A stretch of DNA of 64,000 nucleotides from Prorocentrum cordatum (taxonomy: Eukaryota; Sar; Dinophyceae; Prorocentrales; Prorocentraceae). The stretch covers positions 62,001 to 126,000 of the forward strand of contig CAUYUJ010017827.1 of NCBI GenBank assembly GCA_963575745.1, given 5' to 3'. Shown here one piece after another: positions 1 through 64,000 of the stretch (its first letter is position 1; every line of letters starts with the position of its first letter). A program made the translations under genes and the position numbers. The notes beneath the pieces were generated by a model. It ran no database searches. It was not told the origin of the DNA and saw only the letters and a program-made list of their open reading frames with translations.

Positions 1-256
1 TCCCTATTAGTAAACACCCCCTCCCCCAAGCGACCGGGGGCCAACCAGGGTCCATGACAACGCCCCGCTCGGAACATGCGCAGCCAGCCCGATGCGGCCC
101 CCCCCCACCGTCCCTGTCAAAAAAACAATACAGAATACACTTGGCGGCTGAGGCGGCTGCGGCGGCTGCGGCGGCGGTGGCGGCGGCTGCGGCGGCGGCT
201 TCGGCGGCGGCGGCGGCGGGGGCGGCAGCGGCTGCGGCGGCGGTTTGGCAGCGGGG

Positions 257-295
<39 letters not shown>

Positions 296-569
296 CGGCG
301 GCGGCCGGCGGCGGCGCGGCGGCGGCGGCGCGCGGCGCGGCGGCGGCGGGCAGCGGCGGGCGGCGGCGGGGCGGCGGCGGCGACGGCGGCGGAGGCGGCG
401 GAGGCGGCGGCGGCGGCGGCGGCGGATTGGCCCCCAGTATCTGCCCATCCAAAGACGACTGCTGAATATGCTGAGGCTCGGGCCACTCGCGGGTGCTACG
501 TCTGTGTTGGGAGGGCGGGTGGGAGTGAGCGAGACGGCTTGCGGGCGGGGAGGGGGTCTTGATCACTGC
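1..569. repeat. Tandem 569-bp unit, copy 1
   Basis: The opening bases (TCCCTATTAGTAAACACC) recur at 570, and the sequence stays alignable through the C-tract, the CTGTCAAAAAAACAATACA segment and the CGG core. The unit ends in a GGGAGTGAGCGAGACGG segment near 530 that is matched near 9358. No gene is supported here; the long frames read only alanine, glycine, proline or arginine runs from CGG repeats. Confidence 0.85.
140..424. repeat. (CGG)n microsatellite with CTG interruptions
   Basis: An almost pure GGC/CGG trinucleotide tract with occasional GCT and GCA interruptions. It is the core of the 569-bp unit and reappears, expanded, at 8738-9262. Every frame is open because the tract lacks A/T-containing stop codons, so the open frames are not evidence of a protein. 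Confidence 0.9.
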
Positions 570-751
570 TCCCTATTAGTAAACACCCCCTCCCCCAGGC
601 GACTGGGGGCCAACCAGGGTCCATGACTCCCCCCCCCACCAATCCCTTGTAAAAACGATACAAAGCACACTCTGCCTCCAAATTCGGAATATGCGCAGCC
701 AGCCCGGCGCGGCCCCCCCCCACGCCATCTCTGTCAAAAAACCATACAAAG
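570..751. repeat. Tandem unit copy 2, left part (interrupted)
   Basis: Repeats the start of copy 1 but holds an extra partial duplicate of the internal segment ending in a GATACAAAGCACACT motif near 656. It stops at 751, where the retrotransposon begins, and resumes at 8731 with TACACTTGGCGG, just as copy 1 reads through uninterrupted at about 135-147. Confidence 0.8.
747..751. repeat. Target site duplication CAAAG (left)
   Basis: CAAAG at 747-751 is matched by CAAAG at 8726-8730 on the other side of the element. Five bases is the usual duplication length for LTR retrotransposon integrases. Confidence 0.75.
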
Positions 752-941
752 ACCGAACACGGTGGAGCGGCGGAAACGTAAGCGTGAGCTCTCGTATGCC
801 TCCGTTTTCAGTATCAGCTCAGGCTAACATGCGTCTGCCTCCAAGGGGCCGAAGCCCCTGATCGAACCAAAGGGTTGCGGAAAGGGGCTGAGTGTCTGGC
901 ATCCTCAGAAGGCCTCTAGAGGGACCCTGGGTCAACTCGCA
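752..941 (-). repeat. 3' LTR
   Basis: Matches 8535-8725 over its whole length at roughly 97% by eye. In the sense direction the LTR starts with TGCGAG and ends in TTCGGT, so only the 5' end has the canonical TG. A convincing polypurine tract next to it is not obvious; the nearest purine run in sense orientation is at about 979-989. Confidence 0.88.
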
Positions 942-1100
942 CGCCCCAGAATTCTGGATGCCAAGACACCTGTAGGCAGCCCCCCCTCGCAACTCGACAC
1001 GGTTCGACCAGGGTTTAAAATCCAACTCTCGCGCGTAGCGCGTATATCTACCATGGAGCGCGCAGCGCTGCAGAATACAGGTGAACTCGTGCGCCTCGGT

Positions 1101-1760
1101 TCAGTAGAGGGTGTCGTCCTCGTCGTAGGCCTCCCGAACGCTCCTCTTCTCGTCACTCTCGAAGCTCTCTCAGCCTCTCGGATCTTGAGCGCCTGATCCT
1201 CCTCCACGATAACGTACTCACCCCTCTGCAACATCCCCCGCAGTAGGTCGGCACACCCGTTGCGCTGCGTCAGAGAGTCGGTGATCTGATGCCGTTTGCC
1301 ATCCACCCAGCGGATGCTGGCACCGCTACCCTGCATGCTCTCCTTCAGTATCGCGATGTCCAGAGCGGTCCTCCGGTCCTTGCTCGGGCCACCGGAGATG
1401 TTGTGCAGGTGGTCGTACAGGCACTTGCTGTCCGTATAACCGCGGTCAGCGGGAACGCCCTGCCGGCCTCGGGCGCCGCCCGGGCGTCCAGGCCAGGGAA
1501 AGCCAACTGAGCGAACAGGCTGCGTAGGTAGATTCCGTTCGCCAGCCCTTCGTCCACTCCCAGCGTCTCGGCGGCCAGCGAGCTCGGCACCTTCCGAGCG
1601 AGCCGGCGGGATCTCCATGCCATTGGGGATATCTTACCCCACATCCCCTTGCAGATGCTCACGTCGCCAGCGAGGAGTAGCCGGCCCGCCTGGCTCGCCT
1701 GGCCCTTCGCGTTCGCCCAGGCCGCGTCCGCCACCGCAAAGAAGCCCAGGTCCTTCAGAC
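1101..1760 (-). pseudogene. pol: RNase H domain and end of pol
   Basis: First strand FFAVADAAWA (catalytic Asp codon 1726-1728), then AWRSRRLARKVPSSLAAET with the Glu. After a frameshift near 1480 comes a TDSKCLYDHL motif, followed by RRTALDIAILKES and the copia-type SIRWVDGKRHQITDSLTQ. Another shift near 1170 gives a plausible natural end reading REAYDEDDTLY with a TGA at 1101-1103. From 942 to 1100 is 3' untranslated sequence with no further feature. Confidence 0.82.
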
Positions 1761-2981
1761 TCATCGGCCTGATCCAGAGCGTCGCGTGGGAGAAGTCCTT
1801 GGCGATCCTGGCCACCCGGTTCCCCTCCAGCAGGTCGGACACCTTCGGCTTCGGGAAAGTGCCCTGTAGCAGCGAGACTGGCCCGCTCAGATCAGGGCGT
1901 GTCTCGCGTCCCACGTAGTTGAGGGATCCTGCCACGGCTCTCAGCGCGGATATCTCCTGATCGTTGCACGGCTCGTTGGGCGTCGCACGGCGCCCGGCTG
2001 CGATGTTGATCATCTCGATCTCATCGACCATGTTCTTCTGGTTGATCTTGACCGACTTGTCGGGCAGCTGCTCCAGCTGCTTGCCCAGGAAGTCGCCCTT
2101 GCCCTTCCGGTACTTGCCGAAAGGAAACCTCCGCTTGATCTTCCCCATTGCCGCATTGCCCTCTGAAAGTACTCATCGCCTCCGCCGCACGTATCGTCCA
2201 CGGCCAGTGCGATCGACCCTCGGTACTTGCCGTCCTGGTGCAGGTAGAGCAGGCAGGGATCATACGAGCTGATCTTGAATCCCGCGGCCAGAGCCTCGGT
2301 GGTGAAGCTCTTGTACCACTGCAGCGGCGCGTCCCCGAGTCCGTAGACGCAGACCAGCACCTCTAGCAGCGACCCCGGCTCGGCTCCAGGAACTCCGTCA
2401 GCGGGTAGCTCACAGTAGAGCGGGCCCTGCTTCCGCTGATACCGGTACCCGTTCATGAAGGCCGAGCTGATGTCTCCCAGCTCAATGTCGAAGCCCATGG
2501 ACACGTTCAGCTGCATGCTCATCATCCAGGCTTCCTTCGATACCATGGGCGAGTAGGTCTCCAGCTCGGCGAGGTCTGGGTCCTTGTCTCCACGTCCGAC
2601 CCAGCGGCACTTCGCCTGCCGTCGGCCGTCCTTCTGCTTCCACGTGTAGCAGTGTCGGCTAGGCATGATCCTGTCCCCGTGCGTCTTCCTGATCTCGTTC
2701 GCCTCGGACGGCGGCACAATGCGCGCGGCCTTCGCGCCCTTGATGTTGTTCCACTCCGTGTCCTTCGCCTCCATGAACTCCTCCTTCTCGTCCTCCGTGA
2801 GGTTCTTGAGGTATACCTCCTTCCGCTTCGCCGCCTGCTTGACGGAGAGGAACGCCGCCTTCACTGTGCCCGTCGCGTCGTCGGTCATGGGCATCTCTGG
2901 TGTCTCGTCCACCTGTTTCTTCGGCGACCCAGGTCCTTCCGGCACCGGTGCCGGTGCGTAGCTCTCACGGGCGCTCCTCAT
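1650..2981 (-). pseudogene. pol: Reverse transcriptase of the copia element
   Basis: Copia-type polymerase (RVT_2 family). Visible motifs in order: KCRWVGRGDKD, then ELETYSPMVSKEAW; catalytic Asp in ELGDISSAFMNG (2472-2474); VYGLGDAPLQWY; SSYDPCLLYL; and the paired catalytic aspartates in LAVDDTCGGG (2193-2198). A frameshift near 2155 moves to the frame holding the thumb-like LRAVAGSLNYVGRETRPDL segment (about 1885-1950). The upstream frame joins integrase by another shift near 2970. It would copy element RNA into DNA in virus-like particles. Confidence 0.9.
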
Positions 2982-4820
2982 TGGAGGAATAGCGCCTCCT
3001 CGGGGCCTCTTCGGTCGACGGCCCCCCGATCATCGGGGCGTCCTCCTGCTGCTCGGCCGCGCCCTCGCCGTCAGGTCCGAACAACTCCGGCACCGGGATG
3101 GGTGGCGCCATCTCCTCCCTCGGCTGATCGTCCTTCGTCTCGCTCTCCGCCTGGTCCTCCGCCTCGGGCCCCGGTGGGCCCAGCTGGTCCGAGATGTCCT
3201 CCACCGCTCGCTCACCCTGGGGCCCGACAGGCTTGCGCACCCCGCCGGTCTCCGTCACATATCGATTCGCTTGAACTTCTGCCGTCGTGGCGGCCCTCAG
3301 CTGCTTCCAGCTGCACAGGATGACGCCACCTTGGTAGGACACGTGGGCCTTCCCGGGGATGTTCGTGCTGATGACGGTGGCCGGTCCTCTCCAGTGCTCC
3401 CAGGCCTCTCGCTTGGGCCCCTGCTGCCTCCAAAAGTACACCTTGTCGCCCGGCTTCCAGTCGCCTCGAAAGGGCGTGCTCCTCCCGTTCTTGGCCCTGT
3501 CCAGGCGGTCCAGCACCGACTCCCGGGCATGCGCCTCTCGGGCTGCCAGTCGCAACCCGATTGACCTCGCGAGGGCTCGGTCCCCTGCAGCGTGGCGCGA
3601 CACCGTCTCCAGGCTCACGTCATCATCGTCGTCGTGCGTGCCCTCCGGCAATCGAACTCCTCGACCAAACACTCGTAGATTCGCACCTCTCTCGTTCACC
3701 GCGCAGTTGACCGCGTCGAACAGCTCCTCCTGATCGTCGGCGCTCAAGATCGTCTCGGTCAGCCTGATGCGGTAGTACGTCCTCTTCCAGAGTTGGCCCG
3801 CCGTCTCGGTCTTGCCGTTCTGGTACTCGCTCTCGGCTCCGACCGGGTCCAGCTCCGCGCCCTCGGCGCTAGCCCTATCCGCGAAGATCCCGCGGATGAT
3901 GCCCCTCTCCTGGTCGCTGATGAGGCGCTTTGGTCTCCCGTATGGCCGCATCCAGTGCTTCCGGCATGCCTGCCTGATCGTCGTGCTCTCTCGGTCCGGG
4001 AGCCTGATGACCATCTGCTGGCCCGTTCCCCAGTCGACGATGTTGAGGCACGGGGTGGTCTCGTTCTTGGGCTTGTCCTCGCTGTCCAAAGTGGTGTCCA
4101 CGAACAGCAGGTCCATGCCGATCACCTCGTTGAACTCGAAGCTCTCCGGCGTGGGCAGCCTCGCCGGCGGCGTCGACTTGGGGTGCTTCGTCGCGTCGCA
4201 AACGTCGCACTTCTCGATCACCTTCTTCATCGCGTCCATTAGCTCCGGCTTGGCCTTGGCCATCTTCAGAACGAAAGTGGTCCTTCGCAGGTCCGCGTGT
4301 CCCAGGTTGGCGTGCACTCGCTTCGCGATCGTCTCCCAGGTCTCGCCTCCTGGGCCGGTGGCCCCTGAGTCGTACAGTGCCATCACCATGTTCATCTCCT
4401 TGATCGGGCGGCCGATATTATTGCTGATTACCTTGCGGATCGCCTTGACCAGCCTCGGCGGGTACACCTGCGACCACCTCGAGGTCTTCTGCAGCTTCCC
4501 GTCCGCGTCGCGCTGGCTGCCGAACACGATGGTGTTCTCGTGGTCCTTCTCGCACCTCTTCTCAAGCTCCTCAGTGTGGTCCAGCGTGGTGAGGATCGCA
4601 GTCGGCTTCTTGATCAGGCCCTGCCCGCTCGGGTCCGTCTGGCCGCGCGCGCACTGGTCCAGGATGATCCTCCGGGCCCTGGGGTCCTTCATGAGCCTCC
4701 GCATCTCCGCCAGGCCCCAGCGCGTCGCCGCCCAGGGGTGCTCCAGGTAGAAGTGCCGGCCAGCGTCCAGCTGCATCTTCGCGATCCGGATCGCGAATCG
4801 CAGGAAGAGCAGGGCTCTCG
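2970..4820 (-). pseudogene. pol: Integrase of the copia element
   Basis: Zinc-binding HHCC domain: H-X4-H (HANLGH, first His codon 4312-4314) and C-X2-C (CDVC, 4198-4209). Catalytic core: Asp in GMDLLFVDT (4111-4113), Asp in LISDQE (3913-3915) and Glu in QNGKTE (3805-3807); the last two are separated by exactly 35 residues, the D,D-35-E signature. A C-terminal SH3-like region (PGDKVYFWR, then WRGPATVIS) follows at about 3350-3470, then an acidic tail to 2970. The enzyme would insert cDNA into host DNA. All catalytic residues are intact, but the frame is broken on both sides (near 4820 and 2970). Confidence 0.88.
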
Positions 4821-6800
4821 GTAGTCCTTTTCCCAGTCGTCGGTCCGCTTGTTCTGACTCAGGTTCTGGAGCGCACAGAACATTCGGCATGGTGGGGTGA
4901 GTCCCACCACCTAAGGCTTCCGCCTCTTGATCTCTGCCATCGCCCACATGCGGTCCTCCTTCTTCCAGCAGCCCCAGCCCGTCTTCAGGCCCAGAGCCAG
5001 GTCCCCGGTGATGCCGCCCTGGCTCTCGCAGTCCAGTGCTCTGGGCGGTGAGAAAATTTCGGCCAGGTCGTCGGCCGCGTTGCGCTCCTCGAAGTTGCTC
5101 ACCACCTTGCCGTCGCTCATGAATAAAAAATGCTCCGGGATGTGGCGCACCACGTCCCCCATGATGCGCTTCCACTCCCCGTTCTTGATGCCCCTGGTCT
5201 TCGGTTCCGACGGTTCGAACCAGAACTCCGTCACTATGTCCCGGATGCCCTTGCCGTCTGGGAACTCGTAGATCCACTTCAGGTCGCCGGTCTCTTCCCC
5301 GTGCAAGATGGCAGTGTCGTCGAGTACCTCGCCGGTACTTCGGTCCTTCGTGACGCGCCACTTCACTTGCTTCCAGGCAGGTTCTCCACCTTGACCTCTC
5401 ACCGTCCTGGCGCGGGCGGCCCTGTCCTGCTTCTCGTACAGCTTCAGGCCGCTCCGTCCTCCCACGAGTCGTCCGAGGGTAGCCTCTTCCGCGCCCCGTC
5501 GGCCATCCTCTCGTCCATCCTGGGTGCCGTCGTGCTCGTCCTGGCCCTGGTCCTTGGTGGTCGGCTGCTCGAGCTCGACTCCTGTGGGCTGCTCACCGCC
5601 TCCTCCCGCATCTCTATGTGCAGTATGAACTGTCTCATCGCATCGTTGAGGCTCTTCGCGGACCCCCTGATCCAGTCGCAGTAGTCCGGGTGCTGGGCAA
5701 GTAAACGTCTTGCCGCGATGCTTCTCGCCGAATGCTATCTTTCTGCTGCCCCAGCTCTGCGCCAGTATCTTCGGGTCGATCGTAGCTCTCGTTAGCTTGG
5801 CATCGTGGGTCCACAAGGCCTCCTGCAGGTCGATCACCCTCATGTTCTGCGGGAGCTCCGGCAGTGGGGCGTTCCACAGGTCGCACAGGGTCACGAGCTC
5901 TGCCTTCAGCGTCGGCATCGCACTCGCGATCCACTGGAGGCGCCTCGTCGGCCTTCCTCCCGAGCTGCTCGCTGCCGTCGAGTCCGGACTCACGGAGACC
6001 TGAACGTCTTGGTAGCAATGCGGCCTCTGAAACTTGCAGCGCAGTGCCTGCGCCTGCCCAGCGCACCAACGCAGCAGCAACACATAATGGGCGAGAAACC
6101 CCCATCTGTCTGCGATCTGGTTGGAGCGGGCCTTCGGCATTCGCCGGTGGGATATGGAATGCTTGCTGAGCGCGATGAAAGCGTACACCTTTGGGCCTGA
6201 GTGGCTGTGTGATGTCCGGGTTCTCGTCGCTTAGCTCGGGCTCTCGAACCTCGACGACCTCCTGCAAGCCTCCAAGTGCCTCCGAGGTCCCTGACCTGGT
6301 CCCAGACGGGGCCCCCCTGGTTCCTGAAGTTCCCGAAGACGTGGTCTGTGATCCCCTTGGTGTCCCCTGGGTCCCCGGAGTCGTGATTCGTGATCCGCTC
6401 GACCCCGCCATCGTCGTTCGGGTAGTCATCGACGTACTCGGGCTGGTCGCACTCGGGCTCGAAATCGCCTTCGTCGGTGTCCTCGGCTTCGTATCCTCGC
6501 ATCGGTCTGGTTCATCGGATCGAGAGGCAGGAACGAGAGCAGCCACCAGCTCTTTGTTTTCCTGCGCGATCGTCGCATCAGTCAGACACACCACTTCTGG
6601 TGTCCTCGTCTCCGCTCTCGCCGGCCTCGTGAAACCTTGCTCACCGAAGTCGCACAGAGAGAGGCGCCACTGCTTCGTCTCGGGGTTATCTCGGGATCTC
6701 CGAAGGGCCACGGTAACGCCCAGAGTCTTCAAGGTGAGCAATCCCCTGGAGGCGCCCATAATCCCGGAAAGGTCCTCGAGCAAGCCCTCTGAGATCAGCA
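4820..6800 (-). pseudogene. pol: Linker between protease and integrase
   Basis: A long polar segment with no recognised enzyme. The coherent frame changes near 6505, 6300, 6195, 5695 and 5450, with pieces rich in Asp/Glu/Asn (6300-6502) and Ser/Arg (5444-5638). The codon series reads well through 5700-6188 and again at 4914-5440. A TAG at 4911-4913 sits in frame between a KRRKP motif and the segment that continues toward integrase; a further shift follows near 4820. The many independent breaks show long decay. Such long linkers are seen in protist copia elements, but I do not assign a function. Confidence 0.6.
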
Positions 6801-7080
6801 GCGGGGTCCAGCCTGGCACTACGCAAAATTTGAACACTCCACTTCTGCCCCCGAGGCCCACAGGGTGCTCGGCAAACCAATTTGACCGAGCAGCCTGGCC
6901 ATTCGCGAAGTGGAAGCTCCTGCCGATACTAGGAACATATCTGATACTTAACACAAAAAGTCTTCGGAGAGCATAGTCGTGCAACGCAATCGTGTGATCC
7001 CCAACGATTAGCTTAGAACACCCCGTATCCACCGTGCCCTCCAAGACGCCCAGTAGCTGAGCTGCTGAAAACTTACACAA
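6800..7080 (-). pseudogene. pol: Retropepsin (aspartic protease) domain
   Basis: In the same frame as gag. The active-site signature DTGCS follows a short hydrophobic strand (LLGVLEGTV); the catalytic aspartate codon is 7027-7029. Downstream LIVGDHT and a hydrophobic strand near FKFCVVPGWTPLLIS fit a retroviral-type protease of about 100 residues, which would act as a dimer to cleave the polyprotein. The domain itself is not visibly broken, but no functional polyprotein surrounds it. Confidence 0.8.
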
Positions 7081-8433
7081 CCTCCTCTTTGCTTCCAAGA
7101 GACACCCCCGAAACCTCGACGGGCCCATCTCGGCTCCCGAGGGGGATGTGGTGCCGTCGGCGCTGGGGGCCTGCTCGGCCTGGGCCGTCTGCTTGCGCGC
7201 CTTCACGCGCAGCCTGCAATCGCGATTCTTGATCTTCGCCGGGTCGTCGGGCCCGGGCGGCGGCGGCGGGTCTGCCGCCGGCTCCTCCGGGAAGTCAAAG
7301 ACGTAGGCCTCCTCGAACTCCTCATGGTCGTGATCCTCCTCGGCGTGGGCCATGCCGACTCCTTCTGCTGGGGCCTTGCGCACCGGTGGGTTCCTGCACT
7401 CCCGCGCCCAGCGGCCCACCTTGTTGCAGCGGTGGCAGCGGGTCCTCTTCTTCAGCTCCTCGATCTTCTTACGAGCTTCCCTCTGGCACTCCATGCTGCC
7501 CTTGCCGCGGCCGCCGGACTTCCCCTTCGGCTCACTCACGTCACGGTAGCCCCTGGACGTCTTGCGGTCGCGGACGATCCCCCTCGTCCCCTGCCAGCTG
7601 CCACGGCCTCCAGGTCCTGCTTGCCACGCCGCCAGCACCGCGTAGGCCTCATCTGCGTCAAGGATGTCCTCCTCGTTGATCTCCTCCTGGTCGGAGCCCT
7701 CCAGCGCCATCAGCGCTTGTGCGATCGGGTCCTCGTCCTCGTACAGCTCGTCATCCTCATCCACGTAGAACGCCTTGCCACTCTTCTGCTGCCCCGAGGT
7801 GTCCCCCTGGTAGCTCCTCGTGGTCTTCTCAAGCGAGCTGTCGTCTCGAAGCCCCTTGAGCGCCGTCCTCGCGTCATCGTGCGTCAGGGACCCCGACGTC
7901 TGCAGGATCACGGCCATGCGCTCCGCGTGGTCCAGCTTCGCCTGCCGGGCGAGGATGTAGCCCTGCACATCGTTCAGCGTCACCTGCAGCTTCCCCAGCC
8001 TGTCGAACGCCTTCTTGATCCTAATCGAGTGCTGCTGCAGGCTTTCTCCCTTCTTGCGCTCCGACCCGTTGAACGTGTGCTCGAACTCCGTGTACTTTTC
8101 ATACACATTCTTCGGCATGATCTCCTGCTCGAGCGCCCTCGCGATGTTCTCTACTCCATCTTCGCCCTCGAGCTCGCTCTGGTCGAGACGTTCCACGATG
8201 CTCTGGATCTGGTCGTCTCCACCCTCCAGAATGCTGTAGTAGGCGTGGAGACCCCGCTGTTGAGCTGGAATCCCCGTCGCCACCATCGACCAAATCCGTA
8301 ATCTGCGCACATACTTCCGCAGCTCCTCGATCGTCGACTCCCTGATGGTGGGTGGCGGAACGTACCTTCCGGCACTCGCGCCCTCACGCGTGACTGGAGC
8401 CACGATCTCTTCACCGTCCTCGTCATCTCCCAT
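7080..8433 (-). pseudogene. gag: Gag region of the copia element
   Basis: Starts at an ATG (8431-8433) about 100 bases inside the 5' LTR and begins MGDDEDGEEIV. It contains a capsid-like helical region (roughly residues 30-200) with a conserved-looking tract around LRIWSMVATGIPAQQRGLH, then a basic glycine-rich stretch and a CCHC-type zinc knuckle at 7396-7437. The knuckle reads CHRCNKVGRWAREC: the expected histidine is arginine (CGC at 7411-7413), one transition away from CAC. Gag would package the RNA. The frame stays open from the start codon through gag and protease, the longest undamaged part of the element. Confidence 0.85.
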
Positions 8434-8524
8434 GTTGTAGCGATGGGCCGCGATGTCTCCGCCGTGTGGTCACTGTCCACCGTGCTGTCTCTGAAACTCT
8501 GGTCCGAGGAAGCGCAACGCAGCG

Positions 8525-8535
8525 CTCCGCTACCA
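8525..8535 (-). promoter_or_regulatory. Primer-binding site, initiator-tRNA-like
   Basis: Immediately inside the 5' LTR the sense strand reads TGGTAGCGGAG. Its complement ends in GCTACCA, which resembles the 3' acceptor end of eukaryotic initiator methionine tRNA, the usual copia primer. The first base overlaps the inferred LTR end. The host tRNA sequence is not available here, so the tRNA identity is inferred. Confidence 0.55.
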
Positions 8536-8725
8536 CCGAACACGGTGGAGCGGCGGAAACGTAAGCGTGAGCTCTCGTACGCCTCCGTTTCCAGTATCAG
8601 CTCAGGCTAACATGTGTCTGCCTCCAAGGGGCCGAAGCCCCTGATCGAACCAAAAGGTTGCGGAAAAGGGGCTGGGTGTCTGGCATCCTCAGAAGGCCTC
8701 TAGAGGGACCCTGGGTCATCTCGCA
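8535..8725 (-). repeat. 5' LTR
   Basis: Partner of 752-941. It would hold the promoter and R region of the element. No TATA-like box is evident, in line with the scarcity of TATA boxes reported for dinoflagellates. The boundaries are set by the paired CAAAG duplications and by where the two copies stop matching. Confidence 0.88.
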
Positions 8726-8730
8726 CAAAG

Positions 8731-9106
8731 TACACTTGGCGGCGGCGGCGGCGGCTGCGGCGGTGGCGGCGGCGGTGGCGGCGGCGGCGGCTGCGGCGGC
8801 GGCTGCGGCGGCGGCGGCGGCGGCGGGGGCGGGGGCGGGGGGGGCGGCGGCGGTGGCGGTGGCGGCAGCGGCTGCGGCGGCGGTTTGGCAGCGGGGGGCG
8901 GCGGCGGCGGCGGCGCGGCGGCGGCGGCGGCGCGGCGGCGGCAGGCGGCGGCGGCGGCGGCGGCGCGGCGGCGGCGGGCTGCGGCGGCGGCTGCGGCGGC
9001 GGCGGCGGCGGGCGGGGGCGGGGGCGGGGGGGCGGCGGCGGCGGGGCGGTGGCGGCAGCGGCTGCGGCGGCGGTTTGGCAGCGGGGGGCGGCGGCGGCGG
9101 CGGGCA

Positions 9107-9155
<49 letters not shown>

Positions 9156-9212
9156 GCGGCGGCGGCGGCGGCGGCGGCGGCGCGGCGGCGGGCGGCGGGC
9201 GGCGGCGGCAGC

Positions 9213-9261
<49 letters not shown>

Positions 9262-9390
9262 ATTGGCCCCCAGTAGCTGCCCATCCAAAAACGATTGCTG
9301 AATATGCTGCGGCTCGGGCCACACTCGGGTGCTACGTATGTGTTGGGAGGGCGGGTGGGAGTGAGCGAGACGGCTTGCGGGCGGGGAGGG
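8731..9390. repeat. Tandem unit copy 2, right part
   Basis: Continues the unit broken at 751. It holds an expanded CGG/GGC tract (8738-9262), then GGATTGGCCCCCAGTAGC and the TGTTGGGAGGGCGGGTGGG segment that match copy 1 at about 424-540. The tract holds two near-copies of a GCAGCGGCTGCGGCGGCGG block (8866 and 9055), so the expansion went by internal duplication. From 9391 to 9540 I see only a C-rich spacer. Confidence 0.8.
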
Positions 9391-9539
9391 GGTAGCTTGA
9401 CCCCTCCCCCTACCTCCTCCCCCTTGGCCTGGAAAAGGGGGGGCCGCGGGTCGCCAGGGCGTCCTTTGTCGGTCCCCGGGAGGCTCATTTTATGACACCC
9501 CTCACAAGGATCGTGGCCCCAGGGGGGGGGAGGCAAGTA

Positions 9540-10720
9540 AGTGTTTTCGTCTTCTTTGACCGACCTCCTCCAAAATGGCCCCAAGAGCGCTCCCAATGCC
9601 CCCAAGAGCGCTCCCAAGTCGGCTCCAAGGGGGCCCCAAGACGGCCCAAGCGGCGGCCAGTACGGCCCAAGAGGGCCCCAAGACGGCCCCAAGAGCGCCC
9701 AAGTGGCGCCCAAAAGCGGCCCATGAGAGCCCCAAGCGGTTCCAAGACCGCCGCAACACGGCTCCAAGTGGCCGCGGAGCCTCCCGAGGACGCCCCCGAG
9801 AAGCTAAGACGGCCCAAGAGGCCCCCCAGACGCTCCAAGAGAGCCCGGAGAGGCGCCCTAAGAGGGCCCCACGAGGCCAAAACCATTGATTTTCCGTTGG
9901 CGTTTCAAACATGTTAGCGTTCCCGCCCTTTCGGCTTCCCGACGCTCCAAGGCAGCCCAACAAGCATGCAAGACCGCCCCAAAACGGCCCAATAGGCTCC
10001 CAAAACGGCTCCAAGACTGCCCAAGGGGGCCCCAAGACGGCCCAAGCGGCGGCCAGTACGGCCCAAGAGGGCCCCAAGACGGCCCCAAGAGCGCCCAAGT
10101 GGCGCCCAAGAGCGGCCCAAGAGAGCACCAAAAGGCTCGGAGACCGCCCCAAGACGGCTCCAAGTGGCCGCGGAACCTCCCAAGGACGCCCCCGAGAGGC
10201 CAAGACGGTTCAAGAGGCACCCAAAACGCTCCAAGAGAGCCCCGAGAAACGCCCTAAGAGGGCCACACGAGGCCAAAATCATGTTTCCCGTAAGTATTTC
10301 AAACATGTTAGCGTTCCCGCCCTTTCGGCGTCCCGACGCTCCAAGACAACCCGAAAGGCCCGCAACACCGCCCCAGGACGGCCCAAGAGGCTCCCAAGAT
10401 GGCTCCAACACGGCCCAAGAGGGCCCCAAGACGGCCCAAGAGGCGGCCAATACGGCCCAACAGGGCCCCATGACGGCCCCAAGAGCGCCCAACAGGCGCC
10501 CAAGAGCGGCCCAATAGGGCTCCAAGAGGCGATATTGCGGGCCCCGACGGGGGTACACCAATAAATGCTTCCCCCTTCTTTGCCCGATGGCCTCCAAGAT
10601 GGCCCCAAGAGACCCCCCAAACTCCCACAAAGAGCCCCGAGAGTGTTTCAAGACTCCCAAAGGAGCCCCAAGAGAGCCCCAGGGCCACGATTCCCTGAGA
10701 TCCCAAGAGAGCCCCAAAAT
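9540..10720. repeat. CCAAGA-type higher-order repeat, about 394 bp
   Basis: Short GGCCCCAAGAG and GGCCCAAGACG motifs repeat every 10-11 bases. They are organised into longer units marked by CAAACATGTTAGCGTTCCC at about 9907 and 10301 (394 apart), giving two full units and a partial third. The minus strand is open over hundreds of codons reading Trp-Gly-Pro-Leu-Gly periodic peptides; several frames are open at once, so I do not call genes. The same family recurs at 22425, 41590, 45845, 54945, 57165 and 58770. Confidence 0.8.
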
Positions 10721-11499
10721 CGCACGGCAACGCCGGGAGGAGGAGGAATACGAACAGAAGGAGCAACGAGGACGAGGAAACGGAGTGGAGGATGGAAGAG
10801 GGAAGCCACAGAGAGGGGAAAGGAAGAGAAAACACCCTACGGTCAGCACACCTTTTTCGAGCGGCTGCGTTTGGATGGGCTGGTGGGGACTCGCGAAGCG
10901 TAAACCATTCAACGTGTCACGCCGCGTTGACTCGTGCCGCGGCCTCTTGCAATGTGGATCGTGCCGTCCGTGGCGTCAGAAACGTGGCCGAGCTTACTTG
11001 GATCTTAAGCTCGAACTGCCTCAACGCATACCTCGGGCTAGTTGCAATCAAGGCGCACGGGGCACTCGACCAGCTCGAGCTCAAGATCCGATTCAATTCC
11101 GAAGCCATCGCCCTGGACATTCAGTTCGGCAGCGGAGCGAGCCGACCGCGACCACGACAGACAGGGGAGAAAATGCGGGGCGTTGAACCAGCTCGAACGC
11201 AAGACCCGATCCAGTTCCGAAGCGAGACAAACCGATCAAAAAGGCGAGTCCGAACCGAAACGAGCAGCACCGAGACAACGACAAGGCCCCCGCTCGACAC
11301 CTCCTCAAACAATGGAGAAGCCAGCGCCTCGCGATAGACATCCTCAACACATCCTGCAGAAGGAGCCTTGCGCTGCAGGCGGGGACCTCGCGCGAGACAT
11401 CCTCCATCCAACAAAGCTAGCGCTCCGCCCTGGACATCCTCAACACATACTCATTTTCATGATCAGCCTGGGCGGCCTGGGAACGTAAAAACCCACGCT
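10721..11499. other. Non-coding stretch
   Basis: No gene recognised. Holds one copy of the GGATGGGCTGGTGG dispersed motif. The tract at about 10990-11100 (TTGGATCTTAAGCTCGA and CTCGAGCTCAAGATCCGA) recurs at 19137-19230. Confidence 0.5.
10869..10909. repeat. Dispersed 41-bp motif, copy 1
   Basis: Reads GTTTGGATGGGCTGGTGG, then GGACTCGCGAAGCGT and AACCATT. Near-identical copies lie at 22774-22816 and 59183-59220 in the same orientation with unrelated flanks. Confidence 0.7.
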
Positions 11500-11790
11500 T
11501 CGCTCACAACGCCCTCAATAAATCCTCATGTCGAAGATCCGCCTGGGCGACGCGGAACAAGCGTGGAAACGCATGGGCCCCTTGCGCGCCAGGGCGGAGC
11601 AAGCATGAACACACGCGGGCCCCTTTTCGCACCAGAGCGGAACAAGCGTGAAAACACGCGAGCCCCATTTCGCCCCGGAGCGAAGTAAACGTGACAACGC
11701 GCGGGCCCCCGGTTGCCCCAGAGCGCTGCAAGCGTGCATTCGCGCGGGCCCCTGTCGCTCCAGAGCGAAAGGGTCTTTTGCCTGGATATT
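11500..11790. repeat. GTGAAAACACGCGGGCCCC minisatellite
   Basis: About six imperfect copies, 40-50 bp each, of a unit with GCGTGAAAACACGCGGGCC, then CCTTTTCGC and CAGAGCG. The same family forms the larger array at 17520-18460. Confidence 0.8.
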
Positions 11791-12410
11791 CGCATCCGTG
11801 CAAAATGTTCCGAAACTGCGGCATTATCAGTGGGCTCCGCCGATGACATGGGGAAGAAGGGATCATGCCGTCAAGCATACACTAGGGCAACACTGAAGAG
11901 AGGAGGCCGGCCCGCCAGCCGACGCACGCGCGCGCGCGCGCCGCAGGCTCGCCCCTTTTCCGTTTCCCTAGAGCCAAAGTGGTATAGCTGCGGGAGAGAA
12001 GCAGTCAGTACATCGGGCAGTGCACGCAAGGCAAAGGAGCAGCAAGGGCTAAAGGATGGTGGCGCGGAAAGGGCGCATTGACCCCCCCCGCGGCGGGGTC
12101 CGCGGAGCCGCCCCGACCCCCCAACCCACCTGACCTGCACATGTGCACAGCCACCAGTGCGACCCCCAAAAACACATTACCGCTCGACGGTGATTGCCAA
12201 GGGGCGGGAGGCCGAAGAAACCCGACGTTCCCCGCCTGAACTAATATTTCCCAGCGCAGGCCAATGCCCGTGCACACCTGGTGCACCCGCTCCATGATGT
12301 AGTTTGGGCCAGCATCGACTCTGTCGCACTGGTTCTACTGCGCTGCTTCACTTCTGCCAATCGCTCCTCCAGTCGCGAGGATCATCCCGCGTGTCTCTGT
12401 TATTCCAGTT
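11791..12410. other. Non-coding stretch
   Basis: Contains a short CG-alternating run near 11929-11942 and a C/G-rich inverted tract near 12085-12115. No coding signal is seen on either strand. Confidence 0.4.
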
Positions 12411-13025
12411 CTACTGGTACTGATCTCTGGAGTAGTTGTCATGTCTATGTTCTCTTCTGCTTGAACTCCTGCTACTTCGCTCGCTCTTGCCCGGGCCCGA
12501 CTCGCGCGGCTTCGCCGTCGACGCTGGCGGCGGCGGGGTCCCCGGCAAGGTACTTGACCCCCCAGAGTCACGTTTGAACTTGTCGTTGTAGTCGTTCAAA
12601 CTAAACCACCGGCACGCTTTGGCGCGGCCAGTGACCCGCTGATAACGAGATGCGCGCGCGCGGTATCCTTAAATCTCTCCATTCTCATACTTGTCCTCGT
12701 AGTCGCCCGTCGCGTCGTAGCTGCCGTCCACGGCCGGCCCGGGCCCGCCGCCGTCGCCCGCGCGGCCGCCGCCCGGCTCTACAGTCGATCTCGCTATAGC
12801 AGGCCCATCGGCCCAAGATTCACGTGCCCGCGACTGGGTTCTGCCATAATCAACCCACCCATCCAGCATTGGCGCCTGGCGAGGCTGGGCCGGCGGGCGG
12901 CGGGGCATAGGGGGCGGCCCCGTAGGACTGTCTTCCGCCCCGGCACCTCGCTCTCGATTTTGGGCGAGGATATCGCTGTGTTCGCTGTCCCGGAGCGGCG
13001 GTGCCGCTCGGGGTAGTTTCTTCAA
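12411..13025 (-). pseudogene. Low-complexity C-terminal part of decayed ORF region
   Basis: Two open segments on the minus strand. The upper one (12669-13025) begins KKLPRAAPPLRDSEHSDIL, is rich in Pro, Gly and Arg, and ends DATGDYEDKYENGEI at a stop. The lower one (12411-12599) is rich in Ser, Arg, Asp and Asn (SERSSRSSSRREHRHD). Their composition suggests disordered tails of the decayed protein seen at 13139-17095. Product unknown. Confidence 0.3.
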
Positions 13026-13138
13026 CGATTGTCTCAGCTGGACTGTCTCTGTGGGAGACTGTCCAGCTGCTGGGACTCAGCTGGGACAGTCTCTGGCGGA
13101 GAGTCGGCCGGGCCGCTCTCCTCCTTTTTCTTCTTAGG

Positions 13139-13783
13139 TCAATTGGTAATTCCAATGGCGTTGTCAGCGTTGAAGACTCCAGAACGGCTGTTGGCAAGAC
13201 AGATCTTGACACTCAAATGAGATTCCGTAGACGTATGTAGGGAAACCATAGCTTCCTGGATGCTTGAGCAATTCCGTCTTGCGGCCTCTGACACTTCGTT
13301 CCCAAATCCTTTGGCCCATTCATGAAGTAGGTCAAATGACTCGTCGGCGGACCTAATCCGACAATCCAAAGCATAAGCGTCACGAATAACTTCAAGAGCT
13401 GCATTCGCATTGTCTGGATAACGCTGTACCTCGCGCCCCCGACATGCAACATTGATTCCCGCAGACATGAAAATAATACTACTTCTCGGACAGCTAACAG
13501 AATCCGCCCCCATCTCCCGCGAGTGGGGACTCGGTCGAATGGTTGATTCCAGATTCTGTCCACGAGCTCGGACAATCCTGGCGGCGCATCATGAATGATG
13601 TCTTTCTCCAGCGGCATCGTAGCTGGAAGTGTTGATAAATATTCAAGAATGAACTGCGTTGCAAATCCGGTAACTTCTGGCCCATCGCATGGGTCACCAT
13701 TATACTTAAAGCTCGGCATAAAGCCAAACATAGAAACCACATCAAGCCAGAAGGGCAACGTTCTCGTCGGAACAATCAGCTGA
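13139..13783 (-). pseudogene. Decayed protein segment, unknown family
   Basis: Two overlapping minus-strand frames read as one protein with a frameshift near 13500. The upstream part contains FKYNGDPCDGPEVTGFATQF and SELVDRIWNQPFDRVPTRG; the downstream part contains AALEVIRDAYALDCRIRSAD and DLLHEWAKGFGNEVSEAARR. Mixed hydrophobic and charged residues without repeats, and lower GC than the surroundings, argue for former coding DNA. I recognise no domain. It probably belongs with the other minus-strand fragments up to 17095. Confidence 0.45.
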
Positions 13784-14067
13784 TGACGCTGGGCAATATG
13801 TTTTTAAGAGCATATGCCATCCGGCGTCGCAGCCTTCTCTTCACGTGCTGATATTACTTCATCAATACGGTTGGGCCGATACTGAGGTTCAGCAGCAAGC
13901 CGGAAATCTATGTCTCCGACTTGGTTCGACGCAAGAGCTCGAATGGCTTCGTTCAAGTTTTCCGTTATCCATTGAACTGATGAAATTATTATTCCTTTTT
14001 CCGCCTTCTCTTGCCCCCATTGGCTCCATCATGTCTCCGGGCGATATTGCTCGGCATTAACAGGTTC

Positions 14068-14960
14068 TCAACCAGAAACAGCAAGCGCAGAGCATGTCAT
14101 TGGACGAGCGTATAGTTCCAGATCTGGCGTCCAGATTAATGGCCACCACCGGGCAGCGGCTGGGGCATTTTCCGCACGCTTGAACGCCAGCTGTTCCATG
14201 AATCGGAGCTTGAGCGGTTCCAGATACTGGAAGTATGGCTCATGGCGCGGCGGCGGCTGTGCCGAGGCACTCTCGGGTCTCCAGGAAGGGAAGGGGCGGT
14301 ACCTCGCTGCGAATTTACAGACGTACAACATGCCAGAGCAGCCCACTTGCGCTGGCGTCGTTTAGCTTTCCTCCACATTGTCCGTCGCATCCGAAGAGCT
14401 CTTTGTAATCGCTTTCAGCCTGTTAGACATGGTCGGGGGGCGTCCAGACGTGGGGCCAGTCCTAGGCTCGCCCATGCAGCACCAAATGCATCTCTGCCTG
14501 GCGATTGTAAATGGTTCACTCTGACGTTGTCTTTGCACGTGGCAGGGGTGAGGCATTGTAGACCATATCCGAAACCAGCCCTCACGGCATGGTCTCGGTT
14601 GCAAATGCACCTCCCATGGTCAGTCCACATTCTCCGAGCGGTCAGGGCTTTTTTTCTTCGGACAAAGTACTCTGCACTGCGTCGGCCACTCGCTCTTCTG
14701 AAAATATCCACGTTTTAATCGTGTCGTGCGAGAAGCAATTCCACCCCTGTGAAACTATCATGTTCCAGATCATCTGCTTTGCATTGCGTGTGCTCTGCTC
14801 AACCAGCGTCAATTGCACGATGCGAAAGATGTCATTAAACCGTGCTTGTCCTGTCGTCGCAAGAGTTCCGTCGCGGCAGATGCGATGCCTCAGGCGGGTC
14901 ACCGCCCGCCCGTTGAAGACAACAACATTTTGCCAATTCTCGTTATGCGTCGCGTCCGCG
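14068..14960 (-). pseudogene. Decayed protein segment, unknown family
   Basis: The best stretch (14642-14960) reads FWNADATHNENWQNVVVFNG, then RLRHRICRDGTLATTGQARF and ARNAKQM-like text ending SEERVADAVQSTLSEEKKP. It joins upstream to the QGHS block by a frameshift near 14960-15000. The lower part (14068-14610) shows only short open runs in changing frames. No family recognised; decay is heavy. Confidence 0.35.
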
Positions 14961-15608
14961 TTCCAGAAGATGGGGAAATTTCGCGCCGCCGCCGGCCGGG
15001 GCAGCGCCCGCAGCCTGATTGACCTTTGCGGGTGGAGCTTCACCATCCTTCCGCTGGCTGAGCCAGTAAGGGACGTGCTCCGTATACCCTGCAGGGAACT
15101 CACGCCTCGTAGGTATCAATCTAAGAAGTTCGTAATCAGGTGCTGCGCGCAATCCGCTAAGCTTATTCGGGCACCTGATACTCCCTGATCCTATTGTGGA
15201 CTCCTTGATGGTTTCTAGGGAAGCAACGTGCAGCACATGCCCATGAGATCGCGCCATCCCGAATTCGCAAGGCGCACGCATGCGTTCTGCGCTGTGGACA
15301 AAGGGAGAGTGTCCTTGACACGCACGAAAGAACACTGCCATCGGCCTGGAAGCCCGTTCAGCTCTATCAGTGGAGACGACTGTATTATCCCCATCAACGA
15401 CTGTGTCGTGTGAGGCGTCTGGATTCAGCAAGGACTGCCAATGCCCCATTAGCTTTGCCCCATCAAGAACCATAATGTCGCCAGCCTTGATGCCCAGTAC
15501 ACCGCTGTCTCCCGATGGCAACATTGTTAGGCCATGCGCTGCAAGACCAGCGGTGGCATGAGCGGGCGTATTCGGCGCGATGTCTGACCATGTACACCGC
15601 GCGCTCAC
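14943..15608 (-). pseudogene. ORF fragment with Tpt1/KptA-like QGHS motif
   Basis: A 221-residue open segment. Around residue 95 it reads FFRACQGHS (Arg codon 15324-15326, His codon 15309-15311). RxxQGHS is a conserved motif of RNA 2'-phosphotransferases (Tpt1/KptA), which remove a splice-junction 2'-phosphate using NAD+. It is followed by HVLHVASLETIKES, which could be the family's HGT-type strand and helix, and later by a FPAGYTEHVPYWLS motif. The upstream half (KAGDIMVLDGAKLMGHW) is unassigned. It lacks a credible start and is bounded by breaks, so it is at best a relic. The family call is tentative. Confidence 0.35.
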
Positions 15609-15749
15609 TTACAAATTGCGCATCGGAGTGCGCACGGTGGCTGCATTTTCTCCATGACTCTGAGCTTCCCAGCATGGCTGACACGTGGCCCTGTCGCAAC
15701 ATGTTTGCCCCCGCTTCCTCGGATGTGCCGGTCGCGCTATTCGGCAACA

Positions 15750-16402
15750 CTAGAAGGGTAAGTGCATTATAGGCCTCCTGGGGGATGACATCTGGTCCAT
15801 CATCTGAATCAAACTCTGGTGTGGGAAACTTGATCGCTTGATAAATTCTCCCACACCTAACTCCCCTAGCAACGCAAAAATGGGGTCGTGCACCATGCGT
15901 GCATTTTCCTTGATCGCGTGATAGGCGCGCCCACGAATGGCTGCGATGCGGCGGGGCACGTTGTTGCTGTTGTTCAAAATACAGTTGGCCCCCATCAGTA
16001 GCAAACCGCGCATGACTGACATTCCTACTTGCGGAACTGCTTGTGATCAGGAGTAGGCGGAAGAGTTATGCGCAATGACAGATTTGTGACTCCTGGGCTA
16101 ATATCTGCGTCAACGTTTTCCGTGAATTACAAGTGAGACTTCTCCCCAACATAGGGGATCCTCAGTCCATTGTCTTGCGGATCCGCAGAACGCGAGTCAC
16201 CTTCTCCATCCGTCTTCGCAGCATCTGACTCTTCATTGGTCCTGGTTGCATCGGTCAACACCGCGGGATCCGCAATTATTCGGGCGTTAGAAACCCCTCC
16301 TGACGGAAATGCAATTCGGATAGCGAACTTGCAGAACAATTCGCAACAAATAAGCTCCAATTGTGTAAAAGGCAACGAACAGTCGGTGGGTTCATTCTTC
16401 AT
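15750..16402 (-). pseudogene. Decayed protein segments, unknown family
   Basis: Two open blocks on the minus strand: 16127-16402 (FCKFAIRIAFPSGGVSNARI, then an acidic tail with DAAKTDGEGDSRSADPQDNG) and 15750-16022 (RGLLLMGANCILNNSNNVPR, RGRAYHAIKENARMVHDPIF). The stops between them are few and the composition is protein-like. They are collinear with neighbours on the same strand, suggesting one decayed gene. Confidence 0.4.
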
Positions 16403-17095
16403 TTATTCTGCTTGCTGCAGATAGCGAAGCGCCCAGGTGATCATGTCATCCCTAAAAAACGTTGCCTCTTGAGTAGAGAGCTCTTTAACATATTCGAGGT
16501 GAAGTCCACCTGGGCGAACTTGCCAGAGCCACAGTGGTTCATTACGAAGTGACAGATGTGTTCGGCTCGATTGCGATCCAAACTGCGTAACCAAAAGACC
16601 TCGCACTATCTGGACGACCACCGAGACGGGGTCATCGCCTTCGAGATCAGTCGGAGGCATTAACAAGTCAAAATTGTCCTTCTCCCCCGCTCCGCCACCC
16701 TCATCAAGCCTCTCTGGCTGGGAGGACTGCGGGTCATTCACAATCGGTTCCGCAGTAGGGTGTCCGGCAAGTCAAATAAGAAAATGTTGAGCCCGTCCTT
16801 GGGCATTCACCTCAATAGTTTTATGGCTAGCTCTGGCTGCGCCGGGCTGCTCATGTTGTGTCTCCGCGGGCGTGCCAAACATCTTTTTGTCATCTGGCAA
16901 ATCGAATCGCGGAGGGTCCTGTGGGGGGGGCGTTGGAGGCATAGTTAAGTCCTTCGAATTTCCGGCATCCGGCGCACCCGCCGGCGCTGTAGGCGGAGCG
17001 CCCCTCAAAGAGGGTTTCCATCGCCCTGACTCCGGATCCGCCCTACTTTGGCCAATTTCGTAAGTGGGGCCTGGAATTTCCGTGTTACTTTTCAA
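16403..17095 (-). pseudogene. Decayed protein segments, unknown family (upstream end)
   Basis: The first block (16772-17095) is Pro/Ala/Asp-rich with PPQDPPRFDLPDDKKMF. The next (16403-16741) contains DNFDLLMPPTDLEGDDPVSV and VVQIVRGLLVTQFGSQSSR. These are the most upstream coding-like pieces of the minus-strand region; farther up lie short repeats, so a 5' end may be near 17095. No signal peptide, membrane segment or known domain is seen. Confidence 0.4.
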
Positions 17096-17175
17096 GCCCC
17101 GCTGATGCCAATTTCCGCCCTAATTTTCTGCTGCCGTTTCCGCCTTACTTTTGTGGATTTCCGCCCTACTTTATG
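17037..17175. repeat. TTTCCGCCCTACTTTT short repeats
   Basis: Five imperfect copies of a 16-base T-rich motif at about 17037, 17075, 17110, 17136 and 17157, all in one orientation with 20-35-bp spacing, immediately beside the upstream edge of the decayed coding region. Confidence 0.6.
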
Positions 17176-17379
17176 TCGGGTGCGTGACCGAACGTGCGTC
17201 ATGGGAAACCTATTGGATGTGTTCCGCGCTGCGTGGCTGCAGCAGGGTTCAAACATCTTTTTCCAGGTCGGTCCCACGTTGCGGGGTTGCCATGCGGACC
17301 TTGTCACTGAAGCCTTCCGTCGCGATTTCGATGGTGCCACGAAGCGCGTGAACGGTGTGCCGACATGAGCCGGGGCCCC

Positions 17380-18460
17380 ATCCTGGAAGGCCCAAGGGGC
17401 CTCCCCAGAGCCCCGAGACGGAACGTGCCAAGTGAGATTATGCATCTAGCGCAGAATCGATGAATGTGCTCTGCGTTCGCGTCTTTCCTCACCTTTAGGG
17501 AGGACGCAGCCCCAGGGTGGTTTGGACGCGTGACAACACGCGGGCCCCTTTTCGACAGCAGACGTGACATCACGTGGGTCCCTTTCGCGCCAGAGCGCAA
17601 TATACGAGAAAACACGTGAGTCAGCTTCGCCCAAGCAACACGCGTGAAAACACGTGGGCACGCGCAGGCCCCATTCGACTCCGAGCGCGACACGCGTGCA
17701 ATAGCATGGGCCCCATTTGCCCCACAGCGCAGCATGCGTGACCTTACGTGGGTGCCTTCGCGCCGCAGAGCGGCGCAAACGTGCAAACACGTGGGTGCCT
17801 TCGCGCCGCGGAGCGGCACAAGCGTGAAAACACGCGTGTGCATTTTCGCCCCAGAGCGCGACACGCGTGAAACTACATAGGTCCTTTTTCGCCCCAGGGC
17901 GGAGCAAACCCCAGAATGCAACGAACGTGGAAACATGTGGGTCCCCTCCCGGAAGCCCCAGGAGGCCTCCCCAGAGCCCCAAGATGGAACGTGCCAAGCG
18001 ATTGCGCATGTAGTGCCGAATCGTTGAATGTGCTCTACGTCCGCGCCCTCCCTCACATTTGGGAGGGGGGAGACCGCGCCCGGGCGGTCAGGACGCGTGA
18101 CAACACGCCGGTCCCCTTTCGACCCAGAGCGCAGCAAGCGTGAAATCACGTGGGTCCCTCTCGCGCCAGGGCGCTTACGCTCGCTCCGCGTTCGGGCGAA
18201 AGGGGCCCAAGTGTGTTTTCACGCTTGCGGCGCTCTGGAGCAAAAGGGGCCCGCGTGTGTTCCACTTGCTCCGCCCAGGGGCGAAAGGGACCCACGCGAT
18301 TTCACGCTTACTGCGAATGCTTTCACGCTTGCTCTGCCCTGAGGCGAAAAGAACCCACGTGCTTTCACTCTTGCCGTGCCCTGAAGCGAAAAAAACCAAC
18401 GTGTTTTCACGTTTGTTCCGCCCTGTAGCGAAAAGGATTGGGGCGAAAGGGGCGGTCCCT
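17380..18460. repeat. GTGAAAACACGTGGG minisatellite with orientation switch
   Basis: Units of about 45-60 bp (CGTGAAAACACGTGGG, CCTTTTCGCCCCAGAGCG) run forward from about 17525 to 18170, then run in reverse complement to about 18460. A 180-bp flank (GGCCTCCCCAGAGCCCC through CAACACGC) occurs twice, near 17390-17560 and 17965-18110. No protein is supported. Confidence 0.8.
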
Positions 18461-19023
18461 CCACTCCTCCTAAACGAGCGTTTCGCTCGAGACGTCCTCA
18501 GCATTTTTGCGCTCAGGACGCGGCATCCTCGAACGGGCGCGCAAAACGTAAACTGTTCCATATGTTTGGGGAACTCTGAAAGTTCCCGAATTTTTTTCAC
18601 TCATCAAGGATTCTGCGCAAAACGCTCCGCAAACTGCCTTCTATAACGGAAAACGAAGGTCAACGAACTTCCTCATTTATCAAAAACACGGCATGGGGGG
18701 GGCGCATTGTTTCGAGCGGGCACGCGCGAAATGTTTTCCATGCCGACTGGGACTTCAACTCGATTTTTATTGAGCGGATATCCGCCGGCCCACCCCGAAC
18801 ATGGCCCCGAGGACAGAGTACTTCCCAAAAAGAAAACCTTGGGCCGGAGAAGCCTCCGGAAAAAACCCTGGACCCAAGCCTTCTCCGGGACCTAAAAAAG
18901 AAACCTGGGTCCACGCCCGTGAAAGGAAACAGATCGACCCACGGAGCTGGAAACATGTTGTAGAACTGCGAGGCATGGCGACGTGTCCAAACACCTCAGT
19001 TGGGCGATGGGCAGTGGCAGCGC

Positions 19024-19026
<3 letters not shown>
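18461..19026. other. Non-coding stretch
   Basis: No gene seen. A small internal repeat of CGGAGAAGCCTCCGG-like and GGACCCAAGCC-like text lies near 18840-18900. Confidence 0.4.

Positions 19027-19064
<38 letters not shown>
19027..19064. repeat. (TA)n microsatellite
   Basis: About 19 uninterrupted TA dinucleotides. Confidence 0.97.
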
Positions 19065-19067
<3 letters not shown>

Positions 19068-19079
19068 TGGTGATGAAAC

Positions 19080-19856
19080 TGTGCCAAAGGCTGCGTGCGA
19101 TGCGCCATGGGGGCGCACCAGGGGACTTGCCCGAACCGACTTAGATCTTAAGCTCGAGCTGCCTGACGGCCCAACTCGCCCAGAGCTAACTCAAATCGAA
19201 TGTCGCAGAAGAAAAAATCAACTCGAGCTCAAGATCCGACTCTCTTACGAATCGGGACGCGACAACACAGAGCAGAGGTCGCATGGACTGACGACGAAAA
19301 GCAAGCAACCGGAGAAACTGAAGACGCAAGGGTGCCCTTGGGGATGCTGCCCGTCCTTACTATTGAACTTTCACTGTGCGCTTCCACGGCGGCCCATTCC
19401 ACTGAATGCGTCTACGCTGCCCTCATTCTCGCAACTTCGGTGACACTTGCTTCTGAATGGGCTGGAACAAGTTTTTCCGTCGCAGCCACAGGCGAAGGCG
19501 CCCGCAGCGGGTCGAGCTGCTCGGGCTACGAACGAACCAAATTGCCGGCGCGCGCAGAAGAAAGCAGAACCTACCGCCAGGGGAACCAGCTGCGCCAGGG
19601 CCGCGCTGCAACCGCCGAGGCTGGGAACCAGCGCCGAAGGTGGGGGCTGCAAGCTGCTGGGGCTGCCAAGGAGCTGCAAACGTGCAGATACCATGGGAGC
19701 TGAAACGCCAGGTACGTGAATTGGACCTTGTCGCCACAGGGCGCCAGAAGTCATTGCGCCACAGACGTGGCGAAACGCGGGACCACGTGAGAGCCCAGCG
19801 GGTGACAGCAGACCCACGTGGGACGCGTAAGTCCGATCAGGTAGGCTGAACCATTG
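19080..19856. other. Non-coding stretch with dispersed-repeat relic
   Basis: The segment 19130-19260 resembles 10985-11230 (CTTAAGCTCGAGCTGCCT, ACTCGAGCTCAAGATCCGA). Otherwise no gene is recognised; the open frames here are in conflict with one another. Confidence 0.45.
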
Positions 19857-20520
19857 CTAGAGGGGATACTTTTTGGTCAACAGGCTCGCGAGGCGGGTCG
19901 AAAGCCGTCCGAACACTAGTCGGGCCGTGACTAGGCAGCAGGAAAAGAAAGGCAAGCGAAACGAGCGAGCGGACAGCCACTCAGAAAGAGAGCCGGAACC
20001 GATACTCCCAAACCGAGTGGCGTTGGAAATCCCGGTGGCGACCAGCAAGTAAGCGAAGCCAAAATGGCGCGGCGGCGCGACCATAAACACGCAGAGGCCG
20101 ATCGCTCGGTGTGATTCAGACAAACAGCACCGTCAGAGACGAACTAAACCGACAGGCACACCCGGACGACATCCGTGCCGTAGGCGACACAACTGCCGAA
20201 ACATCGTGTCGGCGCAAGAGTGAATAGGGGCAACCTCATCACCGACAGGACTGCGAACGGCAGTAAAACCTGCAACGCTCGTCCAAAGCGAAGTCCATGC
20301 AGGAGAGCGTCGGCCAACGAACTAGAGGGGATACTTTTTAGTCAGCGGCCGCAGGCGAGCGCGCCAGCGGCGAGTCCAAAACTAGAGGGGGTACTTTTTT
20401 AGTCAACGGCCGCGGGCGGAAGCGCCGGCGGCGTGTCAAGTCGATGCGGGTACGCGCCACAGACTAATTAACAGCAGAACTGGGGCACACTAGAGGGGAT
20501 ACTTTTTGGTCAGCGGTTCC
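19857..20520. repeat. CTAGAGGGGATACTTTTT motif array
   Basis: Copies at 19857, 20321, 20381 and 20488, and a shortened one at 21388, all in one orientation. The two middle copies are part of a 60-bp tandem duplication that also carries GTCAGCGGCCGCAGGCG-like text. The first, second and fourth continue GGTCA or AGTCA then A/G-CGG or a related sequence. Confidence 0.75.
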
Positions 20521-21415
20521 GAGTCAACGGTCAGGGAGCGGAGGCGACGTCCGGGCCACGGGCGGGGCTAATTTGCAAGACAATTCGCCGCCAGCCAGAG
20601 TCGGCGGATAGACAGCTCGCACCTGCACACGCACTGAACAAAATTACCAGAATTCGAGAGGCAGACGCACCTAGGCGCAGCAGCCCTAACCACAGTGGGC
20701 AGGCCGCCGTGCCCGGTGAAAGTGAGAATGCCCCGAACGGAGTCGCCAATGCGGCGCCGGACTTCCGCGGCCGACCTGCACAAGCCGAGCGGCTGAGCGG
20801 TCGGGACCAGAAAACACTGCGCGACAGCAGGGAGGACCGAAGGCTGTACAGGCGTTGTTTGCTGAACCATTCAGCGCCCAGTCCTCAGCGATCCGCATCA
20901 CAGTGCCGGGGGGGGGGGGAGCCGAGCGACTGTGACCCAAAGCGCGACTGCACGGTGCCGCCTCATGAAGCGAGGAACTCCGCTGGCGTGGGGAGCATCG
21001 CCGTCGGATGGTGATGGGCGGCACGCGTGGTGGTGGTGTCGACTGCGCTGCCTGCCTGGGGGAGCCCGCTGTCGTGAAGCTGAGGTGGCCAGCCAAACCC
21101 AGACCGACGCATAGCGCTTCCCCTGGGCCCTAGCGCCAACACGCACAACGTGCCCCCCCTGGGCCGTGGTAGCCGTCGCTGGGAGCAGAGCAGGACCACG
21201 AGCAACACGGACCACGGCGTAAACAGGGAGGGGGGGGTCTCAGCACCGACGCAAATGCAGCGTCAGGCGAGCCCCGGAGCCACGGGCGGGGGACACCCAC
21301 CGGGCCCGGGAGGGGAGAGGCGAGGGGACGCAACGCGTCTTCCTCTTGGATCGTCCTGGGGGTCGCAGCTAATCGCCGCTAGCACTACTAGAGGGGATAC
21401 GCGAAGCGTCGATAA
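20521..21415. other. Non-coding stretch
   Basis: No gene recognised. It holds scattered C- and G-runs and one truncated copy of the CTAGAGGGGATAC motif at 21388. Confidence 0.4.
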
Positions 21416-21640
21416 TTTTTCTCGCGACGCGAGACACGGCGACGGCGACAACGACGTCGACGACGATGACGACGACGTCGACGACGATGACGACGACGAC
21501 GCACGACGGCGACGACGATGAGAGCGACGATGGGACAACGACGACGGCGGCTACGACGCACGAAAACGACCAGGCGGCGACAGAAACGGCGACGACAGAA
21601 ACGGCGACGACGACGTCGACGCACGGAACCCGCGCGGCGA
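21416..21640. repeat. (GAC)n/(GACGAT)n microsatellite
   Basis: A purine-rich GACGAC tract with GTC and GGC interruptions; it opens all frames as poly-Asp, poly-Thr or poly-Arg and is not evidence of coding. Confidence 0.9.
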
Positions 21641-22424
21641 AGGCCAGGAGCGTCTTCCTCCCGGAGCTCGTCGCGGTTGATGCCCGCCGCCTTTGCCTTG
21701 GCTGCCCGCTGCCGCAGAGTGCAAGCGCGCGCTGCAGGCGGGCAGGGATCGGCGGCTCCTCCTCCTCCCCCATTTCTTCCCCTTGGAAGTGCTTAATATC
21801 GTAAGCCCGGGCGTGTCGGTAGGACGGACAAGGCGTTTTTCGCCTGAGACTTGGTAGCAAGTTCGGAGCGTGATGTTTGACGCTTGCGGCGGATTCAAAA
21901 TCGGAGGGCGCGTGGTTTTCAATATATGGCTCTCGCCGTGGCGCCGCGCACTTTCGTCTGAAAAGTGCTCAGCGGTCTCAAAACTGGAAGGCACGTTGTT
22001 TTGCAAAATCTGGCTCTCAACCTTACGCAACGCATATGGGCCTTAAGACTTTGCAGCAAATTTTCTAAGAACATGTGGCAGCTTTTAATACATGGTTCTG
22101 GCCTCCGCGCCGCGCACATTCTTTCCAACAGGAACCGTTAAATGGATGGATCGCGTTCGTTGGAAAAATCCCACCAGCCCTCTGGGCGTCGGTAGTTTGG
22201 AGAGTTTCCTCTTCCACCCCTCCTTCTTCCCCTTCGGGGAGGGGTTTTCCCCTCCCCCTATCCCCTCCCGTGGACCTGAACGGGGGGGGGCGCGAGGTGT
22301 CAGGGCGTCCAAATCGGCCTCGGCGAGGAAGCCAAAATCAGTGGTTTTACTACTGTGTTGGCCCCATGTTGGCCTCCTGAGGGGGGGCTGTAATTAGTAC
22401 CCCCCTCCCTCCTGTGATCGATCT

Positions 22425-22690
22425 CACCCAAGATGGCCCAAAGATGGCCCCCAAAGGTGCCCCAAGAGGGCCCCAACAGGAAGCCAAGAGGCCCCAAGGA
22501 TGCTCCCAAGAGGCTCCCAAGAGACCCCCAAAGGCCCCAAGAGAGCACCCCAGAGGCACCCGAGATGATCCAAGAGGCCTCGGCGAGAATGCCAAATTAT
22601 TGTGTTTACGAAGGTTTTAGCCACATGTTGGCCTCTTGGGGGGGGCACCTCCAAGAGCGCCTGGGAGAGCCCACGATGACCTTCAAGATG
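22425..22690. repeat. CCAAGA-type repeat, island 2
   Basis: AAGATGGCCCAAAGATGGCC and CCAAGAGGCCCCAAGG motifs, the same family as 9540-10720. It begins after CCCCCTCCCTCC, much as the first array does. Confidence 0.75.
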
Positions 22691-22773
22691 GCTCAAGATA
22701 TCCCAAGATGTCTCATAATGGCTTCCTATGTGTGCTGCCCACCTCCCTGATCGAGGCAATTCCTCTGGGCATC

Positions 22774-22816
22774 GTTTCTGGATGGGCTGGTGGGGATTCG
22801 CGAAGCGTCAACCATT
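22774..22816. repeat. Dispersed 41-bp motif, copy 2
   Basis: GTTTCTGGATGGGCTGGTGG followed by GGATTCGCGAAGCGTCAACC. Same orientation as the copies at 10869 and 59183. Confidence 0.7.
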
Positions 22817-23378
22817 AGGTGTTCCCCTCAGAAGCCGCGCACATTCGCTTTAAACGTTTGCAACATGTACAGAGATTGCGGGGGGTAATATTCAAGACGG
22901 GATTATCACTGTAGCGCCGTGCAAATTCGCTCCGCATTCATTCAATCATGTAGAAGCGTGTGCGGTTCCTTTGAGAATGGTGTTCTCGCCTCAGCGTCGG
23001 CACATCGACCCCCAAATCCTGCAACAAATGCAAAGATGTAGCACACACTGTTTTCAAAATGGGGCTTTCGCTTCAACGCCGCGCACATGTGTGGCTTCCG
23101 TCATGGAACATGTAACATAATAGAAGACTATGTTTTTCAACGTAGCGCCCTCGATCGCGACTTGGCTGACGTAGACAAACCGGCACGTCCACGCATGTCC
23201 CACCCTCATTTGCGCGGGTAGGGCGGACAAGGCGTTTGGCCTGAGACTTGCTCACCACTTATGGATCTGAAGCTTAACGTTTACGGCAGATTCACGGATG
23301 GAAGGCGGTTGGTTTTCAAAATGTGGCTCTCGCCGAGGCGCCGCTCACATTCGTCTGAACAAATGCAACAAACTCAAA

Positions 23379-23630
23379 CCTGGAAGGCCACGTCGTTGTT
23401 CAAGCTGTGACTCTGAACGGAACGCCGCACATATGAGCCCGAAAACCCTGCAGCAGCTTCGAAGCTGGAGGGGGACAACTTTTGAAAATGTGGTTCTGGC
23501 CTCCGCGCCGCGCCTCTGCGCTTCAACGCCACCCATGGAAAAGAAAGAGGCACGGGTCGTTAACAAAATGCGGTTTCCGCCTTCGCGCTGCGCACAGTCG
23601 TCTTTCAGGCTTCGGCAAGTATAAGCATTG
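23379..23630. repeat. 252-bp exact duplicate, copy 1
   Basis: Identical by eye to 24462-24713, 1083 bp downstream, although the array around them is strongly diverged. Confidence 0.85.
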
Positions 23631-24241
23631 AGGGGGGTCATTTTCAACACGAAGTTATCACGCCAGCGCCGTGAATATCCCTTCACCTCTCATGCACTCG
23701 TTTAGAGCGTGTGAGTTTCCTTTTCAGGATGGTGCTCTCGCCCAAACGCTGGCACATCCACTTCGAAAGCCTGTAGCAGATGCAGAGATTCAACACATTC
23801 GTGTTCAAAACGGGGCTCTCGCTAAAGCCGCACAAGTGTTGCTTCCGTCACGCAACGCTTGAAAGAAAGGACAACGCGTCTTTTTCAACGTAGCGCCCTT
23901 GATCGCGACTTTGTTGAGTTAGACAAGCCGCAACCTTCACAAGGCCCATAGGGTGCTCCACCGAATGCCCCAATGGGAACATTTGCATGGCACCGCCATA
24001 GTACCTCCGCCCCATGCCGGCACACCCTTCACACGTGTCGTGGCCTCCTAGGGGGCTCCGCCGAAAGCGGTGCCCACAACGATGTACCAACAAGTGCAGA
24101 TGGTTGGGCCCTTCGCCAAAATAATTCAACGTAGCGTTCTCGATCGCGATTTCGTTGGGTTAGACAAGCTGCAACGTTCGCAGATGTCGCGCCCCCAGAC
24201 GCGCGGGTAGGGCGGCCAGGGCGTTGGGACTGAGACTTCCT

Positions 24242-24352
24242 CACCATGTATGGCCTCCTCCTCCTCCTCCTCCTCCTCCCTCCTCCTCCTCCTCCTCCTT
24301 CTCCTCCTCCGCCTCCTCCTTCTCTTCCTCCTCCTCCTTCAACTTCTCCCGA
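24242..24352. repeat. (TCC)n microsatellite
   Basis: Pyrimidine run of CTCCTC units interrupting the degenerate array. Confidence 0.9.
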
Positions 24353-24461
24353 AACTTGATGTTTGTAGCAAGCGTAAGGCTGAAGGGCGGCTGGTTTTCA
24401 AAATGTGGCTCTCGCCGTGGTGTCGCGCAGCTGCGTCTGAAGATTTCGCAGCGGCCTCAGA

Positions 24462-24713
24462 CCTGGAAGGCCACGTCGTTGTTCAAGCTGTGACTCTGAA
24501 CGGAACGCCGCACATATGAGCCCGAAAACCCTGCAGCAGCTTCGAAGCTGGAGGGGGACAACTTTTGAAAATGTGGTTCTGGCCTCCGCGCCGCGCCTCT
24601 GCGCTTCAACGCCACCCATGGAAAAGAAAGAGGCACGGGTCGTTAACAAAATGCGGTTTCCGCCTTCGCGCTGCGCACAGTCGTCTTTCAGGCTTCGGCA
24701 AGTATAAGCATTG
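24462..24713. repeat. 252-bp exact duplicate, copy 2
   Basis: Partner of 23379-23630. Both copies hold the same 63-codon plus-strand frame, which simply reflects the duplication. Confidence 0.85.
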
Positions 24714-25262
24714 GCGCAGGAGTCAAAACGGGGTTCTCACATTAGCGCCGTGCATATCCCTCGACAAATCATGCAGTCGCAAGCGCTGGCACGTCCACTC
24801 CGAAATCCTACAGCTTAGGCACACAGTTAGCACCATCTCGTTTCAACATGGGGCTCTCGCGACAACGCCGCGCACATGTGGTGCTTCCTTCACGCAGCAT
24901 GAACAGGATGGGCGACTCATATGTTTGAACGTAGCGCCGTCGATCTCGACCTTGTTGATGCAGACAAACCGACACTTCCTCACATGTTTCAGCCCCAGAC
25001 GCGACGGTTGGGTGAACAAGGCGTTGTGCCTGAGACTTTCTCACCATTTATGATCCTGAAGCTTCACGTTTGCGACATGTTCAAGGATGGAGGGCGGGTG
25101 ATTTTCAAACTGTGGCTCTCGCCGTGGCGCCGCGCACCCTGGTCCGAAAAGATCGCAACAGCCTCAAAACTGGAGGGCGTTCCGTTTGACAAAATGCGAC
25201 TCTCGTCGGAGCGCTGCGCATATGAGCCTTTCAGCTTTACAATGGCTTCAAAGACGGAGGGT

Positions 25263-25415
25263 TAGGGGGTCACATGCGAACCCTACCCCTACCCCCAACG
25301 AGTTCTGAGGGGGAGGGTGGGGTTCACTTCGTTCGGGAGCTCCCACACGAAGTGAACCCCACCCTCCCCTCAGAAATCGTGGGGGGTAGGGGTAGGGTTC
25401 GCATGTGCCCCCCTA
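25263..25415. repeat. Foldback element, 70-bp inverted arms
   Basis: Arms 25263-25332 and 25347-25415 pair with three mismatches and one 1-base indel. The loop is about 14 bases and itself contains GGGAGCTCCC. The outer bases are TAGGGGG / CCCCCTA. AGGG flanks both sides, a possible short target duplication. It sits inside the degenerate array and resembles a MITE or foldback transposon; no coding capacity. Confidence 0.8.
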
Positions 25416-25859
25416 AGGGCGGCAGCGTTTCAAAATGTGGTTCTGGCCTCCGCGCCGCGCACATTCGCTTCAACATCAGCTGTTAAGAGATTGGAGCACG
25501 GGTCGTTTTCAAAGTGCGAGGTTTGCCTTCGCGCTGCGCACAATCACCTTAAACGCTTGCAGCCAATACAAGAATTGCTGGGGGGGCAATTTTTTGTTAG
25601 GGGATTGTCACCTTAGCGCCGTGCATAGTCGTCTCAACATCGTGCAAACGTGTGTGCTTCCTTCTCAACGTGGTGCGCTCGCCTCAGCGCCAGCACATCA
25701 ACCTCAAACTCCTGCAGCACATACAGTGGTTGAATCTTATTTGTTTTAACTATAAAACTCTCGCCGTAGCGCCGCTTTCCTGCGTCGCTTCCATCATGCA
25801 ATATGCAAAAGATGGAAGACTATGATTCCCAAACCTCCGTTGTTGTGTTATTGTTCGTG

Positions 25860-26120
25860 CTCTTCGAGTTCCCAGAACCCCATTCCCGGGCCACATGTTG
25901 AATGCCCGCAGCCAACTGTAGGCCACTTCGTGCTCTTCGAAATCCCAGAACTCCATTCCCGGGCCACATTTTGAATGCCCAGAGCCAACGGTAGGCCACT
26001 TCGTGGTCTTCGAGTTCCCAGAACTCCATTCCTGGGCATGAGTTTGAATGCCCGGAGCCAACTGTAGGCCACTTCGTGTTCTTCGAGTTCCCAGAACTCC
26101 ATTCCCGGGCCACATTTTAA
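25860..26120. repeat. 73-bp satellite (3-4 copies)
   Basis: Unit marked by CGAGTTCCCAGAACTCCATT and CCCGGGCCACATTTTGAATG. Because 73 is not a multiple of three, each long reading frame cycles through all three phases of the unit. Confidence 0.85.
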
Positions 26121-26124
26121 ATGC

Positions 26125-27362
26125 TGAGGCAGGCTGATGCAGACTGAGGCTGAGGCAGGCTGAGGCTGAGGCCGAGGCTGAAGGCAGACTGAGGCTGAGG
26201 CTGAAGCAGGCTGAGGCTGAGGCTGAGGCAGGCTGAGGCTGAGGCTGAGGCAGGCTGATGCTGAGGCAGGCTGAGGCTGAGGCTGAGGCTGATGCAGGCT
26301 GAGGCTGAGGCAGGCTGAGGCTGAGGCCGAGGCTGAAGGCAGACTGAGGCTGAGGACGAAGCAGGCTGAGGCTGAGGCTGAGGCTGAGGCTGAGGCTGAG
26401 GCTGAGGCAGGCTGAGGCTGAGGCTGAGCAGGCTGAGGCAGGCTGAGGCTGAGGCAGGCTGAGGCTGAGGCCGAGGCTGAGACTGAGGCTGAGGCTGAGG
26501 CTGAGGCTGAGGCTGAGGCAGGCTGAGGCAGGCTGAGGCTGAGGCAGGCTGAGGCTGAGGAGGCTGAGGCTGAAGGCTGAGGCCGAGGCTGAAGGCTGAG
26601 GCTGAGGCTGAAGCAGGCTGAGGCTGAGGCTGAGGCTGAGGCTGAGGCAGGCTGAGCTGAGGCTGAGGCTGAGGCTGAGGCTGATGCAGGCTGAGGCTGA
26701 GGCAGGCTGAGGCTGAGGCCGAGGCTGAAGGCAGACTGAGGCTGAGGCTGAAGCAGGCTGAGGCTGAGGCTGAGGCAGGCTGAGGCAGGCTGAGGCTGAG
26801 GCTGAGGCAGGCTGAGGCTGAGGCTGAGGCTGATGCAGGCTGAGGCTGAGGCAGGCTGAGGCCGAGGCTGAAGGCAGACTGAGGCTGAGGCTGAAGCAGG
26901 CTGAGGCTGAGGCAGGCTGAGGCTGAGGCTGAGGCAGGCTGAGGCTGAGGCAGGCTGAGGCTGAGGCTGAGGCTGATGCAGGCTGAGGCTGAGGCCGAGG
27001 CTGAGGCTGAGGCTGATGGCTGAGGCTGAAGCAGGCTGAGGCTGAGGCTGAGGCAGGCTGAGGCTGAGGCTGAGGCTGAGGCAGGCTGAACCTGAGGCTG
27101 AGGCTGATGCTGAGGCTGCGGCAGGCTGAGGCTGAGGCCGAGGCCGACGGCAGACTGAGGCTGAGGCTGAAGCAGGCTGAGGCTGAGGCTGAGGCAGGCT
27201 GAGGCTGAGGCTGATGCAGGCTGAGGCTGAGGCCGAGGCTAAAGGTAGACTGATGCTGAGGCTGAAGCAGGCTGAGGCTGAGGCTGAGGCAGGCTGAGGC
27301 TGAGGCAGGCTGAGGCTGAGGCTGAGGCTGAGGCTGAGGCAGGTTGAGGCTGAGGCTGTGAC
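26125..27362. repeat. (GAGGCT)n minisatellite, long allele
   Basis: Over 1.2 kb of GAGGCTGAGGCAGGCTGAGG hexamer-type repeats with GAGGCCGAGGCTGAAGGC variants at intervals of roughly 110-170 bp, giving a loose higher-order pattern. Confidence 0.92.
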
Positions 27363-27765
27363 TGCGTCTGCCGTTGCCACTGCGACTGTCATCGCGAATG
27401 CGACTACGACTGCGAGAACTGCAAAATTCTACAACTGTATTCTCATCTGAATCTTAAGGGGAATGCTTCCAGATATGCACCTACACATCGCTGTTAGGTT
27501 GCTTTGCCGGGATAATTTGTTTTAAATATAAGGCTCTCGCCGTAGCGCCGCTTTCCTGCGTTGCTTCCATCATGCAATATGCAAACGATGGAAGACTATG
27601 ATTCCCAAACTTCCGTTATTGTGTTATTGTTACCTAACAGCGAAGACTGATAGGTTTCTAATGGTCTCACAAGAAAGCATCTTGACTCCTCAAGGGGGTC
27701 TGGGCAGATGCCGGACGGGTGCCGGGGAGAATCCGCGGAAGTCGTTTTAAGCAAACAGTTGCACA

Positions 27766-28253
27766 CTTCGTGGTCTTCGAGGTCCCAGAACTCCGTTCCC
27801 GGGCCACATTCTGAATGCCCAGAGCCAACTGTAGGCCACTTCGTGCTCTTCGAGCTCCCAGAACTCCGTTCCCGGGCCACATTTTGAATGCCCGCAGCCA
27901 ACTGTAGGCCACTTCGTGCTCTTCGAGTTCCCAGAACTCCATTCCCGGGCCACATTTTGAATGCCCGCAGCCAACTGTAGGCCACTTCGTGGTCTTCGAG
28001 TTCCCAGAAGTCCATTCCTGGGCATGATTTTGAATGCCCGGAGCCGACTGTAGGCCACTTCGTGGTCTTCGAGTTCCCAGAACTCCATTCCTGGGCATGA
28101 TTTTGAATGCCCGGAGCCAACTGTAGGCCACTTCGTGGTCTTCGAGTTCCCAGAACTCCATTCCTGGGCATGATTTTGAATGCCCGGAGCCAACTGCAGG
28201 CCACTTCGTGTTCTTCGAGTTCCCAGAACTCCATTCCCGGGCCACATTTTGAA
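27766..28253. repeat. 73-bp satellite (about 7 copies)
   Basis: CGAG anchors at 27778, 27851, 27924, 27997 and 28070 show a constant 73-bp step. Units alternate between a CCCGGGCCACATT type and a CCTGGGCATGATT type. Confidence 0.9.
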
Positions 28254-28255
28254 TG

Positions 28256-28881
28256 TTGAGGCAGGCTGAGGCTGAGGCTGAGGCAGGCTGAGGCTGAGGC
28301 AGGCTGAGGCTGAGGCCGAGGCTGAAGGCAGACTGAGGCTGAGGCTGAAGCAGGCTGAGGCTGAGGCTGAGGCAGGCTGAGGCTGAGGCTGAGGCAGGCT
28401 GATGCTGAGGCAGGCTGAGGCTGAGGCTGAGGCTGAGCAGGCTGAGGCTGAGGCTGAGGCTGATGCAGGCTGAGGCTGAGGCTGAGGCTGAGGCCGAGGC
28501 TGAAGGCAGACTGAGGCTGAGGCTGAAGCAGGCTGAGGCTGAGGCTGAGGCTGAGGCAGGCTGATGGGCTGAGGAGGCTGAGGCTGATGCAGGCTGAGGC
28601 TGAGGCAGGCTGAGGCTGAGGCCGAGGCTGAAGGCAGACTGAGGCTGAGGCTGAAGCAGGCTGAGGCTGAGAGGCAGGCTGAGGCTGAGGCTGAGGCAGG
28701 CTGATGCTGAGGCAGGCTGAGGCTGAGGCTGAGGCTGATGCAGGCTGAGGCTGAGGCAGGCTGAGGCTGAGGCCGAGGCTGAAGGCAGACTGAGGCTGAG
28801 GCTGAAGCAGGCTGAGGCTGAGGCTGAGGCAGGCTGAGGCTGAGGCAGGCTGAGGCTGAGGCAGGCTGAGGCTGAGGCTGT
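28256..28881. repeat. (GAGGCT)n minisatellite, short allele
   Basis: Same repeat as 26125-27362 at about half the length. Both end in CTGTGACTGCG and then GACTGTCATCGCGAATGCGA. Confidence 0.92.
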
Positions 28882-29049
28882 GACTGCGACTGCCGTTGCC
28901 ACTGCGACTGTCATCGCGAATGCGACTGCGACTGCGAGAACAGCAGAATTCTACAGGGGAATGCTTCCAAATATGTTCCTACATGTCGCTGTTAGATTGC
29001 TTTGCCGGGATAAGTTTTAATAGGGCACTGTGGTCGCGACACTCCTTTC

Positions 29050-29149
29050 CCGCCCACCTCCTTGCTCTCTCTCTCTCTCTCTCTCTCTCGATGCACAAAT
29101 ATACATATATACATAGAGAGAATGAGAGAGAGAGATAAACAAAAACACG

Positions 29150-29183
<34 letters not shown>

Positions 29184-29200
29184 GAAAAAAGAAAAATCAT
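29050..29200. repeat. (CT)n, (TA)n and (GA)n microsatellites
   Basis: A TCTC run at 29067-29089, ATATATA at about 29150-29170 and GAGAGA at 29170-29184 lie next to each other. The CT and GA runs could pair around the TA run as a hairpin. Confidence 0.85.
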
Positions 29201-29239
29201 CTTGTCTTGTCTCGCACCTCTCTCGTACCTGCCTCCGAC

Positions 29240-29450
29240 CTCGCCATCCCAGGGGAGCTGGGAGGCTGCTATTTGCGAAGCTGCCCCCACTTTCGAGGGT
29301 CGCGGGGGGGGTCCAGCTCAGTGCGGTGCCACGGAAATCCGCGCGGGACCTCATGATCCCCTGGGGGCTGCGACCTGCGAAACTGCCTCCCCACTTTCGA
29401 GGGCCGCGGGGGGGTCCAGCTCAGTGCGGTGCTCAGCTTGGGCGGCATCT
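29240..29450. repeat. Two-copy tandem repeat, about 118 bp
   Basis: CCACTTTCGAGGG followed by CCAGCTCAGTGCGGTGC occurs at about 29288 and 29391. No gene. Confidence 0.7.
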
Positions 29451-31576
29451 ACTGGGAGGTCTTTGTCGGAAGGATTAAGAAGGATGAAACCCCCTTGGGG
29501 TGCTCTTACACAGGATTAGGCCGCATATTAAGCGGGATCAAGCGAGATTCGGCCGGATTGAGCGGGATCAAGCCGGATAAGTCTGGATTTCGGACCAGGG
29601 CAAAATCAGAACTTGACCTCCCAGCAGCTGCATCCGAACTCAGCAGATCAGGGCGGGAGCACGGCTCTTTTTCAGGACAAGGTCCTCGATCACCACTTTG
29701 TGGAGTTGGCCTCAGGCCGGGCGTTTCCTCCTACAGGCTCATTTTGGAGGAGAGATAAAACATAGTGAAGGCATATGCAAAAATAGACTAACATGGTAGA
29801 AACATCGTCCCGAGACTGTTTTGTTTGACTATTTTTGGATATTCCTCCCGTAGAGGTCGGGAGCGGCCAAGAGGGGGGTGTCCAAGAGGGGGGGTGCAAA
29901 TCATGACCGGCGGCATGTGCGCGGCCCCCGGGGGGGGCCAGGGACGTAACGAAGTAAGAAGAGGCGCCATGAGATCTGGGGGAATATCATGGCCTGCGCC
30001 ATGATATCCACCCCCCCCTACGTCAGGTTCGTGTCGTGACGACCCCGGCGTTGGTTTCTGACTCCGCGTGGATCGTTCAACCTTGAACGATCGGCGACCG
30101 TCGATCGCTCGATCGTTCCATATAGGCCGATTCTGGGCCACTGGCGGCGTTCAACCTTGAACGCCCGCGGCGGGGTCGCCGCCGGTCTACACGACGCGAA
30201 CCTACCGTGGTCATCACCCCCCTCTTGGCCGCCCCCGAAGAGGGGCACGCCCGACGTAAAGTTGGACGGGCCGGGACTGCAACACACGCCGCACAGCACG
30301 GACGCAGGGCGGCGCCGCGTCGGGGAGGGGGCGCCGTCGCGTCCGGCTTCCCTCGCGCCTCGCGGCCACACGTGCAGCGGACTGGTGCGGGGCCCAAACA
30401 TATACACCAGATTTCGTAATAAAAGGGAGGGGGTCTGGACCCTCCAAGACAAGCCATTTCAGACCCCCCCCCGTGGGAGAACCCTCCAAAACATGGTCCC
30501 CAGACCCCCCAGGCCCTCCAAGATAGCCTGGAAGAGACCCCCCCTCCGAAATGAGACCCCCCTCCCTTTATTACAAAATTTGGAGTACACCACCACCACC
30601 TCCCTCCCCCCCTCCCTCCCCTAGGAAAATGGAGAGGAAGGAGAGGGTCGTGGAGGGAGGAATCGGCGCGGTGGTGGTGCACATTCTTAGGGCCCGCAGC
30701 TGGTGCAGCAGTGACACGGGTGAGGTGGCGGTGATTCTGCGAAGAGGGGATGCTGGGAAGCCGGACAAGGGCTGCGAAATCCGTGGCTGCTAAAATCGAC
30801 CTCCGGGAAGCTGTCTTCGTCACTCGGGGGAGAGACCCGTTGACTGTTTCGCGCGCCGCGCCTCAATCCGGGAAGTTGTTTCTTCCTTCCGGGAGGGCCG
30901 GTTTAGCAGCCACGGTTTTAGCAGCCCTCGCCCAGCTTTCGAGGTACAGGTGGAGGCCCGTCCACACAAAACCTTCCACAGGAAACCCAGTGGCTTTTGG
31001 TGTGGGAACGTCACGCTCTCCATCGCAGAACCATCGAAACCCAAGAAAACCCAGGGCACCCTGGAGGCAAGCAGGGTGCTTCTTGGCATGGGCCTCCACT
31101 GTATCGCTGGTCACCTCGCTCAGAGGTAGGATCATAGTTTCTCGCGCTCCTGCTTGCGCGCTACAAGGGTGCAAGGCGGCTCATTTCCACAATGGAGCTC
31201 TGACCTGAATGGCAGGCCCAACCGGTGCTGGCCTTTCAAAGGAATGCTTCTTGTAGTGAAACAAGAAGCTCGTAATGACTCATGGGGAGGGGACTTTGGA
31301 CAGGAGGGTGTGCTGCAACATCGTTGACGCATCCTGGGTTTACTCTGATCCTCCTCCTCCTTTTCCTCTTTATCTGGCTACAGCTGCTGCGCCTCCTTCG
31401 TACTCCTGGCCCCCGATCACCGTCTTTGCTCCTGTTCGCTGCCCTACGCGCATTCATCCTGAATGCTGCTCATTCGATGGTTGAACCGCCCATCTTCGCA
31501 AGGCTTCTTACACAAGCACCGAGACGGTGCTAATGCGTCGACCGTGTGAGAAGGTGCCAGGGCGCCATGCATCGAC
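29451..31576. other. Non-coding stretch
   Basis: No gene recognised. It holds a short GGATCAAGC-type tandem (29530-29595), two GTTCAACCTTGAAC near-palindromes (about 30076 and 30151), C-rich runs at 30440-30640 and a pair of inverted AAATCCGTGGCTGCTAAAA-like segments near 30780 and 30905. The frames on both strands are short and conflict. Confidence 0.4.
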
Positions 31577-31890
31577 TGCGGACATGTCCACGCACGCACG
31601 CACATCCACGCACACACGCACACGCACACGCACACACGCACACACACATATACACATACACACACACACCCCTACACACCCCTACACATGCACATGCGCA
31701 CACACACACACACACCTGCACACCAACACCCACACCCACACTCACATCCACACTCACATCCACACCTACACCGACACCTAGACCTAGACGTACACCAACA
31801 CCTATACATACAGCTACACCTACAGCTACACCGACACCTGCATACGCACGCACGCGCACGCGCACACGCACGCATACGCACAACGCTTCA
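31577..31890. repeat. (CA)n/(CACG)n/(CACCTA)n microsatellite
   Basis: Alternating purine-pyrimidine tract, grading from CACGCA to ACACAC to ACCTACAC and back to CACGCG. The His-Thr and Val-Cys frames are artefacts. Confidence 0.92.
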
Positions 31891-32149
31891 GAATATGCCG
31901 TTGATCCGCACGTGCGTCTTTCACTTAGGACTTAGGGAACATTTGCGGACGTCTCGTGTCGAATGGCGCACCCGCCTCGGCCTGCCTCCCTGCGAACACA
32001 TTGCGACCACTCAAAAACAAATAAAAATAACAAATACCCTCCGCCCCGACTGAAAAGCCCCCCTCAGCTACAGATCCGGACTGCAGCGCCCCCACCGGAC
32101 TGCAGCGCCCCCACAGGACTGGACCACTGCAACCAAAGCTGGTGATGAT

Positions 32150-32330
32150 CAATGGGGAAGAGCAGGGATAGGAGGAGGAGACCGAGGAGGGAGAGGAGGA
32201 GAGGAGGGGGAGGAGGACGTGGAGGAGAAGGAGGAGGAGCATGGGAGAAATGTAAGAAGAGGAGGAGAGGAGAGAGAGGAGCAGGCAGATGGAGAAGGAT
32301 AAGGAGGACGACAAGGGGAGAAAGAGGAAA
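32150..32330. repeat. (GGA)n purine tract
   Basis: GGAGGAGA-type repeat on the plus strand with few interruptions. Confidence 0.85.
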
Positions 32331-33180
32331 AACGTATGGGCTGATCAACCCTGCGCCACCCAACCAAATATCCGACACGGTCCTCGTATTCGCAACGCGG
32401 TTCTCCAGAGGTGTGGATCCCTTCCGAATTCACAACTTATCATTTCCGAAAAAGGGTCTTGACGGCTCCAAGCTCCGTTGAAGCCTTCCGGAAGCCCCAA
32501 ATCGCCAAAGCCTTGCTTCGTGCTTCTGTGTTTTACACGAGGATGTCTGGCTGTAGGGTCGAAATTCGGTGTCTGGCGGCCAGGAACGCATCCCGAGGCT
32601 GGAGAATTTCTAACAAACCGACGAACAGCTTGGAGAACAAACGAAAACAGCCGAAAACCTTCCGACTTGTTTTTTTTACGGCGCAGAGAGCCGGTCGTCG
32701 GGCGCTGCTTGATCGGGGGCAACTGGCGGGGGGGGGCGGGAGAAAGCTGAACCTTCCGTGTATATTCGGGGCCCCAGGGGGCCTCTCTCGGGCCCCCTTT
32801 AGGACATTTTTCCAGAGGTGCCCTCCACCCCCCCATTGCTCCAGAGGAACAACATGAAACGTAAACATCATTTCTCGTAGGTCCGCGTGGATTTCTTGGA
32901 TCGGTGCCGGACCTTCCTCACTGGCGCGGGGAACGCGCCAGGAGCGGCGCTGGAGGCGCCGCCTAGGGGCCCCAGCGCAGATCCCAAAAGTCCCCGCGGA
33001 GCTCCTAAAGTTTATGTTTACGAGGTTATCTTCTTCCAAACAAGCGAGATCCACGACTTGTAAAAAGGTAACTGTTCGCAAAAGGCCTGTCTCCGCCGCT
33101 GCGATCCAGCACGCCGAAGCGAACCCGGGTTTCTCGGACGCTTGCGAGGAAGAACTCTGGGAGTACGTAGTGGAGCGCGC
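32331..33180. other. Non-coding stretch
   Basis: Several medium open frames exist on both strands, overlapping out of phase, without recognisable motifs. Nothing is called. Confidence 0.35.
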
Positions 33181-33745
33181 CCGGCGACGCCTCCTCCTCC
33201 TCCTCCTCCTCCTCCTCCTCTTCCACCTTTTCCTTCCTCCTCCTCCTCCTCCTCCTCCTCCTCCTCCTCCTCCCTCCCTCCCTCCCTCCCTCCCTCCCTC
33301 CCTCCCTCCCTCCCTCCCTCCTCCTCCTCCTCCTTTTCCCTTCTCCTCCTCCTCCCTCCCTCCCTCCCTCCTCTTTTGTCTTCCTCCTGGAGTGCCGGAG
33401 CGCGCCCGGTGGTCTTCGATGGCTCGCCCCCCCCATCGCGCAACGCCCGAGCAAATAAGCAGGGGCTGGCCTGCCGGGCGACGCTGCTGAAGGTGGCGGC
33501 GGCGTTGACGGCCGAGATGGCGCCCGACTTCGGCGCGTGTCCCGGGAGAGGCATGGCCGCGGCCTGCCCCCCGTCAACATCCCCCTGGCCCTCTTCCTCC
33601 TCCTCCTCCTCCCCCCGGTTTTTTTCCCGCCTCCTCGTGCCCTAGCTCCGCCTCTTCCTCGTCCTCCTCCTCCTCCGCCTCATCTTCTTACTTGTCCTCC
33701 TCTTCCTCCTCCTCCCCCGCCCCCCTCACTCCTCCCTCGCGTTCA
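33181..33745. repeat. (TCC)n and (TCCC)n microsatellites
   Basis: TCC runs at 33188-33370, including a pure CCCT tetranucleotide block near 33270-33320, and a second TCC-rich block at 33595-33740. A less repetitive 200-base spacer lies between them. Confidence 0.9.
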
Positions 33746-33756
33746 GTCCTTCTCGT

Positions 33757-33777
33757 CCGCAACCACTTTGGCTCAAT
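33757..33777 (+). other. Spliced-leader-like sequence
   Basis: CCGCAACCACTTTGGCTCAA resembles the conserved dinoflagellate spliced leader (ending TTTTGGCTCAAG) with a few substitutions, and is followed directly by ATGAGG. SL relics in genomic DNA are known from retroposed mRNAs in dinoflagellates. No recognisable protein follows, so the identification is tentative. Confidence 0.3.
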
Positions 33778-34149
33778 GAGGGTTCGAGTCATGCGCCGCC
33801 TAGTTCTGCGCTTCCACGTCGGCGCCCGAGAGGCACCTGGTCGCCCCCGTCTCGGCTTGCGCCGCAAATCCCGGCGGCGAAGCAGGGCGAAGCCAAATTC
33901 ATAATATTTTTAACCGACATCAGGACCAACAGAGCCGGCGCAGCGTAACAAATATGGTCCGCCGCAGAGAGCCGAATCTTTCGTGAATCCCCGCTCTTGG
34001 GGCCACGTCTCGCCAGCGCTGACAGAGGGGGGCTGCGTCGCGCTGCCGCGAGACGCTTCGAGGAGGCATTTATCCGTCAAACAAAAAAGCTGCGGCCTCG
34101 TCTTCTGCTGCTCTGTCGAGCTGATCGTGTCGGCCTTCGGGCCGTTCGA

Positions 34150-34526
34150 GATGGGGCAACCCCGAGTCGGCAGAGCCTGGCTGTGCCAGCCCTGCCGACA
34201 CCGAATCTGCTGGCCCCGACAAGAAGACAGAAAAAACTGAGACTGGCGGCGCACGCCCTGCGGCATGCCCCAGCTCTGAATATTCCAGGGTTGGCGAAGC
34301 GCGCCCTGTGGCATGCTCCAGCTCTGAGTCTTCTGAGACTGGCTGCGAACGTCCTGCCGACCCCGAGTTCGCAGGACCTGGGGGCTCTGGCCTGGAAGCG
34401 ACGACAGAAGCTGCCGAGGCTGGCGGCGCGCGCCCGTCGGCACGCTCCTGCTCTGAGTCATCCAAGACTGGCGGCGCGCGCCCTGTGGCATGCTCCTGCT
34501 CTGAGTATTCTGATGGCGGGCGCTGA
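34150..34526 (+). other. 48-bp (16-codon) tandem repeat, possible acidic ORF
   Basis: Four copies of a 48-bp unit start at about 34245, 34293, 34422 and 34470, with an 81-bp spacer. In the frame ending at about 34526 each unit reads TGGARPVACSSSESSE-like text, preceded by ESAGPDKKTEKTE. Since 48 is a multiple of three, all frames stay open, so coding is only a possibility. The minus strand gives equally long but basic frames. No start codon context or homology is seen. Confidence 0.25.
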
Positions 34527-34581
34527 CGTTGTACCTGTACACCGTGGCGGCAGGCAGGGAGCGGGGGTCCCCTAACGAAAA

Positions 34582-35148
34582 CTATTGCTCGAGCGTCTCC
34601 AGCCAGTGCGCAACCTCTTCCTCGAACCACCCCGCCGGCGCCACCCCGCGGCGGTGCTGCGCCGCGCCCTCGGCGGCCAGCGCCTTAATGATTAGCTCGC
34701 CGCCTGGCCACTCTGGGGCCCCCACGATCAGCTTGGCCTTGCCCGCGTCAAAGCATCGACCGAGCCGTATGAAGCTGATATGTTACTGCAGTTCGTGTTT
34801 CGTGAATTGGGCTTCGGACATCTCGTCGGGCGGCTGGGCATGCTCCAGGTAGGCGCTGATATCCTGCTTGGATGCCCCGCCCACGTCGCACTTCAGGAGG
34901 CTCTCCAGCGCGGCGAGCCCCAATGCTGGAGCTGGGGGCCATCTCTCCTTGAGTTTATGGTTGTCGTCCGCGCATCCGCTGCGGAGCTTGTCTAACCTAT
35001 TCTTGTGGCCCTCCAACTCGGCGGAGATCCCGTCCACGAGTGGGTGCTTCGTCGTCATCGTGTACGTCTCGATGTTGATGCTGCTGTTGAGGCGCGTCCT
35101 GTGCTTGGTCTGGAGCAGCAGTTTGAGCGTGATGCGCAGCAAGGCCAT
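34582..35148 (-). pseudogene. Decayed ORF of unknown function, one in-frame stop
   Basis: A single minus-strand frame reads from above 35148 down to a TAG at 34582-34584 (complement), interrupted only by a TAA at 34783-34785. It contains LLLQTKHRTRLNSSINIETY, HPLVDGISAELEGHKNRLDK, SAYLEHAQPPDEMSEAQF and, after the stop, KAKLIVGAPEWPGGELIIKA and ending WFEEEVAHWLETLEQ. The mix of helical, charged text and the absence of repeats argue for real coding ancestry. No family recognised. Upstream, the frame may extend beyond 35148 toward 35200. Confidence 0.5.
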
Positions 35149-35149
35149 C

Positions 35150-35779
35150 AGTTTATTGTCCTTGCTGCTCCAGACCTTGTCGCTGTGGGCCCCCCTCCCT
35201 CGCCCTGCGGCCGCCCCTGCGTTTCCTGCGCATGTCGCCCATGGCTGCCAAATTCATAGTAATGATATTAATGGTTGGCTTTGCCCTCCGACCTCTAGTG
35301 GCCCACCGCTTGTCGGTGCTACGCTTGTGCCGTTTGGTGCTCAGTTGTCTCTATCACGGTCGATGGGTTTTCCCATGGTTCCTTGTCAATTGCTTCCGTC
35401 CGTCCTTTCGTACCTTTCCTTTAGGGCCCGCACGCCATGCACGATGCACAAAACAAAACTATACACGTAAGGGAGTACGATCGAAGACGGATAGGGCGCG
35501 TGTCGAAGGTCCGGGATATATGTGTTGAAGGGATGTGTTTAAGAACGCGCGAACATAAACAACACTCATGTTTCACATGCGTGTGTTGTTTTGTTGTTTT
35601 GTTGTTGCTATGGCTGTTAAAAAGATATGGATCCCCCTCTGGTAACCGTCGTGTGTCTCAATTCGACTGATGATCCTGCGGCTCGCTCCCTGTCTTGACA
35701 AGGTAAAACGAAGTCTAAACCAACTGTAAATTAGCCCCCCAGTTTTCATTAACAGCGGGACGTCTTCACAATTTACACA
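35150..35779. other. Non-coding stretch
   Basis: No gene. The segment 35466-35530 (GTACGATCGAAGACGGATAG) is an isolated piece of the TTG-tailed repeat family. Confidence 0.45.
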
Positions 35780-36010
35780 ATAATCACACTCTCGCGTGGG
35801 ACTTCCTCGCGGAGTATTCAAACGCCGTGCCCTCGATACCCAAGAAACGCGCTTTCGCTGTGGATTTCCTCACAATTCATTTGGGAATCGCGCTATCGCT
35901 CGAGACTTCCTCGGGATTCATGCTGAACGCACGCTTCAGCGACCCGCCTGCTCGACCAGGCCGCCTGGGCCAGTCTTCCCGACCCGCCTCTCTTCCCCTC
36001 CCTCAGGGGC
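35780..36010 (+). repeat. TTG-tailed family, 5' module (partial)
   Basis: Carries the roughly 50-bp subrepeat CTCTCGCGTGGGACTTCCTC followed by AACGCCGTGCCCTCGA, AATCGCGCTATCGCTCGAGA and CATGCTGAACGCACGCTTCA, ending in CTCAGGGGCTGC. Matches 37283-37540 and 39400-39770. Confidence 0.65.
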
Positions 36011-36885
36011 TGCAAAATACACGCTGCAGGTAAGAAGTGAACAAAAGCGCCCCACGGCCCCACATGACGAACTTCAGACCAATGGGACCGTCAAACGACG
36101 CGCGAACTGGGGGCGGAAACTGCTCGATGGTCAGCCAACGACAACGCCGTGACATTCAATGCGAACTGCGCACTGCTGCCATGCTCATTGGCATTCGGAC
36201 TTGGCGTTCCCTTGTGCCGGCACGCGGTGAATGCCCAAAACCATCGTGGACATTCACGCGCTCGTGCCAGGGCAAAAACCGAGGGGCGCGTCGGCCCTTG
36301 GCGGCGCTGGCAACAGGCCCACGCGGCGCCCAGGGCCCGCCCCGCGCGGGCGCGCATCAGAAAGTTTAGATCCACCCCGAAAACAAAAGTAAGGCACCTG
36401 GCGACAAAACTTTACCTGAACTCGATATACAATCGATCTAAACTTTTCCGAAGCAGACAATCTCGCGCGGGAGAGCCCCGAATAGCTATATAAGCAAAAA
36501 AACGCGTTGATAAAAAATGCCGAGAAAACTTTATATGGGCCAAATTGCCTTACGAGAAACGCTCCCGATCTAGACTTTTCCGCCCCGCCGGCGGGGTCAG
36601 GAGGGGGCGGCGAAGGCGGGCGCGGGGGCCCTCGGCTGGGCCAGCGGCGCTGCCGCGCGAAGGATAGCGCCGCCGTCGCCTCGAACTGCGAACCGCGGCC
36701 GTGGCACGCGCCGCCCTGGGAACGCCGGCGCGGGCGCGGCCGCGTCGAGCGGGCCCAGGACGTCGCCGCGCGCACGGGGCCCCCCTGCGGCAGCTGGCAA
36801 TGAACTCGCCGACGCGGCGCCCACACTGACGCTCATTCGCCGTAAATGCAGAACGCTGACGTGTAAATCCATAATTGTGGGGGCT
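36011..36885. other. Non-coding stretch
   Basis: GC-rich with one AT-richer part (36370-36570) containing two CTAGACTTTTCCG-like or CTAAACTTTTCCG segments. No gene recognised. Confidence 0.4.
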
Positions 36886-37140
36886 GGGTTCGGGTTCCCA
36901 CTGTCCAAGAAAGATATACCCCCAAGGGGGTACGACTGAAGGCGAAGAGGGTGCGGATCGCGAGTTTGGGATTTACGTGTTAACTGGCTCGCGAGCAGAT
37001 GACAGCGAACAGTCTTAAAATGATAATTGGTGATGTCGTCGTTGCTGTTGGTGTTGTTGGTGTTAGCGTTGTGTTTGTAATGGGGTTGGTGAGGTTGTTG
37101 ATGTTGTTGTTGTGGTTGTTGTTGTTGTTGTTGAAATTTC
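36886..37140 (+). repeat. TTG-tailed family, 3' end with tail
   Basis: Starts AAGAAAGATATACCCCCAAG, continues GGGTACGACTGAAGGCGAAG, then GAACAGTCTTAAAATGATAA, and runs into TTGTTG-rich DNA that ends at about 37133. The same end is seen at 37670 and 39885, and in reverse at 47540 and 53870. Confidence 0.7.
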
Positions 37141-37695
37141 ATTCCGGAAAAATGATTATTGTCGCCCCCCCCCTCCCAGCAACCATTCTGTACTTGTTCA
37201 ATGAAAATGTTTCTCCTGGGGCTCTAACCCGGGTTTCTACAAGGGAGAGTGAGGTGTCACCGAACGGTTTCTGAATTTCCAAGTTGCGCTCTCGCGCGGG
37301 ACGCCTTCACAATTTATGAAGGACACGCGCTCTCGAGTGCGATCCCCGCGCAATGTATTCAGACGCCGCGCCCTCGACACTCAGGAAGTACGCTCCCGCT
37401 GTGGATTTATCACGATTGTTCGGCAAACGCGATATCGCTCGAGATTTCCACGCGATTCATGCAGGACGCACGCTTCAGCAACCCGCTTGTCCTTTGTCCG
37501 TTCCTTCCATCCGCCCTGTTCCCTTGTTTCAGGGGCTGCGCGAAATACGCGTTGCAGGCAGGAGCGGTATACCCTTCAGGGGGTACGATCGTAGACGAAG
37601 AGGGCGCGGATCGAAGGTTTGGAATTCACGTTCGGAATGGCACGCGAGAACATGAAAACGAGCAATCTTAACATGACTGCTGTTGTTGTTGCACC
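37141..37695 (+). repeat. TTG-tailed family, compact full copy
   Basis: Follows the previous tail directly. It begins with a C-rich leader, then the CTCTCGCGCGGGACGCCTTC subrepeats (37290-37490), GGGGCTGCGCGAAATACGCG, the TATACCCTTCAGGGGGTACG core, GAGCAATCTTAACATGAC, and ends in a short TTGTTGTTG. About 550 bp. No coding capacity. Confidence 0.65.
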
Positions 37696-37699
37696 CCAT

Positions 37700-38726
37700 T
37701 TATTAAACAATTCTTATTCATAAGAATTGTCCCCCTTAGATCCGCCCTGGCGCTCCCGCCTGGGCGCCGGCTGCATTGCCTGCGACATCGAAGCTTGCGC
37801 TCGTTCGTTGCCGGCTTCCCCACCAAATCAGCGCTCCGGCTCGATACGTCCTCGCCTTTGACGCAGGATCGGCGGCTCGCCTCGGCGCCGCAAACGGCCC
37901 ACCATTACAACAACGGCTCTCCCGCTCGGTATTTCGCAACGTTTTACTCAAGACTGCGGCCGTCGTGTCGGAATCGCCTCTGAGGGGCTTCCAGACGCGA
38001 TGTGGGAGCTCAATTACTTAACAAATCTTACTGTTGCACCCTCTGAATACGCCCTGGGGCTCTCGCCTGGGCGCCGGCTGCGTTTCCTGCGGAACGCTCA
38101 GGCATTCCGGGGCCCGGCCGCACCAGCCTCCCGAACAACAGCTATAACAACAACAACACCAACAACAGCACCACATGCAACAAAAACAACAAGAACACCA
38201 CCACCAACAACAACACCAGTAACGACAACAACAACAACGGCAACAACACCAGCATTAACATCAACACGCACTACGACAGCAACAACCAACAACAAAAACA
38301 ATAACAGCAACACTAACAGCAACAACAACAATGCTCCCATTTGATACCTACGCCTTTTTTACTCAAGCCCGCCTTGGGTGGCCGCAAGAAGGTTCTGAAA
38401 GAGCAAAAATGAACTGCGGCCCTTCCCGACGGGATGCGTGGTCCTCTTGGCTTTTCCTCCTCTTCCTCATCCTTTCACCTCTTCTCTCGTCCTCCTCTTC
38501 CTCCTTTTCGAGAGTTTCCTTCTCCCAGCCTTTTCCTTCTCTTACGTGTTTCTGCACGGTTTCAGGCCTTGCGTGGACCATGGAGGGCGCGGGGAAATGA
38601 TCAATGAGGGTTCATCGTCAGGCTGACTGAGTGTGGGGACCGCCGTTCTGACAATATGCGTGGGTGTCGCTTCCCTGCGCGGCTGCTCGCGTAGGACGCG
38701 CGGACATCGTGCAAGCCGTGGGGGCA
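37700..38726. other. Non-coding stretch with (ACA)n tract
   Basis: Contains a near-palindrome ACAATTCTTAT/ATAAGAATTGT at 37707-37730, two copies of GCTCTCGCCTGGGCGCCGGC-like text (37750 and 38060), and an ACAACA/CAACAC run at 38143-38335. No gene. Confidence 0.5.
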
Positions 38727-38786
<60 letters not shown>

Positions 38787-38845
38787 GCGACAACGACGAC
38801 GACGACGACGAACGGCGGCGGCGGCGACGACGACGACGGCGAAGC
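38727..38845. repeat. (GAC)n microsatellite
   Basis: GACGAC repeats, pure over about 35 bases and then mixed with GGC. Confidence 0.9.
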
Positions 38846-39019
38846 GGCCTCATTGAGTTGTTCCTGCGCCCGTGGGTTTGCCCGAACGGCCAGAGAAGGA
38901 GCAATGTCTCCTTTTTCTCTCGTCTTCCTCCTCCATTTCCTGCTCTTTCTCCCCTTTCTCTCCTCCGCGAAGCAGGGCGCGGGCAAAGGCATTTCGAAAG
39001 CGATGTGCTTCCCCGAGTA

Positions 39020-39240
39020 AGTATTTTGAAGTTCCTCGGGGAAGGTGGTCGCGAGACCTCTTTGGGCGGGGAATCTGGGCATGGGTCTATCGGGCCCCCA
39101 TGCGCCAAGAAACGAATCCCAGAGGATGGGGATATGTAGATATGTATCATGATGTATGCATGTGGCATGAGGAAACATGGCGCATGAGAACAAAGTGTTT
39201 GTTGTCGTTGTTGCTGTTGTGGCTGCTGTTGCTGCGACTG
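39020..39240 (+). repeat. Second TTG-tailed repeat end
   Basis: AAGTTCCTCGGGGAAGGTGG, then GAGACCTCTTTGGGCGGGGA, GTATGCATGTGGCATGAGGA and ATGGCGCATGAGAACAAAG, entering TTGTTG. It matches 48905-49085 on the opposite strand. A different body from the main family but with the same kind of tail. Confidence 0.65.
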
Positions 39241-39259
39241 TTGCTGCTTTTGTTAAACT

Positions 39260-39365
39260 CCCGCTTCTGCAGAACAAGTTGTTCTGCAGAAGCGGGATTA
39301 AAGTTTGTTCTGCAGAACAATAGTTGTTCTGCAGAACAAGCTTGTTCTGAGAACAACTATTGTTC
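39260..39365. repeat. Cluster of TTCTGCAGAA palindromes
   Basis: 18-bp arms CCCGCTTCTGCAGAACAA at 39260-39277 and their inverse at 39279-39296 meet with one loop base. TTGTTCTGCAGAACAA, a 16-bp palindrome, follows at 39305-39320 and 39324-39339. A further near-perfect 41-bp palindrome centred on AAGCTT spans 39320-39360. Confidence 0.85.
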
Positions 39366-39374
39366 ATTCTCCCT

Positions 39375-39960
39375 GCCCAGATTAAAGTGCTTTGCAGGAA
39401 GCGCGCTCTCGCGTGGGACTCCCTCGCAATTTGGTCAGACGCCGCGCCCTCGACACTCAGGAACCATGCTCTCCCAGTGGGTTTCCACGGGATGTACTTG
39501 TGAATCGCGCTCTCGCTCCAAACCTCCTCTCGATTCATGCAAGGCGCACGCTTCAACAACCCACCTGCTCGACCTGGCAATATGGGTCCGCCTTCCCGAC
39601 CCGCCCGTGAGGGTGTACCCGCCCGATCTGCCCGTCTGGTTCTGCCATGGGTTTCCTGCTCCTAGCCCACCTCCTATTACGCTCTGGAGTGCTCCATCCT
39701 CCTCCCTCCCTCTTGCCCCTTTCTTCCATACGTCATTTCTGTCCCCGCCTGAAGGACTGCACGAATTGCACGTGACATGTGAAAAAGACATACCCCTAAG
39801 GGGGTACGATCGAAGACGGAGAGGGTGGGTATCGAGGTATTTGGATGTACGTATCGAATGGCACGCGAGCAAGATGAGAATGAGCAGTCTGACAACTATA
39901 GTTGTTGTTAATGATGTTGTTGTCGCTGCTGTTTTTGAACTTTCATTTTTAACGAATAAA
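39375..39960 (+). repeat. TTG-tailed family, full copy
   Basis: Subrepeats from 39400 (GCGCTCTCGCGTGGGACTCC), a longer middle (39590-39760), then CATACCCCTAAGGGGGTACG and GAGCAGTCTGACAACTATAG, ending in TTGTTGTT. About 580 bp, same orientation as 37141-37695. Confidence 0.65.
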
Positions 39961-40019
39961 TGCTATAGGTCCCCCCTCGCGGGACCAGGCGGGCCCAAGC
40001 GGCCAGGTCGAGGAGGCGT

Positions 40020-40405
40020 GTTGCTGCAGCGTGGGTATTGCGTGAATCGGGAGGAAACCTCGAGCGATAGCGCGATTCCCGAACATATCGCGAGAAAGGC
40101 CAGAGCGAGAACGTGATTCCTGGGTGTCGAGGGCGCGCGGCGTCCGAACAGATTGCGAGGAAATCCCACGCGAGAGCGCGATGCTCCATACATTGTGAGG
40201 AAGTCCCGCGAGAGGGCGCGACTTCGGAATATACTGTGGGGAAATATGAAGCGGGAACAGTTGTTGAAGTTCACGGACCTTCAACGCAGTTTGCTGACCC
40301 CACACTTCCCCTTGTAAACAACCAAGTGCGAATCTCGGGAAGAGCACGTTAATCGAAACATCGAACTGTTACCGGACGGGGGGATCAACAATAACTGTTC
40401 TTTCG
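40020..40405 (-). repeat. TTG-tailed family, 5' module, reverse copy
   Basis: The 50-bp subrepeats appear in reverse complement (CCTCGAGCGATAGCGCGATT). The copy ends in ACGGGGGGATCAACAATAAC, a terminal motif also seen at 48825 and 54805. A (CAA)n tract follows. Confidence 0.65.
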
Positions 40406-40408
40406 ACA

Positions 40409-40417
40409 TGGAAACTC

Positions 40418-40485
<68 letters not shown>

Positions 40486-40488
40486 CGA

Positions 40489-40519
<31 letters not shown>

Positions 40520-40530
40520 GACACCATCAA
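40409..40530. repeat. (CAA)n/(CAG)n microsatellite
   Basis: About 30 uninterrupted CAA units followed by CAACAG units. The poly-Gln frame is not taken as a gene because no protein-like sequence flanks it. Confidence 0.95.
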
Positions 40531-40559
40531 CAACACCAACGAAACGACCCACCGCACGG

Positions 40560-41035
40560 CCACGACGTTGAGTCCAAATCTGAAACGCGACGACGACGAC
40601 CGGACGAACGAAGCCGACGACGACGAGGAATCCCGAGTCCGACGACGAACCAATCCGACTACGACGACAAATCCGAAAGCAACGCCTTGGAAAGAGCTGC
40701 AAATCCGACGGCGGTGAACGAACAAACGAACGAACGAACCCTACGACGACGACGAATCGCAAGTCCGACGACGAACCAATCCGACGACGACGACTCCGAA
40801 AGCGACGCTTTGGAAAGGGCTCCAAATCCGACTGGGGTGAAAGAACAGAGGTACGAACGAACACGATGACGACGACGAATCGCAAGTCCGACGACGAACC
40901 AATTCCGAAAGCAACGCTTTGTTCAAATCCGACGGCGACTAACGAACAGACGAGCGAACGAACCCGACGACGACGAATCCCAAACCGACGACGAACCAAT
41001 CCGACCACGACGACGAATCTGGAATTAGGTCGGTC
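40560..41035. repeat. Tandem repeat, about 120-130 bp
   Basis: About four copies of a unit holding CGCAAGTCCGACGACGAACC and GAAAGCAACGCCTTGGAAAG, with GAACGAACGAACG tetranucleotide runs between. Both strands stay open through the GAC-type repeats. Confidence 0.75.
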
Positions 41036-41149
41036 GTGTCCTCCTGAGGCAGGATTTTCGACGAAACACAAACAATCCGACCGCCGATCCAGCGTGGGAG
41101 TTTCTGAGAGCGTGGACTTGAGCACGCTCAAGCTTCGCTCTGCAAGGGG

Positions 41150-41510
41150 GGGAGGTGAGGGGGGACGCCATTCCCGACGCATTTAGTGCTTGGGGGCGGG
41201 GGGGCCCACACCATTCAGGAGAGGGGTGGGGGGGGACGCCATTCCAGCCGCCATTCCGGGCGCATTTAATGCTCGGGGGCGGGGGGTCCACACCATTACG
41301 GGGAGGGGCGCCATTCCTGACGCCATTCGCGACGCATTTAGTGCTCGTGGGCGGAGGGGGGCCCACGCTCTGACCATGGAGGGGGGGAGGGGGGCCGACG
41401 CCATTCCAAACTCCACTCCCGACGCATGTCGTGCTCGCAAGACGCCATTCCAAGCGCCATTCCCGACGCCATTCCAAACGCCCTAATAGATATCCAAGCA
41501 CCTGCGGAGA
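41150..41510. repeat. CGCATTTAGTGCTCGGGGGCG minisatellite
   Basis: Four to five copies of a unit of about 65 bp that joins GACGCCATTCC, GACGCATTTAGTGCT and a G-tract ending in CCACACCATT. Confidence 0.8.
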
Positions 41511-41589
41511 GAGACCCACGAGGTCCAAATCGTCCAATTCCGATGAAAAAAAAACGTGCATTTTTACGTTACACGACATTTCGGCCTTC

Positions 41590-42165
41590 ACGACGTTGCC
41601 GACGGTCCCAAGAGGTCCCCGAGACTGCGTCAAGCCGGCTCAAGAGGCTCCCGATGCAACCCAAAAACGGCCCAAGAGTGCGCCAAGACGGCCCAAGAAG
41701 CGCCCAAGCCGGTCCAAGAGGGCTCCAAGACGGCCCAAAGAGAGGCCCATGAGGGGGAGCCCGAACCGAAAATCCCAGCCTTTCCCCTCACGAGGTTCTC
41801 AAGAGGCTCCAAGAAGCCTCCAAAAAGACCCCAAAGGGGCCCCCAAGAAGCCCCCCGGAGGCCCCAGACGGCCCCCAAGAGGCCCGAAAGATGCCCCAAA
41901 ACGACCCCCAAGAGGCTTCCCCAGGTCCCTTGCTCAATCCCCTGAGCCTCAGTCCTCAAGCGAATGTTCCCGCATGAGTTGTTCGAGCCCAAGAGAGGCC
42001 CAAGACGGGCCAGCAGGGCCCCAAGAGGCCCTCAAGACGGCCCAAGAAAGCCCCGAATCACCGAACGATCGGTCCAAGACGCCCAAGATGGCCCCAAGAC
42101 GGCCCGAGAAGCTTTAGGGACGCCCCAAGAGCCCCACGAGCCATCCCAAGAGGGCCCCGAGAGGC
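41590..42165. repeat. CCAAGA-type repeat, island 3
   Basis: GGCCCAAGAGTGCGCCAAGA and CCCCCAAGAGGC motifs, same family as 9540-10720, without the CAAACATGTTAGCG marker. Confidence 0.75.
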
Positions 42166-42185
42166 AAAATTCGTTTCCTCTGAAT

Positions 42186-42192
42186 TGCTTAC

Positions 42193-42226
<34 letters not shown>

Positions 42227-42337
42227 TGTGCGTGGCCAACGTCACCACCGCGACAATTCGTCATCAACATCCCCACCACCATCACCATTGTCAACGTCGT
42301 CAACATCATCCTCATAATCATCATAAATATCATCAAT

Positions 42338-42368
<31 letters not shown>

Positions 42369-42693
42369 ACAACAACAACAACATCACCATCGCTGGCCTC
42401 ACCAACTGCACCACCCTTAACACCCTTAGAATTCACATCATCAACATCATCAGCACCGTCATCAGTATCATAATCATCTTGAGGCACACCGCTATCATCA
42501 TCATCATCAGCAGCAGCAGCATCATCATCATCATCATCATCATCATCACAACCACTATCACCGTCACTAGCATCGCAATCCTGATTCTCGTCGTCGTCAC
42601 CATCTTCATGCTCTACACCATCGCCAATACCATGATAAACATTAGCACAATCATCATCATCAACATCATCATCACCATCATCACCATCATCAC

Positions 42694-42732
<39 letters not shown>

Positions 42733-42748
42733 TATCATCATCATCGTC

Positions 42749-42779
<31 letters not shown>

Positions 42780-42783
42780 TCAG

Positions 42784-42828
<45 letters not shown>

Positions 42829-42836
42829 TATCCAGA
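42186..42836. repeat. (TG)n then (ATC)n microsatellites
   Basis: TGTG from 42196 to about 42226, then 600 bases of ATC/CAT/ACC trinucleotides with pure (ATC)n runs, the longest near 42700-42830. The frames give poly-Ile, poly-His or poly-Asp only. Confidence 0.95.
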
Positions 42837-43315
42837 GCGCCCCGGATCGGCGGCACTGGCCGGAGGCCAGCACAGCCAACAGATTTTCAAGAAATGCCAA
42901 AACATACGCAAAACATCGCCCCCGACTCCTGTTCTACTCTTCTGGAATCTTCCTCGTGTAGGGGACGCGTCCGACCTGCACCTGGAGGCGACGCGTTTGG
43001 AAGATCTCCAGATCCGATGGCAGCGGCGGCGACGGACGTCGCCGGGCCGCGCCTCGGCCCCGCCAAGGAGGAGCCCCCGCCGCGGTGCGCCCGCGCGCGC
43101 CCGAGGCCCGTCGCGCCGGCACTGGGCAGAAAAGCATGCTGCAGGCGCCTCGACGACGAGGAAGCTGCTGACGACGGCGAAGGTGATGTCGAATGAAGAG
43201 GAGAGGAGAGAGGAGGAAGGAGAGGAGAGGAGGAGGAGAGGAGAGAGGAGAGGAGGGGGAAGGAGGAGAGGGGGGAGAAGGAGAGGAGGAGGAGAAGGAG
43301 GAGGTGGGGCGCGGC
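42837..43315. other. Non-coding stretch with GGA tract
   Basis: GC-rich with no recognised gene to 43190, followed by a GAGGAGAG purine tract (43190-43315). Confidence 0.5.
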
Positions 43316-44480
43316 GCTGCGAATTTAAGACGGGAGCCCAACACACAGGAGGGTTCGGAACAAAATGCTGCACGCGCCTCGATCACGGTCGGACCTGGGA
43401 CAGAAGAACGTCCTTCAAGAGCATGCGACCCTCCGCCGGCCAAAGTGAAGAGCGTTCGAGGGTACCCTCCCCCCAAGTGTCGGGCGTTGGCAGAACTGGG
43501 TTTGGTGGAACCTGGTTTAGTGATGTGTACTGGGGAGGCTCCCCCGCCCCGTTCCACTGTCCGGAACTGCCGTCACCCGAAAAGCACCAGCTACGGCAGA
43601 CCTGATTTAGTGATTCTGGCGAATTCAAAGGGCCTGGGGCCCTACCGCTAACCGGGTCCCCTAACCTGGGGTCCTGGCCATACCCCCAAGTGGCACAAAA
43701 ACATCCAACGAGTACGAAGAACATGAGGGTGCCGTGCCCTCCCCGAGCCGACCTCGGTCTTGTACCTCGGTCCGACCCAAGCGGAGCCAGGACAGGGACA
43801 GGATCAGACAAGGCGAGGCGAGGCGAGGCGCCGGTCGGCGTCCCAGTGGGGTGCTGCCCTCCGAGCCCTGCGGGCACGCCAGAGCCCGAGGCTCACGCGA
43901 TTCCGCTCCGCTGGAGTGGAGGAGGCAAAGCATGCGTTCCAGAAGAGGTCCTTGATGGTCCTGCCATTGTAAGTTATGTGACAGTTCCCGCCGTTGTGCG
44001 TTGTTTGCCGGCAACAACCATAAAACAACTATCCATGAGATCCTGCGGTTCTGGAAGATATATCGGGCACCGCGGTCTGCTCAGAGCGTTGCAGAATGCT
44101 CTGAGAGCGTTCGGGAACGCTCTGGAACGAATTATCCGTGTCCTAGCCCCGCCCGACCGACGTCCCCGCCTGGTGCAACAAAACCGCGGCGGAAGGTCTG
44201 GGGCTACGTTCGGCCCCTCAGCGCCGCGGAAAGTCTTCGGCCAAATGATGGCCAAATCGGGCAGGGAGCCTCGCATGCCTCAGCACTGCGCGCTGGGGGG
44301 GGGGGTCCCGGGAGTCGTCCTTACTGAGACGGGCCCTGACCTTTTATGAGCCGCCGCGCCACTTTGCCAGAAGCCCCCTTACAGGGGGGCCCCTCTAAGC
44401 TCCCTGCATTCTTGGATAACCGCCCCTCTCGACCGCCCCCCTCTGTCTCGCCGCAGTCTGTCCTAGAGAGAGGGGCCTGC
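43316..44480. other. Non-coding stretch with dispersed repeats
   Basis: No gene. Two copies of a CCTGGTTTAGTGATGTG / CCTGATTTAGTGATTC segment (43509 and 43600) occur. The ACAAAAACATCCAAC repeat is at 43693-43776, and an AGAGCGTT...AACGCTCT inverted block at about 44078-44130 recurs at 44939-44985. Confidence 0.5.
43693..43776 (+). repeat. ACAAAAACATCCAAC dispersed repeat, copy 1
   Basis: GCACAAAAACATCCAAC, then AAGAACATGAGGGTGCC, CCTCCCCGAGCCGACCTC and TACCTCGGTCCGAC. The same order appears at 63709-63787. Confidence 0.7.
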
Positions 44481-45257
44481 TCGGTGTCAGAATTCCTAGC
44501 CGCCGCCCATCGAGCGCCGCCCTTGGCGTCTTGCATGCATGGTGTGTAGACTACACAACAATATGCTCCCCAAAACTCCTTTCGGGGACTGGCCTTTCTC
44601 ATCTCCAGCCGTTCTGTTGACGGCCCAGGGGATCGGAGAGGGCCCCCGTAGGCCGAGAAACACAAAAACAACACGGCCGCCATAATTTTTCCACCACGAG
44701 AGGTGGTCACGGGGTCTGCACACACCGTCCTGGGGGCCCAGGATGGCCCTGACCAGGTATCGGAGGTGTACTGGGTGCAATCGGCGGATCGTCTTCTGCC
44801 CTTGTCGGGGTCCACCACTTCTCATAAGGTCCCGCCCGCGAAATCTAAGACGAAACCAGGACAGGAAAAACATCGGATAGGGAAAAATCTGAGATCTCTG
44901 AGGTCCGGCGGTTCTGGATAAAGTGTCGGGCGCCGCGGCCTTCTCAGAGCGTTCCAGAACGCTCTGAAACGCTCTGGAAAGACTGATCCTTGTCCTAGCC
45001 CTGCCAAAACAAGTGCCCTGGGTACCCGAGCCAACCGTCGCCGACCCCCAGACAAACCGAACATCTGGCACCTTCAACACACTGAAGGGGCTGGTTTGCC
45101 GCCGCTTCCGGCCCTCGTGAGCCGGCTGCGGGCCTCGGGGCCGTCGGAAAGGACTGGGAATCCGCCGGCCCACGCTTGCCGTGGGTGAATCGGCGTGAGA
45201 ATGAGAAAGGTCAGCGGCTGCCTGACCGAGACCACCAAACATTAGCTCCAGGAGCTT
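44481..45257. other. Non-coding stretch
   Basis: A long minus-strand frame continues from the RNase H domain through here but loses protein-like character below about 45230. Near 44939-44990 lies CAGAGCGTTCCAGAACGCTCT, a 10-bp-arm inverted repeat, part of the block repeated from 44078. Confidence 0.5.
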
Positions 45258-45750
45258 GCCCAGGTGACATAAGATCCCGTAGGCACCGAAATCGGCAGAG
45301 TGATCAGCACGCTCGTTCAGACATTGCCCAGTACGGCTTTCAACCTTCCTGAAGACAATATGACAAGCAACCTGATCACAGAGATGGCGAAGCCGCAGAG
45401 CAAGCTCAAGGTTCGCCCGCCCTCGGACGTGCCGCTGCGCCACGCCAGCCGCATACTCCGAGTCACATTCGATGACGAACGATGGTGAGGGAGGTGACGA
45501 TGACAAATGTTCAACCATCCAAGAAGACACTGCAATACATAACGCTGAGAATTCGCCATCGTTGTCTGTACGACGGTGAGCTTCAATGTATCCCGACTGC
45601 TCGGGATCCAAAACGGAGGGGCCGCAGCAATCCAACAGATCTGTCGAAGCTGGCATGGCCACGGTGAAGGCCCAGTCAGATGTCGTCTCCTCAGCGGACT
45701 GCCGTTGGGAGCCGTCGTCGCAGGAGAGCGTGATGAGCTGTGCGAAACGG
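45258..45750 (-). pseudogene. Orphan RNase HI domain (retroelement-type)
   Basis: One minus-strand frame carries a whole type I RNase H fold. ITLSCDDGSQ gives the first catalytic Asp (codon 45714-45716), TSDWAFTVA the second strand, DNDGEFSALCIAV the Glu, FVIECDSEYAAGVA the second Asp, and LNERADHSADFGAYG the last Asp. The conserved histidine loop before it (normally SHTG) reads ESRTG, a His-to-Arg change. Such domains sit at the C-terminus of some non-LTR retrotransposons; no reverse transcriptase is found upstream, where a CCAAGA repeat begins at 45845. The domain cleaves RNA in RNA-DNA hybrids. It could be a 5'-truncated LINE relic or a captured host exon; the first is likelier. Confidence 0.6.
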
Positions 45751-45844
45751 CGTGTGAGACATTTGGCTGTCCTCCTCTCCCTTTGCCCCCTTCCCTGGGG
45801 TCCAAAATGCTGTTTGAGAGAGGGGGGGACGAGATCCTAAACGC

Positions 45845-46065
45845 ATCTTCGGGGCCTCAGGAGCCTCTCCAGAATCCCAAGACGGCGCATGAGGTCCCAA
45901 ACAGAGCGCCCAAACAACGCCACAACAATACAAGAAAGCGTCAAGATCGTTCGGGGTAGCCCCACGAAGACCCTGAATGACTTGAAGAGAGCTCACGAGG
46001 CGCCCAAGATAACCGAAGATCACCCCCAGCGAACCGCCGCCGAGGGCCCCCAGAAACAACAATCG
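45845..46065. repeat. CCAAGA-type repeat, island 4
   Basis: Diverged units (CCAGAATCCCAAGACGGCGC, CACGAGGCGCCCAAGATAAC) of the family at 9540-10720. Confidence 0.6.
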
Positions 46066-46244
46066 TCCTATTCCCATCGGGGAAAATACGCAGCCCCCCG
46101 CAGATGTGGATAAGAGTTAGGGGGCGGGGAGGACGTCAACAGTCTGCGACACTCTGGCGAAGTCCGCCGCAGGCGCCAACGTTTCACAAATTATACCACG
46201 AGCCCGCCGCAGGCGCAGATTTTTTCTTCAAATCAATGTCGATC

Positions 46245-46525
46245 GGTCGCGGGTGGGTCGCGGGTGGGTCGCTGGTGGGTCGCGGGGTGGGTAGCAGGTG
46301 GGTCGCAGGTGGGTCGCGAGTGGGTCGCTGGTGGGTCGCGGATGGATCGCGGGGTGGGTCGCGGGTGGGTCGCGGGGTGGGTCGCGGGTGGATCGCGGGT
46401 GCGTCACGGGTGGGTCGCGGGGTGGGTCGCGGGTGGGTCGCGGGTTGGGTCGCGGGTGGGTCGCAGGGTGGATCTCGGGGTGGGTCGCGGGGTGGGTCGC
46501 GGGGTGGGTCGCGGGGGGGACGACG
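46245..46525. repeat. GGGTGGGTCGC minisatellite
   Basis: About 25 copies of GGGTGGGTCGC / GGTGGGTCGCG, 11-12 bp each. It opens Gly-Ser-Arg-Val and Thr-His-Pro frames, not taken as coding. Confidence 0.93.
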
Positions 46526-46584
46526 ACAGCAAACAACAACAACAATTATCCCAGTGCGACCCTACCTAGGAGTTGGAGCATTTA

Positions 46585-46852
46585 GGAAAGCAACATCTAC
46601 ATCTACACCGACAGCTACATTTACATCTACACCTGCATCTACATCTACATCAACATCCACAGCGAGGCTCACACCTACATCTACATCTACACCTACATCT
46701 ACACCTACATATATCTACATCTACACCTACATCCACATCTACACCTACACCTACATCTACATCTACAATTTCGCATTGGTTTTGCGTTTGCTTTGCATTG
46801 CCTTTGCTGTTGCTCTTGCCTTTGCTTTTGCCTTTGCCTTTGATGTTGTGGT
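46585..46852. repeat. (CTACAT)n and (TTTGCC)n microsatellites
   Basis: CTACATCTACAC hexamers at 46590-46770, then TTTGCCTTTGCTTTTGCC at 46785-46845. Confidence 0.9.
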
Positions 46853-47060
46853 TGCTATGATATGCTATGCTGTGCTATGCTGCGCTATGCTGCGCTATGC
46901 TATGTTATGCTATGCTATGCTGTGTTATGCTGCGCTATGCTATGCTATTCTGGGCTATGCTATGATATGCTAAGATAAGCTACAGCTAAGCGAAACTAAG
47001 CTGAAGCTAAGCTAAGCTAACATGACATAAGCTAAGCTAAGATGAGAGAAGCAACGCTGA
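46853..47060. repeat. (TATGC)n passing into (TAAGC)n
   Basis: TATGCTATGCTGTGC pentamers to about 46975, then AAGCTAAGCTAAC-type pentamers to 47060. The two arrays look like diverged versions of one pentanucleotide. Confidence 0.85.
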
Positions 47061-47183
47061 ACTAAGTGGACGCAATCGGGAAACCGCGGGGCGGATACTG
47101 GGGGAACCGCCCGGGGCGGGTAGCACTGCCCGGCCCTTTAAGCACAGAGGGTACGAACCCTTCTAGGCAGAGCCTCGGTAGAG

Positions 47184-47229
<46 letters not shown>

Positions 47230-47299
47230 GCAACAACAACAGCAACAACAACAACAACAACAGTAGCAGCAGCAGCAATAACAAACCAACAACAACAAT

Positions 47300-47336
<37 letters not shown>

Positions 47337-47536
47337 ACAACAATAATGACAGGGACCTTCCCTGGACCCCAGCGCTCGGGGCTCCTCCACAGCTCTCCTC
47401 CGGGGGGGCAGGTGTCGTCCCCGGGCCCCGGGGTCCCCCCCAACAACAACAACACCAACAACATCGACAACAACAACAACAACAACAACAACAACATCAA
47501 CAACAGCAGCAGCAACAACAACAACAATAGCAGCAA
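47184..47536. repeat. (CAA)n tracts
   Basis: CAACAA/CAACAG runs at 47187-47345 and 47442-47536, separated by about 95 bases of unique DNA. In the reverse sense they are the (TTG)n tail of the element that begins at 47537. Confidence 0.92.
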
Positions 47537-47784
47537 TCATTTTAAGACTGTTCGCCCTTATCTGATCGAATGTCCAATAACGCGTATTTCCCAAACCCTC
47601 GATACCCGCCCTCTTCGTCATCGATAGAACCCCTTTTTGGGGGTATACCTTTCTTCCCTGCAGGCCGGGCCCCGGCAAGCGGCGGGGCGGCCGCGGACCG
47701 TCGGCCTGGGCAGCGGCAACGCTGATCGGCGGGGCGGCCGCGGACCGTCGACCCGATCCCAAGAGGGACGGACAGGGGACCGAC

Positions 47785-47816
<32 letters not shown>

Positions 47817-48880
47817 GCAGCGACGACGAACGAAAGCGAGAGCGAGAGAGAACGACAGCAGGGCCACAAAGGACCCGAAGTAGGCCACGAAGGGCGACAG
47901 CGGGAACACAAACGGAATGCGTATGGGGCCACGAAGAGCGCGAACGATCCGGGGGCCACGAAGGGCAGAGAATGCGGGCCACAGATGGCAACGATGGGGT
48001 CAGTGAGGGTAGCAACTGGGCCACGTAGGACACTGAGGGGGCCACAAACGGCGAGAGCGGGGCCACGAAGGGCATGCACATGGGGCCACAACGGGCGCGA
48101 ACAAGCAGGGGCCACGAAGGGCATACATATGTTGGGCCGCGGAGGGCAAGGACGGGCAGCGAAGGGCAGCGAGGGGGCCACGAAGGGCGACAGCGGGGCC
48201 ACGAAGGGCATGCATATGGGGCCACGAAGGGCAGCGAGGGGGCCACGAAGGGCTGCAACGAGGCCACGAAGGGCAGCGAGGAGGCCACGAGGGGCTGCAA
48301 CGGGGCCACGAAACAAAGCGAGGGGGCCACGAAGGGCTGCAACGGGGCCGCGAAACAAAACGACGGGGCCACGAAGGGCTGCAACGGGGCCACGGAAGGC
48401 AGCGAGATCCCGATTCCTAGGTAACCTGTGATGGAGTCCTAAGCGTGAGCGCGACTCCTGGGTGCCCGGGTGTCGGGAGAACGGCGCTTGAGTAGATTGC
48501 AAGAAATCCCAACACAAGGGCATTATTCGTTAGCGATTTGCAAGCAAGTCTCCAACGAGAGCGCGACTCCAGAGCGCTGGGATAATATTTCCTCTATAGA
48601 TTGTACGGAAGTCCCCAGCGAGAGCGCGATTCATGAATAAAATGCGAGGAAGTCTCGGGCGGGAGCGGGGGTCCTGGCTAAATTGTGACGAAGTCTCAGG
48701 CGGGAGCCGTTGTTGTTGTAGTCCAGGGGGCAAGGACCCACTTTGAGCAGGAAGACTTTTCTTGACAAAAAACAAGGTGCGAGCCCGGGAAGGGCACTTT
48801 AATTGAAAAAATCAATGTGCACCGGTGGGGGGATCAACAATAATTATTCTTCAAGAATAAGAGTTCAACAACACCACCAC
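47537..48880 (-). repeat. TTG-tailed family, long reverse copy
   Basis: From its 3' end: TCATTTTAAGACTGTTCGCC, GATACCCGCCCTCTTCG, GGGGGTATACCTTTCTTCCC, CTGCAGGCCGGGCCCCGGC, a CGACGACG block, then a long GGGCCACGAAGGGC minisatellite (47860-48410), the 50-bp subrepeats (48430-48720) and a terminal GGGGGGATCAACAATAATTA. About 1.34 kb; 53869-54850 is a shorter sister. The Ala-Leu-Arg-Gly-Pro frames come from the minisatellite. Confidence 0.75.
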
Positions 48881-48904
48881 CAACAACAACAACACCAACA
48901 ACAA

Positions 48905-49130
48905 TCATGTTACCCTCATGCGCGATGTTTCCACACGAAGCATGCGACCATCATAATATCCACCCACAGCATGGGGGACTCTTGTTCTATAGCGGGGTCC
49001 GTCGTTCCTATTCCCAGATCTCCCGCCCAATGAGGTCTTGCAAACACCTCCTCCGAGGAATTCCAACATATCCTGCCTCGAAAACACATGCCCGCGCCTT
49101 GCTGCGACGATGCGAGACCGCCAGTGGAAC
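48905..49130 (-). repeat. Second TTG-tailed repeat, reverse copy
   Basis: Reverse complement of 39020-39240, abutting the (CAA)-rich end of the previous element at 48870-48903. Confidence 0.65.
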
Positions 49131-49249
49131 CCCAGCGAAGGGTAAAGCACAAGGAAGTATCGAACGACAGGATTACCTTGGTGGGGATGGGGGCTGTCGG
49201 CGGTGAGGCAAGGACGCGGCCCTGAATAGAAAGAAGGGCAGTCTCGAGC

Positions 49250-50150
49250 AGGGCTGTTGCTATTGCTGGGAGCGGCGCCAATGCTGAAGAGAGTAGGGCG
49301 CTAGTCCAGCGTAAAACGAAACGAAGTCTCGAGCGGGAACGATGGTTTTGTTGGGACGGCGGCTTTCGGCGGCGAGGAAAAACACCGCCTTGAGCAAGGA
49401 GGAGGCATCGAGCGGGAACCGTGGTTTTGACAGAAGGGGGGCTGTCGGTGGCGAGGAACAGCACCGCCCCGAGGAAAAAAAGGAAATCTCGAGCGGGAGC
49501 GTTATTCTTGCTGGGAGCGGCGCCAACTCAAAAAAAAATAGGGCGCCAGTCCAGCGTAAACCGGAAGGAAGTCTCCGGCGGGAACGCTGGTTTTGTCGGG
49601 GCGGCGGTTTTCGGCGGCGAGGAGGAACACCGCCTTGAGCAAAATGGGAGGATGCATCGAGCGGGAGCCGTGGTTGTGTCGGGACGGGGGTTGTCGGCGG
49701 CGAGGAACAGCACCGTCTTCAGGAAAAAGCAAGGACATCGTGAGCGGGAGCGTTGTTCTTGCTGGGAGCGGCGCCAATTCAAAAGAGAGTTGGGCGCCAG
49801 TCCAGCGTAAACCGGAAGGAAGTCTTAGGCGGGAGCGCTGGTTTTGTCGGGACGGCGGCTTTCGGCGGCGAGGAGGAGCACCACCTTGCGTAAAAACAGG
49901 AGGAAGCCTAGAGCGGGAGCGTTGTTTTTGCTGGGGGCGGCGCCGATGAGAGAAAGACTAACGCGCCAGTCCAAGGTAAAGCGGGAGGAGGTCTCGAGCG
50001 GGAACGCTGGTTTCGTTAGGACGGCGGCTTTCGGCGGCGAGCAAGAACACCAGCCCTGAGCAAACAAGGAGGATGTCTCGAGCGGGAGCGTTGTTGTTTG
50101 GGGGCCGGTTTTGGCGGTCCCCCAAACCGCTCGAGCGTGAGCCTCATTTT
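49250..50150. repeat. Higher-order repeat, about 248 bp
   Basis: AGTCCAGCGTAAA anchors at about 49301, 49549 and 49799, with a diverged fourth near 49968. Each unit has three subunits of about 80 bp marked CGAGCGGGAACG, GTTTTGTCGGGACGGCGG and GGCGGCGAGGA. It shares CTCGAGCGGGAGCG text with the 50-bp subrepeats of the TTG-tailed family. Confidence 0.8.
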
Positions 50151-50329
50151 CAATGAAAACGTAGCCAGCGCCTCGGCGAGAGCGCCAGGGCGCCTGTAAG
50201 AGGTCCAACAATAAACAATTGTGTAGTAGTTAACACTCAACAGCGACAACAACAACGCCGGGAATGAATAACAAACCTGAGGCGTCCCTCAGGACTCCGG
50301 TGCTGAATCGGATGGTGACTTACGTGTGC
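50151..50329. other. Spacer
   Basis: Unique spacer with one more CTCGAGCG-type subrepeat edge; no gene. Confidence 0.4.
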
Positions 50330-52540
50330 GCGCTAGAGAAGCGAGGCACTCTATACGCCCTTTATGACTCCTCACGAAGCCCTGTAGAGATCCTACATAA
50401 ACCCTATGGGGATCCAACAGAAAACCCTATAGGGATCCGGCAGAAACCCTAAAAGGATCCGACCGAAATGCTATCAGGATCCCCCAGAAGCCCTGTAAGG
50501 ATCCTACAGAACCTGTTAGGGATCCTACAAAAACCAGGTAGGGATCCTACAAAAACCCGATCGGGATCCTACAGAAACCCGACAGGGATCCGACAGAAGC
50601 CCGATAGGGATCCTGCAGAAACGCTGTGTATAAGGATCCTACAGCAACCCTAATATATGGATCCCACAGAAACCCGATAGGGATCCCAGAGAAACCCTAT
50701 AGGGATCCTGCAGAGACCCTGTAGAGATTCCTGCAGAAGCCCGATATGGATCCTACAAAAACAATACTATAAGCATCCTACAGACACCGTACGATTCGGA
50801 TCCTACAGAAACCCTGCAAAGATCCTACAAGATCCGCATAGGGATCCTAGCAGGTGCAATAGGATCCCCACAGGGATCCTACCAGCTGCAATGATATCCC
50901 TACACGGATCCTACCAGCTGTAATAGGATCTCTGCAAGGGGTCCTACCAGCTGCAATAAGGTCCTTATAGGGATCCTACCAGCTCCAATAGGAACCCACA
51001 GGGGTCCGACCAGCTGTCTCAGGATCCCTACATGGATCCTACCAGCTGCAATAAGATCATTATAGGGATCCTATCAGCTGCAGTAGGATCCCTACAGGGA
51101 TCCTACCACCTGGCATAGGATCCCTATCGGGATCCTACCAGGTGCACCGGGATCCTTATAGGGATCCTCCCAGCTGCAATGAGATCCATCTGTGGATCCT
51201 ACAGGGACACTACGGGGATCCGGGAGAAAACCTAGAATGACCCTGCAGGATCCTCATGGGGATCCTACACTCTGCACTCGGGTCCCTACAGGTGTCCTAT
51301 CCAATGCAGTAGGAACCCTACATGGATCGTACCAGCTGTCACCAGATTCCTATGGGGATCCCACCAGCTGCAATAAGATCATTAAAGGGATCCTCCCAAT
51401 TACAAAAAGATCCCTACAGGGATCCGACCAAGTTTCATAGAATCCCTATCGGGATCCTCTGACAGCTGCAATAAGATCCTTATAACGATCTTACCAGCTG
51501 CAAGAGGATCCCTGCAGGCATCATACCAGCTGTCATAGAATCCCTATGGGGAGCCTACCAAGTGCACTGGGATCCTTCTAGAGATCCTCCGAACTGCAAT
51601 AGGATCCCTACAGTGATCCGACCAGCTGTAAACGGATCCCTGTAGAGATCCTACTAGCTGCAATAGGATCCCTCTAGGGATCCTACCAGCTGCAGAGCAA
51701 TAGGATCCCTACGGGGATCCTACCAGCTGTAATCGAATCCTTTAAGGAATGGACTAGCTGCAATAAGATCCATTTGGGAAGCCAGCCATCTGCAATCGGA
51801 TGCCGACAGTGCTCGATGCCAGCTGGTGGGATCCCCGTAGGGATCGAATTGCAGCTGGTAGGATCCCTAGACGGATCCTTCTGCAGCTGGTGGGATCCCG
51901 AGAGGGATCCGTTTGCAGCTGGAGGGATCCCTGTGGGATCCGATTACAGTTGGTCGGATCCCTGCAGGGATCTTGTTGCAGCTCGGAGGATCCCTCTAAG
52001 GATCCCAATGCACCTGGTAGGCTCCCTATAAGGATCATGTGACAGCTGGCACGATCCTCGTAGGGATCCAATTGCAGCGGGTAGGATCCGTATGGGGATG
52101 CTATTGCATATGGTGGGATCCCCATCGGAATCCTATGACAGCTGCAATGAGACCCTTGTAGGGCTCCTACCAGCTGCAAGAGGATCCCTGCAGGGATCAT
52201 ACCAGCTGTCATAGAATCCCAACGGCGATCCTCCCAGGTGCACTGGGATCCTTATGAGGATCCTCCCAGCAATAGGATCCCTATAAGGATCATACAGGAT
52301 CCTGATGGGGATCCGACAGCAACCTTATACGCATTCGACAGAAAACCCTCAAGGATCATACAAGATCCTTATGGGGATCCTACCAGCTGCAATCGGATCC
52401 CTACCAGGATCCTACCAGCTGCAATAGGATGCCTACATGGGTCCTACCAGCTGTCATAAGATCCCTATAGGGATCTCACCAGCTGCAATAAGACCCTTAC
52501 CAGCTGTCATAAGATCCCTATAAAGATCCTACTACAGGCC
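50330..52540. repeat. GGATCC satellite, two unit types, internal inversion
   Basis: 50390-50830 has 22-25-bp units (GGATCCTACAGAAACCC-TATAG). 50840-52540 has about 31-32-bp units (GGGATCCTACCAGCTGCAAT, then AGGATCCCTA). Between about 51780 and 52110 the second unit runs in reverse complement (CAGCTGGTGGGATCC). Nearly every unit holds one or two GGATCC sites. Not CRISPR: there are no unique spacers. Confidence 0.92.
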
Positions 52541-52850
52541 ACGAAACGTGTGAGGGGTGCTCCGAAATTGGCCCGAAGCCTTCGGTGGAGCATCCTGCGG
52601 GGCCACGAAACGTGTGAGGGGTGCTCCGAGATGGGCCCGGAGCCTTAGGGGGAGCCTTAGGGGGAGCCTCCTGCGGGGCCACGGAACGTGCGAGGGGTGC
52701 TCCGAAATTGGCTCGAAGCCTTCGGGGGAGCCTGCTGCGGGGCCACGGGACGTGTGAGGGGTGCTCTGAGATGGGCTCAAAGCCTTAGGGGGGCCTCATG
52801 CAGGGCCACGAAACGTGTGAGAGGTGCTCCGAAATTTGCCCGAAGCCTTG
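52541..52850 (+). repeat. CACGAAACGTGTGAGGGG minisatellite, array 1
   Basis: Five copies of GGGGCCACGAAACGTGTGAG, GGGTGCTCCGAAATTGGC and CCGAAGCCTTCGG, 60-75 bp each. Confidence 0.85.
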
Positions 52851-53154
52851 CAGGTTTGGAGCGGTTCCTACGAGGATACTTGCAGCTCTGGTACGATCCC
52901 TATAAGAACCGATGCAGCCCTGGTGCGATGCCTGTAGCGATCCTACCTCAGCTGTGGCAGGACCCCCAATGAGGGTCCAAACGGCTGAAGTTGGATCCCT
53001 ACAGGGCGTCCCTTTGGTTGTCTGGGGGCCCTTTGGGTGTCCGGGGGCGTGGGGGTACGGGGACGTAGGGGTGTGGGAGGGGGCGCCGAGGCCCCATGGT
53101 AGGAATCCATCATCCCTCAATGAATTGCGAGGAAATCTCGAACAGGAACCGTCC
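52851..53154. other. Spacer with diverged GATCC units
   Basis: A few CGATCCCTATAAG-type remnants to about 52990, then unique G-rich DNA. No gene. Confidence 0.5.
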
Positions 53155-53236
53155 GCGTTGTTGTTGCTGCTGATGCTGTTGTTGCTGTTGTTGTTGCTGT
53201 TGCCGTTGCCGTTGCTGTTGCTGTTGCTGTTGCTGT

Positions 53237-53289
<53 letters not shown>

Positions 53290-53423
53290 TTGTTGTTGTG
53301 TGGGTGGGGGGGGCGGCGCCGGGGTCCGGCGCCCGCTCCGACTCAACAACAACAACAACAGCAGCAACAGCAACAACAACACCACCACCACCACCAACAC
53401 CAACAACAACAACAACAACAACC

Positions 53424-53456
<33 letters not shown>

Positions 53457-53646
53457 CCAACACCAACACCAACAACAACAACAACACCAACAACATCAAC
53501 ACCACCACCACCACCAACAACAACAACACCAACACCACCAACAACAACAACAACAGCAACATCATCAACAACAACAACACCAACAACACCAACAACAACA
53601 ACAGCAACACCAGCAACATCAGCAACAACAACAACGACAACAACAC

Positions 53647-53677
<31 letters not shown>

Positions 53678-53697
53678 ACCAACACAAACACAAACAC

Positions 53698-53745
<48 letters not shown>

Positions 53746-53772
53746 CCACAACGACAACAACAACAACAACAA

Positions 53773-53821
<49 letters not shown>

Positions 53822-53868
53822 AACAACAACAACAACATCAACACCAACACCAACAACAACAACACCAA
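53155..53868. repeat. (TTG)n then (CAA)n, opposed
   Basis: TTGTTGCTG repeats at 53155-53300 and CAACAACAC repeats at 53341-53868 face each other across a 40-base GC-rich centre, an inverted arrangement able to form a long hairpin. Both run adjacent to the element at 53869. Confidence 0.9.
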
Positions 53869-54850
53869 TCATTTTAAGACTGTTCGCCCTTATATGCTCG
53901 AGTGTAAAAAAAACGCGTATTTCCCAAACACTCGATACCCGCCCTCTCCGTCTTCGATCGAACCCCTTTTGGGGGGTATACCTTTCTTCCCTGCAGGCCG
54001 GGCCCCGGCAAGCGGCGGGGCGGCCGCGGACCGTCGGCCTGGCCAGCGGCAGCGTTGATCGGCGGGGCGGCCGCGGACCGTCGACCCGACCCCAAGAGGG
54101 ACGGACAGGGGACCGACGACGACGACGACGACGACGTCGAAGACGACGGCGACGGCGGCGACGACGAGCGAAAGCGAGAGCGAGAGAGAACGACAGCAGG
54201 GCCACGAAGGGCACGAAGTAGGCCACGAAGGGCGACAGCGGGGACACGAAGGGAATGCGTATGAGGCCACGAAGAGTGCGAACGAGCGGAGGCCACGAAG
54301 TGCAGATAATGCGGGGCCACAGAAGGCAACTATGGGGCTACTGAGGGTAGCAACTGGGCCACGTAGGACAATGAGGGGGACACGACGGGCGACAGCGGGG
54401 CCGCAAAGGGCATGCACATGAGACCACAACGGGCGCGACTCCTGGGTGCCTGAGTGTCGGGAGCGCGGCGCTTGGGCAAATTGCAGGGAATTCCAACGCA
54501 AGGCTGTTCCTCAGTAAGTTGCAAGCAAGTCTCCAGCGAGAGCGCCACGCCAGAGCTCTGGGAGAGCGATTCCTGAATAAAGTGTAAGGAAATCCCAAGC
54601 GAGAGCGCGATTCCTAAATAAAATGCGAGAAGTCTCGGGCGGAAGCGGGGGTTCTGCCTAAATTGTAAGGAAACCTCAGGCGGGAACCGTTGTTGTTGTA
54701 ACCCGGGGGCCAGGGGGCCAGTTTGAGCAGGAAGACTTTCCCTGTCAAAAAACAGGGTGCAAGCGTCGAGGGGCACACTTTGATTGAGAAAAAGCAGTAT
54801 GCACCGGTGGGGGGGGATCAACAATAATTATTCTTCATAAATGAAAATTC
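53869..54850 (-). repeat. TTG-tailed family, reverse copy
   Basis: Close sister of 47537-48880: same TCATTTTAAGACTGTTCGCC end, CCTGCAGGCCGGGCCCCGGC, a GACGACGACG block, a much shorter GGCCACGAAGGGC array (54198-54400), the 50-bp subrepeats (54430-54690) and the GGGGGGATCAACAATAATTA end. Confidence 0.75.
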
Positions 54851-54944
54851 AACAACGCACCGAGCATAATCCTCACCACGGATTCTCACTTCAGCCACGC
54901 TCCCAAGGACAACGAATGACCGTTCGGCCCCCTCACTCCGACAC

Positions 54945-55215
54945 TGACACCGTCAAAGACAGCCCGAGGGTCCCCGCGATCGACGGCCCAAGAGAGCCCC
55001 ACGAGTAGAGTGCCCTAACAAGGGCCCCGGAATGGGGTCCACGATGGCCCCAAGAGCCTCCCCGACGTCCAGGAGGCGCGCCGAAGCGGCCCCCAAGGGG
55101 CCCCAAAGGGGCCCCCAAGAAGCCCCAAGCAGGTCCCCAAGGACGCCCAAAGGGCCCCCCAGATGCCCCCAAGAGCCCCCCAAGAGGCCCCTAAGAGGCA
55201 TCCCACAAGCACCTC
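54945..55215. repeat. CCAAGA-type repeat, island 5
   Basis: CGGCCCAAGAGAGCCCCACG and GGCCCCCAAGAAGCCCC motifs of the family at 9540-10720. From 55216 to 55509 there is unique sequence, probably the 3' flank of the next gene. Confidence 0.7.
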
Positions 55216-55509
55216 AATTGCATCCAAGGGGCTCCTGACCCACCAGATAACTCCCAAGATCGTCACAAACACTCGCTCCTTCTGGGGAGTCGGCGGAATG
55301 GCGTTAAACCGCTTGAATAGGCAGCGCGCCCTGGGAATGGGCCGGGCGGCCAGGGGGCCCACGCATCGAGAGAATCGGGGCGGCTGTCGGGGAAGAAACG
55401 TCCACTGTTTGGGGTCCGCGCGCTGGCATGATTTCTGCGTGCGAGAACGCGCGTGCCTCCGTCTGTCGAGGCACGTCTGGCACTCAACACCAGCCACCCA
55501 GCACTCAAC

Positions 55510-56448
55510 TCAATCTATCTTGATCGAAGCGTAAATGCCGCGTACAAAAGCAAATGACGCGAGGGCGCCAACGGATCCAGTCATCAGGGAGAACAATACA
55601 GAAACGATTCCCATGTAACCGAAATAAAGCACTGTCGGCACGAACCTATCGATCAGAAGCCTGTTGCTGAAATACAAAACAGAATATGCAAACACGTAGA
55701 CCCCAGACGAAGCACTCGTTAGGAATGACCGCCACCACCAGCGGTGATCCTCCGCGGTGAGCTGGAAGTACGTCAGCATGATGGAAATCTCGGCGCATGT
55801 CACACACAGAATGACAAGCACGAGAGCCAGGAACCCAAACAAGTAATAAAACTGGTGCTGCCACAGCGAGGACATGATGAAGAACAACTCGGTGAAGACG
55901 GCACCGAAGGGCATGGCGCCACCGACGAGGCACGTGAATGCTGGCCGCATGAGTCGGGCCAGGCGAAAGGGGGGGATTGCAAAGGGGAAGTTTGAGAAAC
56001 AGCTCACGCAGCTGCCTTTCCCAGCGCCTCCCGGCGCCGGGAGGCGCCCATGTATCGAGGAATGGGCCCGGCGGTGGGGCCGAAACCAGCTGCATGTAGC
56101 AGATTTCGTAACCCCCCCTTTCCCTATCCCCCCCTTTCGTTCGGCCCGCATGAGGAGTGACTGCTCGGGGATTTGCCTGGCGATTGCGCTAGTGCGGACT
56201 GGCAGCTCGATGGTCGCCCTGCGCATCGCCACCCAGGATCCAAGGAAGACCAGGGGCACCGACACGCAGAACCAGAGGGCCAGCAGCAAGAACATCGTCG
56301 TGAAGGGCACTGCGCCGGAAGACTTCTGCCCCCAGATGAGCAAGTTCAGCGCGAAGAAGACGGCGAAGACGGCGCCGGGCCAGAGGAAGGCGGTCAGGAG
56401 CGTGGTCTGCCTCCACGCTTCCCCGTTGAGAACCTTGTAGAGCCTCGC
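55510..56448 (-). CDS. TM9SF: TM9SF (nonaspanin/EMP70) protein, C-terminal exon
   Basis: Encodes the end of a transmembrane 9 superfamily protein, a Golgi/endosomal multispanning protein involved in membrane-protein sorting and adhesion. The exon starts after a CAG at 56449-56451 with ARLYKVLNGEAWRQ. Membrane segments visible: TTLLTAFLWPGAVFAVFF, SSGAVPFTTMFLLLALWF, CLVGGAMPFGAVFTELFFI, FYYLFGFLALVLVILCVTC, YVFAYSVLYFSNR and FVPTVLYFGYMGIVSVLF. Family signatures include IARQIPEQ, QFYYLFGF and AEDHRWWWRSF. It ends IYASIKID at a TGA (55510-55512); the KxD C-terminus is the family's retention signal. A 201-bp insertion (55946-56154) adds 67 in-frame codons absent from the family. The frame above 56448 is intron. 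Confidence 0.92.
   Translation of the reverse strand, partial: ARLYKVLNGEAWRQTTLLTAFLWPGAVFAVFFALNLLIWGQKSSGAVPFTTMFLLLALWFCVSVPLVFLGSWVAMRRATIELPVRTSAIARQIPEQSLLMRAERKGGIGKGGVTKSATCSWFRPHRRAHSSIHGRLPAPGGAGKGSCVSCFSNFPFAIPPFRLARLMRPAFTCLVGGAMPFGAVFTELFFIMSSLWQHQFYYLFGFLALVLVILCVTCAEISIMLTYFQLTAEDHRWWWRSFLTSASSGVYVFAYSVLYFSNRLLIDRFVPTVLYFGYMGIVSVLFSLMTGSVGALASFAFVRGIYASIKID
55946..56154 (-). mobile_element. Introner-like TIR element in TM9SF exon
   Basis: In the coding sense, CTCATGCG occurs at 56147-56154 and again at 55946-55953, 201 bp apart. Just inside lie terminal inverted repeats of 22 bases, 19 matching: GGGCC, three variable bases, then CGAAAGGGGGGGAT (56126-56147) against its inverse (55956-55977). 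A perfect 24-bp palindrome of GC-rich sequence sits near the centre (56024-56047). Removing one repeat plus the insert restores the family's spacing between RQIPEQ and the PFG motif exactly (19 residues). The insert keeps the frame (67 codons). No GT or AG is available at the repeats for canonical splicing, so removal would need a non-canonical mechanism, or the insert is retained. Confidence 0.82.
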
Positions 56449-56739
56449 CTGGATATATTTCTCGTTTTGCCAGTCTGCAGCAGTCTGGAGCTGTTCGCTC
56501 TCCACTGCGCGCGTTTCACTCCACATGTACGCCCCAGGCCCTCGACTCCGGCCCTCTTCGTCTCTGAGCGTCTCCCTTCTTGGGTCGCTGATGTTTGTTC
56601 ATCCCAGCTCCTTGGTAAACGCCAACAGGGATGGGCGGGCGGCGGGCCTTCGGAAATTGCAACATCCTAAAGAAGTCGGGCGGAACCCCGGACCCCATCT
56701 GCCTACAGCAGACTTCGAGTCTGACGAATCTATTGCTGC

Positions 56740-57040
56740 CGCCCCATTTCGGCACACCCCTCACACGATTCGGGGCCCGATACGGAGCGCCACCGAAAGC
56801 CCCGGTGGCAGGCTCTACGTGGCGGCCCCGCCACATTTCCGCACACGCTCGCACGTTTCGTGGCACCACGGCAATCTGCACCGCAGGCCCCAGGGGCCGG
56901 GTCCGCATGGCGGCCCGCCGCATTTCGACACACCACTCACACGTTTCGTGGCACCATGGGGGGCTCCATCGAAGGCCACAGCGACAGGGTCTGCATGGCG
57001 GCCCTGCACCAACACCGATCACACGCTTCGTGGCCCCAAG
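56740..57040 (-). repeat. CACGAAACGTGTGAGGGG minisatellite, array 2 (reverse)
   Basis: Four copies in reverse complement (CCCCATTTCGGCACACCCCT, CACACGTTTCGTGGC), inside the TM9SF intron. Units are about 80 bp. An isolated unit also lies at 24019-24071. Confidence 0.8.
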
Positions 57041-59182
57041 AGGGGACTCCACCTCCTTCATCCTGCCTGCCATGCAGCACTCGCACCCGCATATGGCTGG
57101 GTGCTTCACCGGTATAATGTTATATAGCCTTCCCGCCTGTTCGCTTCCGATGCTCTCTTGAGGCCTCAAGATGGCTCCAAGCTGGTCTGATACGACCCCA
57201 AGAGGGGCCCAGGATGGCCCTAAGTCGGCAAGAAGAACGCCTAAGAACCCCCCAAGAGTTTTTTTGTTATCCGCAAAGCAGCGGCACTCGCCTGCGACGA
57301 GCGATGGTGACCCTTCAGTGCAGCAAGCAAGCCTGGGGCCACGCAAGGAATAGCCTGCAATAGGTGAGCCCGTGCGCGAACCCTTGGCTTGCGCAGCAAA
57401 ACGGAGTAAGCCTAAAATGGGGACGAGGCCGAGGAAGGAGGAGGAGGAAGAGGCGGAGGAGGAGGAAGCTCGCGGGGTAGATGGGGCAACGTGGTCGCAA
57501 CGAGCGGCTCTCACGCGCGCGTCGGCTGCCTAACACACTGGCCCATGCCAGAAATAGAGAAGACCGGCCGCATAGGGGGGTGGGGGAAGAGCGGGAGAGG
57601 GCAAGAGAGAACGGAGGAGGGCGGGGGGAGGAGACACGAGGCCGCCAGACTGAGGTACAAAATCATGACCCCGAAGGTGAACAATGGCTCCTGACTCGCA
57701 AGGGGAGAAGAGACGCATCGCTTCGACAGCAAGAGCGCATGTGCAAGCTATAATGCCTACCATTCTGGCAGCGTGGCTGAGAGTGAAGCCGCCAGGAAAG
57801 TAACGAATTCCCCCACCCACCCTGCGCCGACCGCAGGCCAGAGGATTCATCCATCGAAAGTGGGTTGCGAGCTAGGCGGTTGCGGCTGGCCGCAGACCAG
57901 AGGAAACAAGAGGCGGAAACGGAGCAGAGAAGGAGGATGGGGAGGAGCGGGAGCACGACTACACTAGGTACGAAAATGTCCCAACTCGTATCGCGGCGGA
58001 GCGGGTGTGATGACCCAATGCTTATCACGAACCATTCCAAGGAATAAGCGGCTGGCGCGCCAGACAACGACCTTGAGGAAGGGTGGGCACCAGAATTCAC
58101 GCGAGGGAAAGCATGTGGCCGCTGGTTGGCCTGACGGGGCCTCTTGCAAGCAATTCGTGCGAGATGCGGGGCGCGAGCGTGGGCATAGACCACCTCGCGG
58201 ACGAAGCCGCGGAATGCATCGGCTGCACCTGCGGGGCGGAGACCGTGTCTGACAGCGCCAGGTGTTCTCTGTGGAGCGACAGCGGCGGTCGTCGCCCGGA
58301 GTGCCGCCGCCGTGGCCTTCTGGAGCGGCCGTCCAGGCAAAGGCGCTGGGAGAGAACGCCCCTGCGGGCTGACGCCAAAGAACTCGCCTGGGCACGCTTT
58401 CGCCGCCAGTGGTGGGCTCATGCCGAGACGCTGCGGGCAACTGGTGTGAACGGTGCCGCAGAGGGCGCCGTGCTGGAGGCGCCCCCCCCCCTCGCGGGCA
58501 CCCGAAGAGGCACCCGCCAGCCCTGCCAGTGCGCCAAGACGGCCCCAAGGGAGAGGCCAATGTTCGAGCCCGGGCGGAGATACCCGAGCCTGCGCCGCCC
58601 TCTGGTCTGCTTTGCTGCCTCGAAGACGTCCCCAGGAGGGCCCCCAAGGCCTTGAGAGCTCTTCTCAGATCGGTGTGAGGAATTGTGGGTGCATCCAGGC
58701 ATCTGCAGACACGCCTGGATGCACTGTGGAGGATTCGGCGCGAGACGATGGACAGCAGCAGAACGCTTGAAGCCCCCAAGTTGGCCCCGAGAGGGCCCCA
58801 CGATGGCACCAAGAGGCCTCCAAGACGCTCCAAGAGCGAACGATCGCTCAAATTTTGATATCTATTCCCGTCGTCGGCGTCGGCGGCGGTCCCAAGCACG
58901 CACGCCGTAATGCAAGCACCGCAGGCAAAGACAAACAACCGCTCAACAAAGACAACCACGAGGAGCCGCGAAACGCACTCGACGACGCGGACGCCACTCA
59001 TCAAACGCACAAAAAGCCTGTGGCTGATTTGGCTCAGTGGTTGCCTGTCGTAGCTCCCTGAATGGATCCCCCTTATAGTCGTAGTCCATTCGTCGTAGGC
59101 GTAGCCGTAGTCCTAGTGGTCCACGTCGTCACCTTCGTCGTCTTGCCACACATCCCTGATCAGGATAACTCGTCTGGCGTAT

Positions 59183-59220
59183 GTTTTTGGATGGGCTGGT
59201 GGCGATTCACGAAGCGTCCA
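59183..59220. repeat. Dispersed 41-bp motif, copy 3
   Basis: GTTTTTGGATGGGCTGGTGG followed by CGATTCACGAAGCGTCC. Two or three changes from the copies at 10869 and 22774. Confidence 0.65.
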
Positions 59221-59239
59221 TGAATTGAAGAAAAATCCA

Positions 59240-59360
59240 CGATGAACGAGCGAGCCCCGAATCGGCGAGCGCGCGACACTCGAGTAAACTGCGTCGAGGG
59301 CCCGATTCTTCAGTACATTGCAAAAAAACTCGAGCGAGCGATAACGCGATTCATGTGTAC
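59240..59360 (-). repeat. Isolated 50-bp subrepeats of the TTG-tailed family
   Basis: CTCGAGTAAACTGCGTCGAG, CCCGATTCTTCAGTACATTG and CTCGAGCGAGCGATAACGCG match the reversed subrepeats at 40030-40200. Confidence 0.55.
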
Positions 59361-59622
59361 ATGCTGAAGGCGTTTCAAGCGACGAGCACTGTACTCTGAT
59401 GGATCGGATCACCGACACAATTCGAGCACAAACCCTTCCCCGGACAACAAACCATCTGCGAATGCGAAGGGCCAAACTTCGATTGTCAAAAACCAGTGCT
59501 GGCCTGCGATTTCTTATCATTAATCGTCGTTCTTCAGGCATGGAACCCCAACAGCAACCAAGACAAAGAGAGAGAGAGAGAAAGGACACAGGAAACAAAC
59601 AGAGGCACACCAACAAACTCGC

Positions 59623-59736
59623 CTGCACGTACCCCGCAGATACGCCCATGAGGGTGAAAACCAACATCATCGACTGCAAAAGGCTCCCGCGGTGTGCCGG
59701 CGAGAGCAGCCCCATCAGGGAGAATGCGAGGGTCAC
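59623..59736 (-). CDS. TM9SF: TM9SF internal exon
   Basis: A 38-codon exon, phase 0 at both ends, reading VTLAFSLMGLLSPAHRG then SLLQSMMLVFTLMGVSAGYV and ending in VQ. The LLSPAHRGSL element matches the conserved LSP(S/A)xRG loop between membrane segments of the TM9SF family, followed by the GxxAGY turn. The acceptor is CTCTGCCAG preceded by a pyrimidine-rich stretch (CCCGCTCTTCCCGTCCCCC); the donor is GTGCAG/GCGAGT. It belongs directly upstream of the exon at 56448. Exons encoding the large lumenal N-terminal domain and the first membrane segments were not found between 59737 and 64000, so the gene is partial in this window. Confidence 0.85.
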
Positions 59737-60199
59737 CTGGCAGAGGGGGACGGGAAGAGCGGGAACGGTGGGGACCCATAATTGCATCTGACGTGGTGCT
59801 TCGGTCCCAAAGAGAGGCCTCCCACATTGGGTAGGTGGGGTCGGAGGACCGCGCTGCATCGCCGATGCATCAGCGACGTCGATGATGCATCTGCGTCTCC
59901 GGCGTGGGGCGTGGAGAACATTGGGCTCCACATAGATTCGCATCGCCGATGCATCGGCGATGCGGCGAAATCCTCCGACCCCCACTACCCTGAGCCCATC
60001 GGGGAGGCCTGGCGCAACTGAATCAACTCCCTGCAGGCCTTCACCTACTCCCAGGGACCGGCCTGTCATCCTGAGTCGTCTGATGACAGCCTCAGGGCCG
60101 TGTGAGGGCCTCCCTGGGGCAAACAACAACTGGCCAGGCGAAGGAGCAAACTATATGCAGTGCAGTTGTGGGTAACGCAGTTGTGAGCATTGTCTTCGG
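59737..60199. other. Probable upstream TM9SF intron
   Basis: No exon recognised. Contains a perfect 26-bp palindrome centred on ATGCAT (59939-59964) and a related partial copy near 59865. Confidence 0.5.
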
Positions 60200-60570
60200 T
60201 GAAGCTCCCTATGGGGCCACGACGCGTGCGAGGGGTGTGTCGAAATGGGTGGGGCGACGCATGCGAACACCGCCACTGGGCGCCTTGGTCGCAGCTCCCT
60301 ATGTGGCCACGTGGCGCGCGAGGGGCGTGCCGAAATAAGTGGGGGGACGCATGCGAACACTGCCACAGGGGCCTTCGGTGGAACTCCCTCTGGGGCCCCC
60401 GGATGCGCGAAGGGTGTGCCGAAATTGGCAGGGGGGAGCGCGTGCGAACAGCGCCTGTGGGGCCTTCGGTGGAGCTCCCCATGGGGCCACGAGACGTGTG
60501 ATGGGTCTGCCGAACCGGGTGCGGGGGACACGTGCGAGCACTGCCACTGGGGCCTTCTGTGGAGCCCCCT
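60200..60570 (+). repeat. CACGAAACGTGTGAGGGG minisatellite, array 3
   Basis: Five units (GGGGCCACGACGCGTGCGAG, GGGTGTGTCGAAATGGG, GCATGCGAACACCGCC) of about 80 bp in forward orientation. Confidence 0.85.
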
Positions 60571-61239
60571 ATGAGGGTCGGCGCGAGGACGGCGACCGTC
60601 CTGCACCCTCCTGCAGCTGTTGCTGAACACGCTGCTCGGGATCACCAGGTCGGCCGCATCCGCGGCCGACGCCAATGTAGGCACTACGCGGCACCATGCG
60701 TCGTCTTCTGATGACTTGTTGCGAATATCCTGTCGCCATCAAGAGGTCTTACAAAGCGGCATCATAAGTGTGCCATCTCGACTCGACGGTAGGAATAGGG
60801 TTTTGCACCACCGCCCGCTCCCGCTGCAAAGCTCTTTGGAGTGGCCATCGGCAAGGACCGTAGAGGTCGACGGGTCGCGGCGGTCGCCCCTAGGATCACC
60901 CCTACGGCACCACCGTGTATTGAGGCAACTACCCAGTGACGAGTGGAGACATGATCAAGGTCCTCTCTCTGCGTGGTTGCTGGACGGGCTCCGCGGGTGC
61001 CGACCACTGCGGCGCTTGGGCCATTGCGGAATTTCTGTCGATTGTCGCTTTGGGGGGGGGGGGGACAGCGGGGGCGTTGGGGTACCGCGTTTCCCACCCA
61101 GCGCCGCTGGGGCTGCTGCGATCTTTTAGTCAACGATGCCGCTTGATGCGGTAAACTTACACGCGGCACCGCATATGTATGCACCTGGCGAGCAGCCAAC
61201 TTACTTCGTGGGACCACTCCAGAGCCAGGGTGCTCCACC
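60571..61239. other. Non-coding stretch
   Basis: Less repetitive than its surroundings, with open frames on both strands but no family recognised. Could hold an unrecognised TM9SF exon on the minus strand; I could not identify one. Confidence 0.3.
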
Positions 61240-61985
61240 AACCAGCGTGGGCGCGGGAACGCATGCGAGTACTGCCGCGGGGGGGCCCTCGGTGGAGCTC
61301 CCTGTGGTGGAGCTCCCGATGGGGCAACTGAATGCGTGAGGGGTCTTCGGAAGTGGGCTCGGGGGACGCATGCGGGCCCTGCCACTGGGGCCTTCGAGTC
61401 ACGAAACGTGCGAAGGGTGTGCCGAAATGGGCGCGGGGGGCGCCACGCGGACGCTGCCGCTGGGGCCTTCGGTGGAGCTCCCTGTGGGGCCACGAAACAT
61501 GTGGGGGGGGAGCCGAGTCGGGTGCGGGTGCGCCATACGGACGCTGCCGCTTGGGCCGTCGGTGAAGCCAATCGGTTGCGGATACGCCATGCGGACGCTG
61601 CCGCTGGGACCTTCGGTGGAGCTCCCTATGCCCTACGGATCAACGAGCAGAGTGAGGGGTCTGCCAGATTGGGTGCGGGTACGCCATGCGGACACTGCCG
61701 CTGGGGCCTTCGGTGGAGCTCCCTGTGGGGCCACGACACGTGTGAGGGGTCAGCCGACTTGGGTGCGAGTACGCCATGCGGACGCTGCCGCTGGGGGCCA
61801 CGAAAAGGATGATGGGTCAGCCGCCTTGGGTACGGGTATGCCATGCGGACGCTGCCGCTGGGGCCTTCGGTGCTCCCTATGGAGCCACGCAGCGTGTGAG
61901 GGATGTGCCGAATCGTGTGCAGGTACGCCATGCGGACGCTGCCGCTGGGGCCTTCTGTGGGCCACGAAACGTGTGAGGGGCATGC
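61240..61985 (+). repeat. CACGAAACGTGTGAGGGG minisatellite, array 4
   Basis: Nine or more units of about 75-85 bp marked ATGCGGACGCTGCCGCTGGG, GCCTTCGGTGGAGCTCCCT and GGGGCCACGAAACGTGTGAG. Largest array of this family in the window. Confidence 0.88.
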
Positions 61986-63529
61986 CGAAGTGGCTGACAT
62001 GCCGAGGGCAAAAGCAAGGACGGGAGGAGGAGCGGACGACGCTTGGCACAGGACGGACGGTTTTCCTTCTGCGGGGCCCTCGCCGTGCGTGAGGCTGCAG
62101 CCCCTGCCCCTGACCTCCTCGCGCCTGAATACCTCACGACGGGATGACTCGCGTGGACGCTGACGGGGGCAGTAAGCGGGGGGCAATCGAGAGCTGCAGG
62201 AACGTGGCCTGGTCCAGAGCTGCCGCTGCGGCCAGAGATGGTGCTGGAAAGACACGCCGTTCTTCGCTCCCCGTTTACTCGGGAGCGCGCAAACATGGAT
62301 TTGGCGCGCGGTCGCCAAATCCATGGATCGGGGGAGGTGCCCTCCCCAAAATGCGGCCGTTGCCGCCTCGTTCGGCGGCGGACATCCGCGATATCCCATG
62401 GAAACGGGACCCGTCGCTAATCCACGCCCCCCTTGATCCATGTTTGCGATCGCCTGAGTTTACGTCCCCCCGCTGCCGAACGCCTGACAGTTGTAGCCCA
62501 TGTGCGGCCTCCCAGGGCAGTCACCGGGCCCCGGGGCCGTCAGAAAGCAAGCCGGTCCCCGCAAGAGAATATCCCCCCAGACATCGAGCCGTGGCCTCCC
62601 AGAGGTCTGGGCCCCCAGCTGGGGGCCCGAGTCGTTGTTATTGCACGGTCCTGAAGCCCGGTAAAGGGCTCCTGGGAAGGCAGAGGGATTTCGTCACGTG
62701 ATGCGAAGTCCCCCCCTCCCCTATCGAATCCCCCGCCTCTTCCTCCTCTTCAAACCTCATCCTCGTAATCCTCCTTCGATTCGCATCACGTGACGGATCG
62801 AAGTCGTCGACTGGGGGCAGAAACTCTGCAACAGCACTCCGTCGCGATCTATCATTCTCGGCGTGAGGTCTGGAGAGCCGCGCTGCGAAGATGTCGCGGC
62901 TCTCGGGGCTTCTGGGGGACGACAAGGGCGGGGAGCAGCATCATCAGCAGACAGGGTGAGCCCCAGGGGTGGTGGCGACGGAGGCGCGGGGTCAGATCAG
63001 GTCAGGTGGACGTAATCACGCCTAGTGGGGCGTCGGCAGGCGCAGTAGTGAGTCTACATTGCAGAGAAGAAGCGCACGCGAATGGGAGAGAGGGACGCAC
63101 GACGAGCGAGGAAGCGAGGTGGGGCGGAGCGAGGGAGGGCAGGACGAACGACGAGGGGAGCGACCCAGAAAACGTGAGAAGGGACACTCGGGTGGCTGCC
63201 TCCAGCGCGGCGAATGGGGCAACCAAAAGGTACCGATGCCGCTGCTCCCCCGACCTCTCCCGGAGCGCAGTCTGACCAGGACTTCGAGGCGAATCCAGCG
63301 GCGGCGACGAGGGCCTCCCTGGAGGTCCAAAAAGGGTGGAAACGAGGGAAGGGTATCGGTATGGGTACCTGTTCCTCCTCTGAGCTTAGAGGGCGGAGGA
63401 GAACATGCCCAAGTTATCCGATCCTGAAAAGCGCCACGGGCGATCGGTCTGAGCTGGTCACGCCAAGACGGCGCGCAAGCGGTTCCCAGCGAAGCACCAT
63501 GCGCGCCGGCCTCCCACGTTCGATTGCCT
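61986..63529. other. Non-coding stretch
   Basis: No gene recognised. A perfect 13-bp-arm hairpin (CATGGATTTGGCG, loop of six, inverse arm) lies at 62294-62325. Confidence 0.4.
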
Positions 63530-63930
63530 CTTTTTGTTGTTGCGTGGAAACCGCAACGGCAGTGAGACTGGAACCCAATGTGAACCGAGCGCGGCCCGCG
63601 CGATAATGAAAGTTACGGTTGAACCTAAGACATAATAGCATCCTTCTAGAGCAGGAGACCCTTCGCCGGCCAAGCATAGTAACATTCGATGGTACCCTGC
63701 CCCAGGATGCACAAAAACATCCAACACATATGAAGAACATCAGGGTACCCTCCCCGAACCGACCTCCATCTTCTACCTCGGTCCGACTGTTGCGTGGAAA
63801 CCAAGAGCGGTGAGCGTGGAAACCAGTGACAACCAAGCGCGGCCTTCGCGAGAATCAAATTGGAGGCCTGGAAATGGACACCAACACCAAGACGGGGGGG
63901 GCTGCCTCCACAGGGGGGAGATGGTCCTCG
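63530..63930. repeat. Tandem duplication of about 255 bp, with dispersed repeat
   Basis: GTTGCGTGGAAACC occurs at 63538 and 63789, each followed by GAACCGAGCGCGGCC-like or CAACCAAGCGCGGCC text. Between them is the second copy of the ACAAAAACATCCAAC repeat (63709-63787). Confidence 0.65.
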
Positions 63931-64000
63931 ATTTCGGTGTTGGTGGTAATATTTCGGCCGCCTTGGAAGCCAGAATATTATCACCATCACCGAGATCGGG
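63931..64000. repeat. Inverted repeat at the window edge
   Basis: CGATTTCGGTGTTGGTGGTA and the following ATATTTCGGC pair imperfectly with GCCAGAATATTATCACCATC ACCGAGATCG across a loop of about six bases. It may extend beyond the window. Confidence 0.6.

What the first reader, a model, noticed from the sequence alone, without database searches (positions are those of the whole stretch)
55946..56154. Transposon-like introner caught inside a TM9SF exon
The insert has an 8-bp direct repeat (CTCATGCG) at each end, 22-base terminal inverted repeats (19 of 22 matching) and a central 24-bp perfect palindrome. Deleting it with one repeat restores the conserved spacing of the protein exactly. This is the expected form of a non-autonomous DNA transposon that became an intron (introner), as proposed for several algae and reported in dinoflagellates. 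Unusually, no GT/GC...AG pair is available at the repeats, and the insert is in frame with no stop. It may therefore be removed by a non-canonical, structure-based route, or be translated as a 67-residue insertion.
Basis: partly seen in the sequence, partly recalled or inferred. Interest (0 to 1): 0.88.

Follow-up and report, generated by a model that had tools for sequence, protein, structure and literature searches.

The report
Mobile hairpin DNA inside TM9SF exon
A small jumping DNA element that occurs in thousands of copies in a red-tide alga's genome has landed inside a gene for a membrane protein; this copy lacks ordinary intron signals and has lost its stop codon, so it probably adds 67 amino acids to the protein, while another copy in a different gene is built like a true intron.

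Summary
The insert is real and is a transposon. The window lies in a 4.13-Gb genome whose size and G+C match Prorocentrum cordatum. The insert (55954-56149) is one copy of a 196-bp hairpin element; its terminal motif occurs 14,407 times, reversed control 0.

The TM9SF gene is otherwise complete; the homologues and paralogues examined lack the insert. "Introner" is only partly right. None of the ten exact-removal registers is GT/GC/GA...AG; the nearest frame-keeping option is a GA-AG intron adding one residue. Element plus duplication is 201 bp, 67 codons. The frame used here has TGA in 37 of 40 copies, TGT in the window; 0 of 39 others both keeps length and is open. Translation is my leading reading (0.5).

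A sister copy differs: in an MscS-channel exon it has CACAG|GT...ACAG|GC borders and an in-frame stop, and a paralogue is uninterrupted. So the family can form canonical-looking introns. No RNA evidence was available.

The parts
55954..56149 (-). Element proper: 196-bp palindromic MITE-like transposon copy, read on the coding (minus) strand of TM9SF
   Evidence: 39 other genomic copies 88-95% identical, mostly over this stretch; consensus 196 bp, window copy 6.6% from consensus
55949..55953 (.). Target-site duplication, copy 1 (ATGAG on the + strand, CTCAT on the coding strand)
   Evidence: Five positions identical left/right in 35-38 of 40 copies, 5-16 of 40 outside them
56150..56154 (.). Target-site duplication, copy 2 (ATGAG)
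   Evidence: the 9-bp repeat at 56146-56154 contains it
55954..55977 (+). Terminal inverted repeat, left (TCGGGCC...CGAAAGGGGGGGAT)
56126..56149 (-). Terminal inverted repeat, right; last base (56149) is C where the family has A
56024..56047 (.). Central 24-bp perfect palindrome, also in the family consensus
55999..56001 (-). Codon TGT (Cys) in the frame read from the exon; TGA (stop) in 37 of 40 copies
55941..56138 (-). Candidate GA-AG intron (198 nt, AAC|GAAAGG...GCCAG|CAT); keeps frame and would add one residue
   Evidence: of 33 frame-keeping, stop-free GT/GC/GA-AG pairs near the ends, the only one within one codon of exact removal; the next is 7 codons off
55510..56448 (-). Last TM9SF (EMP70) coding exon, interrupted by the element
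   Evidence: Pfam PF02990 E 2e-79 for the reading frame 55510-56526; tblastn
59623..59736 (-). Preceding TM9SF exon; joined by a GC-AG(G) intron with 8-nt repeated borders CAGGCGAG

Best explanation
The insert is a young copy of a high-copy, hairpin-shaped, apparently non-autonomous DNA transposon (196 bp, 5-bp target duplication) in a dinoflagellate nuclear genome matching Prorocentrum cordatum. It inserted into the last coding exon of an otherwise intact TM9SF gene. Element plus duplication is 201 bp, so insertion did not shift the frame, and the stop codon of this frame has been lost by one base change. The most likely outcome is that the copy stays in the mRNA and is translated as 67 extra, probably disordered residues in a loop between membrane helices. 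Shown: family, copy number, duplication length, frame, stop absent, gene open. Inferred: retention and translation, age, loop position.
For: Family: all 40 scored hits (the window and 39 others) are copies; 14,407 terminal motifs, reversed control 0; 5-bp duplication. Retention: no GT/GC/GA...AG pair at any of 10 exact-removal registers; TGA in 37 of 40 copies at the codon that is TGT here; 26 of 39 other copies keep length modulo 3 and 0 of those 26 is open in this frame and orientation; 3 of the window copy's 13 differences from consensus are private among the 40, and the stop-removing one is shared with one copy only. Gene open over five exons. A predicted structure (mean pLDDT 68.8) leaves residues 110-167, inside the insert, below pLDDT 50 between two helices.
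Against: No transcript or peptide seen. Of the 13 differences from consensus 11 fall in codons whose residue (or stop) changes and 2 are silent, so nothing shows selection on the peptide. Three of 40 copies lack that TGA, so its loss could be chance; and 4 of 39 others are open in this frame when length is ignored. The closest homologue P0001 (94% identical where aligned, 979-bp contig without the 3.2-kb intron, hence cDNA-like) has no insert; it may be another species, or a spliced product. A sister copy is intron-like.
Confidence: 0.5

Rival explanations
1. It is an introner spliced by the spliceosome at non-exact borders: donor GA inside the inverted repeat (56138), acceptor AG in the downstream exon (55941), removing 198 nt and leaving one extra residue (LLMRAEPFTC for LLMRPAFTC).
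For: GA donors are 23.8% and acceptors other than AGG 20.3% of introns in P. cordatum (Table 2 of PMC10666404); the pair keeps frame; a GA-AG intron fits another intron of this gene; a CCCCCCCTTTC tract precedes the acceptor; PMC9860276 describes introners that add codons and recruit sites from the exon (passages).
Against: The four other introns of the gene, as I chose them among the listed candidates, end AG|G; this one would end AG|C. A frame-keeping pair near any site is not rare (my rough estimate, no call). It does not restore exact spacing and does not explain the lost stop.
Confidence: 0.22
2. Exact removal by a structure-based, non-canonical route: the hairpin brings the duplications together and 201 nt are cut out, as suggested for Amoebophrya introner elements and for euglenid nonconventional introns.
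For: The insert is one strong hairpin; exact removal restores family spacing; Amoebophrya introners have inverted repeats, 3-5-nt direct repeats at the borders and variable splice motifs (PMC7789003, passages); euglenid nonconventional introns have variable borders and a structure that brings the ends together (PMC4770533, start of abstract).
Against: The hairpin is a property of the transposon family, and no Pfam domain spanned the site in the 20 of 39 other loci tested; the gene's other introns fit GT/GC/GA-AG; donors of annotated P. cordatum introns are GT, GC or GA for 99.9%, though that pipeline was set for these; the sister exon copy has GT-AG borders.
Confidence: 0.12
3. The insertion is retained but harmful: this TM9SF copy is a recently disabled gene, or a variant of the sequenced strain, covered by paralogues.
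For: Several TM9SF paralogues without the insert exist in the genome; few differences are private to this copy, so the insertion looks young.
Against: All five exons are open and conserved; frame kept and stop absent, which a dead gene does not need.
Confidence: 0.13

Closest known systems
Introners of dinoflagellates and other protists (PMC9860276 and PMC10666404, passages and one section read; Roy et al. 2023, known here only from reference entries and a summary in PMC11453091)
   Same: Hairpin DNA transposon with target duplication and inverted repeats; P. cordatum introns are reported to be enriched in introner elements; the sister copy in the MscS gene has AG|GT...AG|G borders made from duplication and element.
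   Different: The TM9SF copy has no such borders and is open in frame; splicing not observed for either copy. In 20 of 39 other loci tested no Pfam domain spanned the site.
Amoebophrya non-canonical introner elements (Farhat et al. 2021, PMC7789003, passages)
   Same: Inverted repeats at both ends, short direct repeats at the borders, predicted hairpin, no canonical borders at the exact-removal registers.
   Different: Those are defined by RNA-seq-supported introns; none was available here, and the host gene's other introns fit ordinary dinoflagellate splice sites.
[quoted passage not shown]
   Same: About 200 bp, too short to code for a transposase, inverted ends, fixed-length target duplication, thousands of copies.
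   Different: Nearly the whole element is one palindrome; the 5-bp duplication and TCGGGCC ends were not matched to a named superfamily, and no transposase was sought.
Transposon exonisation (general knowledge, not from a call)
   Same: Transposon sequence inside a coding exon with an open frame through it.
   Different: Usual cases recruit splice sites from intronic copies; here it would be direct insertion into an exon of an element whose unit length is a whole number of codons.

Membership tests
Non-autonomous DNA transposon / MITE | Terminal inverted repeats | tested here: met
   19 of 22; seen in the 39 other copies
Non-autonomous DNA transposon / MITE | Target-site duplication of fixed length | tested here: met
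   5 bp; allowing small shifts of the right end, 30 of 40 copies perfect, 9 with 4 of 5, 1 with 3 of 5
Non-autonomous DNA transposon / MITE | Many dispersed copies | tested here: met
   14,407 terminal motifs at up to 2 mismatches, reversed control 0
Non-autonomous DNA transposon / MITE | Mobilised by a transposase of an autonomous relative | not tested
   No autonomous partner sought
Introner (this copy) | Inserted inside a coding exon, absent from relatives | tested here: met
Introner (this copy) | Splice sites that remove it | tested here: inconclusive
   No exact GT/GC/GA-AG register; one GA-AG option adding one residue
Introner (this copy) | Removed from mRNA | not testable with these tools
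   No RNA data for this gene
Introner (sister copy L090 in MscS gene) | In an exon, with canonical borders, empty in a paralogue | tested here: met
   CACAG|GT...ACAG|GC; paralogue C21189 aligned without a gap
Introner (sister copy L090 in MscS gene) | Removed from mRNA | not testable with these tools
   No RNA data
Amoebophrya-type non-canonical introner | Inverted repeats of 8-20 nt at the ends and direct repeats of 3-5 nt at the borders | tested here: met
   definition
Amoebophrya-type non-canonical introner | RNA-seq-supported removal at non-canonical borders | not testable with these tools
   No RNA data
TM9SF / EMP70 | EMP70 domain along the protein | tested here: met
   PF02990 E 2e-79; five exons align with residues 19 to 634 of a 634-residue homologue

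The most novel reading that the evidence does not exclude
The TM9SF copy is excised exactly, duplication to duplication, by a hairpin-guided route independent of GT/GC/GA-AG borders, in a photosynthetic core dinoflagellate that otherwise splices normally; one transposon family would then feed both spliceosomal introns (MscS copy) and structure-excised introns (TM9SF copy).
Probability: 0.12. Interest if true: 0.85.

Novelty: new member of a known kind. Interest (0 to 1): 0.52.

Why it matters
It catches one transposon family at two exon insertions with different likely fates: a copy with AG|GT...AG|G borders and an in-frame stop in an MscS gene (a candidate new intron), and a copy without such borders but with its stop codon gone in TM9SF (a candidate new protein segment). 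The rule suggested by these two cases, that the five duplicated target bases decide which fate is open, can be tested on the thousands of copies in this genome with RNA-seq, and bears on the open question of how introns are gained in bursts.

Tried and rejected
Searching proteins for the 67 residues: 20 candidates, none at E up to 10; only proteins of about 186-591 aa could appear. Terminal patterns in viral contigs: none. In bacterial and archaeal genomes: 3 hits, near my estimate for chance, with no more than the terminal stretch matching. Second transcript search for this gene, open to proteins of about 296-941 aa: best 77% among the 120 listed; P0001 is too short to appear there. PDB relatives by sequence: none. 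Reading the repeat as an 8- or 9-bp duplication: rejected by the 40-copy comparison. Other hairpins in the window as members of this family: blastn of the insert on the window gave no other match below E 0.1. Open frame as evidence on its own: rejected; what matters is that this frame carries a stop in the family. First chance scan: its offsets were too narrow for this pair and the 51-52 kb repeats filled its top list; replaced. Enrichment of splice-ready NNAGG duplications: not claimed; 160 exact AGG hits against 14,407 hits of a different pattern at looser stringency is near the 1.4% that duplication composition predicts. Coding flanks of the 39 other copies: the longest junction-spanning frame of 20 loci went to Pfam, 0 hits; 19 loci were not tested. 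AGG-type copies: 40 of 160 fetched. Frames were printed for 35 of them (four with unclear ends skipped, one without a frame of 50 residues) and judged by eye; two (L090, L088) went to Pfam. A 129-residue piece of L090 gave no hit at E 0.1; the 300-residue frame did. In 6 of the 40 the 3' end is unclear, and for others its placing is doubtful: 18 of 40 combine a perfect duplication with a length of 194-197 bp.

Full report
What the sequence shows. The insert lies in the last coding exon (55510-56448, minus strand) of a TM9SF/EMP70 gene (PF02990, E 2e-79). The direct repeat is 9 bp, the inverted repeats match 19 of 22, and the centre is a 24-bp perfect palindrome. 55935-56165 folds as one hairpin (RNA z -8.5, DNA z -7.8); in a sliding-window scan it is twelfth in the window. 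Among 6,772 direct-repeat pairs of 9 bp or more (left copy outside 50.6-54.3 kb) this pair has the best inverted-repeat match; the best in 300 first-order Markov sequences was 17 of 22. An earlier scan with narrower offsets and no exclusion did not list it among its top 15.

The organism. The assembly behind the window has 4,128,499,153 bases in 21,875 contigs; the window is 59.4% G+C (from the base counts). P. cordatum CCMP1329 is published at 4.15 Gb, 22,724 scaffolds and 59.7% G+C, with donors GT 24.7%, GC 51.4%, GA 23.8% and 79.7% AGG acceptors (PMC10666404, section 5 read).

The gene. Protein relatives include dinoflagellate entries (Polarella glacialis, MMETSP transcripts). tblastn over the window from 55,001 and 40 kb of fetched sequence beyond its end finds five open exons covering residues 19 to 634 of a 634-residue homologue. 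For its four other introns I chose, among the candidate joins listed, GA-AG, GT-AG, GT-AG and GC-AG, all with AG|G acceptors; the last has the same 8 bases CAGGCGAG at both borders. So the gene is complete and ordinary apart from the insert.

The empty site. The pattern script found one constant spacing in 193 of 198 homologues; four of the other five show it by eye and one (P0171) lacks the motif. The closest relative, P0001 (94% identical where aligned, from a 979-bp contig lacking the 3.2-kb intron, hence cDNA-like), reads SFFMRPAFTC where the window reads SLLMR-insert-PAFTC. In the same genome the paralogues L052, L053, L054 and L057 run through the site without the insert. A DNA search with the exon part downstream of the insert gave 14 places; besides the gene itself the longest match is 72% identical and short ones reach 86%, so no near-identical copy or allele was found.

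The family. One genome search with the insert gave 1,639 first-look candidates; 40 were scored and all 40 are copies, 39 besides the window at 88-95% identity. Aligned flanks give the ends TCGGGCC...GGCCCGA, a 196-bp consensus, and a 5-bp target duplication: the five positions agree in 38, 35, 36, 36 and 35 of 40 copies, the neighbouring positions in 5-16. The window's 9-bp repeat is ATGAG plus four further matches, one of them at the last element base, which is C instead of A. L037 and L039 show identical flanks and L021 and L025 similar ones, so the 40 are not all independent. A 28-base terminal pattern with up to 2 mismatches occurs 14,407 times, the reversed control 0 times. The two ends resemble each other, so this means roughly 7,000-14,000 elements, not all complete (inference). 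In 20 of the 39 loci the longest frame across the empty site was compared with Pfam: no hits. This points to a general transposon rather than a gene-restricted one; the other 19 loci were not tested.

Splicing of this copy. The ten registers that would remove exactly 201 bp have dinucleotide pairs CT-GA, TC-AC, CA-CT, AT-TC, TG-CA, GC-AT, CG-TG, GG-GC, GG-CG and GC-GG, none usable by known dinoflagellate rules. Of 33 frame-keeping, stop-free GT/GC/GA-AG pairs near the ends the best is a 198-nt GA-AG intron (AAC|GAAAGG...GCCAG|CAT) that adds one residue; the next is seven codons off. Its AG|C acceptor differs from the gene's other AG|G acceptors.

Open frame. 196 + 5 = 201 = 3 x 67, so an insertion of full length does not shift the frame; 26 of 39 other copies keep this. 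In this orientation and frame the family carries a TGA, present in 37 of 40 copies and TGT in the window. None of the 26 frame-keeping others is open in this frame; 4 of 39 are open when length is ignored. Three of the window copy's 13 differences from consensus are private among the 40 and the stop-removing one is shared with L018 only, so the stop loss is among few recent changes. This favours translation over splicing but is one event. Against it, 11 of the 13 differences fall in codons whose residue changes and 2 are silent, so there is no sign of constraint on the peptide. A structure prediction (37-sequence alignment, mean pLDDT 68.8) leaves residues 110-167, inside the insert, below pLDDT 50 between two helices. 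The loop is probably cytosolic, inferred from four predicted helices after it and the recalled cytosolic C-terminal motif of TM9SF proteins.

A sister copy that looks like an intron. From the element ends I reasoned that exact removal with AG|GT...AG|G needs a duplication NNAGG. The pattern AGG plus element end occurs 160 times, reversed control 0. I fetched 40 of these 160 (30 loci, 10); 34 of the 40 have at least 4 of 5 duplication bases matching at the best-fitting end, and 18 combine a perfect duplication with a length of 194-197 bp. Frames were read by eye for 35. One, L090, lies in a recognisable coding exon: an MscS channel (PF00924, E 2.2e-14 for the 300-residue frame; a 129-residue piece gave no hit). 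Its borders are CACAG|GTCGGG...CGAACAG|GCTC and the retained copy would bring an in-frame TGA. The genome search finds its own gene split there (residues 1-35 and 32-197 of the query), while a paralogue (C21189, 84% identical, no stops) and a more distant one (C17230, 52%) run straight through. The paralogue aligns at DNA level without a gap. That is the anatomy of an introner; splicing is predicted, not observed.

Conclusion. For the TM9SF copy I rank retention and translation first (0.5), GA-AG splicing second (0.22), a disabled or variant gene third (0.13), exact structure-based removal fourth (0.12). The family looks introner-capable; this member of it is not shown to be an intron.

Literature seen. 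PMC10666404: passages and section 5. PMC7789003, PMC9860276 and PMC11453091: passages. PMC4770533: search listing and start of abstract only. Roy et al. 2023 and Huff et al. 2016: reference entries only, with a summary of the former in PMC11453091. Searches for introner with dinoflagellate, Prorocentrum with introner, Prorocentrum with transposable elements and MITE, and introner with target site duplication and splice site listed no title that speaks of this element; most listed papers were not opened, and subscription papers are mostly not in the library.

Noticed in passing
window 25270-25415: A near-perfect hairpin of about 145 bp (-165 kcal/mol for 220 nt, the strongest of the sliding-window scan) with ends TTAGGGGG...; looks like another hairpin transposon, with at most a 3-bp duplication (GGG) by eye.
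   Followed up: partly
window 59835-59985: Another hairpin with inverted ends GGGTAG..GGGGTCGGAGGA inside an intron of the same TM9SF gene; no clear target duplication seen by eye.
   Followed up: partly
window 50600-54300: Dense direct and inverted repeats (GGATCC-rich near 51-52 kb; arms up to 200 nt), left out of the second chance test.
   Followed up: no
window 59615-59628 and 56441-56451: The 3.2-kb GC-AG intron of TM9SF has the same 8 bases, CAGGCGAG, at both borders, as an old target duplication would.
   Followed up: partly
L057 947-2783: A TM9SF paralogue with two adjacent in-frame stops (LW**RSF) in an otherwise conserved stretch; perhaps an exon border misread by tblastn, perhaps a dead gene.
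   Followed up: no
window 55945-55948 and 56146-56149: Four bases (CCGC) beside the true 5-bp duplication also match on both sides, one of them at a changed last element base; across the 40 copies these positions match in 6-14, so it is not a family trait.
   Followed up: yes
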